Of a stretch of 64,000 nt of DNA, positions 1 through 64,000 are shown one piece after another. This DNA comes from Ectobacillus sp. JY-23. GTDB lineage: Bacteria; Bacillota; Bacilli; Bacillales; Bacillaceae_G. The notes beneath the pieces are model-generated. The model was given only the letters and a program-made list of their open reading frames with translations. It made no database searches and was not told the origin of the DNA. The translations under genes were made by a program, and so were the position numbers. Numbering within the stretch: the first letter of the stretch is position 1; the number at the start of each line of letters is the position of its first letter. The stretch is from the NCBI RefSeq assembly GCF_023022965.1, contig NZ_CP095462.1:3080001-3144000 (forward strand), given 5' to 3'.

Positions 1-48
1 GAATCTGGGTTGGGAGATTTCTTTGGTGGTGACGAGGAAGAGTTTTAA
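1..48 (+). CDS. C-terminal end of an unidentified protein (partial)
   Basis: The window opens inside a plus-strand reading frame. Its last 15 residues (ESGLGDFFGGDEEEF) are followed by TAA, and a strong terminator follows within 10 bases. The tail is glycine-rich and acidic. Too little remains to identify the family. Confidence 0.55.
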   Translation, partial: ESGLGDFFGGDEEEF

Positions 49-56
49 TTTAGGAA

Positions 57-83
57 GAGGACGCAAATGTGCGTCCTTTTTTT
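57..83 (+). terminator. Rho-independent terminator
   Basis: Inverted repeat AGGACGCA / TGCGTCCT with a tiny loop, followed by a run of T. It ends transcription of the truncated upstream gene. Confidence 0.85.
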
Positions 84-178
84 GTTGCCAAGTATGTTGC
101 TTAGTATGAACAAAAAGTCCATGAAAAAGGATAGAAAAGTACATGGTAACTTTAGGCAAAAAAACGTATCATCATAAA

Positions 179-193
179 TGAGATTGATTATCA
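179..193 (+). promoter_or_regulatory. Fur box upstream of the siderophore-binding lipoprotein gene
   Basis: TGAGATTGATTATCA matches the 7-1-7 Fur consensus TGATAATNATTATCA at 13 of 15 positions. It lies about 20 bases upstream of the start codon, so iron repression of the next gene is expected. Confidence 0.7.
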
Positions 194-212
194 ATAACAA
201 AGGAGAATATAA

Positions 213-1190
213 ATGAGAACCAAAAACAGAAGTCGATTTATGAGCATTATGCTCCTTGTAAGTATAGTGGGAATGATTTTGGCAGGCTGTGGGACAAGCA
301 AGGAAACAATGGGTGAGAATAAAGAAAAGGCTAAAACGGATGAAGTGCGCAAAGTAACACATGCGATGGGTGAAACCGAAATACAAGGTACGCCAAAGCG
401 CGTTGTTGTGTTAACAAATGAAGGTACTGAAGCAGTATTAGAATTAGGTGTAAAACCAGTCGGTGCAGTGAAATCTGGTGTTGGTGAAACATGGTTTCCG
501 CATATTGTAAAGAAAATGGAAGGTGTAAAGGAGTTAGGAGAAGAAGCACAGCCTAACTTAGAAGCGATTGCTTCCTTAAAGCCAGATCTTATTTTGGGTA
601 ACAAAGTTCGCCATGAAAAAGTGTATACACAATTATCTGCGATTGCACCAACTGTATTTTCTGAAGACTTAGCAGGAAGATGGAAAGAAAACTTTACGTT
701 GTATGCAGAGGCTTTGAATAAAGCAGCAGAAGGCAAAAAAGCAATGACAGCTTATGATAAACACATTGCCGATGTAAAGAAAAAGCTAGGTGACAAAATA
801 AATACGCAAGTATCGCTAGTACGTTTCTTACCAACAACAGTTCGTATTTATCAAAAAGATACATTTGCTGGTACGGTATTAAAAGATGTTGGCATTGCAC
901 GTGTACCTTCACAAGATAAAGACAATTTTATGGAAGTGATTACAGAAGAACGTATGAAGGATATGGACGGGGATATTATGTTTTACTTCAACGCTGATTA
1001 TGACGAAACAAAAGGCGGCACGAAAAAGCAACAAGAGTGGATGAACCACCCGCTTTATAAAGAGCTAAACGTAGCTAAAACCAACAATGCTCACCAAGTT
1101 GATGAAGTCATTTGGAACCTGTCTGGCGGTATTAAGGCAGCTAACTTATTGCTGGATGATATTGTGAAGCACAAGGATTCCATGAAGTAA
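213..1190 (+). CDS. Siderophore ABC transporter substrate-binding lipoprotein (YfiY-like)
   Basis: A 325-aa extracytoplasmic binding protein of the FhuD/FepB type that captures ferric siderophore for an ABC importer. A lipoprotein signal is visible (hydrophobic stretch then LAGC at about residues 23-26), so it is lipid-anchored outside the membrane. The mature part follows the periplasmic-binding pattern (PKRVVVLTNEGTEAVLELGV, then NLEAIASLKPDLILGN). From memory it is closest to B. subtilis YfiY, the schizokinen/arthrobactin-binding protein. A Fur box lies directly upstream and no permease or ATPase follows, so it must use components encoded elsewhere. Its proximity to the petrobactin operon makes petrobactin a possible ligand, but the sequence does not show this. 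Confidence 0.85.
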   Translation: MRTKNRSRFMSIMLLVSIVGMILAGCGTSKETMGENKEKAKTDEVRKVTHAMGETEIQGTPKRVVVLTNEGTEAVLELGVKPVGAVKSGVGETWFPHIVKKMEGVKELGEEAQPNLEAIASLKPDLILGNKVRHEKVYTQLSAIAPTVFSEDLAGRWKENFTLYAEALNKAAEGKKAMTAYDKHIADVKKKLGDKINTQVSLVRFLPTTVRIYQKDTFAGTVLKDVGIARVPSQDKDNFMEVITEERMKDMDGDIMFYFNADYDETKGGTKKQQEWMNHPLYKELNVAKTNNAHQVDEVIWNLSGGIKAANLLLDDIVKHKDSMK

Positions 1191-1204
1191 AGTCGAGATG
1201 TTTT

Positions 1205-1312
1205 TAGGTGAGAGAAGAATGGGCTGTGTAGTTGCGGCTAGGATGTAAGAGGAGTTTATATCTAGTAAGACCATACAAACTTGCGCATGTGTCTCTTTTG
1301 TGTCCCTATTGG
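1205..1312 (+). ncRNA. Candidate structured RNA, copy A (paralogue at 34.7 kb)
   Basis: This intergenic stretch is clearly related to 34724-34832. Shared blocks are a TGTGT-G-TGCG segment, TAAGA-GAG, and AGTAAGACCATA. In both copies GTAAG can pair with a downstream CTTGC or CTTAC across a loop beginning ACCATA. The change between copies preserves pairing. An outer helix (AATGGG with CCCTATT) is plausible here. I do not recognise an Rfam family. It may be an sRNA or a small dispersed repeat similar to the bcr elements of the B. cereus group. Strand is assigned from the terminator-like end of copy B. Confidence 0.4.
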
Positions 1313-1346
1313 TTGATAGGTTAGAAAAACGGCTGATATAAAAAAA

Positions 1347-1397
1347 GTACACCATTATAATTGAAAGAGATAATCATTTTCAATTATAATGGTGTAC
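1347..1397. promoter_or_regulatory. Fur box embedded in a perfect 20-bp inverted repeat
   Basis: Perfect 20-base arms at 1347-1366 and 1378-1397 flank an 11-base centre. The inner part, AGATAATCATTTTCA (1368-1382), matches the Fur consensus at 13 of 15 positions. The palindrome ends 27 bases before the hmoA start codon, so iron control of heme degradation is likely. The same sequence would fold into a hairpin in RNA. Confidence 0.65.
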
Positions 1398-1423
1398 AGT
1401 TACATGAATAGGAGAATTTGTAT

Positions 1424-1744
1424 ATGTTTATTCAAATTAAAACAATTTCTGTAGAAGAGGGTTATGCGGAACAAATGGTAGAGCGCTTTGCAGGGCAGGG
1501 TATTATTGAAGAGCAACCTGGTTTTTTAGATTTAAGTGTATTAAAGAAAAAACAAGGAAAAGGTGCAGAAGAAGTTTTGGTTGTCATTCGTTGGGAATCG
1601 GAAGCAGCGTGGAAGGCTTGGGAGACGAGTGAGGTCCATTTAGCAGGTCATCGTGCAAACCGTGGCAAGCCAGCACCTTCTTTCATTTTGAATAGTCGTC
1701 AAGATGTATACCATGTATTGGGGCAGAAAATGTGTCAAGCGTAA
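1424..1744 (+). CDS. hmoA: Heme-degrading monooxygenase, HmoA type
   Basis: A 106-aa ABM-fold (antibiotic biosynthesis monooxygenase/IsdG-like) protein predicted to open heme and release iron in the cytoplasm. It reads like B. subtilis HmoA: start MFIQIKTISVEEGYAEQMVE, central VIRWESEAAWKAWE, then VHLAGHRANRGKP carrying the conserved histidine region. The start is the ATG at 1424, nine bases after GGAG. An in-frame TTG six bases upstream is less well spaced. A Fur box within a large palindrome precedes it, and it stands between a siderophore-binding protein and an AraC regulator, in keeping with iron scavenging. Confidence 0.85.
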   Translation: MFIQIKTISVEEGYAEQMVERFAGQGIIEEQPGFLDLSVLKKKQGKGAEEVLVVIRWESEAAWKAWETSEVHLAGHRANRGKPAPSFILNSRQDVYHVLGQKMCQA

Positions 1745-1778
1745 GAAGAAATACATTGTATCAATGTGTATAGGAAAG

Positions 1779-2528
1779 ATGGTGTTTAGGTTGTCGATTA
1801 TAAATGGGATTTCTTTGTTAGATATCCAAGTTTCTTCACAAGAAATATACAGTGCTGATATAAATACAAGCAAAAAATTCATGCTTTTGTATGTGAGCGC
1901 AGGCAGTGGCTTACTTATAGAAGGAGAGAAAGAAGCTTTCTTATATGAAGGAATGAGCTATTGGAGTAATCAAAGTGTACATATTACATCAAGAGAAGCT
2001 ATGCATGTATATATACTATTTTGGGATATCGAAGCAAAATGGACACAGCTTCCTTTGATACAACAACCACCACTAAAACTTATTCCACTATGGGAGGAGT
2101 TGTTGCATTTGCAACAGGGATGTTCTTTTTCCGAGCGATGCCGCTTTAACGCAGCCGCATGGAATCTGATTTCATTGTTAACCGATGACACTTCCTATGA
2201 CAGTATTCAAGAAGCTATATGGTTTATGAAGGAAAATGTTTCGAAGGTATATACAATTGCAGAATTGGCTACGAATGCAGGAATGACACCAACTTCATTT
2301 ACAAGAGCGTTTAAAAAAAAGATAGGGATATCTCCAAAAGAATTTTTAAATGAACAAAGAATTAAGTTGGCAAAAGAGTTAATGCAGCATCACGAAAACA
2401 TTACAACAAAAGATATTGCCTTGCAGGTCGGGTTGCAGGATGAATTTTATTTTAGTCGATTATTCAAGAAAAAAGAAGGTATGCCACCTTCTGTATATAT
2501 GAAAAAATTTCATGAAAGACGTGCTTAA
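1779..2528 (+). CDS. AraC-family transcriptional regulator beside the petrobactin operon
   Basis: About 249 aa. The C-terminal 100 residues carry the double helix-turn-helix of AraC proteins (IAELATNAGMTPTSFTRAFK, then IALQVGLQDEFYFSRLFKKK, ending PPSVYMKKFH). The N-terminal 140 residues resemble a cupin-type sensing domain (LLIEGEKEAFLYEGMSYW). The start is uncertain: the ATG at 1779 sits very close to AGGAAAG, and GTG 1782 or TTG 1791 fit the spacing as well. B. subtilis Btr, an AraC activator of siderophore uptake, is the nearest functional parallel I know, but Btr has a fused binding-protein domain and this does not. Its place between hmoA and asbA suggests a role in activating petrobactin genes. 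Confidence 0.75.
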   Translation: MVFRLSIINGISLLDIQVSSQEIYSADINTSKKFMLLYVSAGSGLLIEGEKEAFLYEGMSYWSNQSVHITSREAMHVYILFWDIEAKWTQLPLIQQPPLKLIPLWEELLHLQQGCSFSERCRFNAAAWNLISLLTDDTSYDSIQEAIWFMKENVSKVYTIAELATNAGMTPTSFTRAFKKKIGISPKEFLNEQRIKLAKELMQHHENITTKDIALQVGLQDEFYFSRLFKKKEGMPPSVYMKKFHERRA

Positions 2529-2553
2529 GGTACGTTATTTTTTCAAAACTATA

Positions 2554-2568
2554 TGAGAATTATTATCA
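2554..2568 (+). promoter_or_regulatory. Fur box of the petrobactin (asb) operon
   Basis: TGAGAATTATTATCA differs from the consensus TGATAATNATTATCA at one position. It lies 86 bases upstream of asbA, after the AraC gene, and is the best Fur box in the window. Confidence 0.85.
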
Positions 2569-2653
2569 ATTGTAACGTTTGGATGCGCCATTGAAAGGTG
2601 CGCAAGTTGCTTAGACGGTAGGTTGTAGAAGACTAAGGCGAAAGGGTGGAAAT

Positions 2654-4423
2654 ATGCGCCAAACAGCAAAACAAATAGCTGCGAACGCTTCATTTCAAGC
2701 GTTTATGAACAGTTATCTTAAAGAACTTGGTCAAGAGGAGTGGTATAGAAAGGATGAAGTTCATTTTCCATGTCCAAGTGGCATAAATGGTGAGGAACTA
2801 TTATATGTAAGGCTTCCAAAGCAGAAACAGGAGCTGATATTAGAAGTTGCATATCGTTCTCTGGTCGGAAGACATACTTTTTCACGTGTATTTCACCGCG
2901 CAGATACAACATGGAGAGAACAAGACTTTTATACAACTGTCGTGCTGCTTATCCAAGAATTACATATGGAAGAAATCAAATATGTCGGTAGCTACGATGA
3001 TTCGCATTGCGATGAGTTGCTTGTTCGTTTTTTGGAAAGCTATCAAAATATGGCTCATTATATTGAAAAGAGACTAGGTGAGCATAAACATAGGGTTCAT
3101 TCCTTTATCGAAGGAGAGCAGTCACTTGTATATGGTCACTGGCTGCATCCAACACCAAAAAGCAAACAAGGCATGGCATCTTGGCAACACAGCACTTATG
3201 CACCGGAACTGCGAGGTACGTTTCAGCTTCATTACTTCAAAGTCCATATGAATCTAATAAAAGAGGATTCAGCATTGGGTATGTCGGCTCGTACCATTGT
3301 CCAACAGAATATAATGTCGGAAATCCAGCTGCGAGAAAATGAAATAGTGATTCCGATGCACCCGCTTCAGGCGCAGTGGCTTTTACAGCAGTCTTACGTA
3401 CAAGATGCTATGCAAAAAGGTGACATTCTTCACTTAGGTCCTTTAGGCTCATGTTACACAGCAACGTCTTCCATTCGTACTTTATATCAAGAGAACAGTA
3501 AATGGATGTATAAGTTTTCCATTCCTGTTAAAGTGACAAACTCCTTGCGAACAAATCGATTACATGAATTAAAAGCAGGAGTAGCAATGGCTAGACTTAT
3601 ACAAACCTTGCAGTACGACACCGCTTCATTTCGAATTATTCAAGATCCGGCGTATCTCACTGTGAATTTACTTGGCGAAAAAGAAAGTGGGTTTGAAGTT
3701 ATCATCCGTTCTAATCCATTCCAGCAAGGGCATGACCAAGGAATATTTACAATTGCTGCGCTCGTACAGGATCCATTGCCCGGCAGAATATCAAATATAC
3801 GGCAAATCATAGAATCGCTTACGTTACAAGAGAACCGTTCTGTACAAGAAGTAAGTCGAAAATGGCTGCAGCACTATTTTACATGTGCAATTGAACCATT
3901 GCTGCGTTTATACGATACACACGGTATTGCGCTAGAAGCACATCAGCAAAACAGTATATTAGATGTAAGTAGAGGATATCCGACCGTGTATTATTATCGC
4001 GATAACCAAGGCTACTATTTATCACGTTCTTATCAAGCTTACTTACAAGAGAAAGAACCATCATTAGAGCCGGATTTATTTTATGAAGATACGATTATTC
4101 AAGAACGCTTTGCGTACTATTTATTTGTAAATCAGATATTTTCTGTTCTACATCGTTTTGGTGTGGAAGGCTTGTTAACAGAAGAAGAATCTGTTCATTG
4201 GTTGACGATTTCTTTACAAGAGTTACAGAAGGATTTTACAGGACCCGGCAAATCCTTTTTACACATGTTGTTTACGCAGGAGAGTTTTCCTTGTAAAGCC
4301 AACTTGCTAACACGCTTATACGATGTGGATGAATTGGCTGCAGATTTGGAGCAAGCTGTGTATGTAACGATTGCTAATCCGTTTGTATCACGAAAGGAGC
4401 TGCATTATGCACACAGTGTGTGA
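2654..4423 (+). CDS. asbA: Petrobactin biosynthesis NIS synthetase AsbA
   Basis: 589-aa IucA/IucC-family NRPS-independent siderophore synthetase. In petrobactin assembly AsbA adenylates citrate and condenses it with spermidine. Family features visible include PSGINGEELLYVRLPKQ near the N-terminus, HPTPKSKQGMASWQHSTYAP (phosphate-binding HP-x-K region), IPMHPLQAQWLL, TSSIRTLY with KFSIPVKVTNSLRTNRLHE, and HGIALEAHQQNSILDV. It is the first gene of a six-gene operon preceded by a near-perfect Fur box, and its end overlaps asbB by 17 bases. It is intact and of normal length. The assignment rests on order and composition of the whole asb cluster. Confidence 0.93.
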   Translation: MRQTAKQIAANASFQAFMNSYLKELGQEEWYRKDEVHFPCPSGINGEELLYVRLPKQKQELILEVAYRSLVGRHTFSRVFHRADTTWREQDFYTTVVLLIQELHMEEIKYVGSYDDSHCDELLVRFLESYQNMAHYIEKRLGEHKHRVHSFIEGEQSLVYGHWLHPTPKSKQGMASWQHSTYAPELRGTFQLHYFKVHMNLIKEDSALGMSARTIVQQNIMSEIQLRENEIVIPMHPLQAQWLLQQSYVQDAMQKGDILHLGPLGSCYTATSSIRTLYQENSKWMYKFSIPVKVTNSLRTNRLHELKAGVAMARLIQTLQYDTASFRIIQDPAYLTVNLLGEKESGFEVIIRSNPFQQGHDQGIFTIAALVQDPLPGRISNIRQIIESLTLQENRSVQEVSRKWLQHYFTCAIEPLLRLYDTHGIALEAHQQNSILDVSRGYPTVYYYRDNQGYYLSRSYQAYLQEKEPSLEPDLFYEDTIIQERFAYYLFVNQIFSVLHRFGVEGLLTEEESVHWLTISLQELQKDFTGPGKSFLHMLFTQESFPCKANLLTRLYDVDELAADLEQAVYVTIANPFVSRKELHYAHSV

Positions 4424-6137
4424 GGCAACAGAACGAGTAATAAGGCAGCTTGTAGAAGCATTATTATATGAAAACTTAGTAGTATTTGAAGAGGTTTTGC
4501 AGCAAAACAATACGTGTATCTACTATATACAAGGGCAGTCCGAGCAGTATGTGTGTACAGGAAAAAGAACGGGGTTCGAACGAGTTAGACTCAAATCAGA
4601 CATAAAGCGCCAAAGTGGTGCCCCTGTATTGTTGCAAGAACTTGTAGCAGAGTTATTACCGGCAGCCATTCAAAGTGAAATACTTCACGAATTAGAAAGG
4701 ACAATTCATCTTAGCAATTGGAACAAAATGAATGTGAATCATATCTTACGCAGACAGATGAACTATGAGGAGCTGGAGTCCGCCATTGATGAAGGACATC
4801 CGTATCATCCTTGCTATAAAGCGCGCACAGGCTTTTCTGATTACGACCATGAGCGCTTCGGTCCTGAAGCGGGAGGAGCATTTTACTTATACTGGCTCGC
4901 TGTAAAAAGAGAGCATACAAAGCTCATGCTGCCAACGGAAGAACAAAGCTTTTGGCAAAAAGAGCTGGGTGGCTATGATTGGAAGATGCTGATTACGGAG
5001 TTATATCAGCAAGGCGGAAATATAATGGATTACACGTTTTTGCCTGTGCATCCTTGGCAGTGGAAGCAATGTAAGGAAAAGTGGGACTCGCTTATTACAG
5101 AAAAAGAACTCATTCCGCTTGGTTACGCGGGAGATTTGTACCGGGCCACGCAATCTATTCGTACGCTTTGGAATCAAGACAATTCGCTTAAATCTTATAT
5201 TAAGTTATCTATGAATATGAGTAACACATCAGCAAAACGGGTGCTTGCGCCGGAGTCTGTAACCTCTGCACCGTCAGTATCCCGTTGGTTGCGTACGGTT
5301 ATTTCATCAGATTCATATTTTCACAGCTGCGGGTTTCAAATATTAGAAGAGTATGCGGGAGTTGTGTATGATCCTGCTTCTATACAACTGAGAGCTCTTA
5401 CCGAGGGGCAGCTTGGTGTAATTTGGAGAAAAAGCGTGCGGCACTATGTAAATGAAGGTGAAAACGTACTACCATTCACTGCTCTTCTTGTAACAGAGCA
5501 AGATCATGCGCCGTTTGTCGATACATGGATTCAAAAATATGGCTTACAAGCCTGGTTCACGCAGCTTGTGAATGTTGCTGTTTTACCTGTATGGCATCTA
5601 CTGCTTGCCCACGGCATCGCAATTGAAGCACATGCACAAAACTTATTACTGGTTCATAAAGAAGGTTGGCCGCTTCGCGTAATCGCCCGGGACTTTCATG
5701 AAAGTGTAGAGTATACAGAAGAGTTTATTGCAAACGGGGAATGGGTGCCGGATTTTTCAACGTATCACGAGCATTATCAACAGGCAGAACCTGATAAATA
5801 CTTTTGTATGTCCTCTGTGGAAGCATTGCGGGAGTTATTTACAGATACGATGTTTGTATTTCATTTCAGTGAATTGATTTATGTAATGAGTGAGTATTAC
5901 AAGGTGGATGAATTGCTATTTTGGAAGCTGATTTATAAGGCAATGAATTTGCACATTGAAAGCAGGCCGCATTTGCGAGAAAGAGCAGAGGGATTATGCT
6001 GGGAAGATTCATTTGTGCAAGTGGAATCGCTTTTAAAGAGAAAATTATACAACGCAAAGTCAGAATATCATCATACGGTACAAAATACGTTGGCAGTTGC
6101 CGCGGAAAAAGGGGACATTTCATATGTTGTTTGTTAA
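4407..6137 (+). CDS. asbB: Petrobactin biosynthesis NIS synthetase AsbB
   Basis: 576-aa second IucA/IucC synthetase. In the known pathway AsbB joins the second spermidine or 3,4-dihydroxybenzoyl-spermidine arm to the citryl intermediate. Motifs seen are HPYHPCYKARTGFSDYDHER, LPVHPWQWKQ, ATQSIRTLWN with YIKLSMNMSNTSAKR, and HGIAIEAHAQNLLLV. The start chosen is ATG 4407, six bases after AAAGGAGCT. Frame remains open upstream to 4371 but without a ribosome binding site. The gene overlaps asbA by 17 bases and asbC by 14, a sign of translational coupling. Confidence 0.93.
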   Translation: MHTVCEATERVIRQLVEALLYENLVVFEEVLQQNNTCIYYIQGQSEQYVCTGKRTGFERVRLKSDIKRQSGAPVLLQELVAELLPAAIQSEILHELERTIHLSNWNKMNVNHILRRQMNYEELESAIDEGHPYHPCYKARTGFSDYDHERFGPEAGGAFYLYWLAVKREHTKLMLPTEEQSFWQKELGGYDWKMLITELYQQGGNIMDYTFLPVHPWQWKQCKEKWDSLITEKELIPLGYAGDLYRATQSIRTLWNQDNSLKSYIKLSMNMSNTSAKRVLAPESVTSAPSVSRWLRTVISSDSYFHSCGFQILEEYAGVVYDPASIQLRALTEGQLGVIWRKSVRHYVNEGENVLPFTALLVTEQDHAPFVDTWIQKYGLQAWFTQLVNVAVLPVWHLLLAHGIAIEAHAQNLLLVHKEGWPLRVIARDFHESVEYTEEFIANGEWVPDFSTYHEHYQQAEPDKYFCMSSVEALRELFTDTMFVFHFSELIYVMSEYYKVDELLFWKLIYKAMNLHIESRPHLRERAEGLCWEDSFVQVESLLKRKLYNAKSEYHHTVQNTLAVAAEKGDISYVVC

Positions 6138-7356
6138 TGAACAATATTATACAATCGGTGACCTGGAAAAGTATCATCAGGCATTTGAGCATCTACTAGA
6201 GTTACAAGACTGTCAAAATAAGAGAATAGCAGCTTGTTTGCCGGATGCTTTTTCATGTATTGCGCTGTGCTTATACATATGGAAAAAGGGAGGAAGCTTT
6301 GTTCCTATTCATGTAGCAACGCCCTTTTTAGCAGCAAAGGAAATTGCGCGTGAAAGTGCCGCTCATGTACTATTCTTTCATTCATTTGAAGATGCAACCA
6401 TCATCAAAAAGGAACAAAATGAGCGAGAAGGCTTTCTGGTACAAATGAGTTCAGGAACGACAGGGACACCTAAACAAATCCTGCGTACATGGCTCATGAT
6501 TGAGGAAGAGCTGGAGGCATACACTTCTGTCTTTCCTGAACATGTGGGGAGTACCACGATCATTGCGTGTCCGGTGACACACTCATACGGTTTAATTAGT
6601 GGTGTATTTGCAGCGCTGAAAAGAGGAAGCACGCCTGTAATTATAACAAACTCAAATCCCAAGTATGTACTGCGTATATTACGTGAGCATCCAGACCACA
6701 TTTTATATGCGGCGCCGGCCTTGCTTCATATGCTAGTTCAATTGGCAAAACCAGTCGGTCAGTTTAATGCAGTGATGACTTCGGGAACGTTAATGCCGCA
6801 GTCTTGGCTTGACGCACTTTGCCTGACAGCAAATCGCGTGCTGCAGCAATATGGCTGTTCTGAAACAGGATGTGTGACATTACATCCAGACCTTCGACAT
6901 GCGGAAGAAATGGGGCGTGCTTTGCCACACGTGCGAATCCAAACGGGAACAGAAGACGCACCAGGTGAAATTGTAATTTCCACAAAGCACGGGAAAATCT
7001 TTACAAAGGACATAGGGTATGTCAAAGGTGATATGCTGTGCTTTGTTACGAGGCAGGACGATATGATTAATGTAGCGGGCTTAAACGTCTATCCATCAGT
7101 GGTAGAAAAAGTTTTGTTATTGGATGAGAGGCTGGAAGAAGCTGTTGTATATAAGAAGCAGGATATGTATGCAGGTGAGCGTGTGTGCGCACAATTCACG
7201 TCGGTGGCCGTTATTGAGATAACAGAACTGCTTATATTATGCCAAAAGTATTTAGCACCGCATCAAATTCCTGTTGAACTTGTTCAAGTAGATGAAATAA
7301 AAAAACTGCCAAACGGTAAAGTGAGTCGCCGTATGCTAGGAGGGATTATGGTATGA
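6124..7356 (+). CDS. asbC: 3,4-dihydroxybenzoate-AMP ligase AsbC
   Basis: 410-aa AMP-binding adenylation enzyme. It activates 3,4-dihydroxybenzoate for loading on the carrier AsbD. The A3 loop is evident (QMSSGTTGTPKQILRTW), followed by YGCSETG and the C-terminal DDMINVAGLNVYPS and KLPNGKVSRRML with the catalytic lysine region. It is shorter than ordinary NRPS adenylation domains, as is typical for AsbC. The start is ATG 6124, eight bases after AAAAGGGGA and inside the end of asbB. Its own stop overlaps asbD by four bases. Confidence 0.92.
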   Translation: MLFVNEQYYTIGDLEKYHQAFEHLLELQDCQNKRIAACLPDAFSCIALCLYIWKKGGSFVPIHVATPFLAAKEIARESAAHVLFFHSFEDATIIKKEQNEREGFLVQMSSGTTGTPKQILRTWLMIEEELEAYTSVFPEHVGSTTIIACPVTHSYGLISGVFAALKRGSTPVIITNSNPKYVLRILREHPDHILYAAPALLHMLVQLAKPVGQFNAVMTSGTLMPQSWLDALCLTANRVLQQYGCSETGCVTLHPDLRHAEEMGRALPHVRIQTGTEDAPGEIVISTKHGKIFTKDIGYVKGDMLCFVTRQDDMINVAGLNVYPSVVEKVLLLDERLEEAVVYKKQDMYAGERVCAQFTSVAVIEITELLILCQKYLAPHQIPVELVQVDEIKKLPNGKVSRRMLGGIMV

Positions 7357-7628
7357 GCAGGACGGAATTATATGACACCATCTATCACATTCTGAAAGAA
7401 AAATTAGCTTTATCTCATGTATCTGCGTTTCATGAACATGCCAGATTAAATGAGGATTTATATATGGATTCAGTTATGGTGCTGCAGCTTATTTTACATA
7501 TTGAAATTGATCTAGGGTTCAACATTCCAGATGATGCAATCGTACCGAAGGACTTCCATACGGTAGGTTCCTTGCTGTCATTTCTAGAGGGGATGGAGCA
7601 AAATCTGGGGAGGAAGGTCTATGATTAA
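7353..7628 (+). CDS. asbD: Petrobactin aryl carrier protein AsbD
   Basis: 91-aa acyl carrier protein. The phosphopantetheine attachment motif is YMDSVMVLQL with serine 40, in the usual place for this family. AsbD holds the 3,4-dihydroxybenzoyl thioester made by AsbC until AsbE transfers it to spermidine. ATGA overlap with asbC and an 8-base overlap with asbE show tight coupling. Confidence 0.92.
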   Translation: MSRTELYDTIYHILKEKLALSHVSAFHEHARLNEDLYMDSVMVLQLILHIEIDLGFNIPDDAIVPKDFHTVGSLLSFLEGMEQNLGRKVYD

Positions 7629-8586
7629 GGTGCATTGCTTTGTCAGCTGTGTATGCGAAGTGATTAAGAAAACAGCCGATGTTGATCATCGTCCGTACTA
7701 CTTTGGTGTATGGGATGCTGATTTTGATATCAGTCATGATTATATATTGCGTTATCATTCCGAAACAATAGATCATGAATTTTTTAAACAATGGTACGAA
7801 ATGCTATACGGCATTCACATTCATCGCTGGTATGAGGAAGAAAAAACAAAGGATGAAAATGTGGAAACGCTGTTAACGTTATTGCAGAATAAACCTGAGA
7901 ACCGTTATGTAATGGTCATGCTTGATTTGTCCATGTTGCCTGAACGTGAAAATAAGTTCCATCAAAGCCCATTTCCGCACTATGTGATGCTAGAGCCGAC
8001 TGCTAATCAAGAAGAGTGGTGTATGTATGATCCGGATTTTCGCTGGGAGGGATATTTGCCAAGAGAAAGAATTTTAGCTGCAATTCGTGAGCCAGCTGTA
8101 AAAGGTGGCTACTACTTTGATGCGGAGCATATACACCCAGCCTCTCCTGAAACGGTAATTGCATATTTCCACACATGTCTAAAGAAATATGAAAATCCAA
8201 TGACAGATGGCGTGAGGAAGATCGTCCAAGCCTACACAACGGGAAATCAACAGCATCGGCTGCACGAGCTTGGCATAGCCTTACAGCAGCTGCCTGTACT
8301 TGCTATTCGGAAATATGCGTACGAGCATGCCTTTGCATATTTTTGGGAGAATCTTTGCTGGAGTGATGAAGAGTTTGAAGCATGGTGCGATGAGGTAGAT
8401 TGTTTAGTCAAAGGGTACACGAAAGTACAATACCGGGCGATGAAGCTTGGAATGACAAGGAATATGGACCTAGTTCAGGACATTTTTACGTGCTTGGATG
8501 AGCAAGATGAACGTGAATTTAAAATTAAAGAGGCACTGAAACAATGCTTTGAAGCATGGCAGCAAACTTGTATTGTGTCACAATAG
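7621..8586 (+). CDS. asbE: Petrobactin biosynthesis condensing enzyme AsbE
   Basis: 321-aa protein of the AsbE family, which transfers the 3,4-dihydroxybenzoyl group from AsbD to a primary amine of spermidine or its citryl derivative. It does not resemble canonical NRPS condensation domains. Seen are MIKVHCFVSCVCEV at the start and MLEPTANQEEWCMYDPDFRW in the middle. GGAGGAAGGT precedes the ATG. The identification relies on length and operon position between asbD and asbF as much as on motif memory. Confidence 0.88.
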   Translation: MIKVHCFVSCVCEVIKKTADVDHRPYYFGVWDADFDISHDYILRYHSETIDHEFFKQWYEMLYGIHIHRWYEEEKTKDENVETLLTLLQNKPENRYVMVMLDLSMLPERENKFHQSPFPHYVMLEPTANQEEWCMYDPDFRWEGYLPRERILAAIREPAVKGGYYFDAEHIHPASPETVIAYFHTCLKKYENPMTDGVRKIVQAYTTGNQQHRLHELGIALQQLPVLAIRKYAYEHAFAYFWENLCWSDEEFEAWCDEVDCLVKGYTKVQYRAMKLGMTRNMDLVQDIFTCLDEQDEREFKIKEALKQCFEAWQQTCIVSQ

Positions 8587-8600
8587 AAAGGAGAGCAACA

Positions 8601-9410
8601 ATGGAGCTTTCTGTTTGTACCATTTCATTTCGGCACCATTTGCAATCTATTGAAGAGATTGCAGCATGGGCAAGCCAAACAGGCTTTACAGGAATTGAAC
8701 TTTGGGGAATTCATGCTAGATATTTAGAGGCGTATGACTATGATGAACATTGGCTAAAGTCCTATCACCTACACACAGCTATGTTAAGTGATTATATTCC
8801 TTTTGAAGAAGAGGAACGTCTGAAATCTGTTCAAACGCTATCTCGTTTGGCACATAGATGGGGAGCGAATAAGATTCGAACATTTGCAGGGGGGAAAGGG
8901 AGCCAATATACGCACGGTGCCGAGCGAAGAGAGATTGTTAGCGCTTTACGGCGTAATTGTGAACAGTTCAGTGAACACGGACTATCTCTGCTCATTGAAA
9001 TACATCCTAATACATTGGCAGACACACTGCCATCTACACTACAATTGATAGAAGAGATTGACCACCCTGCTTTATACATCAACTATGATGTCCTTCACAT
9101 GTGGGAGTCAGGTGTTGATCCAGTCCAAGCATACAAGCAATTACAGCCAGCTATAGCTCATCTACATCTTAAAAATATTTCATCGCGGCAATACTTGCAT
9201 GTATTCGAGCCAGCCAATGTATACGCCGCTTCCGGCTCTAGGAAAGGAATGGTTGGACTATTTGAGGGGGCAGTAGACTATCAGGACTTTTTTTCCAGTA
9301 TTAAGACACCCATTTCTGCCTCTTTAGAGTGGTTTGGAGGCGATGTAAAACGAGTGTTACAACAAGATGTACTTGCATTGCAAGAAATATTGTATAAGAA
9401 ACTCGTTTAA
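8601..9410 (+). CDS. asbF: 3-dehydroshikimate dehydratase AsbF
   Basis: 269-aa TIM-barrel metalloenzyme of the xylose isomerase-like family. It converts 3-dehydroshikimate to 3,4-dihydroxybenzoate, the catechol of petrobactin. Likely metal-binding segments are LLIEIHPNTLADT, YINYDVLHMW, IAHLHLKN and SASLEWFGGD. The start is ATG 8601 after AAAGGAGAGCAACA; the frame is open 45 bases further upstream without a ribosome binding site. It is the last asb gene, and a terminator follows about 100 bases downstream. Confidence 0.93.
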   Translation: MELSVCTISFRHHLQSIEEIAAWASQTGFTGIELWGIHARYLEAYDYDEHWLKSYHLHTAMLSDYIPFEEEERLKSVQTLSRLAHRWGANKIRTFAGGKGSQYTHGAERREIVSALRRNCEQFSEHGLSLLIEIHPNTLADTLPSTLQLIEEIDHPALYINYDVLHMWESGVDPVQAYKQLQPAIAHLHLKNISSRQYLHVFEPANVYAASGSRKGMVGLFEGAVDYQDFFSSIKTPISASLEWFGGDVKRVLQQDVLALQEILYKKLV

Positions 9411-9512
9411 TCAAAGCAGCGTGTTTCCGTTAAATGGGAAAATGCTGTATCTGTTAGCTCTTTACATCTCTCATTTTTCTTTCCAATCCACAACAAGCGC
9501 TGTTTTTTAATA

Positions 9513-9552
9513 GAAGATGTGCTGAAAGTATGAACAGGACATCTCTTTTTTC
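9513..9552 (+). terminator. Terminator of the asb operon
   Basis: AGATGTGCTG pairs with CAGGACATCT (one internal mismatch), followed by CTTTTTT. The rest of the 222-base gap before the PepSY gene shows no Fur box. Confidence 0.65.
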
Positions 9553-9632
9553 ATATCAATCAAAAATACCCCATAATTTCTTCACATTTCTTTTTTATAC
9601 TTTAGTTAGAAAAAAAGAGAGAAGGGGAAAAT

Positions 9633-11024
9633 ATGGAAGCATTGCAAAATACACCGCATGAGATGCCAAAGCAACAACAAAAGACAGGTAAGTCCTTATA
9701 TCAAACAATTTGGAGATGGCATTTTTATGCGGGCATTATTTTTACGCCATTTCTCATTATATTGGCGCTAAGCGGAGCGGTATATTTGTTTAAGCCACAA
9801 ATTGAGAACGCTTTATATAAAGACTTGTATTTTGTCGAATCAAAAGGAGAGAAAACAGCTATATCTAAACAAATTGATTCGGTTAAGCAAGCATATCCAT
9901 CAGCAGTTATTGCTGCGGTAACTGTTCGTGATGAAGCAAATCGAACGAATAAGGTTAGTGTACTTGAAAAAGGAAAAATGTTCTCTGTCTATGTTAATCC
10001 GTATACAGGAAAAGTAGTGGGTGAATTGCAGCCAGAGAAAGAATTTATGACTATTTTCAAAAAGCTCCACAGCGAGCTAATTGTAGGTGGTACGGTTGCA
10101 AATCGTCTTGTGGAATTAGCAGCTTGCTGGGCCGTCATTCTTCTTGCAACTGGATTATATATTTGGTGGCCTCGAAACAAAGCTTCCATTTGGGGAACGG
10201 TCTTGCCACGTTTGAATAAAAGAGGACGCACATTATGGAGAGATTTACATGCAGTACCTGCATTTTGGCTAACAGGTGGTATACTCCTTCTTATTGTAAC
10301 AGGACTTCCTTGGTCAGGTGTAATGGGAGAGCAAATCAATAAGTTGGCAACTGCTACACATACAGGCTATCCTACTTTTTCATTTGGATTTGGTCCGAAG
10401 CCGGAATCTGCTACATTAACAAAGGATATAGCGAAGGATGTGCCTTGGGCAACAGAAAACTTGCCAGTGCCTGCTTCGCAAATTAATGGATATGTACCAT
10501 TGTCTGTTGATGATATAAACAAGGTGGCAAGAGCAGAGAATATCAAAGCACCGTATACGCTGTCTATGCCACAAGGGCCAAAAGGTGTGTACAGTATTAC
10601 AACATCTCATACGAAGCCAGGAGATAATGCTACCCTGCATGTCGATCAATATAGCGGCGCTGTGCTTAGTGATGTTCGTTATGAGGACTATGGTGTAATG
10701 GCTAAAGGTATTACATTAGGTATTGCACTGCATGAAGGACGATTATTTGGTCTTGCAAATCAACTTTTAGGATTAGTGATTTGTTTAGGACTTATCGGAA
10801 TTTGTGTAAGCTCTTTTGTGATGTGGCGCAAGCGCAAGCCGGTAAACAAAGCAGGCGCACCAGCCTTGGCAAAGGATAAACGTGTTCGTATCGGAGTAAC
10901 GATTATTATGCTATTGTGTGGTCTTATTATGCCACTTGTAGGTATATCTATTATTGCGGTGCTAATTCTGGATAAACTTATCATTGCGAACATCAAGCCT
11001 CTTCGTAATTGGCTATCAGCTTAA
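9633..11024 (+). CDS. PepSY-domain membrane protein
   Basis: 463-aa integral membrane protein of the PepSY-associated TM family. A first helix lies near residues 28-52 (FYAGIIFTPFLIILALSGAV). An extracytoplasmic PepSY-like region is followed by helices around WAVILLATGLYIWW and FWLTGGILLLIVTG, a second extracytoplasmic domain, and two more helices near the C-terminus. Conserved histidines sit next to membrane segments (KKLHSELIVGG, RDLHAVPAFW, ALHEGRLFG). Family members are linked to ferric-siderophore reduction or metal handling in some bacteria. That would suit the neighbouring petrobactin operon, but it is inference. It forms a two-gene unit with the next lipoprotein. Confidence 0.8.
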   Translation: MEALQNTPHEMPKQQQKTGKSLYQTIWRWHFYAGIIFTPFLIILALSGAVYLFKPQIENALYKDLYFVESKGEKTAISKQIDSVKQAYPSAVIAAVTVRDEANRTNKVSVLEKGKMFSVYVNPYTGKVVGELQPEKEFMTIFKKLHSELIVGGTVANRLVELAACWAVILLATGLYIWWPRNKASIWGTVLPRLNKRGRTLWRDLHAVPAFWLTGGILLLIVTGLPWSGVMGEQINKLATATHTGYPTFSFGFGPKPESATLTKDIAKDVPWATENLPVPASQINGYVPLSVDDINKVARAENIKAPYTLSMPQGPKGVYSITTSHTKPGDNATLHVDQYSGAVLSDVRYEDYGVMAKGITLGIALHEGRLFGLANQLLGLVICLGLIGICVSSFVMWRKRKPVNKAGAPALAKDKRVRIGVTIIMLLCGLIMPLVGISIIAVLILDKLIIANIKPLRNWLSA

Positions 11025-11036
11025 GGAGGACAGCAA

Positions 11037-11489
11037 ATGAAAAGAGTATGTGTTGTATTAGCAGTTATAATGCTTGCGGCTTGTGGTACGCAAAGTAAAG
11101 AGAGTGGCATGAAAAAACAAAATGAGCTAGTACAAGCTCATGTGATTGTACCTGAACATGTGGAGTTGCATAAAGAACAACAACTTCAGATACAGGTAAA
11201 AAGCAGTAAGGCGTTATCTTCTCCAAACGTTTCCTTGAAAATCTGGAACGAGCAACAAGAGCCTATGAATTTACCAGTTCAATATGAGCGCGATGGTGTG
11301 TATAGTGTGAAAACGATGTTTCATCATAAAGGTATTTATTACGTACAAGCTACTGTACAAGGAGAGAACTTTCAGTTAATGCCAAAGAAGCGCTTTGCTG
11401 TGGGAGAAGTCACCAATCGAGAGTTGAAGCAGTTAGAAGAGGTGCCGCAATCGAAGAAACAGCCTTCTCAGCAAGGACACCATCACTGA
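11037..11489 (+). CDS. Small lipoprotein with YtkA/FixH-like domain
   Basis: 150-aa predicted lipoprotein: MKRVCVVLAVIMLAACG gives a lipobox with cysteine 16. The body is a beta-rich domain of the YtkA/FixH type (SLKIWNEQQEPMNLPVQYER, then YYVQATVQGENFQLMPKKRF). It ends with QQGHHH, a possible metal-binding tail. AAGGAGGACAGCAA lies just upstream and the gap to the PepSY gene is 12 bases, so both are probably co-transcribed and work together at the membrane. Confidence 0.7.
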   Translation: MKRVCVVLAVIMLAACGTQSKESGMKKQNELVQAHVIVPEHVELHKEQQLQIQVKSSKALSSPNVSLKIWNEQQEPMNLPVQYERDGVYSVKTMFHHKGIYYVQATVQGENFQLMPKKRFAVGEVTNRELKQLEEVPQSKKQPSQQGHHH

Positions 11490-11536
11490 TAAAGGAAAAC
11501 ATAAACGGGCAAGAGATATAAGAAGGTTTCATTCAT

Positions 11537-11597
11537 AAGAACATGATTCTAATGTTGTAAGATAATGCTTACGATTTTTGAATTATGTTCTTTTTTA
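11537..11597 (+). terminator. Terminator after the PepSY/lipoprotein unit
   Basis: A 13-base stem (AAGAACATGATTC with GAATTATGTTCTT, one G-T pair) encloses a smaller GTAAG/CTTAC hairpin and ends in TTTTTTATT. The remaining gap up to 11799 is AT-rich and shows no recognisable riboswitch. Confidence 0.7.
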
Positions 11598-11799
11598 TTG
11601 TATAAATACAAGATAGTATTTTGAATATTTTCCTGAAATTACACCTTTAAGCAAGAGCTCTTAACTGTAATTATAATAAAGAATGTAATAAAATATACTA
11701 TAAATAAATGTGATTTCCATTTTAAACAGTGGATGGAGTAAAACTTAAAAGGTGAGCTAGATGTGTCGTATATAGAGAACGGGCAAACCGGAAAGAAGA

Positions 11800-12870
11800 A
11801 TGTCTATGATTCAACAAGAAACAACATTGCAAAATGTTAAGAAAAAAGTGTATATGTATGTATTACCAATCGGTTTTATTGCATGCGCTGTGGATTTTGT
11901 CTTTGGTATATCCATCGGAGCAAGTGAAACGGTAGATCGCATATCATCTCCCGTAATAGGTATTTGGTTGCTTGTGTCGTTTATATTATTATTGAGTAAT
12001 TCTCCGTTGTTTGCAAAGTCGGAAGAGGGTTTGTTTTGGCTTGTAGGTGCATACTACAATATCAAGTTTTACACGTTTTTAGCCGCGCAATATACTGGTC
12101 GAACAGAATATATTGACGGATTTGCCTTATGGATGCCGCTCGTGTTTATTATATTATTTTTAGTATTTGAACGAACAAAAGCCTTAACTTTTTCTTGGGC
12201 ATTGCTCGCTGTGAATGTTATGGGGGTAGTGGTTTTTATAATAGAGGGCCGGCTGTCTCTTGAAAAAGCAAGAACTGTGCTACAACTATTGCTTTCTCAT
12301 GTGTCGTATGTAGTTTTCTTGAGTGTAATGGAGAAATTTAAATATATCTTTTTTGAACGAAGCCTTTTAAATAAAATGGCGTATACAGATTATTTAACAA
12401 ACTTACCTAATCGCAGAAGCATTGAAAGTACAATTGATGAACAGTTACAACAGTCCGCTAGTTCTCATCAGCTCTGGGTTGTTATCTTTGATATTGACCA
12501 CTTTAAACATATTAATGATGTATACGGTCATCAAGTGGGAGATACAGTTTTGCAGCAACTAGCAGAGCTTGTAAAACGGGATTTATCAGAGCATGAAGTT
12601 GTAGGAAGATGGGGTGGTGAAGAGTTTATTCTCGTCATAAATAATATGGACTACACCGAGATGAGAAAACGTATAGAGAGATTGAAACAGGAAATAGAGT
12701 CACATGTATTTCCTGTTGTCAGTCATGTTACAGCCAGCTTTGGGGCTGCGCTTTGTTTTTCTGAGAACACCACCCGTGATATTTTAAAACGTGCAGATGA
12801 TGCGTTGTATGCTGCAAAACGGAATGGCCGAAATCAAATATGTGTGGCCAATGAAGAGCTACTTGTATGA
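11800..12870 (+). CDS. Membrane diguanylate cyclase (GGDEF domain)
   Basis: 356 aa. The N-terminal half (about residues 15-185) contains roughly six hydrophobic segments. The C-terminal GGDEF domain carries IFDIDHFKHINDVYGHQVGD and the active-site motif GGEEF at residues 272-276 (GRWGGEEFILV). It should therefore make c-di-GMP from two GTP. The usual RxxD inhibitory site just before GGEEF is not present (SEHEVVGRW instead), so allosteric product inhibition may be absent. The nature of the membrane sensor input is not evident. GGAAAG precedes the ATG, and the stop codon lies inside its own terminator hairpin. Confidence 0.88.
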   Translation: MSMIQQETTLQNVKKKVYMYVLPIGFIACAVDFVFGISIGASETVDRISSPVIGIWLLVSFILLLSNSPLFAKSEEGLFWLVGAYYNIKFYTFLAAQYTGRTEYIDGFALWMPLVFIILFLVFERTKALTFSWALLAVNVMGVVVFIIEGRLSLEKARTVLQLLLSHVSYVVFLSVMEKFKYIFFERSLLNKMAYTDYLTNLPNRRSIESTIDEQLQQSASSHQLWVVIFDIDHFKHINDVYGHQVGDTVLQQLAELVKRDLSEHEVVGRWGGEEFILVINNMDYTEMRKRIERLKQEIESHVFPVVSHVTASFGAALCFSENTTRDILKRADDALYAAKRNGRNQICVANEELLV

Positions 12871-12884
12871 GCAGCTCTTTTTTG
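12854..12884 (+). terminator. Terminator overlapping the end of the GGDEF gene
   Basis: AAGAGCT pairs with AGCTCTT around the stop codon, followed by TTTTT. It separates the cyclase from the degraded reductase reading frame that starts in the same ATGA. Confidence 0.7.
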
Positions 12885-13688
12885 TTCATGTTTTTGACAA
12901 AGCATGCAACTGTTATTGGCGGTGGCTTTATCGGTATTGAAATGGCTGAAAACTTACGAGAACGTGGGTTAGAAGTTACATTGATAGAGATGGCGAATCA
13001 AGTCATGGCGCCAATTGATTACGAAATGGCAGCGATTGTCCACAATCATATGAGAGAAAATGGTGTTAAACTCATTCTACAAGATGGTGTTCAAGCCTTT
13101 ACTAAACAAGGAACACAAGTGGTATTAAAAAGTGGGGCGTCTGTTGAAACAGATATGATTGTTTTAGCGATTGGTGTACAACCGGAAAGTACACTGGCAA
13201 AAGATGCTGGATTGGAATTAGGCATACGAGGCACGATTAAGGTAAATGAAGCCATGCAGACGTCCGATCCGTCTATTTATGCGATTGGAGATGCGATTGA
13301 AGTAAGAGACTACGTAAATGGTGCAGAAACAATGATTCCACTTGCATGGCCTGCCAATCGTCAAGGTCGACTCGTGGCAGACCATATTAACGGTCGTGAT
13401 GTAAAGTACAAAGGAACGTTAGGAACTTCTATCGTGAAAGTCTTTGATATAACAGTCGCCGTCACAGGAAACAATGAGAAAGTATTAAAACAAAAGGGTC
13501 TTGCATATGAAGCGATTCATATCCCACTAAATGATCTCCGAAATCATATACATCGTTTGTCTAAGGATGAAACCATCTACGTGACTTGTCAAGTTGGATT
13601 ATGTGGGTATCTGGCAAGTCGTATTCTCAAGCAAGCAGGCTTTCATGTGAAAAATTTAGATGGGTATGCATCCGTGTATCATAGGTAA
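12867..13688 (+). pseudogene. Remnant of CoA-disulfide reductase/rhodanese (deleted N-terminus and middle)
   Basis: The 273-aa open frame encodes pieces of a roughly 550-aa CoADR-rhodanese fusion. It begins directly at the NADH-binding segment (HATVIGGGFIGIEMAENL), so the FAD-binding N-terminal domain and redox-active cysteine are missing. It continues through YAIGDAIEVRDYVNG to VAVTGNNEKVLKQKGLAYEA. It then jumps to IHIPLNDLRNHIHRLSKDE, which belongs in the C-terminal rhodanese domain, skipping the dimerisation domain. The rhodanese loop reads CQVGLCGYLA where CQVGLRGYLA is usual. No separate ribosome binding site is visible, and the first codons come from cyclase-overlapping DNA. The frame is uninterrupted, so the deletions were in frame or recent, but a working enzyme is unlikely. 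Confidence 0.8.
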
Positions 13689-13712
13689 CCGGTTCAGGAG
13701 GTTTTACGGGGC

Positions 13713-14084
13713 ATGATGATAAATATAGGATACGTCATATCAATAGTTAGTTTATTTATAATCGCACATATCTTGTTTCGGCGGTATAACCCATTTCTTC
13801 AAGTGCCGTGTATTTGTAAAGAACATCTGACAAAACAAAAGAACCTCGTTATTTTAGATGTGAGAGATTATAATGAAGAAAGTCGAGCGCGTATGCCGCA
13901 AGCATTGAACATACCGTATGCATATTTGCCGCGGTTTTATCATGAAATTCCAAATGGACGCATTCATGTGATTGCGAGCAAGGCTCTTGACCGTAATTTA
14001 GCTATTCAATTTTTAAAGAAAAAAGGAATAAATGTTAAAAGTTATACACTTACCAATAAGATGTGCGATGGAACGACTAAATAA
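13713..14084 (+). CDS. Membrane-anchored rhodanese-like protein lacking the active cysteine
   Basis: 123 aa. One N-terminal membrane segment (about residues 4-22) is followed by a rhodanese-type domain: VILDVRDYNEESRARMPQAL and NIPYAYLPRFYHEIP. The position of the catalytic loop reads IHVIASKALDRNLA, with no cysteine in the normal place. It may therefore bind rather than transfer sulfur. AGGAGG lies ten bases before the ATG. It stands directly behind the degraded CoA-disulfide reductase, so both may derive from an ancestral sulfur locus. Confidence 0.7.
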   Translation: MMINIGYVISIVSLFIIAHILFRRYNPFLQVPCICKEHLTKQKNLVILDVRDYNEESRARMPQALNIPYAYLPRFYHEIPNGRIHVIASKALDRNLAIQFLKKKGINVKSYTLTNKMCDGTTK

Positions 14085-14089
14085 TGAAA

Positions 14090-14115
14090 GGGACGCTTAT
14101 GTAGCGTCCTTTTAT
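14090..14115 (+). terminator. Terminator after the rhodanese-like gene
   Basis: GGACGCT/AGCGTCC stem with a TATGT loop, followed by TTTTATT. It lies between convergent genes. Confidence 0.8.
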
Positions 14116-14125
14116 TATGGCTGTA

Positions 14126-14476
14126 TTACTCTGCTTCCGGCATCACCACAGCCGCTTTATCATCATAGTTTTTTTCAATAAAACCTTCGCCCCATGCACA
14201 CATGGAATCTAAAATCCCTTTTAGTGACCATCCGTACTCCGTCAAAGAATACTCAACGTGCGGAGGTACTTCATTAAAAACCGTACGTTTCACAATTCCG
14301 TGTTCTTCTAATTCACGTAGCTGCTGCGTTAACATTTTTTGCGTAACATTCGGCATAAGGCGCTTTAATTCTCCCGGCCGCTTTGTTCCTTTAATCAAAT
14401 GACATAGAATAACTACTTTCCATTTCCCGCCAATCACCTCAAGTGTTGCTTCCACAGGAATATTATACTTGTACAT
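14126..14476 (-). CDS. HxlR-family transcriptional regulator
   Basis: 116-aa winged-helix DNA-binding protein of the HxlR/YodB/HypR family: VEATLEVIGGKWKVVILCHL, RPGELKRLMPNVTQKMLTQQ, RELEEHGIVKRTVFNEVPPH and VEYSLTEYGWSLKGIL. The N-terminal cysteine used for redox sensing in YodB-like members is replaced (YKYNIPVEATLE), though Cys25 and another near residue 90 remain. It is divergently transcribed from an MFS exporter, and the shared intergenic region holds perfect palindromes. The likely job is control of the exporter. Confidence 0.88.
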   Translation of the reverse strand: MYKYNIPVEATLEVIGGKWKVVILCHLIKGTKRPGELKRLMPNVTQKMLTQQLRELEEHGIVKRTVFNEVPPHVEYSLTEYGWSLKGILDSMCAWGEGFIEKNYDDKAAVVMPEAE

Positions 14477-14565
14477 CCTTTTAACTCCTTTGCATTCTAT
14501 TTAAAGTGAGGTAGAACTCACATTCTATTCTTTACTACCATAGCATTGCTTGTTCGCTTTATCTA

Positions 14566-14605
14566 TAGGTACTTTAAAGTACCTACCTTACTTTAAAGTA
14601 CGTAC
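14566..14605. promoter_or_regulatory. Paired palindromic operators between hxlR-type gene and MFS gene
   Basis: A perfect 20-base palindrome (14566-14585, TAGGTACTTTAAAGTACCTA) is followed four bases later by a second copy of its core TACTTTAAAGTA (14589-14600). The same TTTAAAGT word appears again near 14500. Symmetric repeated cores in a divergent promoter region fit binding of the dimeric HxlR regulator. Confidence 0.6.
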
Positions 14606-14721
14606 TGTTTTTTATGTTGTGCTGATTTTATAATAACATTCGTTGAACAACAAAGTAACACAAATCAAGGGCCCTGATTTGCTGTATACACATATAGAAA
14701 GAAGATTTGAGGAGGGCATAT

Positions 14722-15906
14722 ATGAAAACAGCACATGAAAAGAGAAGTATGTTTGCACTGTTAGCGTTAGCGATCAGCGCATTTGGTATAGGAACAACAG
14801 AATTTATTAGCGTAGGGTTATTACCTGCGATTGCAAAAGATTTAGATGTTACGATTACAATGGCGGGATTAACGGTCTCTTTATATGCACTAGGTGTTGC
14901 AATTGGAGCACCCGTGTTAACGTCTCTTACATCAACAATGTCACGAAAGACTTTACTGATATGGATTATGATTGTATTTATTGTAGGTAACACGATTGCC
15001 GCAACTGCCACAACATTTACTGTATTGCTGATTGCTCGAGTTGTATCGGCACTTTCGCACGGTGTATTTATGTCCATTGGCTCCACAATTGCCGCCGATT
15101 TAGTACCCGAAAATAAACGAGCAAGTGCGATTGCCATTATGTTTACTGGTTTAACAGTTGCAACAGTAACTGGTGTACCAATTGGAACATTTTTAGGCGA
15201 TCAATTTGGCTGGCGTTTTGCATTTATGGGGATTGTGGGAGTTGGTATAATTGGTTTGATTGGTAACAGCGTTTTAATACCAGCTAACCTTCGTAAAGGG
15301 GCGAAAGCTTCCTTTGCAGATCAAATAAAATTGATTAAAAATGGACGTTTGCTACTTATGTTTGCTATTACAGCGCTAGGATATGGCGGAACATTTGTAA
15401 CGTTCACGTATTTATCACCACTTCTTCAGAAAGTCACCGGCTTTAAGCCTGAGGCAGTAAGCTTAATCTTGTTAGGATATGGTATTGCCATTGCAATTGG
15501 TAACGTCATTGGTGGACGTCTTTCCAATAAAAATCCGCTTCGCGCGCTGTTCTTTATGTTTATTGTACAAGCTATCGTATTAGCTACACTAACATTTACA
15601 GCACCGTTTAAAGTGGCTGGGTTACTGACCATTTTATTTATGGGATTGCTGGCATTCATGAATGTACCTGGCTTACAGGTATATGTGGTTATATTAGCGG
15701 AACGCTACGTACCAAGCGCCGTGGATGTGGCGTCTGCAATTAATATCGCTGCTTTTAATGCTGGTATCGCAATTGGTTCATACCTTGGCGGTGTCGTAAC
15801 AGATTCGATGGGGCTTGTTCATACCGGCTGGGTAGGAGCTATTATGGTAGCCGGAGCTGTTTTGTTAACAAGATGGAGTATGCAATTAGAAAAAAGAGCA
15901 TCATAA
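14722..15906 (+). CDS. MFS drug/metabolite exporter (DHA1 family, AraJ/YdhP-like)
   Basis: 394 aa with about twelve membrane helices. The family start is clear: FGIGTTEFISVGLLPAIAKD, then RVVSALSHGVFMSIGSTIAA and GVPIGTFLGDQFGWRFAFMG. These resemble the AraJ/YdhP/NepI group of DHA1 exporters for sugars, nucleosides or drugs; the substrate cannot be told. The start is ATG 14722, behind GAGGAGGG. An upstream frame extension to 14707 lies before the ribosome binding site. Likely repressed or induced through the divergent HxlR regulator. Confidence 0.88.
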   Translation: MKTAHEKRSMFALLALAISAFGIGTTEFISVGLLPAIAKDLDVTITMAGLTVSLYALGVAIGAPVLTSLTSTMSRKTLLIWIMIVFIVGNTIAATATTFTVLLIARVVSALSHGVFMSIGSTIAADLVPENKRASAIAIMFTGLTVATVTGVPIGTFLGDQFGWRFAFMGIVGVGIIGLIGNSVLIPANLRKGAKASFADQIKLIKNGRLLLMFAITALGYGGTFVTFTYLSPLLQKVTGFKPEAVSLILLGYGIAIAIGNVIGGRLSNKNPLRALFFMFIVQAIVLATLTFTAPFKVAGLLTILFMGLLAFMNVPGLQVYVVILAERYVPSAVDVASAINIAAFNAGIAIGSYLGGVVTDSMGLVHTGWVGAIMVAGAVLLTRWSMQLEKRAS

Positions 15907-15921
15907 CATTTCATTTGAGAA

Positions 15922-15955
15922 AAACCACGAAGAGAGCTTTCTGTGTGGTTTGTTA
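15922..15955 (+). terminator. Possible terminator after the MFS gene
   Basis: AAACCAC pairs with GTGGTTT across a 16-base loop, followed by GTT. The T run is weak; the stronger signal is the bidirectional hairpin 90 bases on. Confidence 0.4.
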
Positions 15956-16042
15956 TCATGGCGGTGTATACGATCAGAATGTTGAAAAGCAACTAAAGGG
16001 CTTAGTTGCATTGGGATAACGAGCGGTCGTAGGAATATCATA

Positions 16043-16076
16043 ACAAAAAAAGCACGGAGAAATCCGTGCTTTTAAT
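16043..16076. terminator. Bidirectional terminator
   Basis: AAAAGCACGGA and TCCGTGCTTTT form a stem with a four-base loop and A/T tracts on both sides, between convergent genes. Confidence 0.85.
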
Positions 16077-16105
16077 TCATATCCAAAAGAAGCAAAATAG
16101 ATGAT

Positions 16106-17212
16106 TTATGAAAGTATATCGTTTTCGATATCTCTTTCTTTTCTCAGCATCCATAAGCGATAAGTATTTTGAACCACGACTTTCATGACTGCATATACTG
16201 GAACGGCTAAAATAAGTCCTAGCAGACCACCCAAACTGCCAGCTACTAGCAAGATAGAAATAATGGTAAGCGGATGAATAGAAAGCGAGCGTCCCATTAC
16301 TTGCGGAGATATTACGTTGCCTTCTAATTGCTGCGCGATTACCATGACGACAAGAACTTTTACAACCATTGTTGGTGACTCTAAAACGGCAACAATTAAA
16401 GCTGGAATAATAGCAATAATCGGTCCGACAAATGGAATTACGTTTGTGAACATCGCTATAATAGCCAAGAGTAATGAGTACTCAATGCCAATAATTAGGT
16501 AACCGATATAAAGCATAATCCCAACGCATATACTTACAAAAACCTGACCTTGAATATAAGAGCTCAATGCGCCGTCTAAGTCTGATAGAATTTTTTTACC
16601 GTTCTCTCGCTGTAAAGGTGGTAGCAAACGCAGTACTTGCTGCGGTGCTTTTTCGCCTTCTTTTAACATGTAATACAAAATAAAGGGAACCGTAACGAAG
16701 ATTGTAATGATGCTCGTAACAACCCCGATAAAACGTGCAATATTTGTTCCGATATTCGTTAAGCTAGATGATAAATAGGCAGAAGCCTCCGTTGAAAGCT
16801 CATCCCAATTAAAATTACTGTTTTCTTGAAACCGATTTACCCATTCATTTTGTTGTAATTGCTGTATCTTAACTCGTGCGTTTTCTACTAAAAATGGCGC
16901 ATTATCAACTAAGCTGTTAACCTGCCGTTGTAAAATTGGACCTAAAGAATAGACAAGTAACGTAAGTAAGCCGCCGAACACAGTGTAGATAAGCAAAATA
17001 GAAAGTGTTCTTCTCACTTTGCGGGATTCTAAGTAGTTCACCAATGGTCGAAACAGATAGTACAATATACCCGCGACTAAAAATGGTGAAAACAGCGTTT
17101 GTACGAGTGCCACAACGGGTTGGAAAATAAAATCAATTTTTGTTCCTACCCAAATAATTAAGAAAATAAGTAAAATGGCATAGCCGAATTTAAATGCTTT
17201 TGTTTGGGGCAT
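16106..17212 (-). CDS. AI-2E family (PerM-like) membrane protein
   Basis: 368 aa with about eight predicted membrane helices and a soluble loop in the first half (VENARVKIQQLQQNEWVNRF). The C-terminal family signature is visible: FTNVIPFVGPIIAIIPALIV, then EGNVISPQVMGRSLSIHPLT and GLLGLILAVPVYAVMKVVVQ. Members are called AI-2E or permease-like proteins, and some export small molecules or act as Na+/H+ antiporters. The actual substrate is unknown here. Transcribed alone toward a shared terminator. Confidence 0.85.
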   Translation of the reverse strand: MPQTKAFKFGYAILLIFLIIWVGTKIDFIFQPVVALVQTLFSPFLVAGILYYLFRPLVNYLESRKVRRTLSILLIYTVFGGLLTLLVYSLGPILQRQVNSLVDNAPFLVENARVKIQQLQQNEWVNRFQENSNFNWDELSTEASAYLSSSLTNIGTNIARFIGVVTSIITIFVTVPFILYYMLKEGEKAPQQVLRLLPPLQRENGKKILSDLDGALSSYIQGQVFVSICVGIMLYIGYLIIGIEYSLLLAIIAMFTNVIPFVGPIIAIIPALIVAVLESPTMVVKVLVVMVIAQQLEGNVISPQVMGRSLSIHPLTIISILLVAGSLGGLLGLILAVPVYAVMKVVVQNTYRLWMLRKERDIENDILS

Positions 17213-17343
17213 AGCATAACCTCATTCTATATAAGTTTTTCTATAGTTTACCATACAATTAGGGGGATTGTAGACTATAATGAACCTGAAAATAGACGAG
17301 CAAATGATTCTTTTGTACGTTCTAGTAAGCTTCGCTTATACAA

Positions 17344-17717
17344 TTAAACTGGGCTTACGCGTTCGCTGTTCATGATGTCTTCTTCATAGTGTGCTATTAA
17401 AGTTTGAATAGAAGAATCACCTACCAGAAATACATTGACTTCAAAGTTTAACTCAAAGCTTCGCATATCCATGTTTGCTGTGCCGATGAAAAATACGGGT
17501 AAAAAGACAAGCACGTATATCCACACAGCGTATAAGGGGCGCTTCGATTTTCTAACATCAGAGAATAAGCGCTGATTAAAATGAAAGAACTGTAAACACC
17601 AACACAAAGCGTTTTCCAGATGAAAGATGTTTCTGTGAAAAAAATAATGTATGCTGCAAAAAGCATAAAAAGCACAAATATAAACTCTATACGTCGTTTT
17701 AAGAAACGCTCTGGCAC
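17344..17717 (-). pseudogene. Cardiolipin synthase remnant (frameshift plus large internal deletion)
   Basis: The start frame (from 17717) gives an N-terminal two-helix membrane region ending SLMLENRSAPYTLC, as at the front of Bacillus cardiolipin synthases. At about 17521-17526 the homologous sequence continues in another frame as WIYVLVFLPVF. Within a few residues it joins FIGTANMDMRSFELNFEVNV, the conserved sequence that follows the second HKD motif near the end of the enzyme. The central portion with both phospholipase-D motifs, several hundred residues, is gone. It ends YEEDIMNSERVSPV. This is a non-functional scar of a cls gene. Confidence 0.8.
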
Positions 17718-17971
17718 TTTTGTTTCCTTTGTTGCTTATATGTCGGAGATACTATATAGCTTATACCGATAAACTCGAATATTGAGTTTTGGTTATTTCA
17801 GAATAATATTTAAGAGAGAAGTATTACAAGATTCGTACAAAATTTGTACACATTTATGGAAGATTTTTATCGATCTTGTTAGTCCATAGAAGTACGATTT
17901 TTATGTTTTTGTTATAATCAGATATACTATAAAGTACACTTAGATGGTAGATACAGTTAGGAGAGGATTGT

Positions 17972-19054
17972 GTGTCAAAGCAACAGGCTTTGCTTGAGGA
18001 AGCAAGGCAGTTCATATATACATGTTATGATGAATTAGGAAAAAGCCAAGAAACGATTGTACAGCGAATGAAAGGGATAGAAGAGGAAATTCAAGTAACC
18101 GGTACATATACACACACCTATGAAGAACTCGCATATGGTGCACGAATGGCTTGGCGAAACAGCAATCGTTGCATTGGCCGTTTGTTTTGGAATAGTTTGC
18201 ATGTATTCGATGAAAGGCAATTGCAAGCAGAGGAAGATATATTTACGGCATTATTGCGGCATATTAATTTTGCGACCAATGATGGGAAAATTCGACCAAC
18301 AATTACTGTTTTTCGGCAAGGGATGCGGATTTGGAATCATCAATTGATTCGTTATGCAGGATATGAGGAAGAAGGTAGCGTAATAGGCGATCCCGCATCT
18401 CTTGCATTTACGCGCACTTGTGAAGAACTAGGTTGGAAGAGCGAGCGTACAAACTTTGATGTGTTACCGCTTGTGATAGATGCTGGGAATGGGCCGAAAT
18501 GGTTTTCTATTCCAGAAACAAGTGTGATGCGTGTGCCGTTAAGCCACCCGGAATTCGCTTGGTTTTCAGACTTACAGCTACAATGGTATGCGGTGCCTAT
18601 TATTTCAGATATGTCTCTTGAAATAGGCGGTATCATTTATACCGCAGCTCCTTTTAATGGGTGGTATATGGAAACGGAAATCGGTGCAAGAAATCTAGCT
18701 GATGAAGGTCGTTATCATATGCTGCCGCGTGTTGGTAATTTGATGGGGCTTGATACAAGTAAAAGCAGCACACTCTGGAAGGATAAAGCGTTAATTGAAT
18801 TAAATATTGCGGTGCTGCATTCATTTAAAGCAGCAGGTGTAAGCATTGTGGATCATCATACCGCTGCGCAGCAATTTCGGTTATTTGCGGAGCAGGAATG
18901 TGCACATGCGCGTAAGTTAACAGGAGACTGGACATGGTTGATTCCACCTGTTTCACCAGCAACCACGCATATTTTTCATGAAAGCTATGATAATGAAATT
19001 GTAAAGCCGAATTATTTCTATCAACATGCACCGTATCAAACAGGCACGTTTTAA
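17972..19054 (+). CDS. nos: Nitric oxide synthase, oxygenase domain (bacterial NOS)
   Basis: 360 aa. Converts L-arginine to citrulline and NO using heme, a tetrahydropterin-like cofactor and electrons from a host flavodoxin or reductase. The heme thiolate motif is [16 protein letters not shown] with Cys67. The arginine-binding glutamate lies in [12 protein letters not shown] (Glu236 by alignment to TEIG). [16 protein letters not shown] and [10 protein letters not shown] are typical of the C-terminal part. There is no reductase domain, as expected in Firmicutes. The start is GTG 17972 after TTAGGAGAGGA. The 254-base region upstream holds a TATAAT-like box at 17913-17918 but no clear -35. Confidence 0.96.
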
Positions 19055-19105
19055 GGGAAAATTGCATGTATTGAAAATGTACTTATTTTTTTGTTAATAA
19101 AACGG

Positions 19106-19135
19106 TTGACACAATAAGGAAGACCGCTCTATAAT
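19106..19135 (+). promoter_or_regulatory. Sigma-A type promoter of the aromatic leader
   Basis: TTGACA at 19106-19111 and TATAAT at 19130-19135 with an 18-base spacer, about 35 bases before the first T-box element. Confidence 0.75.
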
Positions 19136-19171
19136 ACAAATTAAAATTACCGTACAAATTCATAATAAAGC

Positions 19172-19411
19172 CATGAAGGGTTTTAAGTAGGAGTTATCTC
19201 CCTGTTGCAGAGAGCTGATGGTTGGTGAAAATCAGCACATAGATAATTGTGAAATACAATCCCCGAGCATCTCTTTCGTAGTGAAGTATATGTCATGAAG
19301 GGAGAGACGGTCATTTGATCGTTAACATGAAGAGTGGCGGATGTAAGTCCGCAACAAGGGTGGTACCGCGATAACTATCGTCCCTGCTGTTTATTCAGCA
19401 GGGACTTTTTG
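19172..19411 (+). ncRNA. T-box leader 1 (tyrosine specifier)
   Basis: Hallmarks are AGAGAGCTGATGG with the following AAATCAG segment, the specifier region GAAATACAATC with UAC at 19255-19257 (Tyr), and AGGGTGGTACCGCG (19357-19370). The intrinsic terminator GTCCCTGCTG/CAGCAGGGAC plus T run is at 19380-19411. Uncharged tRNA-Tyr would stabilise the antiterminator. It is followed directly by a second T-box, not a gene. Confidence 0.93.
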
Positions 19412-19430
19412 TATATAATTTCATAGTGAG

Positions 19431-19657
19431 CAATGAAGGAATTTCAGTAGTACTTGTCTCCCTGTTACAGAGAGCTGATGGTCGGTGCAAATCAGTACAC
19501 AGGCAAGCATGAAATACGATTCCCGAGCATCTCCTTCCGGTTGAGGAGGAGACGGTCATGAGATCGTTACCAATAAAAGCGGCGAAGTGTGACTTCGCAA
19601 GTAGGGTGGTACCGCGATGATCATCGTCCCTGTCATAAGGCAGGGGCGTTTTTTTAT
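19431..19657 (+). ncRNA. T-box leader 2 (tyrosine specifier), tandem with leader 1
   Basis: A full second T-box: AGAGAGCTGATGG, specifier UAC at 19515-19517 inside GAAATACGATT, AGGGTGGTACCGCG at 19603-19616, and terminator CGTCCCTG/CAGGGGCG plus T run at 19625-19655. Two terminators in series, both answering to the same tRNA, should give tighter and steeper control of the downstream aro gene than one. Confidence 0.93.
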
Positions 19658-19701
19658 ATAAAAGATGACATGTTGCGTTGTTGGCCAGCTTTACTTAACT
19701 T

Positions 19702-19958
19702 GTCGGCTCTGTTTTTCAGCGATCTAGCGCCGCCTCCCAGACACTCCCACCTAAGAACCTCGGTCACAAAAAGGCAGAAAACGCCTTTTCGAGCCGAGAA
19801 CCTTAGGCTCTGTGTCTAAACGGTCGGCTCTGCTTTTCAGCGATCTAGCGCCGCCTCCCAGACACTCCCACCTAAGAACCTCGGTCACAAAAAGGCAGAA
19901 AGCGCCTTTTCGAGCCGAGAACCTTAGGCTCTGTGTCTAAACGGTCGGCTCTGCTTTT
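19702..19958 (+). repeat. 121-bp tandem direct repeat with a long hairpin (2.1 copies)
   Basis: Units begin with GTCGGCTCTG at 19702, 19823 and 19944 (only the first 14 or so bases of the third). The two full units differ at about two positions. Each can fold into a long hairpin (19739-19817 and 19860-19938). AGACAC pairs with GTGTCT, CCTAAG and CTCGG pair with CCGAG and CTTAGG, and AAAGGC/GCCTTT caps it. It lies between the second T-box terminator and the aro gene. It looks like a dispersed palindromic repeat that duplicated recently. Confidence 0.85.
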
Positions 19959-20073
19959 ATATGATGAAAGGGGTGATGGCTTTCTTTTCCGATTGGTTGA
20001 AACAGCCGTCTCATGCGGTTGGTATTGAATTAGAACTGGCGTTTATAATACACATATAACAGGAGGAATGAAC

Positions 20074-21171
20074 ATGAAAACTCATGAATTAGACAGATTG
20101 CGTCAAAAGGTAGATGAAATTAACCTGCAGTTGCTTAAGCTTTTGAACGAACGCGGTAAGATTGTAAAAGAAATTGGAGAGCAAAAAACGCTGCAAGGTG
20201 TAAAACGCTTTGACCCTGTGCGTGAGCGTCAGGTATTGGATATGATTGCAGAAAATAATGAAGGACCGTTTGAGACATCTACTGTCCAGCACATCTTTAA
20301 AACAATCTTCAAAGCAAGCCTTGAGCTGCAGGAAGATGATAATCGTAAAGCATTGCTTGTATCTCGTAAGAAAAAGCCAGAAAACACAATTGTTGATATT
20401 AAAGGCGAAAAACTTGGTGATGGTACACAATCATTTATCATGGGGCCTTGTGCAGTTGAGAGCTACGAGCAAGTACGTGAAGTTGCAAAAGCGATGAAAG
20501 CGCAAGGTCTTCGCTTAATGCGAGGCGGTGCCTTTAAGCCGCGCACATCTCCGTACGATTTCCAGGGTCTTGGTATAGAAGGTCTTGAAATTTTACGCAA
20601 AGTTGCCGATGAGTTTGATATGGCTATCATCAGTGAGATTTTAAATCCAAACGATATTGAAATGTCATTGGATTACGTAGATGTAATTCAAATCGGTGCA
20701 CGCAATATGCAAAACTTCGATTTACTAAAGGCTGCGGGTAAAGTAAATAAGCCAGTATTGTTAAAGCGTGGTTTGGCAGCAACAATTGAAGAATTCATTA
20801 ATGCAGCAGAGTACATCATTGCGCAAGGCAATGATCAAATCATCCTATGTGAGCGCGGTATCCGCACATATGAAAAAGCAACGCGCAATACGCTTGATAT
20901 TTCGGCAGTACCAATTTTAAAACAAGAAACGCACTTGCCGGTCGTTGTGGATGTAACGCATTCAACAGGACGAAGAGATCTATTGCTTCCGACAGCCAAA
21001 GCTGCGTTAGCAATCGGTGCCGACGCTGTTATGGCAGAAGTACATCCAGATCCTGCAGTTGCACTTTCAGATTCTGCACAGCAAATGAATATCCCGCAAT
21101 TTAATGCGTTCATGGAAGAATTGAAAGATTTTCGTTCTAAGTTAGCAGGTTCTGTACAACATAGTGTGTGA
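20074..21171 (+). CDS. aroA: Bifunctional chorismate mutase / DAHP synthase
   Basis: 365 aa. The N-terminal 90 residues form an AroQ-type chorismate mutase domain ([20 protein letters not shown], then [11 protein letters not shown]). The rest is a KDO8P-like DAHP synthase ([67 protein letters not shown]). It performs the first step of the shikimate pathway. In Bacillus the mutase domain gives feedback sensitivity to chorismate and prephenate. The gene is named aroA or aroA(G) in B. subtilis. The start is ATG 20074, seven bases after AGGAGG; the ATG at 20068 is too close. Two Tyr T-boxes govern it. Confidence 0.93.
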
Positions 21172-21175
21172 TGAC

Positions 21176-21397
21176 GGGAATTTCAGTAATAGCCGCTTCC
21201 CTATCTCAGAGAGCTGATGGCAGGTGTGAATCAGTATATAAGCGGATATGAAGTACACTCCCTGAGCTTCTTTTTCTAGTAAGGAAAAGACGGTCTGTCA
21301 GATCGTTAACAACAAGAGAGGCAGCTATTTGGCTGCAATCAGGGTGGTACCGCGGTCATCATCGTCCCTGCCGATACAGTCGGCAGGGATTTTTTTA
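21176..21397 (+). ncRNA. T-box leader 3 (tyrosine specifier) before tyrA
   Basis: Third T-box of the cluster: AGAGAGCTGATGG, specifier UAC at 21254-21256 inside GAAGTACACTC, AGGGTGGTACCGCG at 21341-21354, and terminator GTCCCTGCCGA/TCGGCAGGGAT plus T run at 21364-21397. It begins within five bases of the aro stop codon, so read-through from the upstream unit meets a further checkpoint. Confidence 0.93.
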
Positions 21398-21418
21398 GGA
21401 CAAAAAGGGAGTGAAGAT

Positions 21419-22507
21419 ATGCAAAAGAGAGTGCTGGTCATCGGAATGGGCTTAATTGGTGGATCGATTGCATTGGCCATTAAAAAGATACATGATGTAA
21501 AAGTCATAGGTTTTGATATTCGTGATTTACAGCCTGCGATTGAGCTCGGTGTCATTGATGAAATAGCTGGAGACGTGGGGCAAGCGGCAGAGGACGCACA
21601 TTTAATTGTCTTGGCGTTACCAGTGGAAGAAACTGCTTCTATGCTAGCACAGCTCGCTCATGCCAAGATGAGGCAGGATGTTATTATTACGGACGTAGGC
21701 AGCACAAAAGAACACATTATGATTGCGGCGGATACATTGCTTCCTCGTGAAGTAACATTTATTGGTGGTCATCCGATGGCCGGCTCTCATAAAAACGGGG
21801 TAGAAAGCGCAAAGGCACATTTGTTTGAAAATGCATTTTACATTTTAACACCGAGGCAGGGAACAGCTACTGAAAAAGTAGAAGAGCTAAAGCTTTGGCT
21901 TGCAGGCACACATGCACATTTTTTATTAATGCAACAAAAGGAACATGATTATGTGACTGGTATTGTGAGTCATTTTCCGCATTTAATCGCTGCAGGTTTA
22001 GTAAAACAAGTGAAGAGACATGCAGCACATACACCGCTTGTAAATATGCTTGCAGCTGGTGGATTTCGTGATATTACACGAATTGCCTCTAGCAGTCCAA
22101 AAATGTGGAATGACATTGTGAAGCAAAATCAGGGACACTTAAGTCAGCTGCTGGAAGAATGGATAGAAGATATGCAAGATTTAAAACAGCTAGTGGATAA
22201 CGGAGAAGAACTTCAAAGTTACTTTTCTGATGCAAAAATGTACCGCGATGCTTTGCCACTTCGTACCAAAGGAGCTATTCCATCTTATTTTGATTTATAT
22301 GTAGATGTACTGGATAAAGCAGGCGAACTGGCAAAAGTAACAGCCGTACTTGCTGAGAACGGGATTAGCATTACCAATTTGCAAATATTAGAAGCTCGTG
22401 AAGGGCTTTTAGGTGTACTGCGCATCAGCTTTCGAACCGAAAAGGATCGCATGCAAGCTAGTGGATGTCTAGAAAGTGTAGGGTATGAAACGTATGAAGC
22501 GCTGTAA
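21419..22507 (+). CDS. tyrA: Prephenate dehydrogenase with ACT domain
   Basis: 362 aa. Oxidatively decarboxylates prephenate to 4-hydroxyphenylpyruvate with NAD in tyrosine synthesis. The Rossmann motif is VLVIGMGLIGGSIALAIK at the start. Then come DVGSTKEHIM and FIGGHPMAGSHKNGVESAKA, the latter holding the catalytic-histidine region. The C-terminal 75 residues form an ACT domain (YVDVLDKAGELAKVTAVLAE, NGISITNLQILEAREG), probably for tyrosine feedback. The start is ATG 21419 after GGGAGTGAAGAT. The frame remains open upstream into the T-box terminator but is non-coding there. Confidence 0.93.
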   Translation: MQKRVLVIGMGLIGGSIALAIKKIHDVKVIGFDIRDLQPAIELGVIDEIAGDVGQAAEDAHLIVLALPVEETASMLAQLAHAKMRQDVIITDVGSTKEHIMIAADTLLPREVTFIGGHPMAGSHKNGVESAKAHLFENAFYILTPRQGTATEKVEELKLWLAGTHAHFLLMQQKEHDYVTGIVSHFPHLIAAGLVKQVKRHAAHTPLVNMLAAGGFRDITRIASSSPKMWNDIVKQNQGHLSQLLEEWIEDMQDLKQLVDNGEELQSYFSDAKMYRDALPLRTKGAIPSYFDLYVDVLDKAGELAKVTAVLAENGISITNLQILEAREGLLGVLRISFRTEKDRMQASGCLESVGYETYEAL

Positions 22508-22516
22508 ACAGCACAT

Positions 22517-22551
22517 AAAAAAGGCATCAGATTTTCTCTGACGTCTTTTTT
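22517..22551 (+). terminator. Terminator after tyrA
   Basis: AAAAAGGCATCAGA pairs with TCTGACGTCTTTTTT, with two wobble positions, and ends in T6. Confidence 0.8.
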
Positions 22552-22636
22552 GCTGTATAAAAGGTAATTTTTCTGGAAGTGATATCATGTATGTTGATAC
22601 AGTAGAAAAAATGAATTACAAAGGAGAGGATGTACA

Positions 22637-23404
22637 GTGTTAGAGATATTTGCAGTGCAAATCAACACATTAGAAAATAGAAAAAGAACTGTACGAGTAT
22701 ATTTACCAAAAGATTATGAACAAACGGATACACAATATCCAGTTTTATATATGCAGGATGGTCAAAATGTGTTCGACGATAAAGAAGCAAGCTTTGGAGT
22801 GAGCTGGGGGTTAGGTGAGTTTTTAGACAAATATAATGTGCCGCTGATTGTAGTTGGTATTGATTGTAATCATGAATGGTATAATCGCTTTAATGAATAC
22901 GGTCCTTGGGAAAGTAGAGAAATGGGACAAATTCTTCTTGATGAAGATATCAGTTTAGGGGGAGAAGGAAAAGCATATGTTGAGTTTCTTGTTCATGAAC
23001 TAAAGCCCATGATTGATGCGCGCTATCGTACGCTAGTGAATGACACGGCGATTGCAGGAAGTTCTATGGGAGGATTGATTTCTACATATGCTGCTTGTGT
23101 GTATCCGCACATATTCAAAAGAGTTGCATCTCTTTCTTCAGCATACTGGTTTAATCAGGATGAATTAGAAGCGCTTATTCAAACAAGCGACTTATCTCCA
23201 ATTCAAAGATTCTATTTGGATGTAGGAACAAATGAAGTGACAGCCAAGATTACACCGCAAATATATGTAGATTCCAGCAAGCGTGTTCATCAATTGCTGC
23301 GAAGTAAAATAGATTGTTCGTTTGAGATTATTGAAGGAGCTGCTCATAACGAAGCGGCTTGGCGTACACGTATTATGGATATTTTGGAGTATCTGTACAT
23401 ATAA
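22637..23404 (+). CDS. Putative alpha/beta-hydrolase esterase (esterase D-like family)
   Basis: 255 aa of the Esterase/enterochelin-esterase-like family. It shows VRVYLPKDYEQTDTQYPVLY, MQDGQNVFDD, the nucleophile elbow AGSSMGG with Ser143, and a late histidine in EGAAHNEAAWRTR. No signal peptide is present, so it is cytoplasmic. The substrate is unknown. Relatives hydrolyse siderophore esters or carbohydrate esters, but petrobactin has no ester bonds. The start is GTG 22637 after AAAGGAGAGGAT. It is monocistronic. Confidence 0.8.
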   Translation: MLEIFAVQINTLENRKRTVRVYLPKDYEQTDTQYPVLYMQDGQNVFDDKEASFGVSWGLGEFLDKYNVPLIVVGIDCNHEWYNRFNEYGPWESREMGQILLDEDISLGGEGKAYVEFLVHELKPMIDARYRTLVNDTAIAGSSMGGLISTYAACVYPHIFKRVASLSSAYWFNQDELEALIQTSDLSPIQRFYLDVGTNEVTAKITPQIYVDSSKRVHQLLRSKIDCSFEIIEGAAHNEAAWRTRIMDILEYLYI

Positions 23405-23438
23405 AAAACAATTCTTGTGTTTTGGAAGAAATAAAGCA

Positions 23439-23498
23439 AAAGAACCGCTTGTCAGGTGCATGGTTTTACGCAGTACTTTGACAAACGGTTCTTTCTTC
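23439..23498. terminator. Bidirectional terminator between convergent genes
   Basis: AAAGAACCGCTTGTCA (23439-23454) pairs with TGACAAACGGTTCTTT (23479-23494), one wobble, with T-rich flank on the plus side. Confidence 0.75.
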
Positions 23499-23512
23499 TA
23501 CTTGTACATATT

Positions 23513-24310
23513 TTATTTCTCGGAAACATGCTCTATTTCTTGCAATCTCTCTAGAATTCTACGCTTTTTATACAACATGTGACCTGCCTCTGATATGTCT
23601 TCAATTGTTTTTCGATTGAGATAAGCGCCAAACAGCATACCAGCTATCGGTACAATTTGAAATAATTTCTTCCAACCGTAGTTATCTCGATAAACAGTAA
23701 TTACCTCACGCCAAGATGCAATTTGCGATACACTATCTTGAGTGTCAGCGCGAGACGCAAAGTTTTGTAGCTCGTTCAAAATGGTTTGTTTCCCAACAAT
23801 GTCTGAAGAAGCAAACTGCAGACATTTGACGATAAACAGTCTCTCTTGCTCATCTTCCGGATTATAGCCGTAACAAATAGCTACTTCCTGTAGCACGTTA
23901 AGTGACATACTCAATAGGGCAGGAATATCAATTGCTAATGTGAAAATACCACCAAGTCCGGTTGTAGCACCTTGTGCGGTAGCAATATTTTTTCGGTTTT
24001 TCATAATGTTTGTCGCAATACCATCCATCTCTCTTAACGGGAGATGCTGAATATCTACTAGGGTCATTACATTGCCAAATTTACGAATGGTAGCGTCGGT
24101 ATTAATTAAGTATTTACTGCCTGTATGAATATAGCTGATTAGCTCCTCGATAACAAGGTTAATTTTGTTGTGAACGAATGCAGGTGTTAGTTTATCTAAA
24201 ACAGTAAAGGGAATTTTGCCCCATTTTTCAAAAAACCAAAGGTCTTCTTGTTCCATTTCCCATTTGTTCACCTCGCTTAATGCCTCCAGTAATTGTTGTT
24301 TTGTCTCCAT
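23513..24310 (-). CDS. EcsC family protein
   Basis: 265 aa. Matches the EcsC family (named for the third gene of the B. subtilis ecs locus, function unclear): WEMEQEDLWFFEKWGKIPFT, then ATAQGATTGLGGIFTLAIDI, ALLSMSLNVLQEVAICYGY and LFQIVPIAGMLFGAYLNRKT. Two hydrophobic segments suggest membrane association. AAAAGGAGC precedes the ATG. A 118-bp MITE is inserted only 28 bases upstream of the start codon, leaving the ribosome binding site but separating the gene from its original promoter or leader. Confidence 0.85.
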   Translation of the reverse strand: METKQQLLEALSEVNKWEMEQEDLWFFEKWGKIPFTVLDKLTPAFVHNKINLVIEELISYIHTGSKYLINTDATIRKFGNVMTLVDIQHLPLREMDGIATNIMKNRKNIATAQGATTGLGGIFTLAIDIPALLSMSLNVLQEVAICYGYNPEDEQERLFIVKCLQFASSDIVGKQTILNELQNFASRADTQDSVSQIASWREVITVYRDNYGWKKLFQIVPIAGMLFGAYLNRKTIEDISEAGHMLYKKRRILERLQEIEHVSEK

Positions 24311-24338
24311 TTGGTTTAGCTCCTTTTTATAAATGTAA

Positions 24339-24456
24339 GGTTTTGTTAAAGTTCGTTGTTGATTTCCGTTACGGGGGCTCGCTTTTCCCGCAGGAGTCTC
24401 CCCCCTTTACTCGCATCAATAAGTGCCAATTATCAACATTAGGCTTTAACACAGCC
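24339..24456. mobile_element. MITE copy 1 (118 bp) with 8-bp target duplication
   Basis: Terminal inverted repeats are GGTTTTGTTAAAGT at the left and CTTTAACACAGCC at the right. The flanks AAATGTAA (24331-24338) and AAATGTAA (24457-24464) are an exact 8-bp target duplication. The interior shares TTGTTGATTTCCGTTACGGG with copy 2 but lacks about 37 bases of its centre. It is non-coding, so it must have been moved by a transposase encoded elsewhere. The rest of the gap to 24741 shows a GGTTGT/ACAACC inverted repeat at 24612-24630, a possible operator for the phosphonate operon. Confidence 0.85.
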
Positions 24457-24741
24457 AAATGTAAAATAGTGGGGGCATTACATTCATTATACCTAATTTT
24501 ATTTTCAAGATGAGGGAGTTATATAAAAGTAAGCTGATTTTTGTGGGAGTTTACGTTGTTTATAAAGGAATTGTAAATAAATCAACGTTTTCTAATTTTA
24601 TAATGTGTTGTGGTTGTAACAAAAACAACCAAACCCACTGAAAAACACATAAAACAAACTATTAACCTTTGATTCATATAGGTTTTACACCTGTTCTTTA
24701 TAGTGAAGGTATGAGAATAAATGAAAAAAGGAGAGAGAAAT

Positions 24742-25821
24742 ATGAAAGTAAAAAAGAAACTTGTCACAGGATTTACTGCAGCAATGGTGTTTTCTATGTT
24801 AGTAGGATGCGGGACTAAGCAAGAACAAGCGGCTTCGAATGTTGAAGGTGGAAAACTCAGCGGGAATTTGACTGTATATACAGCAATCGAGGAAGAGTTG
24901 ATTCCAAAGTACCTGGATTCTTTTAAAAAGCAGTATCCGGATGTGAAATTGAATATTGTACGTGATTCCACGGGTGTGATTACAGCCAAGCTATTAGCGG
25001 AAGGAAAGAATACACCTGCGGATGTTGTATGGGGGACCGCAGCATCTAGTCTATTAGCTTTAGAAGACAAAGATATGTTGCAGGGGTATTCTCCTAAAGG
25101 TGTAGAGAGAGTGGAAGCACCATTCAAGGATGATGATCAACCGGAAAAATGGGTAGGAAACACAGCGTTCATGACAGGAATTGCAGTAAACATAGCAGAG
25201 TTGAAAAAGAAACAACTGCCGATGCCAAATTCTTATGAAGACTTGATAAAGCCAGAGTATAAAGGGACTCTTGTTATGCCGCACCCTGCTTCTTCAGGTA
25301 CAGGCTTCTTAACCGTAGCGGCTTGGCTGCAAATGATGGGAGAAGAAAAAGGTTGGGATTATATGAAAAAGCTTCATGAGAATATGGGTACATATACACA
25401 CTCCGGCTCTAAGCCTGCCAAACTTGCATCGGCTGGTGAATATTCCGTTGGCGTTTCTATGGTATACAGTGGCGTAAAGGAAAAACAAAAGGGTGCTCCT
25501 GTTGAAGTTGTTCTTCCAAAAGAAGGCTTAGGTTGGGATGTAGAGGCAAATGCACTTATTAAAAAGAAAGAACAAAAGAACCGTAAGCTTGCGGAGGCGT
25601 TCTTAGATTGGGCTATTTCCGATGAAGTTATGAAGCAGTATTTTAATGCGAATGGCTTTGCCACCATTAAAAATGATTTTAAAGAACCCCAAGGATTTCC
25701 GGCAGATGTAACAAATAAATTATACGAGAAAAATGATTTGAAGTGGGCTGCTGAGAACCGAGATGAAATCTTAGCCAAGTGGGAAAAAGAGTTCGGACAA
25801 AAAGCTGAGCCTAAGCAATAA
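24742..25821 (+). CDS. 2-aminoethylphosphonate ABC transporter, substrate-binding lipoprotein
   Basis: 359 aa of the iron/AEP-type binding-protein family. The lipoprotein signal is KKKLVTGFTAAMVFSMLVGC. The mature part shows LTVYTAIEEELIPKYLDSFK, TGVITAKLLAEGKNTPADVV and GTLVMPHPASSGTGFLTVAA, as in PhnS and FbpA-type proteins. The phosphonate assignment comes from the following phnX and phnW genes in the same operon. The start is ATG 24742 after AAAGGAGAGAG; the ATG at 24721 lies before that site. Confidence 0.88.
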   Translation: MKVKKKLVTGFTAAMVFSMLVGCGTKQEQAASNVEGGKLSGNLTVYTAIEEELIPKYLDSFKKQYPDVKLNIVRDSTGVITAKLLAEGKNTPADVVWGTAASSLLALEDKDMLQGYSPKGVERVEAPFKDDDQPEKWVGNTAFMTGIAVNIAELKKKQLPMPNSYEDLIKPEYKGTLVMPHPASSGTGFLTVAAWLQMMGEEKGWDYMKKLHENMGTYTHSGSKPAKLASAGEYSVGVSMVYSGVKEKQKGAPVEVVLPKEGLGWDVEANALIKKKEQKNRKLAEAFLDWAISDEVMKQYFNANGFATIKNDFKEPQGFPADVTNKLYEKNDLKWAAENRDEILAKWEKEFGQKAEPKQ

Positions 25822-25842
25822 AGATAGAGAGGAAGAACAACG

Positions 25843-26847
25843 TTGAGTCAACCATATTTGTCTATTGAGCATGTTAACAAGCAATTTGGTCAGTTTACAG
25901 CATTAAAGGACATCTCTTTCGAGGTCGAAAAAAATGAATTTGTTTGTTTACTTGGCCCTAGTGGATGCGGCAAAACTACGCTGCTTCGTACTATTGCTGG
26001 CTTAGAAAAGCCTACGACAGGAAAAATTTATGTAGGAGGAAGAGACATCACAGCTTTGCCGCCCTCAAAGCGAAATTTTGGAATTGTGTTTCAATCTTAT
26101 GCATTATTTCCTAATTTAACAGCTTTACAAAATATTGAGTTTGGATTGAAAGCGAAGAAGCTTCCTAAAAATGAAGTGCGAGAACGTGCACTAGAAAATT
26201 TGGGATTTGTTGACTTATTGCATGCTAAGGATAAATATCCAGCTCAAATGTCAGGAGGGCAGCAGCAGCGAGTAGCATTAGCTAGGGCGCTGGCGCTCTC
26301 TCCTGATTTCCTCCTATTAGATGAGCCTTTATCAGCACTGGATGCGAAGGTTCGGGAAAAGCTACGTTATGAGATACGGTCTATTCAGCAAAAGGTTGGT
26401 ATCACAACCATCATGGTAACACATGACCAGGAAGAGGCGCTGACCATGGCGGATAAAATTGTTGTGATGAACAACGGAGAAATTGCACAGGTCGGCACAC
26501 CACAGGAGATATATCACACGCCTGCTAATCCGTTTGTAGCAAACTTCATTGGATCAATTAACTTTTTTAAAGAAGGTTCAGATCAACACCTTTTGGCAAT
26601 TAGACCTGAGCATATAAGAATAGATAAAGAGGATGGCATAAGTGTAGTTGTGGAGAACATTGAATTTAGAGGGCCTGTTTATCGAGCGCTTGTAAGGGTG
26701 CAGGAGGAATCATCTTTTTTGCATAATGAGCTGATAACTGTAGATGTGTCCGCAACACAACATATTCATCTTCACATCGGAATGAAACAAAGTATATCGT
26801 TTTCAAAGAACCATATGCTGTCGTACGAGGAGAAGGTGATGGTGTAA
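25843..26847 (+). CDS. 2-aminoethylphosphonate ABC transporter, ATP-binding protein
   Basis: 334-aa ABC ATPase energising AEP import (PhnT role). Walker A GPSGCGKTT, signature MSGGQQQRVALARALA, Walker B LLLDEPLSALDA and switch VTHDQEEALTMADKI are all present. The C-terminal 80 residues make a TOBE-like regulatory domain (LAIRPEHIRI). The start is TTG 25843 after AGAGGAAG. The stop codon overlaps the permease start by one base. Confidence 0.9.
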   Translation: MSQPYLSIEHVNKQFGQFTALKDISFEVEKNEFVCLLGPSGCGKTTLLRTIAGLEKPTTGKIYVGGRDITALPPSKRNFGIVFQSYALFPNLTALQNIEFGLKAKKLPKNEVRERALENLGFVDLLHAKDKYPAQMSGGQQQRVALARALALSPDFLLLDEPLSALDAKVREKLRYEIRSIQQKVGITTIMVTHDQEEALTMADKIVVMNNGEIAQVGTPQEIYHTPANPFVANFIGSINFFKEGSDQHLLAIRPEHIRIDKEDGISVVVENIEFRGPVYRALVRVQEESSFLHNELITVDVSATQHIHLHIGMKQSISFSKNHMLSYEEKVMV

Positions 26848-28604
26848 TGGAGATGATTTCTAAACATGTAACAGTCACTTCGGGAAACAAAGTGAAGAAA
26901 ATAGCTGGAAAGAATGAGTGGCTACAACGTCTTCTTATTCTCATCATGATTCTTTCGTTTTTGATTGTATTAATTCTCCCGCTGCTTCAGTTATTCATGC
27001 AAGCATTTTTCGGTGAGAACGGAAAGTTTATCGGGTTGCAAAACTTCCGTACGTATTTTACTACACCTTCATTGGTGCAGTCCTTACAAAACTCATTATT
27101 TGTTTCAGCAATGACGACTGTTGTTGCTGTAACACTCGCATTTTGCTATGCATATGCATTAGTGCGAACCAATATCCGCGGAAAAATATTATTTCGATAT
27201 GCTGCCCTGTTGCCACTTTTTGCTCCGACGATGATGTACGGCATAGCGCTTATGTATTTATTCGGAAACCAAGGTTTAATTACACATGGACTTTTTAGAA
27301 TGGTGCCTGGATGGCAAATAGACTTTTACGGACCAATTGGCATTATTATGGCGGAGGTTATTTATACTTTTCCGCAGGCTTTTCTAATTTTACTTGTTGC
27401 GCTGCAAGGTACGGATTATCGTCTGTATGAAGCTGCTGATACGCTTGGTGCCGGTATCATAAAAAAGATGGCTACAATTACGTTACCAAGTGTGAAATAC
27501 GGATTGATGAGTGCCATATTTGTAGTATTTACGTTAAGTTTTACAGACTTTGGCGCTCCTAAAGTAGTCGGTGGACAATATAACGTGTTAGCAACGGACA
27601 TATATAAGCAAGTTATAGGTCAACAAAATATGTCTATGGGCGCTACTGTAGGAATCCTTCTTTTATTGCCTGCGATACTGGCTTTTGCAATTGATCGAAT
27701 TGCCCAACGAAAGCAAGCGGAATTTTTATCTTCTAAAGCCGTGCCATATATGACGAAAGAAAATCGACTGCGAGATTACATATACTTTGTATATTGCTCT
27801 ACTATTACTGGGGCGCTCCTCCTCGTTGTAGGAGCTGTGTTTATGGCGGCGGTTGTAAAAGTATGGCCTTACAATATGAATTTCACGCTGGAGCATATTC
27901 ACTTTAGTAGTTACACGGGAGATGGTTTTGCAGCTTATAAAAACAGCTTGCTTGTTGCTGCTGTCACTGCAGTAGTAGGAACGGTTGTTACTTTCGTATA
28001 TGCATATGCAATTGAGAAAATAAGAAGCATGAATATATGGCGTCGTGCAGGCTATCTATTATCTGTCGTTCCGTTGGCGGTGCCTGGACTTGTTATTGGC
28101 TTAGGATATATCTTTTTCTTTAGTAATCCAGAAATTAATCTGTTTGGTATGCGCATATCAAATCCATTCCATTTCTTATACGGAACGGTCGCAATACTTG
28201 TACTAGCTAATGTTATTCATTTTTATTCAGTAGCTTTTGTAACAGCGACAACTGCGCTTAAAAAATTAGATAGAGAGTTTGAGCTCGTTTCAGAGTCTAT
28301 GGGAGTGCCTTTTTATAAAACTTTATGGAAGATTACGATTCCCATGTGTTTGCCAGCAATTCTAGAAATGATGATGTACTTTTTTGTAAATGCGATGGTT
28401 ACTATTTCAGCGGTTGTGTTTTTGTATTCTGCTGATTTTAAGCTAGCAGCTGTTTCCATCGTCAATATGGAGGACGCAGGTAACTTGGCTCCTGCAGCGG
28501 CGATGAGCATGTTGATATTAATTACAAATATTATAGTTCGTGTTGTATATGAACGCGGAACAAAAGCATTGCAGCAGCGTACCTTGCAATGGCAAAAACG
28601 ATAG
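26847..28604 (+). CDS. 2-aminoethylphosphonate ABC transporter, fused two-domain permease
   Basis: 585 aa with about twelve membrane helices in two homologous halves. Each half carries an EAA-type loop for contact with the ATPase: YEAADTLGAGIIKKMATITL near residue 200 and FELVSESMGVPFYKTLWKIT near residue 490. It therefore combines the roles of PhnU and PhnV in one chain, as in FbpB-type permeases. A middle linker lies around residues 285-310. It shares one base with the ATPase gene. Confidence 0.88.
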   Translation: MEMISKHVTVTSGNKVKKIAGKNEWLQRLLILIMILSFLIVLILPLLQLFMQAFFGENGKFIGLQNFRTYFTTPSLVQSLQNSLFVSAMTTVVAVTLAFCYAYALVRTNIRGKILFRYAALLPLFAPTMMYGIALMYLFGNQGLITHGLFRMVPGWQIDFYGPIGIIMAEVIYTFPQAFLILLVALQGTDYRLYEAADTLGAGIIKKMATITLPSVKYGLMSAIFVVFTLSFTDFGAPKVVGGQYNVLATDIYKQVIGQQNMSMGATVGILLLLPAILAFAIDRIAQRKQAEFLSSKAVPYMTKENRLRDYIYFVYCSTITGALLLVVGAVFMAAVVKVWPYNMNFTLEHIHFSSYTGDGFAAYKNSLLVAAVTAVVGTVVTFVYAYAIEKIRSMNIWRRAGYLLSVVPLAVPGLVIGLGYIFFFSNPEINLFGMRISNPFHFLYGTVAILVLANVIHFYSVAFVTATTALKKLDREFELVSESMGVPFYKTLWKITIPMCLPAILEMMMYFFVNAMVTISAVVFLYSADFKLAAVSIVNMEDAGNLAPAAAMSMLILITNIIVRVVYERGTKALQQRTLQWQKR

Positions 28605-28619
28605 AAGGAGTGTTAGTTG

Positions 28620-29420
28620 ATGAATAAGAAAATACAAGCTGTCATTTTAGATTGGGCAGGAACGACAATAGATTACGGATGCTTTGCTCCATTAGAGGTA
28701 TTTGTAGACGTGTTTCGAAAAAGAGGAGTGCAGATTACGATTGAGGAAGCAAGGAGGCCAATGGGGCTTTTGAAAATTGATCACATTCGGGCACTTACTG
28801 AAATGCCGCGAATTAAACAAGAATGGAATCAGGTATTCAATTGCGACCCACAGGAAAGTGATATTCATGAAATGTATCATGATTTTGAAACAACGTTGTT
28901 TACCATTTTACCTCGCTATACGACTCCGGTGCCTGGTGCTGTAGAGATGGTTGCACGCTTGCGTGAGCGTGGTCTGAAAATTGGTTCTACAACAGGGTAT
29001 ACAAAAGAAATGATGGATATTGTTGTACCTGAAGCAAAAAAACAAGGATATAGCCCCGATTGCCTTGTAACACCGGATCAAGCCGGAGGTGGTCGCCCTT
29101 ATCCGTGGATGAGTTATATGAACGCCATGAAGCTCGGGGTATATCCAATGAGCAGCATTGTAAAAGCTGGTGATACAGTTTCCGACATACAAGAAGGCAG
29201 AAATTCTGGTATGTGGACAGTAGGTGTTATTTGGGGGAGCAGTGAGCTTGGATTGACACAGGAAGAAGTAAATGCAATGGACCCTAAAGAACTTGCCGAT
29301 AAAGCGGAGGCAGTACGGGAGCGTTTTATGGAGGCAGGTGCTCATTTTACAATTGATAGAATTGGAGATTTAGATCAAATTATTAATGTGATTGAGCAGC
29401 AGGAGCTGGCTTATATTTGA
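28620..29420 (+). CDS. phnX: Phosphonoacetaldehyde hydrolase (phosphonatase)
   Basis: 266-aa HAD-superfamily enzyme that cleaves the C-P bond of phosphonoacetaldehyde to acetaldehyde and phosphate. The nucleophile motif is [12 protein letters not shown] with Asp11. The Schiff-base lysine lies in [12 protein letters not shown] (Lys52), the hallmark separating PhnX from other HAD hydrolases. GSTTGYT and [20 protein letters not shown] complete the HAD core. The start is ATG 28620, nine bases after AAGGAG; the TTG just before it is less well placed. Confidence 0.95.
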
Positions 29421-29436
29421 AAGGCGGAAATTTAAA

Positions 29437-30546
29437 ATGAATCGAAAACACTACTTATTACTTACACCGGGTCCTTTGACAACCACACAGAGTGTTAAAG
29501 AGGTTATGCTTCAGGATTGGTGCACATGGGATGATGAATATAATAGTCTTGTTCAAAAGATTAGAGAGCGTCTGATATCTCTTGCTGTACAACCAGAAAA
29601 GAGAGAGTGGTATACGTCTGTTTTAATGCAAGGGAGCGGCACATTTACAGTGGAATCGGTAATCGGTTCTGTTATTCCAAACGATGGCAAGCTTCTTGTA
29701 TGTATCAACGGTGCGTATGGGGAGCGTATCGCACAGATGGCAAACATACTTGGTATTCAAGTTGTGGTCAACAAGACAGATGAAAGAGAACCTATTCATA
29801 TTAATGAAATAGAAGAGGCTTTAAAGGAGCATCAAGATATTACGCATGTGGCAATTGTACATTGTGAAACAACAACAGGTATATTAAACCCAGTGCAAGA
29901 AGTATGTGAACTTGCTAAGGCGTACAACAAAGTTACCATTGTAGATGCAATGAGTAGTTTTGGAGGCATTGAGATTGATATGGAAGCATGGAATATTGAT
30001 TTTCTTATTAGCAGTGCCAATAAATGTATTCAAGGTATTCCGGGCTTTGGGTTTGTAATTGCAAGACGTAATGAATTGGAGAAATGTCAACGAAGAGCAC
30101 GCTCATTGTCACTTGATTTATATGATCAATGGGAAACGATGGAGAATCAAAATGGAAAATGGCGCTTCACGTCTCCTACTCATGTAGTGCGCGCTTTTTA
30201 TCAAGCATTGCTTGAGCTTGAAGAAGAAGGCGGTGTTCAAGCACGTCAAAGAAGGTATACCAACAATCAAAGAACATTAGTGAAGCGTATGTCTGAGCTG
30301 GGGTTTTACCCATTGCTACAGGACAAGTATCAATCGCCTATTATCACGTCCTTTTGTTACCCTGACGAATCTTTTGAATTTGCAGCGTTTTATCAAATGC
30401 TCAAAAAGCAAGGATTTGTTATTTATCCGGGAAAAATCTCGCAAGTGGATACATTCCGTATTGGTACCATTGGAGATGTGTATGAAGAGGATATGAAACA
30501 ACTGCTGAATGCAATTCAAGAAGGTAAGGCAGAGAACGTAATGTAG
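29437..30546 (+). CDS. phnW: 2-aminoethylphosphonate-pyruvate transaminase
   Basis: 369-aa PLP-dependent class V aminotransferase. It moves the amino group of AEP to pyruvate, giving phosphonoacetaldehyde for PhnX. It starts [34 protein letters not shown] gives the PLP-contacting aspartate and [15 protein letters not shown] the Schiff-base lysine (Lys196). [14 protein letters not shown] is near the end. The start is ATG 29437 after AAAGGCGGAAA; the frame extends upstream inside phnX without a ribosome site. Confidence 0.95.
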
Positions 30547-30556
30547 AGGTGAAAGG

Positions 30557-31342
30557 ATGTCTTTAGTGGGAGAGGAGCGCAAGCGAATAATTTTGGAACG
30601 GATAGATGGAAATGGAAGGGTCAGCGTTTCAGAGCTGGCTGAGGATTTTTCCGTTTCCACAGAAACAATCCGGCGTTACTTGGTAGATTTGGATAAAGAA
30701 CAAAAACTGAAGAAAGTATATGGCGGGGCTGTTAAAATCCATTCTACTTCTTTTGTGGAACCTGCCATGTTTGAACGAGAAGTGTTGCGTGCACAAGAGA
30801 AAAAGCGAATTGCACATAAGGCAGCGACTTTCGTTAATGATGGTGATGTCATTGTCATTGATGAAGGAAGTACGCCTTTGCAAATGATTCCGTATCTTGT
30901 TTATCGTAAAAGGTTAACGATTGTTACAAATTCATTTCCACTAGTAACAAGACTGATTTCTGCTATCAATACAAAATCATTCGACGGTGAGGTATTATTT
31001 ATCGGTGGGAAGGTCAATTCTAAGCACGCTCGTGCAACAGGACCCATCTCTCAACAAATGATAAGTCAATTTCATTTTGATAAGGCTTTTATTTCAGTAG
31101 ATGCGGTATTACCTAGTTTTGGTATATCGAGCGTAGAGCTTGAAAAGGCCAAGCTGTCTGAAGTGATGATTAAGCAGGCGAAGCAGGTCTTTGTTTTGGC
31201 TGACCACTCAAAAATGGGATTAAAGGGAAACTATAGAATTACGAGCTTACAAAAGGTAGATGTTCTAATTTCAGACAAGGATATACCGAAAAACTGGCAT
31301 GCGGATTTAGAACGAGCGGAAGTTCAGTGGATTACGTGTTGA
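30557..31342 (+). CDS. DeoR-family transcriptional regulator of the phosphonate operon
   Basis: 261 aa. N-terminal DeoR helix-turn-helix (ERKRIILERIDGNGRVSVSE, then DFSVSTETIRRYLVDLDKEQ) and C-terminal DeoRC effector domain (VIVIDEGSTPLQMIPYLV, VTNSFPLVTRL, VFVLADHSKMG). It lies ten bases behind phnW and is co-transcribed. By position it most likely controls the phn operon; the effector could be AEP or a phosphorylated intermediate. AGAGGTGAAAGG precedes the ATG. Confidence 0.88.
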   Translation: MSLVGEERKRIILERIDGNGRVSVSELAEDFSVSTETIRRYLVDLDKEQKLKKVYGGAVKIHSTSFVEPAMFEREVLRAQEKKRIAHKAATFVNDGDVIVIDEGSTPLQMIPYLVYRKRLTIVTNSFPLVTRLISAINTKSFDGEVLFIGGKVNSKHARATGPISQQMISQFHFDKAFISVDAVLPSFGISSVELEKAKLSEVMIKQAKQVFVLADHSKMGLKGNYRITSLQKVDVLISDKDIPKNWHADLERAEVQWITC

Positions 31343-31356
31343 AATGGTAAAAGCTT

Positions 31357-31395
31357 CCCCGTAGAAATACATGGTATTCTATGGGGAGTTTTTGA
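31357..31395 (+). terminator. Terminator of the phosphonate operon
   Basis: CCCCGTAGAAATAC pairs with GTATTCTATGGGG around a three-base loop, followed by AGTTTTTG. An outer AAGCTT pair extends it. Confidence 0.8.
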
Positions 31396-31398
31396 AGC

Positions 31399-31533
31399 TT
31401 AGTTCATATGAAAAAACTCATGTGGACTTTCAATATCATACATGCTTTCTGATTTTCCTGTATCCTTTATTACTGTATAGGCACTAAACAATTCAATACA
31501 ACATAGAAGCAACATAATGAGTATTGCTGTCAT
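31399..31533 (-). CDS. 44-aa predicted single-span membrane peptide
   Basis: The frame starts at MTAILIMLLLCCIELFSAYT, giving one membrane helix (residues 2-20), then a short polar tail ending SPHEFFHMN. AAAGGAGGAATACAT before the ATG is an excellent ribosome binding site. The longer frame to 31596 lacks one and runs through the promoter. A consensus-spaced promoter with a palindrome in its spacer lies upstream, supporting a real gene. I do not recognise the family. Confidence 0.65.
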   Translation of the reverse strand: MTAILIMLLLCCIELFSAYTVIKDTGKSESMYDIESPHEFFHMN

Positions 31534-31573
31534 ATGTATTCCTCCTTTATTAAATGACTGACTTAGCGCAACT

Positions 31574-31601
31574 ATAATGTATGAAACGCGTTTCAATGCA
31601 A
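31574..31601 (-). promoter_or_regulatory. Promoter with a 14-bp palindromic operator filling the spacer
   Basis: Reading the minus strand: TTGCAT (-35, 31601-31596), 16 bases, CATTAT (-10, 31579-31574). The spacer holds the perfect palindrome TGAAACGCGTTTCA (31582-31595). It resembles LacI-family operators but is offset from the CcpA cre consensus. Binding there would block RNA polymerase at the 44-aa peptide gene. Confidence 0.6.
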
Positions 31602-31655
31602 GCAGTAATTTAAATGTTGAGGAGAAATGATATTGAATACAGATTATAAATAAAA

Positions 31656-31808
31656 GGCTCTGTTAAAGTTTGTTGTTGATTTCCGTTACGGGGGTTCACT
31701 TTCCACGGGCGGTCAGGGAGCTTTCTCAGCGCTATGCGCCTGCGGAGTCTCACCCCCTTCACTTCAACCAACAAGTGCAAATGGTTAACATTGGACTTTA
31801 ACACAGCC
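31656..31808. mobile_element. MITE copy 2 (153 bp) with 8-bp target duplication
   Basis: Ends GGCTCTGTTAAAGT and ACTTTAACACAGCC are 14-base inverted repeats with one mismatch. AAATAAAA occurs immediately on both sides (31648-31655 and 31809-31816), an exact 8-bp duplication. The interior is related to copy 1 at 24.3 kb but keeps a longer GC-rich palindromic centre (around 31705-31750). It sits against the terminator of the PBP gene. Confidence 0.85.
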
Positions 31809-31812
31809 AAAT

Positions 31813-31844
31813 AAAAAAGGAATGGTACACCCATTCCTTTTTTA
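31813..31844. terminator. Bidirectional terminator at the end of the PBP gene
   Basis: AAAAAAGGAATGG pairs with CCATTCCTTTTTT across GTACAC or similar, four bases from the stop codon of the minus-strand PBP gene. Confidence 0.8.
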
Positions 31845-31847
31845 CTA

Positions 31848-34079
31848 TCATTGAGTTGTTTGAGGCGTATTCGGAATCGTACCTCTATTGCCAGGATCAG
31901 TTGTGTTTGGTGGCGTTGTTATAACTTCATCGTTTCCAGCATCTCCCGCATTTTCATCGTCTTCGTTGTCTTTATTTTTATCTTTCTCTTTATCTTTTTC
32001 TTCTTTATCTTTTTTATCTTTCTCTTCTTGCTCCTTCTTCAAGCGTTCCTCCTCTTCTTTACGGGCTTTTTCCTCTTCTTCTTTACGTGCTTTCTCTTCT
32101 TCCTGCTTCTTACGTTCTGCTTCTCTCCGTTCTTCTTCAAGCTTCTCACGTTTTTCAATCTGCTTTCTCAGTTCTTTTTCAATAACAGGCAGATCAAATT
32201 TCTTTTCCGGCAGCACTTTGGCAGAGCGAGAAACAATTTCCCTAAAAATCACGGCCGATGTACTACCACTTGAAGATGATAAATAATGTGAAGCATCTGT
32301 GTTTTCATAACCAAGCCAAACAGCGCCTACCACTTGCGGTGTATATCCAACAAACCAATGGTCCTTCGCGCCGTCTATACCTTTAATCGGAAGCTGCGTC
32401 GTACCTGTTTTACCAGCAATTTCACGGCCGCTGATACGCGCTTTTACCCCTGTTCCTTCAGTGACAACACCGCGCATCATGTATGTTAGCTTTTGAGCGG
32501 TTTCAGAGCTCACAACCTTTGTTGATTTTTTCTTCCATTTGGCGATTACTTGACCGTCAGTATCTTCAATACGTGTGATTGCGTGTGCTTCCATCATCGT
32601 TCCGTCATTCGGGAAGGCAGAGAAGGCTTGTGCCATTGCCAAAGGCGATGTACCATGTACCATGCCTCCAAGGGAAAGGGCTGGATTATAGTCTTCTTCA
32701 TCCAATTTAATTCCAAATCGCTTTACAGTATCAGTGGTATATTTTGTTCCTAGCTTTTGGAATAACCAAACAGCAGGTACGTTATAGGATTCAATTAACG
32801 CATCGTACATTGTAACCTCGCCGCGGAACCTTTTATCGTAGTTCAGGGGCTGATAACCATTAATATTAAGCGGTCTGTCTTCTAGCTCGTCGAATACATC
32901 ATAGCCCTTCTCAATAGCTGGCGCATATACAGCCAATGGCTTCATCGTCGAGCCTGGCTGGCGAGTGAGTTGTGTAGCATAGTTAAACTGTCTAAACTGA
33001 TATTCACCGCGCCCGCCAATCAGGGCTTGAATACCACCTGTTTCAGGGTTGATAAATACCGCACTACTTTGAATGAGTTGATCTTTGGCGCTCCTTGGAA
33101 AGAGGGCGGTATTTTTATACACAGCTTCAGCAGCCTCTTGCATAGTTGTATTCAATTCCGTGTAAATATGAAGACCACCGGAAAGCACCTCATTCGCAGA
33201 TAAGTCATACTTTTTAATTGCTTCATCAATAATATGGTTTAAATAGTGCGGATACGTACCGGTATAATTATTTTCTCGTTTATCGGTTAATACAATGTTT
33301 TCCGCTTTTGCAGCTGCAAATTGGTTATCTGTAATGTAGCCTTCTTGCTTCATTAAGCTTAAAACAACATCCCGGCGTTCCTTAGACTTCTGCGGGTTTT
33401 TAAAAGGTGATAACGCGGATGGCGCTTTAATTAAGCCCGCTAATGTAGCGCACTCATTTAGCGTCAGGTCTTTAGCATCTTTACCAAAATAGGTTTGTGC
33501 CGCACGCTGAATACCCCATGCACCCTCACCAAAATAGATTTGGTTCAAATAACGCTCAATGATTTGATCTTTGGAGTATGTGCGTTCAATTTTCTTAGCT
33601 AATACAAACTCTTGTAGCTTTCTAGTATACGTACGCTCCTGTGATAAAAAGGCATTTTTTGCAAGCTGTTGTGTAATCGTACTGCCGCCTGCAACAATTT
33701 CGCCGCTCACCGTGTTTTGAATAAATGCTTTCGCTATACCAAAATAATTGACACCACCGTGCTTATAAAAGCGCTGGTCCTCCGTAGATATGACCGCATG
33801 AACCATATCTTTTGGTATGTCCTTTAATGTAACACCCTCAATATTTGTAGCTGAAACTTCACTTGCTACTTTTCCGTTTTGATCATAAATAATTGTTGGT
33901 TGCGGCGCTGGTGTGTCCAGCTTACTTACATTACTCTTCCAAATAAAAATATTAAAAACGAGTACGCCAAGCAAAATAACCGCAATACCTGTTGCGCCAA
34001 TTTTCCACAACAGGCTTTTAGACAAGGCCAGCTTCTTTTTTTCTTTGGCCTGTTGTTGGCGTCTTTCCATTCTCCCCAT
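31848..34079 (-). CDS. Class A penicillin-binding protein (PBP1A/1B type)
   Basis: 743 aa, bifunctional peptidoglycan glycosyltransferase/transpeptidase. One N-terminal membrane anchor (about residues 25-50) is followed by the GT51 domain (VISTEDQRFYKHGGVNYFGI, GGSTITQQLAKNAFL, KKIERTYSKDQIIERYLNQI). The transpeptidase has SxxK in RQPGSTMKPLAVYAP, SxN in ESYNVPAVW and KTG in AGKTGTTQLP. A long charged tail of Glu/Lys repeats and a Pro/Thr-rich end follow (about residues 620-743), likely a surface-exposed spacer. The start is ATG 34079, eight bases behind AGGTGGT. Confidence 0.92.
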   Translation of the reverse strand: MGRMERRQQQAKEKKKLALSKSLLWKIGATGIAVILLGVLVFNIFIWKSNVSKLDTPAPQPTIIYDQNGKVASEVSATNIEGVTLKDIPKDMVHAVISTEDQRFYKHGGVNYFGIAKAFIQNTVSGEIVAGGSTITQQLAKNAFLSQERTYTRKLQEFVLAKKIERTYSKDQIIERYLNQIYFGEGAWGIQRAAQTYFGKDAKDLTLNECATLAGLIKAPSALSPFKNPQKSKERRDVVLSLMKQEGYITDNQFAAAKAENIVLTDKRENNYTGTYPHYLNHIIDEAIKKYDLSANEVLSGGLHIYTELNTTMQEAAEAVYKNTALFPRSAKDQLIQSSAVFINPETGGIQALIGGRGEYQFRQFNYATQLTRQPGSTMKPLAVYAPAIEKGYDVFDELEDRPLNINGYQPLNYDKRFRGEVTMYDALIESYNVPAVWLFQKLGTKYTTDTVKRFGIKLDEEDYNPALSLGGMVHGTSPLAMAQAFSAFPNDGTMMEAHAITRIEDTDGQVIAKWKKKSTKVVSSETAQKLTYMMRGVVTEGTGVKARISGREIAGKTGTTQLPIKGIDGAKDHWFVGYTPQVVGAVWLGYENTDASHYLSSSSGSTSAVIFREIVSRSAKVLPEKKFDLPVIEKELRKQIEKREKLEEERREAERKKQEEEKARKEEEEKARKEEEERLKKEQEEKDKKDKEEKDKEKDKNKDNEDDENAGDAGNDEVITTPPNTTDPGNRGTIPNTPQTTQ

Positions 34080-34306
34080 ACTTGGCACCACCTTTTTATT
34101 TCGTTATGTCAGGATAAAAATCCCTATAATGAATAGCGTGTTTAAAATAGCAGAAATCTATCCCTTTGTAAAGAGACAAGTATAAATGTTAAAAATCTGT
34201 GAACGTTACCATATGAAACTCATCTTGCGTGCAATTCATTGTATAATGATAGGTATAGAGAGAAAAAGGCTCCTTGGGAGAAATTTGGGGTAACTAAGGA
34301 GGAAAC

Positions 34307-34699
34307 ATGATACAAAAGGCTTTTCAGTCATTTCGAAAGCAGCTGTATTATATTTTTGGGATTCTTTTAATTGGCTGGTTGTGTACACCGTATGCAGATC
34401 ATTTTCTAGGTTTAGGTGTAGGACTTGTTGTGAGTATGTATTGTGGTTGGATGCTTGGTCGTCGTATTGAAAAAATGGGCGAGCATATTGTTCTGAGTAA
34501 AAAGCTTCCATCGCTTGGTGCAGTGAATCGATTTGCCGCAGCAGTTTTAGGCGCTCTTTTCTTGTATGAAATTGAACACCAAATGGTGATGTGGGCTTTT
34601 GCGACAGGTATTTTGGGTGGTTACTTCTTATTAGTTATTAATTTGGGATACTATAGCGCTTATTATAAAGAGGAGAAGGAACTATATAAGTACAAATAA
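34307..34699 (+). CDS. AtpI-like small membrane protein (ATP synthase subunit I family)
   Basis: 130 aa with four membrane segments. It resembles Bacillus AtpI: LYYIFGILLIGWLCTPYADH, FLGLGVGLVVSMYCGWMLGR, then LPSLGAVNRFAAAVLGALFL. AtpI helps c-ring assembly of the F-ATPase, but no atp genes are next to it. This may be a paralogue used elsewhere. AAGGAGG precedes the ATG. Confidence 0.65.
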   Translation: MIQKAFQSFRKQLYYIFGILLIGWLCTPYADHFLGLGVGLVVSMYCGWMLGRRIEKMGEHIVLSKKLPSLGAVNRFAAAVLGALFLYEIEHQMVMWAFATGILGGYFLLVINLGYYSAYYKEEKELYKYK

Positions 34700-34723
34700 A
34701 AAATCAACATTCTTTTTAGAGTG

Positions 34724-34832
34724 GGAAGAAGAGCGGGAGATGTGTGGCTGCGACCAGTGCCTAAGATGAGCACGTACCAAGTAAGACCATAGATACCTTA
34801 CAAGTCGTCCTTGCCCTTCCGCTTTTTTATTG
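34724..34832 (+). ncRNA. Candidate structured RNA, copy B, ending in a terminator
   Basis: Related to 1205-1312. Stem candidates are AGCGG with CCGCT at the ends, GTGC/GCAC around CTAAGATGA, and GTAAG/CTTAC enclosing ACCATAGATAC. The closing CCGCT is followed by TTTTTTATT, so a defined 3' end near 34830 is likely. It follows the AtpI-like gene by about 25 bases and could be its 3' UTR or a separate sRNA. Confidence 0.45.
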
Positions 34833-35007
34833 TATATGTTGAAAAAACTAAATGAACTTATATACAAGGGAAAGTTTGATTCTAGTGAGAAATTTCTATG
34901 AAAATATGCTAGAATAATTACGTGGCATTTACATCTGAAAGGAAGATTCGAATGTAAAATAAATCGTTTCTAAGTCCATACTACATGAACAAGGAGAAGC
35001 GATTTAA

Positions 35008-35178
35008 TTGGATATATGCGACAGGACAAGGTTAATGATAAGCCTTACTGCACTGTTGTTGTTACAATTGATATTTTTGGCGGTTGTTACACTCGATGTA
35101 AACAATCCGCCGCGTGTACAAATGAAAACAGGAACGACATTAGCAATGTCATCTGTAATCGTAAATAAAAAACACTAA
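35008..35178 (+). CDS. 56-aa single-span membrane protein
   Basis: TTG start nine bases after AAGGAGAA, then LDICDRTRLMISLTALLLLQ and LIFLAVVTLDV (one membrane helix), with a short outer tail ending SSVIVNKKH. A strong terminator overlaps the stop codon. It lies 90 bases before the KdpD-like gene. The family is not recognised. Confidence 0.55.
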   Translation: MDICDRTRLMISLTALLLLQLIFLAVVTLDVNNPPRVQMKTGTTLAMSSVIVNKKH

Positions 35179-35203
35179 GCCGTTAGCGGTTTAGTGTTTT
35201 TTT
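35170..35203 (+). terminator. Terminator after the 56-aa gene
   Basis: AACACTAAGCCG pairs with GCGGTTTAGTGTT (small mismatch), followed by TTTTTTATT. Confidence 0.85.
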
Positions 35204-35268
35204 ATTGGCAAACATAGGCCCTATACACTATGATGATATGCAAAATCACATGATTGAGGTGAATGATC

Positions 35269-36411
35269 ATGCACGGAGAGATTTTCCGTAGAAGAACACC
35301 GGAAGAGTATTTAGAAGAACTTGCTCGGCAGCAGCGTGGCAAGCTTAAGGTATATATTGGCGCTGCGCCCGGTGTGGGAAAAACATATAAAATGCTTCAG
35401 GATGCACAGGATTTAAAAAAAGAAGGCATCGACGTTGTCGTAGGTCTCGTTGAGACGCATGGGCGCACTGATACAGATGCACAGCTGGGCGAATTGGTAG
35501 TATTTCCTATGAAAGAGATTACCTATAAGGGAAAAATCTTTTATGAAGTAGACACAGAAGGAATTATAAAGCGTGCGCCTCAGGTGGTACTTATTGATGA
35601 GCTTGCCCATACCAATGCACCAGGCTCTAAGCATCATAAAAGATACATGGATGTCGAAGAGATTTTAGAGGCTGGTATTGATGTATGTTCCGCTATGAAT
35701 ATCCAGCATTTGGAGAGTGTGCACGATATTGTCCAGCAAATTACGGGTGTGGCTGTTCGAGAGCGTGTTCCAGATTCCGTGCTGCAAAAAGCCAATGAAA
35801 TTCAGTTAATTGATGTAACGCCGGAGATGCTTCAGAAACGGTTAGTGGAAGGGAAGATTTATCGGCAGGAAAAGATTCAACAAAGTCTACAAAATTTTTT
35901 CACGATAACGAATTTAGGTGCGCTACGTGAACTCGCTTTGCGAGAGGTGGCTGATGATGTTGACGAAAAAATTGTATCCCCACAGGAGGATGAAACATGG
36001 TCTATCGGTATTAAAGAACGTATTCTAGTATGCGTGCAATACGGTTCAACTGCCGAAAGGTTAATCCGAAGAGGAGCGCGTATGGCAAGCAGGTTGAATG
36101 CAGATTTATATGTGCTGAATGTAAGAGCAGATAGCGGTGATTTCAACTCTCCAGCTCGAAATCAGATACTGGCGGAGTGGGAATCTTTAACACATCAATT
36201 TGGTGCAGAGTTTATTGTGGAGCCTGCGAGTGGAAGAAAGCCAGCAGATGTCATCATTGATGTTGCGAGCACATATAAGATTACGCAAGTACTTCTCGGT
36301 CAATCAGCGCGTACAAGATGGGAGGAAATAACAAAAGGCTCCATCGTCAATGTAATTATGCGAAAAACAAAAAATATTGATATTCACATCGTAGCCGATA
36401 GCGGCAAATAG
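35269..36411 (+). CDS. KdpD-like sensor protein without histidine kinase
   Basis: 380 aa. It covers only the cytoplasmic front of KdpD: the KdpD domain (RGKLKVYIGAAPGVGKTYKM with Walker A, VGLVETHGRTDTDAQL, VVLIDELAHTNAPGSKHHKR) and a universal-stress-like domain (ILVCVQYGSTAERLIRRGAR to NIDIHIVADSGK). The four membrane helices, the GAF region and the kinase are absent. The gene ends cleanly with TAG. No kdpE is nearby. USP domains of full-length KdpD bind c-di-AMP in Staphylococcus; whether this one does is unknown. The start is ATG 35269, since 35263 abuts the GAGGTGA site. Confidence 0.85.
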   Translation: MHGEIFRRRTPEEYLEELARQQRGKLKVYIGAAPGVGKTYKMLQDAQDLKKEGIDVVVGLVETHGRTDTDAQLGELVVFPMKEITYKGKIFYEVDTEGIIKRAPQVVLIDELAHTNAPGSKHHKRYMDVEEILEAGIDVCSAMNIQHLESVHDIVQQITGVAVRERVPDSVLQKANEIQLIDVTPEMLQKRLVEGKIYRQEKIQQSLQNFFTITNLGALRELALREVADDVDEKIVSPQEDETWSIGIKERILVCVQYGSTAERLIRRGARMASRLNADLYVLNVRADSGDFNSPARNQILAEWESLTHQFGAEFIVEPASGRKPADVIIDVASTYKITQVLLGQSARTRWEEITKGSIVNVIMRKTKNIDIHIVADSGK

Positions 36412-36666
36412 ATAAGTGAGGATTAATTTTTTAATATACAAGCGGTAATGAAACAAAAGTGAGAGAATATCTTGATCTTGCGTTTTGTTTACAGTCTTAC
36501 TTAGCATTCTCCGTAAGTTCTGACCGTTATTATACACTGCCTGTTCTTCTCTCCCATCTAAAAGAATTTCGTTTTTTCTATTTGTGCTTATATAGAACTT
36601 GTCGATTTTTCTTGATTTACTTTTGAAAATGATAGGCGTAATATGACTTTCATAGTTTGAATGACA

Positions 36667-36795
36667 TCATGCTGAATCCACTTGGAGCGGGGGAACCATA
36701 TATGTGCGTGTGCACTTGGGGTGAATCCTTAGTAAGGTAGGGCTACTCTCATATCCCGAACCCGACAGCTAACCTCGTAAGCGTGTTGAGAGGAT
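36667..36795 (+). ncRNA. c-di-AMP riboswitch (ydaO/yuaA class), first copy
   Basis: Conserved words in order: GAATCCACTTGGAGCGGGGG AACC, CACTTGGGGTGAATCCTTAG, GGTAGGGCTACTCTC, CCCGAACCCGACAGCTAACC and TCGTAAGCG. This class normally turns expression off when c-di-AMP is high. It precedes the genes at 37022 and 37448. About 225 bases separate it from the first start codon. The expression platform is unclear, but AAAGGGCTTC near 36850 could pair with GAAGTCCCTTT at about 36976-36986 before T-rich sequence. The gap from 36412 to the riboswitch shows no gene I can support. Confidence 0.93.
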
Positions 36796-37021
36796 GGTGG
36801 AAAGAATGATTCTACGTTGCCATTCCGGATAAAAGTGAGACTTTAAGTAAAGGGCTTCATTTGTAACAAAAAGAAGGGTTAATCTACTGTCTGAATAAGG
36901 AAGATTTCAGCTTCTAAATCGGATGCAGACCTTTTGAGGGGTGTATATAAGCCTTTTGATGTTAAGCATGCGAAAGAAGTCCCTTTTTTGCGTTTTTATT
37001 TTTACTTAAGGAGGAGCTTTT

Positions 37022-37417
37022 ATGTGGGAAAATCAAGAGCTTGTATTGGTGTGCGTAGGGGATGAGGAAAAGGTAGCTTGTCTGCATAGCTTGATAGGAC
37101 ATCGAACTTTAATCATTGTTACAGTGCATGAAATGATTGCATGGACTGCAAGGGAACTTGGATTTCAGTGTATTATTCGTTCTACGCAGAATCCGCAAGC
37201 TCTCTTGCCGATTGCGGAAAGTGTTTCTAAAGCGATAGTACTTAGTGATACGTTGCCAACAATCAGTTTTTTTACGGAACTAATCCGCTTCAACTTAAAT
37301 GTTCCGATTACTGTCGTGACTCGGAATAAGCAATATCCTGTTCAACTTTATAAAACAATGGGAGCAAAGTATGTGGTTTATACGAATTGTGACAATATGA
37401 AACCATTTGTTTCCTAA
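37022..37417 (+). CDS. Small RCK_N/TrkA-N-like protein under c-di-AMP riboswitch
   Basis: 131 aa, not clearly assigned. The second half reads like the later part of a TrkA-N/RCK nucleotide-binding fold: SKAIVLSDTLPTISFFTELI, LNVPITVVTRNKQYPV, LYKTMGAKYVVYTN. In RCK proteins this region carries the alanine-valine strand, the aspartate-rich turn and the GA(D)xV strand. The N-terminal strand is VLVCVGDEEKVACLH, where the usual GxGxxG is lost, so NAD binding is doubtful. No membrane segment. Preceded by AAGGAGGAGC. Its riboswitch and the kdp neighbourhood suggest a role in potassium homeostasis. Confidence 0.55.
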   Translation: MWENQELVLVCVGDEEKVACLHSLIGHRTLIIVTVHEMIAWTARELGFQCIIRSTQNPQALLPIAESVSKAIVLSDTLPTISFFTELIRFNLNVPITVVTRNKQYPVQLYKTMGAKYVVYTNCDNMKPFVS

Positions 37418-37447
37418 AGAAGATAAAGTGAATGGGGAGGAACCCGT

Positions 37448-37696
37448 ATGAGACATCTGCCAGGACTTTTATTATATAGGGATCTTGTGAAAAGGTGGGC
37501 TCTGACCTACGAAAGAGTGCGGGAACTGGCAGAAAGCAAAGGTGATTTCCCGAAGCCTTATATGTTTTTGTATGAAGAGAATGTACCTGTATACCTTGAG
37601 AAAGAAATTGTAGAATACGAGAAAAATCATTCTGAGCTTGTATGCAGCAGTTTCCGAGGCAGGAGCATTCATATCCTCGGTCCGTATTTTGAGTAG
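37448..37696 (+). CDS. 82-aa possible AlpA/MerR-like DNA-binding protein
   Basis: Starts MRHLPGLLLYRDLVKRWALT, then YERVRELAESKGDFPKPYMF and EENVPVYLEKEIVEYEKNH. The spacing resembles HTH_17 excisionase/AlpA folds (recognition helix, a proline-rich turn, then a DxxxY-like helix). This is by eye only. It lies 30 bases behind the RCK-like gene with GGGGAGG upstream, so both share the riboswitch. A second c-di-AMP riboswitch follows. Confidence 0.5.
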   Translation: MRHLPGLLLYRDLVKRWALTYERVRELAESKGDFPKPYMFLYEENVPVYLEKEIVEYEKNHSELVCSSFRGRSIHILGPYFE

Positions 37697-37849
37697 AAGT
37701 TTATCAATCAAATAAAGCAAGAAATATATAATATAAGCGTTTTAATATAAAAAGTTTGTTTTTTATAAAAAAACCTCTTTACATGTAGTTTTTACAGGAG
37801 TATATTTACTTTCATAAGTCACAACTAAATTTTACCGAAGCAACCTTTA

Positions 37850-37985
37850 ATCGCTGAGTCCATTAGGAGCGGGGGAACCAACTTTGTGCGCAAGCACTTG
37901 GGGTGAATCCTTCTTTAGTGAAGGTAGGGCTACTCTCAAAGCCCGAATCCGACAGCTAACCTCGTAAGCGTTTCGGGAGGGGGTA
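37850..37985 (+). ncRNA. c-di-AMP riboswitch (ydaO/yuaA class), second copy, kdp leader
   Basis: Shares all conserved blocks with the first copy: GAGTCCATTAGGAGCGGGGG AACC, CACTTGGGGTGAATCC, GGTAGGGCTACTCTC, CCCGAATCCGACAGCTAACC, TCGTAAGCG. Control of kdp by such a riboswitch is known in Bacillus thuringiensis. High c-di-AMP (plentiful K+) should promote the terminator at 38007-38037 and shut off kdp. Confidence 0.95.
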
Positions 37986-38006
37986 TACTTTCGTGTTGCC
38001 TAAAAA

Positions 38007-38037
38007 GAGCACTGAGTAACCTCTCAGTGCTTTTTTG
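38007..38037 (+). terminator. Expression-platform terminator of the kdp riboswitch
   Basis: AGCACTGA/TCAGTGCT stem plus T6, placed between the riboswitch aptamer and the first small kdp ORF. Confidence 0.88.
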
Positions 38038-38078
38038 TGCATTTTTAATGGTAAAATTTGTAAATTAGGAGGGGTGTC

Positions 38079-38183
38079 ATGTTAGATGTAATGATGGTAG
38101 GTGCGTTTATTCTGCTGACTGCATCTATGGCAGGGTTAGCAAAGTGGTCTGATAATGTAGTGAAGGAAGGGAACAAGCAATGA
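38079..38183 (+). CDS. 34-aa membrane peptide at the head of the kdp operon
   Basis: Reads MLDVMMVGAFILLTASMAGL, one membrane helix, then AKWSDNVVKEGNKQ. TTAGGAGGGG is correctly spaced before the ATG, and its stop overlaps the kdpF start (ATGA). It resembles KdpF in size and topology but lacks the NPEKF ending. It may be a further small Kdp subunit. Confidence 0.65.
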   Translation: MLDVMMVGAFILLTASMAGLAKWSDNVVKEGNKQ

Positions 38184-38257
38184 TCGTACTGTTAGGAATC
38201 GTTGCGGTAGTTACGGTGTACTTAGTATATGCATTACTCAATCCAGAGAAGTTTTAA
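38180..38257 (+). CDS. kdpF: Potassium-transporting ATPase small subunit KdpF
   Basis: 25 aa: MIVLLGIVAVVTVYLVYALL then NPEKF. The single helix and NPE(K/R)F ending are diagnostic for KdpF, the lipid-like stabiliser of the KdpFABC complex. It overlaps the 34-aa ORF by four bases. Confidence 0.92.
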   Translation: MIVLLGIVAVVTVYLVYALLNPEKF

Positions 38258-38276
38258 GTGAGGAGAGACAAATATC

Positions 38277-39944
38277 ATGGCTTGGATAGCAGTCAGTATC
38301 ACTATTGGACTATTTATTTTATTAGCAAAACCGATGGGGGCTTATTTAGAAAAAGCATTTCAGGGAGACTCGAAATTAGAAAAGATTTTCGGCTCTGTTG
38401 AAAAAATTATTTTTAAGATTGCAGGTATTAAGCCCTACAATCAAAACTGGAAGCAATATGCTTTGGCGTTAGTTTTGACAAATAGTTTGATGATTGTGTT
38501 TGTGTATTTAATATTCCGATTGCAAGGCGTACTGCCATTGAATCCAAGCAACATTCCGGGTATGGAACCAACGCTTGCTTTTAACACAGCAATCAGCTTT
38601 ATGACAAACACAAACTTGCAGCACTACAGCGGAGAAACCGGCCTGTCTTACTTATCTCAAATGCTTGGTATCACATTTATGATGTTTGCTGCACCTGCTA
38701 CAACATTAGCGATTGCAATTGCTTTCATTCGTAGCTTAGCAGGTAAGAAATTAGGAAACTTCTTCGTTGATTTTACTAGAGCCATTACACGTTTACTTCT
38801 TCCATTAAGCTTTGTCGCAGCGTTGATTTTTGTGTTGCTAGGAGTGCCGCAAACATTAGAACCTGCAGCAGTAGCTAACACGGTTGAAGGAGCAAAACAA
38901 TTAATTGCGCGTGGTCCTGTAGCCTCGTTACTTTCAATTAAAGAGCTTGGGAATAACGGTGGTGGATTTTTTGGAGTCAACTCCGCACATCCTTTTGAAA
39001 ATCCAAATATGATTAGCAATATCTTGCAAATGATTCTTATGATGCTTTTACCGACTGCCCTGCCTTTTACATACGGCAGAATGGTAGGAAATAAAAAGCA
39101 GGGACGTATTCTATTCGTTTCCATGCTGATGTTGTTCTTGATTGGTTTCGGCACAATTGCCACTACAGAGCTACAAGGTAATCCGGCATTGAACCAGCTG
39201 GGCATTCAATATGACGAAGGTAATATGGAAGGAAAAGAAGTCCGCTTCGGAACGGTATGGTCCGCCTTATATGCAACGGTTACAACCGCTTCAGAGACAG
39301 GGGGCGTTAATACAATGCATGATACATTAACACCAATTGGCGGTATGGTTCCTCTTATAAATATGCTGTTAAATACAGTATTTGGCGGTGTGGGAGCAGG
39401 GTTTATCAACGTCATTATGTATGCGATGATAGCCGTATTTATTTCCGGTTTAATGGTGGGTCGTACACCTGAGTTTTTAGGAAAGAAATTGGAAGGAAAA
39501 GAAATGAAGCTCATAGCGGTGACACTTTTGTTCCAACCACTTCTCATATTGGGAGCTTCAGCAATCGCCTTTTCTACAGAATTAGGAATGGGAGCCATTT
39601 CAAACTCCGGCTTTCACGGAATTACACAAGTCATCTATGAATACACTTCATCCGCCGCGAATAACGGATCGGGGTTTGAAGGATTAGGAGATAATACGCC
39701 ATTTTGGAATATTTCAACTGGCCTTGTGATGTATTTGGGACGTTATTTTGGGTTAGTCACAATGCTTGCGGTCGCAGCATCTTTAAAAGAAAAGACTTTG
39801 GCACCGGAAACAGTTGGGACGTTTCGTACAGATAATGGTTTATTCGGTGGTATTTTTGTAGGAACAATTTTCCTTGTAGGTGCTTTGACATTTTTCCCAA
39901 TTTTAGTTTTAGGACCAATTGCTGAATTTCTCACTTTGAAGTGA
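38277..39944 (+). CDS. kdpA: Potassium-transporting ATPase subunit KdpA
   Basis: 555 aa, the K+-channel-like subunit of KdpFABC with ten membrane helices and four SF-type filter loops: NTAISFMTNTNLQHYSGETG, KELGNNGGGFFGVNSAHPFE, ATVTTASETGGVNTMHDTLT and SSAANNGSGFEG. The protein selects K+ at micromolar concentrations. AGGAGAGA precedes the ATG. Intact and of normal length. Confidence 0.97.
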   Translation: MAWIAVSITIGLFILLAKPMGAYLEKAFQGDSKLEKIFGSVEKIIFKIAGIKPYNQNWKQYALALVLTNSLMIVFVYLIFRLQGVLPLNPSNIPGMEPTLAFNTAISFMTNTNLQHYSGETGLSYLSQMLGITFMMFAAPATTLAIAIAFIRSLAGKKLGNFFVDFTRAITRLLLPLSFVAALIFVLLGVPQTLEPAAVANTVEGAKQLIARGPVASLLSIKELGNNGGGFFGVNSAHPFENPNMISNILQMILMMLLPTALPFTYGRMVGNKKQGRILFVSMLMLFLIGFGTIATTELQGNPALNQLGIQYDEGNMEGKEVRFGTVWSALYATVTTASETGGVNTMHDTLTPIGGMVPLINMLLNTVFGGVGAGFINVIMYAMIAVFISGLMVGRTPEFLGKKLEGKEMKLIAVTLLFQPLLILGASAIAFSTELGMGAISNSGFHGITQVIYEYTSSAANNGSGFEGLGDNTPFWNISTGLVMYLGRYFGLVTMLAVAASLKEKTLAPETVGTFRTDNGLFGGIFVGTIFLVGALTFFPILVLGPIAEFLTLK

Positions 39945-39957
39945 TGGAGGATAGAAC

Positions 39958-42045
39958 ATGAGTAAATCATCTGCATTTATAAAAGAAAAACATGAACAGA
40001 CATCTTCTTCTTTACGGTTAGTGGAAGATGAAGGAATCCGAAAAGCAAAGACAATGGATTCCGATATTGTGAAAACAGCCATAAAGCAATCGTTTACTAA
40101 ACTTGATCCGAGAGTGATGGTAAAGAATCCAATTATGTTCATTGTAGAAATTGGCTTTTGTGTTACCCTAGTGCTGTCGTTCCTACCCAGTGAAAATCTG
40201 CCGGGTTGGTTTAACATCACTGTATCTATGATTCTATTATTTACAGTTTTGTTTGCGAATTTTGCAGAAGCGTTGGCAGAAGGACGTGGGAAGGCACAAG
40301 CTGATTCATTAAAGCAATCCAAACAAGATATTTGGGCAAATCTTATAAAAAATGACAAAGTGATGAAGGTAGCAGCAACAGAGCTTCGTAAAGGAGACAT
40401 TGTCGTTGTAAAGCAAGGAGAAATGATTCCCAGTGACGGAGAAGTAATTAAAGGCTTGGCATCTGTTGATGAGTCAGCTATTACAGGCGAGTCCGCACCT
40501 GTGCTAAAAGAAGCAGGAGGCGATTTTAGCTCTGTAACAGGTGGAACTCTTGTTGTCAGCGATGAGATTACGATTCGTATCACTAGTAATCCAGGCGAGT
40601 CCTTCCTGGACAAAATGATTGCGCTTGTAGAAGGAGCAAAAAGACAAAAAACCCCGAATGAAATTGCACTCAATACAGTTTTGTTCAGTTTAACATTAGT
40701 ATTTCTATTGGTGATCGTAACGCTTCCAGTGTTCACAAATTATCTGGGCTTCTCAATTGATACAGCCGTTCTTGTCGCGCTTCTTGTATGTTTAATTCCA
40801 ACCACAATCGGAGGGTTATTGTCAGCCATCGGAATTGCAGGGATGGATCGTGTGACGAAATTTAACGTGTTGGCTATGTCAGGAAAAGCGGTTGAAGCTG
40901 CTGGAGATATTAATACAATTATTTTGGATAAAACGGGAACGATTACATTTGGAAATCGAATGGCCCATACGTTGATTGCTGTATCAGGAGAAACAGTAGA
41001 AGAGCTTGCGTATTGGGCTGGAATAAGCTCTTGTATGGATGAAACACCGGAGGGCCGATCTGTTGTAGAATATATAAACAATAAAGGGTGGTTTAGTAAC
41101 GGGACAATAGAAGGTGAATTTATTCCGTTTAAAGCTGAAACACGTATGAGTGGTATGGATTTACATGACGGAACGAAGGTGCGCAAAGGTGCTGTCAACG
41201 CAGTTATCAATTGGGTGATGCAGCAAGGAGGAAACATTCCTCTAGATCTTTCCAAACGAGCAGATTTAATTGCGAAGGAAGGCGGAACACCGTTAGCTGT
41301 AGCTGTAAACAATAAAATTTATGGATTGATTTATCTAAAAGATACAGTGAAACCAGGTATGCGTGAGCGTTTTGAGGAGCTTCGTCGTATGGGTATTAAA
41401 ACGGTAATGTGTACAGGAGACAATCCGCTGACAGCGGCCACGATTGCAAAGGAAGCTGGCGTAGATGAATTTATTGCCGAATGTAAACCAGAGGACAAAA
41501 TAGCTGTCATTAAAGCAGAGCAAGCGAAAGGAAAGCTAGTGGCCATGACTGGTGATGGTACAAATGACGCACCGGCTCTGGCCCAAGCCGATGTAGGTCT
41601 TGCGATGAACAGCGGGACGTCAGCAGCAAAAGAAGCGGCGAATATGATTGACTTAGATTCAAACCCAACCAAAATTATTGAAGTTGTAGCTATTGGTAAG
41701 CAGTTGCTTATGACACGCGGAGCTTTGACAACATTCAGTATTGCGAACGATGTGGCAAAATATTTTGCAATTATCCCAGCCATGTTTACAGCAGCTATCC
41801 CGCAAATGGAGATGCTGAATGTAATGGGATTGCATTCCCCCTTATCTGCAATTTTATCGGCATTAATCTTCAATGCTATTATCATTCCATTGCTCATTCC
41901 GTTAGCAATGAAGGGTGTATCGTATAAGCCAATGAGCTCCAATGCATTGTTAAGCCGTAATTTGTTCATTTACGGATTTGGCGGTATGATTGTTCCGTTT
42001 ATTGGTATAAAGGTCATTGATGTATTCGTAGGATTATTCGTATAG
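39958..42045 (+). CDS. kdpB: Potassium-transporting P-type ATPase subunit KdpB
   Basis: 695 aa, catalytic subunit. The phosphorylation site is [13 protein letters not shown] with Asp324. The TGES loop is [11 protein letters not shown], and the hinge is [20 protein letters not shown]. The Ser phosphorylated in E. coli KdpB corresponds to the TGES loop, which is conserved. It hydrolyses ATP to drive K+ through KdpA. The start is ATG 39958 after TGGAGGATAG. Confidence 0.97.
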
Positions 42046-42059
42046 AGGAGAAGTGAGCC

Positions 42060-42641
42060 ATGAAAACCAAACAGAGTATACTAGCACCCGTCATTCGGCT
42101 AACAGCAACAACTGTTGTATTATGTGGTCTTGTATATCCCGCTTTAGTAACAGTAGTCGCACAAGTGACAATGCCCGATAGAGCGGACGGTAGTTTGATC
42201 TATAATGATCAAAATGAAGTAATCGGTTCTGCATTAATAGGTCAAAACTTTAAAGAACCACGCTATTTTCAAGGACGTGTATCTAGTATTGCATATAAGT
42301 CTGAAGCATCCGGCAGTAATAACTATGCACCATCAAACCCTGAGTTGCTGACAAGAACAGAAGAGTCGCTGAAGCAGTGGGAAGAAAATAATCCGACAGT
42401 TCCTGTTTCGCAAGTACCGATTGATTTAGTGACAAACTCTGGATCTGGTCTCGATCCACATATCAGCCCGGCAGCTGCGAGAGCACAAATTGATCGAGTT
42501 GCGAAGTATACAGGGTTGACTAAAGCAGAGCTTCAGGATTTGATACAAGAACAAACTGAGCCGCTGGAGTTAGGCCTATTTGGAACAGAAAAGGTAAATG
42601 TGTTGAAATTAAATATAGCACTTCAAAAGTTAATGAAATAA
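42060..42641 (+). CDS. kdpC: Potassium-transporting ATPase subunit KdpC
   Basis: 193 aa with one N-terminal membrane helix ([20 protein letters not shown]) and a soluble domain: [20 protein letters not shown], then [20 protein letters not shown]. It completes the KdpFABC pump. No kdpD/kdpE two-component pair follows; a terminator comes directly after. Confidence 0.96.
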
Positions 42642-42642
42642 A

Positions 42643-42671
42643 AAAATCCTCCGCTTGTCGGAGGATTTTCT
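42643..42671 (+). terminator. Terminator of the kdp operon
   Basis: AAAATCCTCCG/CGGAGGATTTT stem with a five-base loop. Confidence 0.85.
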
Positions 42672-42687
42672 ATAAAGGAGGCAGATG

Positions 42688-42918
42688 ATGAAGCTACAAA
42701 TAGAAGGAACAAAAGATCTGAAGCTATTTCAAACGGTACAGGTCAAAGAATGTGAAGATTTATTCATCATAACAGGTTTTAAATTGGAACGAACATATCA
42801 GCAAAGTGTCATTGTTCCAAAAGCGACTTGTGTTGTCCTCACGCAAATACAGAAAGAAGCAAATGGCTATCGAATTGGTGATCCTTGTTTATATGCAATT
42901 GACCAAATCAAATTTTAA
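42688..42918 (+). CDS. 76-aa protein of unknown function behind kdpC
   Basis: Reads MKLQIEGTKDLKLFQTVQVK, then VPKATCVVLTQIQKEANGYR and ends CLYAIDQIKF. It appears to be an all-beta soluble domain; no signal or membrane helix. The ribosome binding site AAAGGAGG fits ATG 42688 better than ATG 42685. It lies after the kdp terminator, so may be transcribed by read-through or its own weak promoter. Confidence 0.55.
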   Translation: MKLQIEGTKDLKLFQTVQVKECEDLFIITGFKLERTYQQSVIVPKATCVVLTQIQKEANGYRIGDPCLYAIDQIKF

Positions 42919-42950
42919 AGAGTTTCTTCTATATAATATATGCACCACTA

Positions 42951-42988
42951 AAAAAGAGGGCGTCCCATCATTTGGGAACACCCTCTTT
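42951..42988. terminator. Bidirectional terminator
   Basis: AAAAGAGGGCGTCCCA pairs with TGGGAACACCCTCTTTT (internal mismatch), between convergent genes. Confidence 0.8.
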
Positions 42989-44020
42989 TCATATTTTGAA
43001 ACGTATGCGGATAACGCCTGACTTTTTTAAGGAATCATATAAAATTACAAGAGATGGGCCAAGGAACAATCCGATAAACCCCAATAGCTTAAAGCCTACG
43101 TATAAGCTGACAAGCGCAGCCAAGGGAGAAATCCCCATGCTTTTTGAATAAACTTTAGGTTCAATAATGCGGCGTACGACGGTAATAACACCAAATAAAA
43201 CGAGAAGTCCTATTCCTAGTGTTTGATTTCCCTGCAAAATTGCAACTGTAGCCCAGGGAACAAGTACAGAACCTGTACCTAGAATAGGTAAAATATCTAC
43301 AATTACGATAAGCAGGGAGAGTAAAGCTGTGTACGGGACATTAAGAAGCCACAACCCTACATAAGCCATCGTAAATGTCAGTAGGCTTAAAAACAATTGG
43401 GCTTTAATAAAGCCAATACCTGCGCCGCTCAATTGCTCTGCCACCAGGTGAAATTTTTCTCGCGATTCCAATGTCATATACGATTCCAATTTATCTTTGA
43501 GACGTGGAAGCTCTAAGCTAATCAAGAATAATGCAATGAGATAAATTAAAAATTCTAATAAAAATCCCGGTACAACAGCAACAAATCCGATTGTTCCAGA
43601 AATTAGATTTTTAGCCAGTAGATCTAACGAATTTACACTATTTTCTAGCGCACGCTCTATAGAAGAAAGTACTTCAGTCGGCAATGTTTCCGAATACTTG
43701 TGCCAACTGTTGATCATGGGCAACACAGTTGTATAATAAAACTCTTTCGCAAAGCCAGGTGCTTTGTGAGAAAGAGAAACAACTTGTTGAAAAATTGTAT
43801 GAATCATAAAATAGCCAATGAGTGTGAGTGTAGCCAAATACAATAAAAACGCTGTTAAAACAGCATATAACCTCGGAAATCGTCCATGCTTTTGCAGACG
43901 GGATACAATCCCCTCTAACAAAATGGCAGTTAATAAAGCGAAAATAACCGGCAAGCTATATGGAATCAAAAAGATTATTATAATAGTGAATAGACTGACA
44001 AGCAACCACTTCTTCCACAT
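42989..44020 (-). CDS. AI-2E family membrane protein, YtvI-like
   Basis: 343 aa with about seven helices. The C-terminal signature VVRRIIEPKVYSKSMGISPL and LVSLYVGFKLLGFIGLFLGP matches the sporulation membrane protein YtvI of Bacillus. The central soluble segment is HKAPGFAKEFYYTTVLPMIN. YtvI is produced in the mother cell under sigma-E control; I could not confirm such a promoter. It is the second AI-2E family protein in the window. Confidence 0.75.
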   Translation of the reverse strand: MWKKWLLVSLFTIIIIFLIPYSLPVIFALLTAILLEGIVSRLQKHGRFPRLYAVLTAFLLYLATLTLIGYFMIHTIFQQVVSLSHKAPGFAKEFYYTTVLPMINSWHKYSETLPTEVLSSIERALENSVNSLDLLAKNLISGTIGFVAVVPGFLLEFLIYLIALFLISLELPRLKDKLESYMTLESREKFHLVAEQLSGAGIGFIKAQLFLSLLTFTMAYVGLWLLNVPYTALLSLLIVIVDILPILGTGSVLVPWATVAILQGNQTLGIGLLVLFGVITVVRRIIEPKVYSKSMGISPLAALVSLYVGFKLLGFIGLFLGPSLVILYDSLKKSGVIRIRFKI

Positions 44021-44414
44021 GAAAAAACTCTCCTCTCCTGTTCAACGCACTGTTCCGCTTTACGGAAAATGAGATGTATCTTTATTATAAAGCAATATAC
44101 TAAATTCCTCTATGTACGACGTGAAAATATTATTACCAAGTGCCGGAGTATTTGAAGCAATTTTGTTCTCATTTTTACGCTCTAGCTTTATCTATATAAC
44201 ATAATCATTAGTTTTTTTATTAAGATGCAAAGATATAAATTTACAGTAAATTTTTTCTGCAAAATGTTATATTACTGAAAATAGTACATATATTTTTAAG
44301 AAACATGAGTATCGATTTTTAAAATGTATGCATGATTTGTTGCGTAACTGTCACGTTTGACTGTACAGTTTTGTGTGTGATAACATATAATTACTATTAT
44401 AATAGGGGGCGAAT
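44021..44414. other. AT-rich intergenic region between YtvI-like gene and MerR gene
   Basis: No open frame with a ribosome binding site and no riboswitch is seen. A TATAAT-like box near 44396-44401 lies close to the MerR start and is followed by AGGGGGCG. The upstream part carries TTGACT near 44358 but not at a consensus distance. The rest is simple AT-rich sequence. Confidence 0.5.
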
Positions 44415-44836
44415 ATGTTGGGAACGGATACCGAATCGGAGAGTTGGCTGAAATTGCCCATGTTTCAAAACGAACCATTGATTATTATACGAATTTAGGA
44501 CTTTTGACCGCACATCGATCAGATTCTAATTATCGTTATTATGATAAAAATGCAGTTGAAACCTTGCATTTCATTGAACAATGCAAAAAGATGCACATGC
44601 CACTTAGTGATATTAAGCAGCTGCTTGCGCGTAAGCATACAGCAATTGATACAAGTCAATCTGTGGCTACACATGTGGATGAGGTCACACGGCATATTCA
44701 AGAATTGGAACAGGAGTTGGCACATTTAAAGCCGCTGCTGGATGAGTTAACAAATGAACAGCGTGAAACGATGATGAAGTATGTATCAGGTCGCGCGACA
44801 AATTTAATGCAAACGTTGCTTTTGTTTTTAGGATAG
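44415..44836 (+). CDS. MerR-family regulator with an apparent 1-nt frameshift near its start
   Basis: The good reading frame gives a MerR helix-turn-helix, RIGELAEIAHVSKRTIDYYT then NYRYYDKNAVETLHFIEQCK, and a C-terminal coiled coil (about 75 residues). The well-placed start, ATG 44415 behind AGGGGGCGAAT, is in a different frame. One extra G in the run at 44420-44422 would restore MLGNGYRIGELAE. As it stands, translation could start only at TTG 44444, removing the first helix residues. No effector cysteines typical of metal sensors are present. Frameshift mutation, sequencing error or programmed slippage remain open. Confidence 0.75.
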
Positions 44837-44901
44837 TAGTAGATGAGAGGATAACCATTACAGGAGGTGGATACCTTAGTTCATTGGACTAAGGGGATTG
44901 C

Positions 44902-46221
44902 TTGGACATATTTAATTTAGTCATGGTAGCGTTTTTAATTGCTCTTACAGGTTTTTTCGTTGCGGCAGAGTTCGCGATTGTGAAAGTGCGAAGCAGCCGG
45001 ATTGATCAACTTGTAACAGAGGGAAAACGAGGTGCTTTATCAGCTAAAAAGGTAACTACGCATTTGGATGAATATTTATCAGCGTGTCAGCTTGGAATTA
45101 CGGTGACAGCGCTGGGGCTTGGATGGCTTGGCGAACCTACGCTTCATCATATGTTGGAACCTTTGATGGAGAAATTGAACTTGCCTGCGGCGGTAGCGAG
45201 TACACTTGCTTTTGTTGTTGCCTTCGCATTTATTACCTTCTTGCATGTTGTAGTGGGAGAGCTTGCTCCTAAAACAGTTGCAATTCAAAAGGCAGAACAA
45301 GTTACAATGTTAGTTGCTAAGCCACTGATGTTTTTTTATAAACTTGCGTATCCTTTTATCTGGACGTTAAACGGCTCAGCTCGTTTTATTACCGGACTAT
45401 TTGGTCTTAAACCCGCTTCCGAGCATGAGGCAGCTCACTCTGAAGATGAACTTCGCTTAATTCTTTCTGAAAGCTATGAGAGTGGCGAAATTAATCAAAC
45501 GGAGTTTAAGTATGTTAACAACATATTTGAGTTTGATAATCGAATTGCTAAAGAGATTATGGTGCCTCGTACAGAGATTATTGGTTTGTATGAAGAAGAT
45601 TCTGCAGAAGACCATATGAAAATTATTCAAAGTGAAAAGTATACAAGATATCCGATATTTGGTGAAGATAAAGACGATATTATCGGAATGGTCAATGTAA
45701 AGGATGTATTTATTCGTTATATGAACGGTGATAGCGATGAACTTCCTCCCATTCGAGAATATATGCGTCCCGTCATTGAGGTTATGGAAACTATCGCCAT
45801 TCATGATTTGCTTTTACAAATGCAAAAAAAGCGCATTCCGATGGCAATTCTTTATGATGAATACGGTGGAACGGCCGGCCTTGTTACACTTGAAGATATT
45901 TTAGAAGAAATTGTCGGCGAAATTCGAGACGAGTATGATGAAGATGAACATCCGCCAATTCAACATATCAGTGAGTATCATAAAATTGTTGATGGCAAGG
46001 TGCTGGTAAGCGATATTAATGATTTATTCGGTCTTCACATGGATGAAGAAATCGTTGATACTGTTGGTGGCTGGATTATGATGCAAAATCATGAAATTGA
46101 AGAAGGTATCTCCGTAGAAGCGGATGGTTATGAATTCAAGGTTCTTGCTAAGGATTCCCATCAAATTAAACGAGTAGAAATTCGTAAGATTATGAGCGAA
46201 GAGCAAGCGGCGACTGTATAG
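44902..46221 (+). CDS. CNNM/CorC-type (hemolysin C family) transporter
   Basis: 439 aa. DUF21/CNNM membrane domain with four helices (residues 1-150; GFFVAAEFAIVKVRSSRIDQ, LGWLGEP), two CBS domains (IMVPRTEIIGLYEEDSAEDH, then MAILYDEYGGTAGLVTLEDI) and a C-terminal CorC_HlyC domain (DINDLFGLHMDEEIVDTVGG). Family members export Mg2+ or other divalent ions. The start is TTG 44902 behind AAGGGGATT, giving MDIFNLVMVAFLIALTGFFV, which matches the usual start of this family. Confidence 0.9.
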   Translation: MDIFNLVMVAFLIALTGFFVAAEFAIVKVRSSRIDQLVTEGKRGALSAKKVTTHLDEYLSACQLGITVTALGLGWLGEPTLHHMLEPLMEKLNLPAAVASTLAFVVAFAFITFLHVVVGELAPKTVAIQKAEQVTMLVAKPLMFFYKLAYPFIWTLNGSARFITGLFGLKPASEHEAAHSEDELRLILSESYESGEINQTEFKYVNNIFEFDNRIAKEIMVPRTEIIGLYEEDSAEDHMKIIQSEKYTRYPIFGEDKDDIIGMVNVKDVFIRYMNGDSDELPPIREYMRPVIEVMETIAIHDLLLQMQKKRIPMAILYDEYGGTAGLVTLEDILEEIVGEIRDEYDEDEHPPIQHISEYHKIVDGKVLVSDINDLFGLHMDEEIVDTVGGWIMMQNHEIEEGISVEADGYEFKVLAKDSHQIKRVEIRKIMSEEQAATV

Positions 46222-46234
46222 TCGTCGTTTTTAT
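46208..46234 (+). terminator. Terminator overlapping the end of the CNNM gene
   Basis: CGGCGACT/AGTCGTCG with a short loop around the stop codon, then TTTTTAT. Confidence 0.75.
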
Positions 46235-46414
46235 ATTTTAATATAATAAAAATGTTTTGGTTTTATTTTCTAAAACGATAACCAGTGTATATATTTTTGC
46301 AATATATAAACTGGTAAGAAAGAACGAATCGTTTTATATATCTAGTCTTATATACAAGTCTGTAAGGTTAAAAAATACTGTCTCTTCTGAATAAAAAGAC
46401 TTTATTTTTCTTTG

Positions 46415-46428
46415 TGTTAGCGCTTTCA
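46415..46428. promoter_or_regulatory. Candidate cre (CcpA) site upstream of ald
   Basis: TGTTAGCGCTTTCA fits the degenerate cre consensus TGWNANCGNTNWCA at all positions. It is 97 bases before the ald start codon; the promoter is likely just downstream (TATAAA near 46451). Carbon-source control of alanine catabolism is plausible. Confidence 0.5.
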
Positions 46429-46525
46429 ATATGTGTCAGAGAATGGTAGTATAAACATGTGAGATAAATACTATGTTAATAGAGTAAAAAAAGTATATGT
46501 AGTGTATGAAGGAGATGTTGAAATT

Positions 46526-47653
46526 ATGCGTATTGGGGTACCTGCAGAAATTAAAAACAATGAAAATCGTGTAGCAATGACACCAGCGGGCGTTGTTCAC
46601 TTAATCAGAAATGGACACGAAGTATATATTGAAGCTGGAGCAGGAATAGGTTCTGGTTTTACAGATGAGCAGTACGTAGCAGCGGGTGCTACAATTGTTG
46701 CAACGGCTGCCGAAGCTTGGGCTATGGATATGGTTATGAAAGTAAAAGAACCAATTGCAAGTGAATACGGCTACTTCCGTGAAGGGCTAATTTTGTTTAC
46801 ATATCTACACCTTGCGCCAGAGCCTGCTTTAACAAAGGCTTTAATTGAGAAGAAAGTTACAGCGATTGCTTATGAAACTGTACAAGCATCCAATGGAACA
46901 TTGCCTTTATTAACACCAATGAGTGAAGTAGCAGGACGTATGTCTGCGCAAATTGGTGCACAATTTTTAGAGAAGCCTGAAGGCGGGAAAGGTATTCTTC
47001 TTGGTGGTGTACCAGGCGTTAACCGCGGTAAAGTAACCATTATCGGCGGTGGTGTAGCAGGTACAAATGCTGCGAAAGTAGCTATTGGATTAGGAGCTGA
47101 GGTAACAATTATTGACTTAAATCCAGACCGTTTACGTCAATTGGATGATATTTTTGGTCATCAAGTAACAACATTAATCTCCAACCCTTATAATATTGCA
47201 GAAGCAGTAAAGACATCTGACCTTGTGATTGGTGCAGTTCTTATTCCGGGTGCTAAAGCGCCGAAGCTTGTAACAGAAGAAATGATTCAATCAATGGAGC
47301 CGGGCTCTGTAGTAGTGGATATCGCTATTGACCAAGGTGGTATTTTTGAAACAACAGATCGCATTACAACACATGATGAGCCAACATATGTGAAGCATGG
47401 TGTTGTTCACTATGCAGTTGCGAATATGCCGGGCGCTGTACCTCGTACATCTACAATCGCATTAACAAACGTAACTGTACCATATGCTGTACAAATTGCT
47501 AACAAAGGCTACGAGAGAGCTTGTCTTGAAAACAAAGCATTACTAAGCGGTATTAATACGCTAAATGGCTATGTAACATATCAAGCTGTAGCAGAAGCGC
47601 ATGGTTTACAATATGCGGATGCTGCAGAGCTTTTGCAAGCTGCACTCGTATAA
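46526..47653 (+). CDS. ald: Alanine dehydrogenase
   Basis: 375 aa. Oxidatively deaminates L-alanine to pyruvate with [23 protein letters not shown] at the start carries the substrate-binding arginine. Then come [20 protein letters not shown] (catalytic lysine region), [12 protein letters not shown] and the Rossmann segment [20 protein letters not shown]. In Bacillus it supports growth on alanine and sporulation. The start is ATG 46526, 11 bases after AAGGAG; the frame upstream to 46502 has no ribosome site. An amino-acid permease follows. Confidence 0.96.
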
Positions 47654-47661
47654 TTATAACA

Positions 47662-47692
47662 AGAGCCGGGGGACAGGGTCTCTCGGCTTTTA
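47662..47692 (+). terminator. Terminator or attenuator between ald and the permease
   Basis: AGAGCCGGG and TCTCGGCTTTT form an imperfect stem with a TTTTAA end. It probably lowers read-through into the permease. Confidence 0.55.
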
Positions 47693-47714
47693 ATTTATAA
47701 AGGGGAATAACGGT

Positions 47715-49118
47715 ATGGAACTGTTCAAGAAAAAATCAGTTGCGCTCATGTTAGAGCAATCAAAGAAAAAACAACTAGAAAAAACGTTAGGTGCGTTTGA
47801 TTTAACTTTACTTGGTATCGGTGCCGTTATCGGGACAGGTGTTCTCGTTTTAACAGGGTTGGTAGCTTCCAGAGATGCTGGTCCAGCAGTTATTCTATCA
47901 TTTATGTTGGCTGCTATTGTATGTGGTTTTGCCGCACTTTGCTATGCGGAGTTTGCTTCGACAATCCCTGCATCGGGTAGTGTATACACCTATGCGTATG
48001 CAACAATTGGAGAGTTTGCAGCACATACGATGGGATGGACGCTTCTTTCTGTATATGTATTGACTACATCTGCTGTTGCAAACGGCTGGTCAGCATATTT
48101 TAATAATTTTTTAGGCGGATTTGGATTAGCAATACCAAAGGAGTTTGTAACCATTCCTGCACAAGGCGGAACGGTCAATTTACCAGCCATTTGTATTACA
48201 CTAGCAATCACATGGCTTTTGTCCAGAGGGACGAAAGAAAGTAAAAAAGTAAATAACTTTATGGTATTAGTAAAGCTAGTTGTAATCGGCTTATTTATTG
48301 TAGTAGGTGCATTTTATGTAAAGCCTGAAAACTGGACGCCGTTTATGCCGTACGGCTTGGAGGGTGTAATAGCAGGAGGAGCCGCTGTATTCTTTGCATT
48401 TTTAGGCTTTGATGCCTTGTCCACATCGGCAGAAGAAGTAAAAAATCCGCAACGAGACTTGCCAATTGGAATTATCTCGTCGCTGGTGATTTGTACGATT
48501 ATTTATGTTGTTGTTTGCCTGGTCATGACAGGGATGGTGCCATACACAGAGTTAAATGTGGCAGAGGCTATGGCGTATGTTCTGCACTCTGTTGGGCAAG
48601 ATGCAGTAGCGGGTGTGATTGCTGTCGGTGCTATTATCGGTATTATGGCGGTTATTTTTGCTTATGTGTACGCGTCTACTCGAATTTTGTTCGCAATGAG
48701 TCGTGATGGATTGTTACCGGGCATGTTTTCTAAAACAAATGCATCCGGTGTACCAACTTTCTCAACATGGATTACAGGTGCGGGCAGCGCATTTATTGCA
48801 GGTTTTGTTGACCTAAAAGAGCTTGCTAACTTAGCAAATATTGGTGCCTTGCTGACATTTGCTGTAATCGGAATTGCTGTTATTTTGTTCCGTAAATCAC
48901 ATCCGAATTTACAGCGTGGCTTCCGCGTGCCGTTTGTTCCTGTACTACCTATCATTTCGGTAGCTTGCTGTGTATTTTTAATGGTAAATCTACCAGGAAC
49001 AACATGGATGTATTTCAGTATCTGGGTACTACTTGGTGTAATGGTGTACTTTGGTTATTCTCGTAAGTACAGCGTATTACAGGAAAACAACGAGGTGTCA
49101 TTGAAAAAAGCAAATTAA
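47715..49118 (+). CDS. APC-family amino acid permease (cationic amino acid/alanine type)
   Basis: 467 aa with twelve helices. The LeuT-fold front reads LLGIGAVIGTGVLVLTGLVA; LCYAEFASTIPASGSVYTYA follows in helix 2-3. FAFLGFDALSTSAEEVKNPQ then RDLPIGIISSL identify the APC transporter/YfnA-like group. Placement behind ald suggests alanine uptake feeding alanine dehydrogenase, but other amino acids are possible. Confidence 0.88.
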   Translation: MELFKKKSVALMLEQSKKKQLEKTLGAFDLTLLGIGAVIGTGVLVLTGLVASRDAGPAVILSFMLAAIVCGFAALCYAEFASTIPASGSVYTYAYATIGEFAAHTMGWTLLSVYVLTTSAVANGWSAYFNNFLGGFGLAIPKEFVTIPAQGGTVNLPAICITLAITWLLSRGTKESKKVNNFMVLVKLVVIGLFIVVGAFYVKPENWTPFMPYGLEGVIAGGAAVFFAFLGFDALSTSAEEVKNPQRDLPIGIISSLVICTIIYVVVCLVMTGMVPYTELNVAEAMAYVLHSVGQDAVAGVIAVGAIIGIMAVIFAYVYASTRILFAMSRDGLLPGMFSKTNASGVPTFSTWITGAGSAFIAGFVDLKELANLANIGALLTFAVIGIAVILFRKSHPNLQRGFRVPFVPVLPIISVACCVFLMVNLPGTTWMYFSIWVLLGVMVYFGYSRKYSVLQENNEVSLKKAN

Positions 49119-49128
49119 GATAATTCAC

Positions 49129-49160
49129 AGAAAAGCACAGGGTTTCCTGTGCTTTTCTAT
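49129..49160 (+). terminator. Terminator after the permease gene
   Basis: AGAAAAGCACAGG/CCTGTGCTTTTCT perfect stem with a four-base loop and T-rich tail. Confidence 0.88.
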
Positions 49161-49269
49161 TTATTTTTTCTGAAAACTGTGTAAAATGAATGTACAAGAT
49201 TAGTTTAAGAAACATTAGAGCTAATGTTATGGTAATAGTTTTACTTTAGTGTGAATGGAGTGTGAGAAG

Positions 49270-50529
49270 ATGCGGACCGCTTTACATCAGTCAGGAAAGC
49301 TTATTTTTCACAAACGTGTGCAACAAGGAATTACGCAAGAAGAGTTATGTCAGGGGATTTGCTCAGTGTCTTATTTGAGCAAGATTGAAAACGATAAAAT
49401 TGAAGCTTCAGAGTTAATTATGCAACTCTTATGCGAAAGGCTAGGAATCAGTTTATCAAGTTTGCAAAATACAACAGGGGAAGCAAAGCAGCTGTTAGAG
49501 CAATTGCATACGGCACTTGTATATACCAATCAAGAAAAAGCAACGGAGCTATATAAGCAGCTTCAACCCGTTATGGTGCAAGTTCAGGATGCGGAAGTTT
49601 TAAACTTTTATCAATTGTTATCTGTGCGCTATTTTTTATTAATAGGACGGATGGATGAAGCAGTTTCTCTTTTAGAAGAATGTAAAAAGCTTTCTAGTAA
49701 ATATAGTCCCTTACACAATGTTATTTTCCATTATGTAAATGGATTAATATTTTGTAAAAAAGGGGAATGGGAAAAAGGTGCAGGCTATTTTGTGAAGTGC
49801 GAGCAACAGGCTAGAGCCATTAAGTACAGTGAGCCAAGTATCTATTACAACTTAGCGTTGGTCTATAGTATGATTCATAATGTTAGCATGTCTTTGTATT
49901 TTGTCGAACAGGCAATAAACTTATATAGTAAAGCTTCTAAGTTTCGTTATATTATAGACTGTCAAGTGATACAAGGGATTAACTACGCACGTTTAAAAGA
50001 ATATGATAAAGCGATAGAAACGTATGAAAATATTTTGCAGGCGGCACCATCTTTTTCTGACAAAGAAGAAATATTTGCAAGAACACTTCACAATCTAGGA
50101 TACTTATATGCTAGACAGGGAGAACATAAAAAAGCAACTGAATTATATTTAGATAGTTTACGTTATAAGGAATCACATATTGAGGCATATGTAGTGACTA
50201 TGTATGAGCTTGTTAAATCTTATATAGAGTTGAAACAGTTTCCTGATGCAAAGGTTTGGATTGAAAAAGGATTAAAAGCATCTAAAGACAATACTTTCGA
50301 AAAAAGGAATTATTATCTACTACTCATGTTGCAATATAAATACTTTCGTAGCTCTGGGGAATATAAAGACTTCTTAGAGAAAGAAGCCATTCCTGTATTT
50401 AAACAACTCAAAGACGCACAAGAGTTAAAAAACATATATATTGAACTTGCGGAATATTCAGAAAGTGAATTAGAATATAAAGAAAGCAATCGCTACTATA
50501 AATTAGCTATTGCAATCCAAAATAGATGA
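49270..50529 (+). CDS. nprR: Quorum-sensing regulator NprR (RNPP family)
   Basis: 419 aa. An XRE-type helix-turn-helix (residues 10-62: RVQQGITQEELCQGICSVSY, LSKIENDK) is followed by about nine TPR repeats to the C-terminus. NprR binds an imported NprX peptide and then activates neutral protease and late-growth genes in the B. cereus group; without peptide it inhibits Spo0F. The order nprR, short signal-like ORF, neutral protease gene is the same here. The start ATG 49270 has GGAGTGTGAG at good distance; ATG 49255 does not. Confidence 0.92.
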   Translation: MRTALHQSGKLIFHKRVQQGITQEELCQGICSVSYLSKIENDKIEASELIMQLLCERLGISLSSLQNTTGEAKQLLEQLHTALVYTNQEKATELYKQLQPVMVQVQDAEVLNFYQLLSVRYFLLIGRMDEAVSLLEECKKLSSKYSPLHNVIFHYVNGLIFCKKGEWEKGAGYFVKCEQQARAIKYSEPSIYYNLALVYSMIHNVSMSLYFVEQAINLYSKASKFRYIIDCQVIQGINYARLKEYDKAIETYENILQAAPSFSDKEEIFARTLHNLGYLYARQGEHKKATELYLDSLRYKESHIEAYVVTMYELVKSYIELKQFPDAKVWIEKGLKASKDNTFEKRNYYLLLMLQYKYFRSSGEYKDFLEKEAIPVFKQLKDAQELKNIYIELAEYSESELEYKESNRYYKLAIAIQNR

Positions 50530-50542
50530 AGGAGGTGAGGAC

Positions 50543-50662
50543 ATGAAAAAGTTATTAGCATTTGCTCTCTTAACGGCTGCAATCTTGGTAGTTATGGACA
50601 AACCACAATATGAATTTCACCCACCGTTTCGAGGTGAGGCAGATTTTAAGGTAATCGCTTGA
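50543..50662 (+). CDS. nprX: NprX-like signalling peptide precursor (39 aa)
   Basis: The ORF starts 13 bases after nprR with a near-perfect ribosome site AAGGAGGTGAGG. It reads MKKLLAFALLTAAILVVMDK then PQYEFHPPFRGEADFKVIA: a positively charged start, a hydrophobic core and a polar C-terminal part, the design of RNPP propeptides. The B. cereus group mature NprX contains SKPDIVG. Here the only KP is in MDKPQYEF, so DKPQYEF is a candidate active peptide, but FRGEADFKVIA is an alternative. It is followed by a terminator. Confidence 0.8.
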   Translation: MKKLLAFALLTAAILVVMDKPQYEFHPPFRGEADFKVIA

Positions 50663-50669
50663 ACAAAGT

Positions 50670-50709
50670 AAAACCCTTTCACCCAACCATTAGGTGAAAG
50701 GGTTTTTTG
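50670..50709 (+). terminator. Terminator of the nprR-nprX unit
   Basis: AAAACCCTTTCACC pairs with GGTGAAAGGGTTTTT with a nine-base loop. Confidence 0.88.
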
Positions 50710-50841
50710 TTTAATATAGCATCTTTATATCAAATTGTTTTAAAAATAGACACAAATATTGAGAAAGTTGAAAAGGTTGTTTTCTGTATTTTCAAACTAT
50801 CAGACAAATGCTAAGATGTGCATATCTTCAAAAAAAGTTAG

Positions 50842-52479
<1,638 letters not shown>

Positions 52480-52539
52480 TAAAGAAGAAAGTGTAAAAGA
52501 GAGTTACGCTCTGTCAAGGATAGCAATACTATAAAGAAC

Positions 52540-52586
52540 CTAAAAGGCCTCAGTTCCATATATCATGGAACTGAGGCCTTTTAGCT
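52540..52586 (+). terminator. Terminator after nprA
   Basis: A 20-base perfect stem (CTAAAAGGCCTCAGTTCCAT with its complement) around ATATC, one of the strongest in the window. Confidence 0.92.
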
Positions 52587-52628
52587 ATTCTTACTGTTAA
52601 AATAATCTGTTTACTTTATCACCAATAT

Positions 52629-53411
52629 TCACTCTTTATCTAAAAACGGTTTATTTACATAGTAGTAAAAAGCACCCATAAGTATGCTTCCACCTATAAT
52701 GTTACCGATTGTAACAGGAATTAAATTATGAATGACACCTTGAAATGAAATCGTTCCAGGGTGATTTAATACAAGGGCAATTGCAAATGTGCACATATTC
52801 GCAATGCTGTGTTCATATCCAGAAATAAAGAAGCAAAATACAAACAACACCATAGCAAATAACTTTGGTCCATCTGAATTGAATGCCATGGGAATAAAGA
52901 ATGCCAAACAAACCAACCAGTTACACAAAATCGCTCTAAAAAATAATTGGCTTGTTGGAACATGTATTTTATGTTCTACAACGCTAAGTAAGAAGCCATT
53001 CACAGAAGGGTCGTGAAACAGTCCAGTTGTATAAATTAGAAAGGCAAAACAGATAGCGCCAATAATGTTACCCACATACGTTGTAGCCCATAATATGAAT
53101 ACATCTCGCCACTTCATTTTTTTTCGTAATGCAGCATATGTAAAGTAAAATGTATTTCCAGTAAATAAATCTGCTCCTCCGTATGCGATAAGAATGATTG
53201 CTGCACCGAATGTGAGTGCAGCCATGGGATATGCTAGTGGTGAATGTTCCGTATAAAAATAGTTGCCTGATTTGAATGCCACGATTACACCGAATCCAAT
53301 AAACATACTAGCCAATATAGCTCTCATTATATACTGCACAATACTTTGACGAAATACGGTTAATTTTTTTAAGGCTAAATACTCTACTGATTGTAATGGT
53401 TTATTTTCCAT
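52629..53411 (-). CDS. Formate/nitrite transporter family channel
   Basis: 260 aa with six helices. The FNT signature is present: ILASMFIGFGVIVAFKSGNY, YGGADLFTGNTFYFTYAALR, VGNIIGAICFAFLIYTTGLF, NWLVCLAFFIPMAF, and SGYEHSIANMCTFAIALVL. It carries formate, nitrite or hydrosulfide as a pentamer. Which one is used cannot be told here. No Rex site is obvious upstream, though B. subtilis FNT gene ywcJ is a Rex target. It is transcribed alone. Confidence 0.9.
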   Translation of the reverse strand: MENKPLQSVEYLALKKLTVFRQSIVQYIMRAILASMFIGFGVIVAFKSGNYFYTEHSPLAYPMAALTFGAAIILIAYGGADLFTGNTFYFTYAALRKKMKWRDVFILWATTYVGNIIGAICFAFLIYTTGLFHDPSVNGFLLSVVEHKIHVPTSQLFFRAILCNWLVCLAFFIPMAFNSDGPKLFAMVLFVFCFFISGYEHSIANMCTFAIALVLNHPGTISFQGVIHNLIPVTIGNIIGGSILMGAFYYYVNKPFLDKE

Positions 53412-53601
53412 ACATTTCTCACCAATCTTTCATGTGTCCTAGGAATATGAACAAATATACTAGTTATAAGATACCCGACTGGTACATAAAACATTCTGAG
53501 TCAAAAGTAATAAGCATTCAGACTAGTTAAGAATGAAAATGATAAGAGTACTGGTGATTTAATATGAATAACTGCTTAACAACTTATAAAGAGGACTAAA
53601 C

Positions 53602-53638
53602 ATAAAAAAGCAAGAGCATTAAGCTCCTGCTTTTTCTG
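53602..53638. terminator. Bidirectional terminator containing the vanW-type gene stop codon
   Basis: AAAAAGCAAGAGC pairs with GCTCCTGCTTTTT across ATTAA. The minus-strand stop codon TAA lies in the loop. Confidence 0.75.
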
Positions 53639-54887
53639 GTTTTTTATATGTGCTTTTTGAAATGCGACCGCTTTGCAATACTTTCCCGTTTAATGTAACG
53701 GTTTTATATGTGTCTACAACGACTGCTTTATCTGTATCGCTAATAACCTTAGAAGAAACCTGTACGTTCTTTCCTGTGCTGGTTCCAAAAATACGGGCAA
53801 CTGCTTGATTATTTTCAACAAAAGATTGAATGTAGATATGTTTGCCTGTATTATTTTTAAACTTCAAGTCTGGACCATAATCAGCTACAGCGGCATCTTG
53901 CCCTAATGGAATGTAGCCAACTGGTAAGGAGTGATTACTGCGCTCAACAATTGCTAAATCAGCACGTAGCACAGCACCGTAAAGTGTACTGCTGACTTGG
54001 CATACACCGCCGCCTGCACTTTGTTCTATTTTCCCGTTAATAAAAACAGCCGCAGATTGGTAGCCGTTTTTTGCATCTGTAATTCCGACCCGACCGTTAA
54101 AGCTAAATACTTCATCAGGTGCAACAAATGCGCCTGTTAATGTACCTGCGGCGCGTTGTACATTAAATGTTTGACTCGCATTTCGTCCATTCATTGGTGT
54201 TCGATACTCAGCAATTACTTCCGTAATGCCCATGTTTTTTACATCTTCAGTAGTACGTTCTGGGCGTACTGCCATAATAGGTACTTGAATTTGGGGATTA
54301 GCTGTGGCGATAGATTGCTCTGTTAAAGCTTTAAGTTGATTTTTATCAACTTGAGAACCGTCTGTGCTTTCTGTGATGGTAATGGCAGTACCGTTAATAG
54401 CGATAGAAGCATTTTTAGGTTTACTTAACAGATTGTTGTACTTGTCTTTTATAAATGCCTCATATTTCTGGGGATCCAGTTTTGCTTCTAGCTTGTAGGA
54501 GCGGTTTAACCCGTCACTTTCAGCTTTCTTTCGAAAATCATAGCGCTCTTTCAAGTTGCCTTGTTGCTCTTCGAAAACTTGCTTAGCTACATCAGTCCCT
54601 TTATATTGAACACCTAAGTCTTTCCAAGTATATGTCTCTGTTACTCCATTTAGCGTATAAGAAATTGTTTGCTGATTCAATTGATCAACTTTTTGCTGTA
54701 CAATCTCTTCCACTTCTTTCTTTGTTTTCCCGTCCAAAGAAATGCCCTCAAAGGAAGTATGAGGCAAGACGTATGTGTCAAGCTGTTGATTTAGTTTCGA
54801 TGTGTAGCTGTATGCAACACCGCCTGCTACACATAGACCTACGCCTCCGGCAATAACGGAGCCAATAATCCAATTGCGCATTTTCAT
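53619..54887 (-). CDS. VanW family protein with YoaR-like domain
   Basis: 422 aa. One N-terminal anchor (IIGSVIAGGVGLCVAGGVAY) is followed by a YoaR-like putative peptidoglycan-binding region (residues 50-200; ISLDGKTKKEVEEIVQQKVD). The VanW domain follows (FNGRVGITDAKNGYQSAAVF, INGKIEQSAGGGVCQVSSTL, SNHSLPVGYIPLGQDAAVAD). It probably acts at the cell surface; vancomycin resistance should not be inferred from the name. AGGGGGAAAACGA precedes the ATG. Confidence 0.88.
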   Translation of the reverse strand: MKMRNWIIGSVIAGGVGLCVAGGVAYSYTSKLNQQLDTYVLPHTSFEGISLDGKTKKEVEEIVQQKVDQLNQQTISYTLNGVTETYTWKDLGVQYKGTDVAKQVFEEQQGNLKERYDFRKKAESDGLNRSYKLEAKLDPQKYEAFIKDKYNNLLSKPKNASIAINGTAITITESTDGSQVDKNQLKALTEQSIATANPQIQVPIMAVRPERTTEDVKNMGITEVIAEYRTPMNGRNASQTFNVQRAAGTLTGAFVAPDEVFSFNGRVGITDAKNGYQSAAVFINGKIEQSAGGGVCQVSSTLYGAVLRADLAIVERSNHSLPVGYIPLGQDAAVADYGPDLKFKNNTGKHIYIQSFVENNQAVARIFGTSTGKNVQVSSKVISDTDKAVVVDTYKTVTLNGKVLQSGRISKSTYKKPEKAGA

Positions 54888-55441
54888 TCGTTTTCCCCCT
54901 AGTGCTTTGTATGTAGTGCATGCTTTTCATATATTTCACAGGCGTTTAGACTAATGACGTATTGTGATTACAGAAATGTAAAGCTTCTTTTGCTGACAGC
55001 ATATGAAGTGTATGTACATGGCTGTTATATTGCTATTGCACAACATATTACTTACTATTATACTACTAAAAAGGGGTTTATGTAACTAAAAAGTAAAATT
55101 TGTTACGTTTTTGTAATATGTTTTATCTTGTTATGAAAAGAGTATTTAGTCATAAGTGGATGGTAAAGCGAAGAGTTATGTCTTTGGAATTTTATTGTAA
55201 CATTTTACCTAATATTCGTATAGTAAAATGCTTACCTAAAATTTTGGAAAACACATTAGTCATTTTAGGTAAGCATACATTTTTTTGTATCATTTAACAT
55301 GAATGATATTATTCTTTTCGGTTATAAAATGCTACGATTTTTAAACCATAGCTGTGTTAAAGCATTACCACTGTTAAATATTGTGGAAAGCGACAAAGAA
55401 TTTTAACAGGTGCTGACTTATACAAGAGGTGAGCGAAGTTG
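54888..55441. other. 554-bp intergenic region with a strong orphan hairpin
   Basis: A perfect 15-base stem (ATGCTTACCTAAAAT at 55228-55242, complement at 55262-55276) with a 19-base loop is followed by ACATTTTTTTG, so transcription from the left would end near 55284. No plausible gene is seen before it; the short frame at 55100-55297 runs through the hairpin and has no ribosome site. It could close a small RNA starting downstream of about 55080. Confidence 0.45.
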
Positions 55442-56620
55442 TTATAGCATAACACTCACAATGATAGCAGAAAGTATGCTAACGAGTGTGGCTCCATATA
55501 ACAACTTTAAGCCAAATCGTGCAACAACATTGCCTTGTTCTTCGTGCAATCCTTTTACTGCTCCTGCAATAATACCAATGGAAGAAAAATTAGCGAATGA
55601 AACAAGAAACACAGAGATAATACCAACTGTGCGAGGTGACAATGTTTTAGCAATTTTGGCCAAATCCATCATAGCGACGAATTCATTTGTCACAAGCTTT
55701 GTTGCCATGATGCTTCCAGCTGAAACAATTTCTTTTCCGGACACCCCCATGATAAAGGCGATCGGTGCAAATACATAACCGAGAATCTCCTGAAAAGTTA
55801 TACCAAAAATCACATTAAATAAATCATTTATCATACTGATAAGAGCAACAAATCCAATGAGCATGGCACCAACAACAATAGCAACTTTAAATCCATCTAA
55901 AATATATTCACCCAGCATTTCAAAAAATGTTTGCTTTTCTGATTGAACCTCTAAAATATCCTCTTCTTTTTTGACTTCATATGGATTAATGATGTTGACA
56001 ATAATGAAGCCGTTAAATAAGTTTAGTACCAGTGCGGTAACAACGTATTTAGGCTCAATCATGGTCATATAAGCTCCAACAATAGACATCGAAACTGTCG
56101 ACATTGCGGAAGCGCATAACGTATACATGCGATGCGGAGGTATATGAGCTAATTGTTTTTTTACGGTAATAAATACTTCTGATTGACCTACAATAGCGGA
56201 AGCAACTGCATTGTAAGATTCTAGGCGTCCTAGACCGTTAATTTTACTTAGTGCTAATCCAATGTAGCGAATAATAAAAGGTAGGATGCGAAAATGTTGC
56301 AAAATACCAATGAGTACAGAGATGAAGACAATTGGTAGAAGCACGTCTAGGAAAAATACCATAGCACCTTTATTGGCGATACCACCGAACACGAAGTTAA
56401 CACCACTCGCTGCGTATTCTAGAAGCTTTCCAAATAAATTAGAGATGGCTGTAATTAAAATGAGCCCGAATTCAGTGTTGAGCAGAAGAAATGTTAAAAT
56501 CAATTGGACTACAAGCATAATCAGAATTGGTTTTAATTTCACATGCTTGCGATTGTTGCTTGCTATATACGCCAATGCAAATACAACAAGTAGTCCTAGT
56601 ACGAATGTTACAAATTTCAT
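55442..56620 (-). CDS. NupC-family concentrative nucleoside transporter
   Basis: 392 aa with about ten helices and the CNT signatures [60 protein letters not shown] and [20 protein letters not shown]. It imports nucleosides with H+ or Na+. The nearest relatives from memory are B. subtilis NupC and YutK. The start is ATG 56620 behind AGGAGGACTTCTC; the upstream extension to 56668 has no ribosome site. Confidence 0.88.
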
Positions 56621-56823
56621 GAGAAGTCCTCCTAAGAAGTTAAAGTCCTGTCCGTAAGCGATAAGCAACCACTTTTCAAACTGTTTTTTGAAGCAGAATG
56701 TTGCTTGAAAAAACTCAATTTATCTAACTTGCCATGAATTTTGGGATGCCCCTTATTAATGGAAGTTTCACTTTATAGATTAAACAGTTACAATGAGAAT
56801 ATACATGAAAGGATGTGTAATCC

Positions 56824-57210
56824 ATGATGTTAAAACGAATTCATCATGTTGCGGTTATTTGTAGTAATTACGAAATCTCTAAACAATTTTATACGGAAGT
56901 GTTAGGGTTTAAAATTGTGAATGAAGTATATAGGAAGGAACGCGATTCGTATAAGCTTGATTTGGCTGTGAACGGTTTGTACCAAATTGAACTGTTTTCT
57001 TTCCCTAATCCACCAGCACGCCCTAGTTTTCCAGAAGCAACGGGTCTTCGACATTTAGCATTTGAAACAGAATGTGTAGAAACTGCCGCAGCGACTCTAA
57101 AAGAACATGGTATACAGGTTGAAGAAATTCGGATTGATCCGATCACTGGAAAGAAATTCACGTTTTTTCAAGACCCAGATGGCTTGCCGTTGGAAATTTA
57201 TGAAGTATGA
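56824..57210 (+). CDS. VOC family protein (glyoxalase I-like, YaeR type)
   Basis: 128 aa, one complete vicinal-oxygen-chelate unit: LKRIHHVAVICSNYEISKQF, YTEVLGFKIVNEVYRKERDS, TGLRHLAFETECVETAAATL and FTFFQDPDGLPLEIYEV. Metal ligands His8, His in GLRHLAFE and Glu in PLEIYE are kept. The YaeR/GloA2 group is a likely home; the substrate is unknown. Start may be ATG 56824 or the next codon 56827. Confidence 0.85.
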   Translation: MMLKRIHHVAVICSNYEISKQFYTEVLGFKIVNEVYRKERDSYKLDLAVNGLYQIELFSFPNPPARPSFPEATGLRHLAFETECVETAAATLKEHGIQVEEIRIDPITGKKFTFFQDPDGLPLEIYEV

Positions 57211-57222
57211 TATACACATCAC

Positions 57223-57256
57223 AAAAAATAGGCTTTCAGAAAAGCCTATTTTTGTT
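57223..57256 (+). terminator. Terminator after the VOC gene
   Basis: AAAAATAGGCTTT/AAAGCCTATTTTT with a CAGA-type loop and T-rich tail. Confidence 0.85.
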
Positions 57257-57622
57257 GTATGTTTTTTCTGAATAATATTATTTTTCATTGTACAGAATAA
57301 ATGATTGCGCTTTCAAGTGATGTTATTATATATTTGAGGCGTAGGGAGCAATTGTTAATATTTTCTCTTGCCAAACAAAAGTTTTTCAGGGAAAATATTG
57401 TTTTGTATGTGTAAAGTAGGCTATGCCCAAATTTGATTCAGATTTAAGGTGCTGAGGAATTAAAGTTGTTCAGAAAGTACAGACAAAACCTGCATGCATA
57501 GCACAAAAAAGTCCTATAAGCGAATATCCAAAAGCGGGAATTGACTTTAGCACAACAAAAATAAAGTTCATTTTATTTTTCAACGTATATACACATAGAC
57601 TATACAAACAGGGGATAGAAAA
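57257..57622. other. Long leader region upstream of aspA
   Basis: 366 bases without a supported gene. TGATTGCGCTTTCA at 57302-57315 is a near-cre site (one deviation from TGWNANCGNTNWCA). TTGACT at about 57549 is a possible -35 but a good -10 is not found at the right distance. The remainder shows no T-box or riboswitch motifs. Confidence 0.4.
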
Positions 57623-59068
57623 ATGACTGTTATGATAGAAACTCGTATTGAAAAAGATTTTCTTGGAGAAAAAGAGATACCAAAAGATGCGTACTACGGT
57701 GTACAAACGATGCGCGCGGTTGAAAACTTCCCAATTACAGGCTATCGATTACATCCTTCACTCATTGTTGCGATGGCAATGGTTAAAAAAGCAGCTGCTT
57801 TAGCCAATATGGAAACAGGATACTTACGCCCGGACTTAGCTCGTCCTATTGTACAGGCGGCTGAAGAAATTATTGCAGGGTCTCTACATGATCAATTTAT
57901 GGTTGATCCTATTCAGGGCGGTGCAGGAACGTCTATTAACATGAATACGAACGAAGTAATTGCAAATCGTGCTTTGGAGATTATGGGCAAAGAAAAGGGA
58001 GATTATGCAACATTAAGTCCTAACTCTCATGTTAACATGGCACAATCTACTAATGATGCTTTTCCAACAGGCATCCATATCGCTGTATTGGACATGCTTG
58101 AAAAGCTACTTGGAACGGCTGAAAAGCTTCATGATGCATTTGCAGAAAAAGCGAAGGAATTTGATCATATTATTAAAATGGGAAGAACGCATTTACAAGA
58201 TGCAGTGCCTATCCGATTAGGTCAAGAGTTTGAAGCATACCGCCGCGTTTTAGCAAGAGACATAAAACGTATGAAACAATCTCGTCAACATTTATATGAA
58301 GTTAATATGGGAGCAACAGCAGTCGGAACAGGTCTAAACGCAGATCCACGTTATATTGAACGAGTTGTTGAGCATCTTGCGGAAATCAGTGGTTTTCCAC
58401 TTGTAGGTGCAGAAGATCTTGTAGATGCAACGCAAAATACAGATGCTTATACGGAAGTATCAGCCGCTTTAAAAGTTTGTATGATGAATATGTCAAAGGT
58501 AGCAAATGACTTGCGTTTGATGGCTTCCGGCCCGCGTGTAGGTTTAGCGGAAATTCAGCTGCCTCCGCGTCAGCCTGGTTCATCTATCATGCCAGGGAAA
58601 GTAAATCCGGTTATGGCTGAAGTGATTAATCAGGTTGCATTTCAGGTTATTGGCAATGACCATACAATTTGCTTGGCATCTGAGGCTGGACAAATGGAAT
58701 TGAACGTCATGGAGCCGGTACTTGTCTTTAATCTTCTGCAGTCTATTGATATTATGAATAATGCTTTCGAGGTATTTAGAGAGTATTGTGTCGCTGGTAT
58801 TACAGCTAATGAAGAAATCCTAAAGCAATATGTGGAGCAAAGTGTTGGTGTTATTACGGCAGTCAATCCTCATATTGGATATGAAACAGCGTCACGTATT
58901 GCACGTGAAGCGATTTTAACTGGTAAATCTGTTCGAGAACTGTGTATTAGTTATGGTGTTTTAACAGAAGCAGAACTTGATGTAATTCTAGATCCGTTTG
59001 AAATGACACACCCTGAAATTGCAGGTGCGTCTTTGCTTGCAGAGAAAAGACAACATCAAGAAGCTTGA
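57623..59068 (+). CDS. aspA: Aspartate ammonia-lyase (aspartase)
   Basis: 481 aa of the fumarase/aspartase superfamily. It converts aspartate to fumarate and ammonia. The start motif is TRIEKDFLGEKEIPKDAYYG. TSINMNTNEVIANRALEIMG, TNDAFPTGIHIAV, and MGRTHLQDAVPIRLGQEFEA follow; the mobile signature loop is GSSIMPGKVNPVMAEVINQ, carrying the catalytic serine. Length and motifs favour aspartase over fumarase. GGGGATAG precedes the ATG. Confidence 0.93.
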   Translation: MTVMIETRIEKDFLGEKEIPKDAYYGVQTMRAVENFPITGYRLHPSLIVAMAMVKKAAALANMETGYLRPDLARPIVQAAEEIIAGSLHDQFMVDPIQGGAGTSINMNTNEVIANRALEIMGKEKGDYATLSPNSHVNMAQSTNDAFPTGIHIAVLDMLEKLLGTAEKLHDAFAEKAKEFDHIIKMGRTHLQDAVPIRLGQEFEAYRRVLARDIKRMKQSRQHLYEVNMGATAVGTGLNADPRYIERVVEHLAEISGFPLVGAEDLVDATQNTDAYTEVSAALKVCMMNMSKVANDLRLMASGPRVGLAEIQLPPRQPGSSIMPGKVNPVMAEVINQVAFQVIGNDHTICLASEAGQMELNVMEPVLVFNLLQSIDIMNNAFEVFREYCVAGITANEEILKQYVEQSVGVITAVNPHIGYETASRIAREAILTGKSVRELCISYGVLTEAELDVILDPFEMTHPEIAGASLLAEKRQHQEA

Positions 59069-59089
59069 GATGATAATAAACCTTTCATC

Positions 59090-59126
59090 AAAAGACTTCC
59101 CTTATAAAATAAGGGAAGTCTTTTGA
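59090..59126. terminator. Bidirectional terminator between aspA and lctP
   Basis: AAAAGACTTCCCTTAT pairs with ATAAGGGAAGTCTTTT, with A/T tracts at both sides. Confidence 0.9.
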
Positions 59127-59132
59127 ATATAC

Positions 59133-60758
59133 TTAAAAGATTTGGAATACGTAGCCGAATTGTAATAAACTAATCAACAGAAGAAGTGCCACACTGTACT
59201 TAATGGATGTTTTAAACAAGGCGGACTCTTTTCCAACAAGGCCAACTGCAGCACACGCGACTGCAATTGATTGTGGAGATACCATTTTAGCCATTGTACC
59301 TCCAACTACATTTAATGCAACAAGTGTAGCCGGTGCCATGTCAATTTGTGCTGCCGTAACAGCTTGTAATGGGGCAAATAGAGAACCACTAGATACAACC
59401 GATCCTGTTAGGAATACACCAATCCAACCAAGTATAGGTGATAGAATAGGGAATGCATCTCCTGTAGATGAAAGTGCAAGACCAAGTGTAGATGACATGC
59501 CAGAATAGTTTGTGACATAAGCTAAAGCAATTACACTACAAATTGTATAGATAGGAGCTTTTAACTCTTTTATTGTTTCAATTGTCAATTCTTTCACCAG
59601 TTGTTTTTGCGCTTTAAATACAAGCAGAGAAATAATAATTGCCAGCACAATTGCTGTTGTAGTAGAAGAGAAAACGTCTAACTTAAACACAGCAGGAAAC
59701 GGTGTATCCTGTGGAACGATTGGTGCTGTTTTCAAAACAGCATTGTTCAGACCAGGAATGGATACATTATATACTAGGCCTTCTAAAGAGCCACCCGGTG
59801 CAAAAAGTGCTTTCATAAATTTTAAGTTAAAGATGGTTACGAATGCAGTTAAAAATGCAAAAGGTGACCATGCATACAATATTTGACCCAAAGAATAGCT
59901 TTGTTTCTCATTTGCTTGTTTTTCCGTAAAATGATATTTTTCTTTTGGTTGCCAAATGCGAAGGAATAAAGCAAGTGCAACCATACTGACAACAGCAGAG
60001 AAAATATTACCAAGTTCTGCTCCTAAAAAGTAGAGTACGATAAATTGTGTGATCGCGAATGAGCCCCCACTAACAAGAATAGCGGGCAATGTCTGTTTAA
60101 TACCTTTAAACCCATCAATCATAAATACAAGAAGAAACGGTACAATTAAGCTGATAAATGGCAGAACAGTTACTGTATGTCTTCCAACGGCTAAAGCATC
60201 TAACTGTGTAAGCTGTGCAGGAACAGTAACAGGGATACCCATAGCACCAAAGGCACCTCCAGCAATATTTGCCACCAGACAAACACCTGCTGCTTTAAGA
60301 GGATCAAAACCCATACCGACTAGTAGAGCTGCGGTAATAGCAACTGGTACACCAAATCCGGCAGCGCCCTCTAAAAATGCACCAAAGGAAAAAGCGATTA
60401 AAAGAACTTGTAGACGAGAATCATCTGTGATAGAAGCAATACTGTTACGGATGACATTAAATTGTCCTGTTTTAACAGTAAGCTTATATAGAAAGATTGC
60501 GGCAATTACAATAGAACAAATCGGATAAAAGCCATAGGCGGCACCAAAGCCAGCAGCGGTTGCAGCAAGGGGAGCTGGCATATCATATACAAAGATAGCT
60601 ACTAAAACAGCAATTAGTACACTGATAAGTCCGGAGATATAACTTTTCATTTTAAACACAGTCAAGCAGACAATAAATGAGATAATAGGAATAGCGGCCA
60701 TAAGAGCAGAAAGCCAGATATTTTGCATGGGGTCGTACAGTTGAGTCCATGTATTCAT
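59133..60758 (-). CDS. lctP: L-lactate permease
   Basis: 541 aa with about thirteen helices of the LctP family: ISFIVCLTVFKMKSYISGLI, FGAFLEGAAGFGVPVAITAA, LVANIAGGAFGAMGIPVTVP, LGWIGVFLTGSVVSSGSLFA and NVVGGTMAKMVSPQSIAVAC. It takes up or releases L-lactate with protons. The start is ATG 60758 (MNTWTQ), nine bases after AAAGGAG. Two Rex-type operators lie 45-83 bases upstream. Confidence 0.93.
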   Translation of the reverse strand: MNTWTQLYDPMQNIWLSALMAAIPIISFIVCLTVFKMKSYISGLISVLIAVLVAIFVYDMPAPLAATAAGFGAAYGFYPICSIVIAAIFLYKLTVKTGQFNVIRNSIASITDDSRLQVLLIAFSFGAFLEGAAGFGVPVAITAALLVGMGFDPLKAAGVCLVANIAGGAFGAMGIPVTVPAQLTQLDALAVGRHTVTVLPFISLIVPFLLVFMIDGFKGIKQTLPAILVSGGSFAITQFIVLYFLGAELGNIFSAVVSMVALALFLRIWQPKEKYHFTEKQANEKQSYSLGQILYAWSPFAFLTAFVTIFNLKFMKALFAPGGSLEGLVYNVSIPGLNNAVLKTAPIVPQDTPFPAVFKLDVFSSTTTAIVLAIIISLLVFKAQKQLVKELTIETIKELKAPIYTICSVIALAYVTNYSGMSSTLGLALSSTGDAFPILSPILGWIGVFLTGSVVSSGSLFAPLQAVTAAQIDMAPATLVALNVVGGTMAKMVSPQSIAVACAAVGLVGKESALFKTSIKYSVALLLLISLLQFGYVFQIF

Positions 60759-60802
60759 TGTAAGCATCTCCTTTTAAAGAATGTATATGAAACAGATATA
60801 TT

Positions 60803-60841
60803 TTGTGAAATGATTCACATATTTTGTGAAAAATTTCACAA
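60803..60841. promoter_or_regulatory. Tandem Rex-type operators upstream of lctP
   Basis: TTGTGAAATGATTCACAT (60803-60820) and TTGTGAAAAATTTCACAA (60824-60841) lie three bases apart. Both match the Rex site (TTGTGAA-N4-TTCACAA), the second in full. Both also contain TGTGA-N6-TCACA, the Fnr pattern. Rex represses lctP in B. subtilis when NAD is high, so Rex is the preferred reading. Confidence 0.8.
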
Positions 60842-61075
60842 TCATCTTATGCCATAAGTATAGTTGGAGGAGGTATTGTGTGTCAATCTGATTCGACACA
60901 TTATGACATGTTATCTCAATATATGTAACAAAATCGCTATAATATAGGTAATACATGGTATTTGTTCGTTTTATGAGTCGTTAGCATTGTGATTTTATAT
61001 CTTATATAGTACAATAGATAAAAAACATAATAAAAAGATAAAAAAGAAGCTTTGGAAGAAAGCAGGTGCATGTAG

Positions 61076-61390
61076 ATGGCCATTGTTAATGCTACAGATG
61101 AAAGTTTTTCTGATTCTGTACAAGACGGGTTTGTTCTTGTAGGATTTTGGGCACCTTGGAGCAGAGCTTCCCACATGACTGAAACAGTTCTAAAAGAATT
61201 GGATGAGCAATGGGGAGATCGATTACGAGTGGTAAGGGTGAATGTTGATCGCTGTCAAGCAGTAGCATATCAGCTCGGTATTACAAGCATCCCAACATGG
61301 GTTCTTTTTAAAGAAGGAAATCCCTTCAAGCACATCACTGACTCTCAGCCAAAAAGCTTCTTGGATAATATCTTACAAAAACATATATAA
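61076..61390 (+). CDS. Thioredoxin-fold protein lacking the CxxC active site
   Basis: 104 aa with clear thioredoxin pattern: VLVGFWAPWSRASHMTETVL, LRVVRVNVDRCQAVAYQLGI, TSIPTWVLFKEG. The WCGPC site is WSRAS (Ser29, Ser32), and the cis-proline (Pro73) remains. The single cysteine is Cys60. It cannot act as a normal dithiol oxidoreductase; a binding or monothiol role is more likely. It is followed 18 bases later by an ArsR gene, so they probably form an operon. Confidence 0.8.
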   Translation: MAIVNATDESFSDSVQDGFVLVGFWAPWSRASHMTETVLKELDEQWGDRLRVVRVNVDRCQAVAYQLGITSIPTWVLFKEGNPFKHITDSQPKSFLDNILQKHI

Positions 61391-61408
61391 AGAATGTGGG
61401 GAAAAAAC

Positions 61409-61696
61409 ATGTGTGCAAAAAAATTTGATTACAATATTTCTGAAGATGATGTACAAATGCTTCGAGCGCTTGCGCATCCATTACGATTACGATTGGTTAA
61501 AGAGTTGATGAATCGCGGTACTTGTAACGTGACTCAATTGCAAGAGGCACTGCAAATACCACAATCTACTGTTTCGCAGCATTTAACAAAGTTAAAACAG
61601 ACAAAGGTAGTCCAATTTCAACGACGTGGATTGGAAGTATATTATAAAGTACAAGACGATAAAGTAAATCATGTAATGGGCACATTGTTTACTTGA
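61409..61696 (+). CDS. ArsR-family transcriptional regulator
   Basis: 95 aa. Winged helix: MLRALAHPLRLRLVKELMNR, VTQLQEALQIPQSTVSQHLT, KLKQTKVVQFQRRGLEVYYK. The metal site ELCVCDL of classical ArsR is absent. Cys2 and Cys39 (GTCNVTQL) are the only cysteines, so a thiol or persulfide signal is possible but unproven. Start ATG 61409 behind GTGGGG; ATG 61394 has no ribosome site. It is co-transcribed with the CxxC-less thioredoxin and ends at a perfect terminator. Confidence 0.85.
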   Translation: MCAKKFDYNISEDDVQMLRALAHPLRLRLVKELMNRGTCNVTQLQEALQIPQSTVSQHLTKLKQTKVVQFQRRGLEVYYKVQDDKVNHVMGTLFT

Positions 61697-61700
61697 TAGA

Positions 61701-61746
61701 AATACACAAAAACAGCTTGAGCATCTTCAAGCTGTTTTTGTGTATT
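61701..61746 (+). terminator. Terminator with perfect 20-bp stem
   Basis: Arms at 61701-61720 and 61727-61746 are perfectly complementary with loop GCATCT. T-rich 3' arm follows CTGTTTTTG. Confidence 0.85.
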
Positions 61747-61778
61747 TTGACAATGGATATTTGGTGTATTAATATACC
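61747..61778 (+). promoter_or_regulatory. Promoter and palindromic operator of the CstR-like gene
   Basis: TTGACA (61747-61752), 17 bases, TAATAT (61770-61775). The -10 lies inside GGTGTATTAATATACC (61763-61778), a 16-base palindrome with one mismatched pair. Repressor binding there would autoregulate the gene. Confidence 0.7.
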
Positions 61779-61808
61779 TATAACAGTATTGGAGAAGGTG
61801 GTTATATA

Positions 61809-62072
61809 ATGGAATACACACAAGAAATGAAAAATCGCTTAAAGCGAATTGAAGGGCAAGTTCGGGGAGTACTCCGTATGTTAGAAGAGGAAAAGGAATG
61901 TAAGGATGTGATTACACAATTAAGTGCAGCACGCTCTGCAATCGATCGCACAATAGGTGTTATTGTAGGAACAAACTTAGAACAATGCTTACGAGATCAG
62001 ATTGAAAAGGGAGAATATGAAGGGCAAAACTTAGTTCAAGAAGCCGTAAATCTTCTTGTTAAAAGTAGATAA
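61809..62072 (+). CDS. cstR: CstR/CsoR-family repressor, persulfide-sensor type
   Basis: 87 aa, all-helical CsoR-like. RLKRIEGQVRGVLRMLEEEK, then ECKDVITQLSAARSAIDRTI and GTNLEQCLRDQIEKGE. Cys31 and Cys60 match the two reactive cysteines of Staphylococcus CstR. The histidine required for Cu(I) in CsoR is replaced by Asn56, so copper sensing is unlikely. CstR controls sulfide-detoxifying genes such as CoADR and rhodanese. No target lies beside it; a degraded CoA-disulfide reductase exists at 12.9 kb. Start ATG 61809 behind GGAGAAGG. Confidence 0.8.
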   Translation: MEYTQEMKNRLKRIEGQVRGVLRMLEEEKECKDVITQLSAARSAIDRTIGVIVGTNLEQCLRDQIEKGEYEGQNLVQEAVNLLVKSR

Positions 62073-62217
62073 AGCAATGTTGAGAACCTAGCGTTGCCTA
62101 TTTACAGGCTTCCTGAAAAATCGCCATATGGAAACAAGAATTTTTGTTAGTGTTCTGTCTTATAATTATCATGGATTAAGGCATGATAAAAGAGAATTCA
62201 AAAAGAGGAGGATACAT

Positions 62218-62394
62218 ATGGATGTAAAAAGAGTAAAGCAAATTTTGTCGTCTCCTGCAAATATTCCTGTTTCGTATAATGGTGTATCTGTATGGATTGA
62301 AAGCTGTGATGAAGGAAACGCTGTCGCGCAAGTTCACGATATAACAAACCCCCATGAGACCGTCCAAGTTAATGTTTCGGAGCTACAAGAATAA
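62218..62394 (+). CDS. sspH: Small acid-soluble spore protein, H type
   Basis: 58 aa: [20 protein letters not shown], then [20 protein letters not shown] and ending VSELQE, as in SspH of Bacillus. These minor SASPs are made in the forespore. Start ATG 62218 behind AGAGGAGG; the longer frame to 62128 includes the promoter region. It confirms an endospore former. Confidence 0.92.
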
Positions 62395-62395
62395 T

Positions 62396-62428
62396 AAAAG
62401 AGCCGGATAAATGTATCCGGCTCTTTTA
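62396..62428 (+). terminator. Terminator after sspH
   Basis: AAAAGAGCCGGATA/TATCCGGCTCTTTT stem with a short loop. Also serves the convergent peptide transporter in part. Confidence 0.88.
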
Positions 62429-62471
62429 TATGTTCGTTTATATAGGTCGTATTGCCTAACTGCGTTTTTCT

Positions 62472-63836
62472 TTACGCATTCATCATTTTTTGAAGTTTCG
62501 GTGAAGCTACTAGCAAAAGGATACCAAGAACAATGGCTGTACCGCCAATTACCATAAAGACTTCGACGAATCCTAATGTTGATGTAAAGGCAGCTAGTCC
62601 ACCTGCAAGGTAGTTTGCAATACCGGAACCTGCAAGCCATACACCCATCAATAAAGACGTAAGTTTAACAGGTGCGATCGTACTTACCATCGACAAGCCA
62701 ACCGGAGATAGGTATAGCTCAGCAATTGTGTGGAAGAAGTACGTCATAATAATAAATAGGATATTTGCTTTATTTACTACATGATCAGGATCTGTGCCTG
62801 TCCCTGCTAGTGAAGCAAGCAAGATGATAAAGCCGCCACCCATTAAAATCAATGCAATTCCCATTTTCGTTGGAGCACTGAAATCGCCGCGTTTAGTAGA
62901 CGCTAATTTAATTGAAAGTAATGAGATGACCGGTGCAAATAAGATAATAAACAATGGGTTAATAGACTGGAACCAAGAAATTGGCATTGTCCATCCAAAA
63001 ATAGAACGATCTACAAATTTTTGTGTGTAAAGCGTAAATGAACTACCTGCTTGTTCAAAGCCTGCCCAGAAAAATACGCTGAAGCACGTTAAAATTAGAA
63101 TTACTGCTGTACGCTGTTTTTCTTTTTTTGACAATGGTTCTTTTGGAGCAGCAGTAGACGTAGGTACTTTTTTATTAGTCGGTTCTTTACCGATGTCGCC
63201 TAAGTAGCGAGGACCAAGTACATTAAAGATAATTTGACCAATAATCATACCGATACAAGCAGCTAAGAAACCATATTTAAATCCAAACTTTTCTACGCCA
63301 TCAACTGTTGTTTTAAAGAAATCTTCTGCTAAGAATCCGCATACAAGCGGTGCGAAAACAGCACCTAAATTAATGCCCATGTAGAAGATCGTAAAAGCAC
63401 TATCTTTGCGCTTGTCATTTTCACCGTATAATTCACCAACAAGTGTAGAGATATTCGGTTTGAAAAAGCCGTTACCGATAATTAAAAGACTTAGACCGAT
63501 ATATAAGCCGATTTGGCTGTGAAGCGCAAATAAAACAAAGTTACCAGCAGCCATGACAATACCGCCAAGTGTAATTGCAAATCGTCTTCCCAAGAAGCGG
63601 TCTGTTAAATAGCCTCCCAATATAGGGGTAAAGTACACCGTTCCTGTGAAAACACCATATAGAAGCATAGCAGTACTTTCTTTAACACCAAGACCTCCAC
63701 TTAAGTAAGAAGTTGTTAAATAAAGTACCAATAGGCCTCGCATACCGTAATAACTGAACCGTTCCCACATTTCTGTAAAGAAAAGCAAGTATAAGCCCGG
63801 AGGATGTTTTTTTGTATGTTGTACAGTTGCATCCAT
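62472..63836 (-). CDS. dtpT: Proton-coupled di/tripeptide transporter (POT/PTR family)
   Basis: 454 aa with about twelve to fourteen helices. Helix 1 carries FTEMWERFSYYGMRGLLVLY, the ExxER motif of POT proteins. The PTR2 signature follows (YFTPILGGYLTDRFLGRRFA, then FFKPNISTLVGELY). FWAGFEQAGSSFTLY is in the middle. It imports short peptides with protons; with the secreted NprA protease it would recover digestion products. GGAGGAATTAGA precedes the ATG. Confidence 0.93.
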   Translation of the reverse strand: MDATVQHTKKHPPGLYLLFFTEMWERFSYYGMRGLLVLYLTTSYLSGGLGVKESTAMLLYGVFTGTVYFTPILGGYLTDRFLGRRFAITLGGIVMAAGNFVLFALHSQIGLYIGLSLLIIGNGFFKPNISTLVGELYGENDKRKDSAFTIFYMGINLGAVFAPLVCGFLAEDFFKTTVDGVEKFGFKYGFLAACIGMIIGQIIFNVLGPRYLGDIGKEPTNKKVPTSTAAPKEPLSKKEKQRTAVILILTCFSVFFWAGFEQAGSSFTLYTQKFVDRSIFGWTMPISWFQSINPLFIILFAPVISLLSIKLASTKRGDFSAPTKMGIALILMGGGFIILLASLAGTGTDPDHVVNKANILFIIMTYFFHTIAELYLSPVGLSMVSTIAPVKLTSLLMGVWLAGSGIANYLAGGLAAFTSTLGFVEVFMVIGGTAIVLGILLLVASPKLQKMMNA

Positions 63837-63885
63837 TCTAATTCCTCCTCATTTCGTAAATTTTCCAACAATTTATACGGTAATC

Positions 63886-63915
63886 ATTTTAATGCAATAA
63901 TTATTCAAAAGTCAA
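63886..63915 (-). promoter_or_regulatory. Probable promoter of the peptide transporter gene
   Basis: On the minus strand TTGACT (63915-63910) is followed after 17 bases by TTAAAA or after 18 by TAAAAT. It lies about 50 bases before the start codon. Confidence 0.5.
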
Positions 63916-64000
63916 TGGGATAAAAAGGTAAAGTGGTAAAAAAGTCTTATATGTTGGTATATCAAGCGTATCTAAAAATTTTTTATCTTATATAATCTAA

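Follow-up and report, generated by a model that had tools for sequence, protein, structure and literature searches.

A stand-alone RCK_N-like protein family found beside c-di-AMP riboswitches and kdp operons in Bacilli

ORF1, a 131-residue protein of Ectobacillus sp. JY-23, may be a regulatory component of K+ uptake that has so far escaped recognition. The protein is predicted to adopt a stand-alone RCK_N (TrkA-N/KTN) fold that lacks both the GxGxxG motif and an RCK_C domain, and members of its family recur in Bacilli beside c-di-AMP riboswitches and the genes of the Kdp pump. That the fold and this linkage both hold is very probable. It is further proposed, with a probability of about 0.45, that ORF1, controlled by c-di-AMP and devoid of the nucleotide motif, is an RCK_N protein that partners a K+ uptake system, most probably Kdp. 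Control of KdpFABC, the model high-affinity K+ pump, is described in terms of KdpDE, c-di-AMP riboswitches and the half of KdpD that acts as a serine kinase. An orphan RCK_N gene that recurs, often at the head of a riboswitch-led kdp operon, would extend this control by a layer of protein.

The Ectobacillus locus and its riboswitches

The window, a stretch of 64,000 nucleotides from contig NZ_CP095462.1 (positions 3,080,001 to 3,144,000 of the forward strand), contains the following features, with coordinates counted from its first letter.

35263..36411, + strand: short KdpD of 382 aa (KdpD domain and USP, without histidine kinase; NF038185, PF02702, PF00582)
36660..36797, + strand: RS1, c-di-AMP riboswitch aptamer 1 (RF00379, 101.8 bits)
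36963..37004, + strand: weak terminator-like hairpin with T-tract before ORF1 (-8.9 kcal/mol, z -2.2)
37022..37417, + strand: ORF1, RCK_N-like protein of 131 aa, stand-alone and lacking GxGxxG (predicted fold, from the AF2 model, structural matches and family alignment A3)
37448..37696, + strand: ORF2, 82-aa possible winged helix-turn-helix protein (MerR/BldC/excisionase-like, from a weak model)
37842..37985, + strand: RS2, c-di-AMP riboswitch aptamer 2, of kdp (RF00379, 110.7 bits)
38003..38036, + strand: intrinsic terminator of RS2 (terminator scan; z -3.8 for 37978-38060)
38079..38183, + strand: putative membrane microprotein of 34 aa, overlapping the kdpF start by 4 nt (from sequence)
38180..38257, + strand: presumed kdpF, 25 aa (from sequence)
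38277..39944, + strand: kdpA (KdpA by PF03814)
39958..42045, + strand: presumed kdpB, TGES motif kept (from the ORF list)
42060..42641, + strand: presumed kdpC (from the ORF list)

The name kdpF is assigned from the sequence, and kdpB and kdpC are likewise presumed from sequence and gene order. An ORF resembling the microprotein was recognised by eye at 22 listed kdp loci. The window also carries three T-boxes (Rfam at gathering).

The first-pass annotation had reported two intact c-di-AMP riboswitches about 1.2 kb apart, and Rfam agrees. RS1 (E 4.9e-23) and RS2 (E 1.6e-25) each match RF00379 as full aptamers, over positions 1-134 of 134 and far above the gathering score of 38, and their starts lie 1.18 kb apart. 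Also as annotated, RS2 is followed by an obvious terminator, a 14-pair terminator-like site, and then by kdpF, A, B and C, while RS1 leads into the two-gene unit of ORF1 and ORF2. The terminator scan found no terminator for RS1. The weak hairpin and T-tract that lie directly 5′ of the ORF1 Shine–Dalgarno are 166 nt downstream of the RS1 aptamer, and the equivalent hairpin in Ectobacillus panaciterrae is stronger (-22.4 kcal/mol for a 70-nt stretch). Three c-di-AMP riboswitches score over the cut-off in the genome: RS1, RS2 and one that precedes an AA_permease_2 transporter with a weak K_trans match, which we take to be KimA-like. The ORF1 unit is thus one of three c-di-AMP riboswitch units, of which the other two serve K+ importers or a lookalike (Kdp and the KimA-like transporter).

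Upstream of RS1, the gene annotated as a KdpD front half without kinase was confirmed as such: its product matches NF038185 (KdpD_non_kinase) with 611.8 bits against a cut-off of 550, and retains Walker A (GAAPGVGKT) and Walker B (VVLIDELAH) motifs. The genome probably lacks a full-length KdpD, as PF13493 (DUF4118) had no match in it; 3 of 14 control genomes were matched. No response regulator was seen by eye among the ORFs listed in 30-46 kb of the window. Excerpts of PMC11018627 describe a short KdpD of Deinococcus geothermalis as a c-di-AMP-stimulated serine kinase that acts on KdpB. Control of kdp by a riboswitch had been noted as known from Bacillus thuringiensis, and this is borne out by excerpts of PMC6488665, where the operon is controlled without KdpE and transcription is off with c-di-AMP.

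Predicted folds of ORF1 and ORF2

An AlphaFold (AF2) model of ORF1, computed with 12 homologues taken from loci in genome contigs, reached a pLDDT of 88.4 and a pTM of 0.83. The first 41 rows of a Foldseek search with this model were all RCK domains of MthK, GsuK or KefB (best E 2.8e-5), followed by a few dehydrogenases. Similarly, among the best 50 matches listed in a VIA structural comparison, all were RCK/KTN domains, with Z scores of 9.8-12.4; MthK aligned with Z 12.4 over 117 aa at 2.6 A, and B. subtilis KtrA with Z 11.9 over 117 aa at 2.8 A. The GxGxxG motif is absent, the corresponding loop being VGDEEK in the window protein and often P-x-K-x-G-E in other members. An RCK_C domain is absent as well, since a single RCK_N match spans the 131-aa model and leaves no room for one. 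The initial reading of an RCK_N/TrkA-N-like fold without GxGxxG, made for the second half of ORF1, is supported at the level of the predicted model.

Sequence searches gave fainter signals. In a PDB profile search with the ORF1 family, the top two matches were de novo designed proteins (E 0.0004 and 0.006), and the best natural ones were 3llv, a TrkA-N protein (E 0.009), and GsuK, which matched over residues 4-121 with E 0.018-0.03. On ORF1 itself, the Pfam model TrkA_N (PF02254) scored 14.5 bits, below its cut-off of 23.8, and NCBIfam gave no match. Among 18 family members searched with matches up to E 1, TrkA_N was found in four (best 0.004), ADH_zinc_N in six (best 5e-4) and NmrA in one (5e-4), and other unrelated families were matched weakly; in NCBIfam, two acrylyl-CoA reductase models each matched one of the 18. 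TrkA_N, ADH_zinc_N and NmrA are all Rossmann-type. ORF1 family members thus reach no Pfam model convincingly and have no NCBIfam model of their own. A reading of ORF1 as a degenerate response-regulator receiver (LSDTLP...PITVVT...GAKYVV) was considered and dropped, because the structural matches are RCK/KTN domains. Response-regulator chains appear in the PDB profile search only at E 0.5-0.9; the lack of receiver rows among the structural matches is not proof, as that list is filled by one fold.

Conservation in the ORF1 family peaks in strands 4 to 6 and is lower in the first half, with strand 2 near the mean; this less conserved half is where a nucleotide site would be. Compared with E. panaciterrae, ORF1 has a dN/dS of 0.15 (NG86) or 0.22 (YN00) over 108 codons, and ORF2 has a dN/dS of 0.15 (NG86; YN00 gave no result), with dS near saturation in both (1.6 and 2.2, respectively). 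By these ratios, both genes look to be under purifying selection.

A second group of genes, subfamily B (alignment A8), forms a modest sequence bridge from KtrA-type RCK_N domains to ORF1, whose own group is here called subfamily A. Most subfamily B members keep GKGxxF or GRGxxF. Subfamily B aligns with a KtrA-type protein at 83% (E 8.8e-6, 110 columns), and subfamily A aligns with B at 98% (E 2.6e-13) over 66 columns in the second half; when subfamily A by itself was compared by hhalign with a KtrA-type sequence, the value was only 18%. In a PDB profile search with subfamily B, de novo designs again ranked top, with KtrC at 0.067 and KtrA at 0.22. Five A8 matches weaker than the cut-off used for subfamily B (E 1e-40, which excluded 61 of 80 genomes) were inspected. 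Two are KtrA-type by eye (L138, L139), and three are orphans of 136-145 aa, of which L136 and L140 belong to one family and stand behind a c-di-AMP riboswitch, and L142 stands without one.

ORF2 had been taken for a possible HTH protein, and that description holds in part: weak fold likeness suggests that it may be a winged HTH protein, but no family or fold match is significant. Neither Pfam nor NCBIfam contains a matching family, and the HTH_3 match of a homologue (L084) fell below the cut-off at E 0.015. Its best AF2 model of five has a pLDDT of 73 (38-49 in the others), with low confidence in residues 69-82. In a Foldseek search with this weak model, the best match was BldC at E 0.18; the top rows were mixed, with BldC/MerR-type folds leading, and the nearest folds included the excisionase RdfS. 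Beyond Ectobacillus, 6 of 348 genomes of the order carry homologues with E values from 1e-4 to 7e-12, and two of these homologues have an internal stop; another weak match, in G010, had four internal stops and was discarded as noise. The remaining homologues are short HTH-like proteins and, as far as 3-kb loci reveal, have different surroundings; at kdp, ORF2 was encountered in Ectobacillus alone. A DNA-binding role for ORF2 is plausible. The preferred reading treats ORF2 as an addition at genus level, possibly an HTH protein of mobile-element type that binds DNA, which the ORF1 family does not need for its function.

Distribution of the ORF1 family and its linkage to kdp

A search with the single ORF1 sequence found matches in 5 of 60 genomes, its own included, one of them (G009) a C-terminal fragment only. 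Profile A1 matched 4 of 19 genomes of the family and 27 of 398 genomes of Bacilli; the latter count is an underestimate for the ORF1 family, as a fragment and subfamily B genes turned up at kdp in unmatched genomes. No ORF1 relatives were found in viral contigs. All 27 of the matched genomes encode KdpA (PF03814), compared with 150 of 398 in the same Bacilli sample, and the same holds for genera (9/9 compared with 50/146). The corresponding p values, 7e-13 for genomes and 4e-5 for genera, both ignore kinship.

The coupling to K+ and c-di-AMP genes suspected from the single locus recurs in several genera. By hand count, a same-strand c-di-AMP riboswitch lies within 1.2 kb upstream of ORF1 in 20 of 27 genomes (in G183, with two genes in between), and kdpA lies within about 8 kb of ORF1 in 14 of 27. 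One or the other neighbour is present in 21 genomes, and the six that have neither all belong to genus g83. A frequent operon comprises one or more riboswitches, ORF1, the microprotein, kdpF, A, B and C, and a short KdpD. Twelve loci, collected with alignment A4, which is narrower than A3 because A3 had no sufficiently conserved stretch, come from Ectobacillus, Gottfriedia, Metabacillus, Rossellomorea, Siminovitchia, a Brevibacillus MAG and Paenibacillus; L064 and L065 duplicate the loci of G003 and G017. A same-strand riboswitch precedes ORF1 in ten of the twelve (not L064 or L066), and kdpA lies within 10 kb in ten (not L069 or L071). The Siminovitchia terrae locus L072 is nearly identical to that of the Brevibacillus MAG (L073), and L072 may be misnamed or contaminated.

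The association with subfamily B is tighter, as every one of its 19 strong hits in these 398 genomes has kdpA within 7 kb. Taken together, subfamilies A and B are represented in 43 genomes, all of which have KdpA, and 107 of the 150 KdpA genomes have neither. Fifteen further kdp loci were inspected, six from genomes with ORF1 elsewhere and nine from genomes without a profile A1 match. Among the nine, one contains an ORF1 fragment (L106) and three contain subfamily B genes (L107, L108, L111); no member of the ORF1 family was found at the remaining five (L104, L105, L109, L110, L112), and L109, L110 and L112 are nonetheless riboswitch-led. As subfamily A or B is present in 43 of 150 KdpA genomes, and riboswitch-led kdp loci exist without a member, the ORF1 family is not a constant part of Kdp.

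Riboswitch and pump can also be separated. In G404 and G396 (loci L048, L059), a copy of ORF1 stands beside kdp without a riboswitch; with filters off, none was detected upstream at these two loci or at L053, L055 and L062 (best E 0.57). The link in G404 and G396 therefore points to the pump and not to the RNA. Conversely, in 7 of 27 genomes the ORF1 gene follows a riboswitch but stands apart from kdp, as does one of the two copies in G396, and riboswitch-led RCK_N genes without a nearby kdp were found at eight loci (L051, L052, L054, L057, L058, L060, L091, L095). Four ORF1 genomes have a full-length KdpD at kdp: G404, G119, G231 and G379. An OmpR-type response regulator stands beside it in the first three, but not in G379 within the stretch examined. 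At L059, the full-length KdpD (KdpD, Usp, DUF4118, GAF, HisKA, HATPase_c) is divergent and is accompanied by its OmpR-type response regulator. The full-length KdpD and its regulator precede the kdp operon in G119 and G231, and KdpD follows the operon in G379; in all three, ORF1 is riboswitch-led and elsewhere, and no riboswitch was found at kdp. These arrangements indicate that ORF1 and the pump do not always share their regulation, that neither riboswitch nor kdp is needed for ORF1 to associate with the other, and that ORF1 coexists with KdpDE.

Within the genus, G001, whose KdpA is 99% identical to that of the window, lacks RS1 and ORF1, and of ORF2 it retains only the final 39 residues; genes for an IS1595-type transposase and an S51 peptidase occupy the ORF1 site. 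E. panaciterrae lacks RS1 and has an intact ORF2, a strong hairpin before ORF1 and a frameshifted ORF1, although this genome is a draft and the frameshift may be a sequencing error. G002 has neither KdpA nor an ORF1 match. The frameshift in E. panaciterrae and the replacement in G001 indicate that ORF1 is dispensable in Ectobacillus.

Possible roles of ORF1 and comparison with known systems

In the preferred reading, the ORF1 family consists of orphan RCK_N domains whose glycine motif and RCK_C partner domain were lost, and RS1 would block ORF1 at high c-di-AMP (high K+) and permit its expression at low c-di-AMP, by analogy with the kdp riboswitch of B. thuringiensis. ORF1 would then act post-translationally as an RCK_N adaptor without a ligand motif, may oligomerise through its conserved second half, and could dock on KdpFABC and/or the short KdpD serine kinase. 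Docked ORF1 would tune Kdp activity during K+ starvation, comparable to the action of KtrA/TrkA rings on KtrB/TrkH. Given that the kdp riboswitch is OFF with c-di-AMP and that short KdpD is stimulated by it, Kdp should be on, short KdpD idle and ORF1 made when K+ is low. RCK_N domains assemble through the N subdomain, with the ring interface in helices D and E, and KtrA/TrkA rings regulate KtrB and TrkH. The foremost arguments for a partnership with Kdp are that ORF1 co-occurs strictly with KdpA and that subfamily B is so tightly linked to kdpA; the case is weakened by riboswitch-led copies of ORF1 that sometimes lie away from kdp operons under other control, and the partner itself is one that we infer. 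KdpA is a relative of KtrB/TrkH, which RCK rings gate, and to our knowledge Kdp has long been thought to have no RCK partner. A broader version, in which many Bacilli Kdp pumps have a cytosolic, nucleotide-blind RCK_N subunit that docks on KdpA or short KdpD under riboswitch control, is speculative and rather unlikely.

The partner could also be a different one. ORF1 might insert into KtrA/KtrC gating rings at K+ starvation and alter their nucleotide response, with Kdp merely co-regulated, and ORF1 would then be a c-di-AMP-controlled modulator of RCK rings. Assembly through the N subdomain, the alignment of subfamily B with KtrA/KtrC-type proteins and the five TrkA_N matches over cut-off in the window genome, each a possible partner, fit this proposal, as do the seven genomes with riboswitch-led ORF1 away from kdp, three of which have kdp under full-length KdpD. 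It is nevertheless considered doubtful, for KdpA is present in 27/27 ORF1 genomes and kdp lies beside ORF1 in 14 of them and beside subfamily B in 19/19. The eight riboswitch-led RCK_N loci without nearby kdp and the orphans L136 and L140 could alternatively mean that the RCK_N fold was re-used in a soluble protein that serves as receptor or sink of a ligand, be it c-di-AMP or a different one, with feedback on the messenger itself. The c-di-AMP site of Ktr proteins is in RCK_C, which ORF1 lacks, and ORF1 has no known c-di-AMP site, which makes such a role improbable.

The first-pass annotation had gone further and suggested that RNA plus two small proteins replace the KdpDE switch. A transcription switch of ORF1 and ORF2 could draw on the weak HTH character of ORF2 and on the adjacency and equal dN/dS (0.15 each) of the two genes, but much speaks against it, and it is judged very improbable. 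Full-length KdpD persists at kdp in the four ORF1 genomes named above; ORF2 was found at kdp in Ectobacillus alone, and its homologues have other surroundings in 3-kb loci; both sister genomes that have kdp carry ORF1 frameshifted or not at all; the short KdpD already has a described activity as a KdpB serine kinase in excerpts of PMC11018627; and, according to excerpts of PMC6488665, riboswitch and terminator are enough to control kdp in B. thuringiensis. The instability within Ectobacillus also raises the prospect that the RS1 unit there is what remains of a riboswitch-ORF1-kdp operon in decay and now does little, in keeping with the loss of RS1 and the possibly artefactual frameshift in the E. 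panaciterrae draft, the replacement in G001 and the weak terminator-like hairpin behind RS1. As RS1, ORF1 and ORF2 are all intact in the window and dN/dS is low, decay is quite unlikely.

Several parts of the locus are already known: riboswitch-controlled kdp, the short KdpD and tandem c-di-AMP riboswitches. An orphan RCK_N family at kdp was not found described in the literature searched by titles and abstract starts, among which nothing linking an RCK_N protein to Kdp was recognised. The text of PMC6488665 mentions RCK 0 times. The B. thuringiensis kdpFABC operon described there resembles that of the window in its RF00379-type riboswitch and terminator before kdpF, its truncated KdpD and the absence of KdpE, in the window judged by eye among the ORFs listed in 30-46 kb. 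That account counts 12 species with a riboswitch-kdp operon, mainly of the B. cereus group, whereas riboswitch-led kdp was found here across several families of Bacilli and frequently together with ORF1. The D. geothermalis short KdpD (PMC11018627, in excerpt) has the same architecture as that at 35263-36411, and the window KdpB keeps TGES, but the window gene precedes RS1 and is not part of the kdp operon. Many other loci encode two KdpD modules joined in a single frame of 771-793 aa. Tandem c-di-AMP riboswitches number 77 doublets in excerpts of PMC9481103; in the window, two genes separate RS1 from RS2. The small HTH proteins of MerR, BldC and excisionase type are weakly resembled by the ORF2 model, without a significant match.

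The closest relatives of ORF1 in known systems are the RCK (KTN) subunits KtrA/KtrC and TrkA. The likeness lies in the predicted RCK_N fold over the full length of ORF1, the K+ uptake context and the alignment of a KtrA-type protein with subfamily B. Unlike these subunits, ORF1 is a single RCK_N domain without RCK_C, subfamily A lacks GxGxxG, and the gene often stands beside kdp. A link between ORF1 and Kdp, if true, would join the RCK world of Ktr, Trk and MthK to the Kdp pump.

A putative membrane microprotein in front of kdpF

The frame immediately upstream of kdpF in the window was recognised by eye:
38079-38183, putative single-pass membrane microprotein, immediately 5′ of kdpF

Inspection by eye placed such a putative membrane protein in front of kdpF at 22 kdp loci, including L044, L050, L067 and L072 (loci of related genomes, as are all L-numbers), with a length of approximately 30–38 aa that depends on an uncertain start codon at several of them. 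At many of these loci, also by eye, the microprotein frame overlaps the kdpF start by 4 nt, and at L075, which is among the 22, kdpF itself is not evident. The two copies searched gave no Pfam matches.

Riboswitch-led genes around kdp

At L044, L045 and L096, two RCK_N-like paralogues, of subfamilies B and A, are arranged in series 5′ of kdp, each behind its own c-di-AMP riboswitch. Further orphan RCK_N-like proteins of 136–140 aa (L136 and L140, in genomes of family f78) are likewise preceded by a c-di-AMP riboswitch. Riboswitches of the c-di-AMP class also lead other genes adjoining kdp (L008:10268-11643, L046:6866-8159 and L009:13864-15879), the products being MpsC (PF10057), a CBS-domain protein, a stand-alone USP-like protein and an HPr-like protein, the last assigned from a match below the cut-off. 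The kdp locus of L009 has four c-di-AMP riboswitches.

Other features of the window

19164-19634 and 21162-21372, T-box leaders, three in all
42685-42918, 77-aa ORF 3′ of kdpC

Two tandem T-boxes precede the gene at 20068-21171, which we take from its sequence to encode a DAHP synthase/chorismate mutase-like protein; the third precedes 21329-22507, presumably a prephenate dehydrogenase-like gene, also named from sequence. The 77-aa ORF is conserved at the Ectobacillus kdp loci L006 (43% identity) and L061 (96%), and has no family match in Pfam or NCBIfam.

Fused KdpD modules

The string 'duplicat' is absent from the text of the Deinococcus geothermalis short KdpD serine kinase paper (PMC11018627). 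Two short KdpD modules are fused in a single frame of 771–793 aa at the 3′ end of kdp operons:
L047, L048, L049, L059, L063, L098-L101, L103-L105, L107 and L108, fused double KdpD frame

The one copy tested, from L099, contains two PF02702 stretches and Usp, with no histidine kinase domain.
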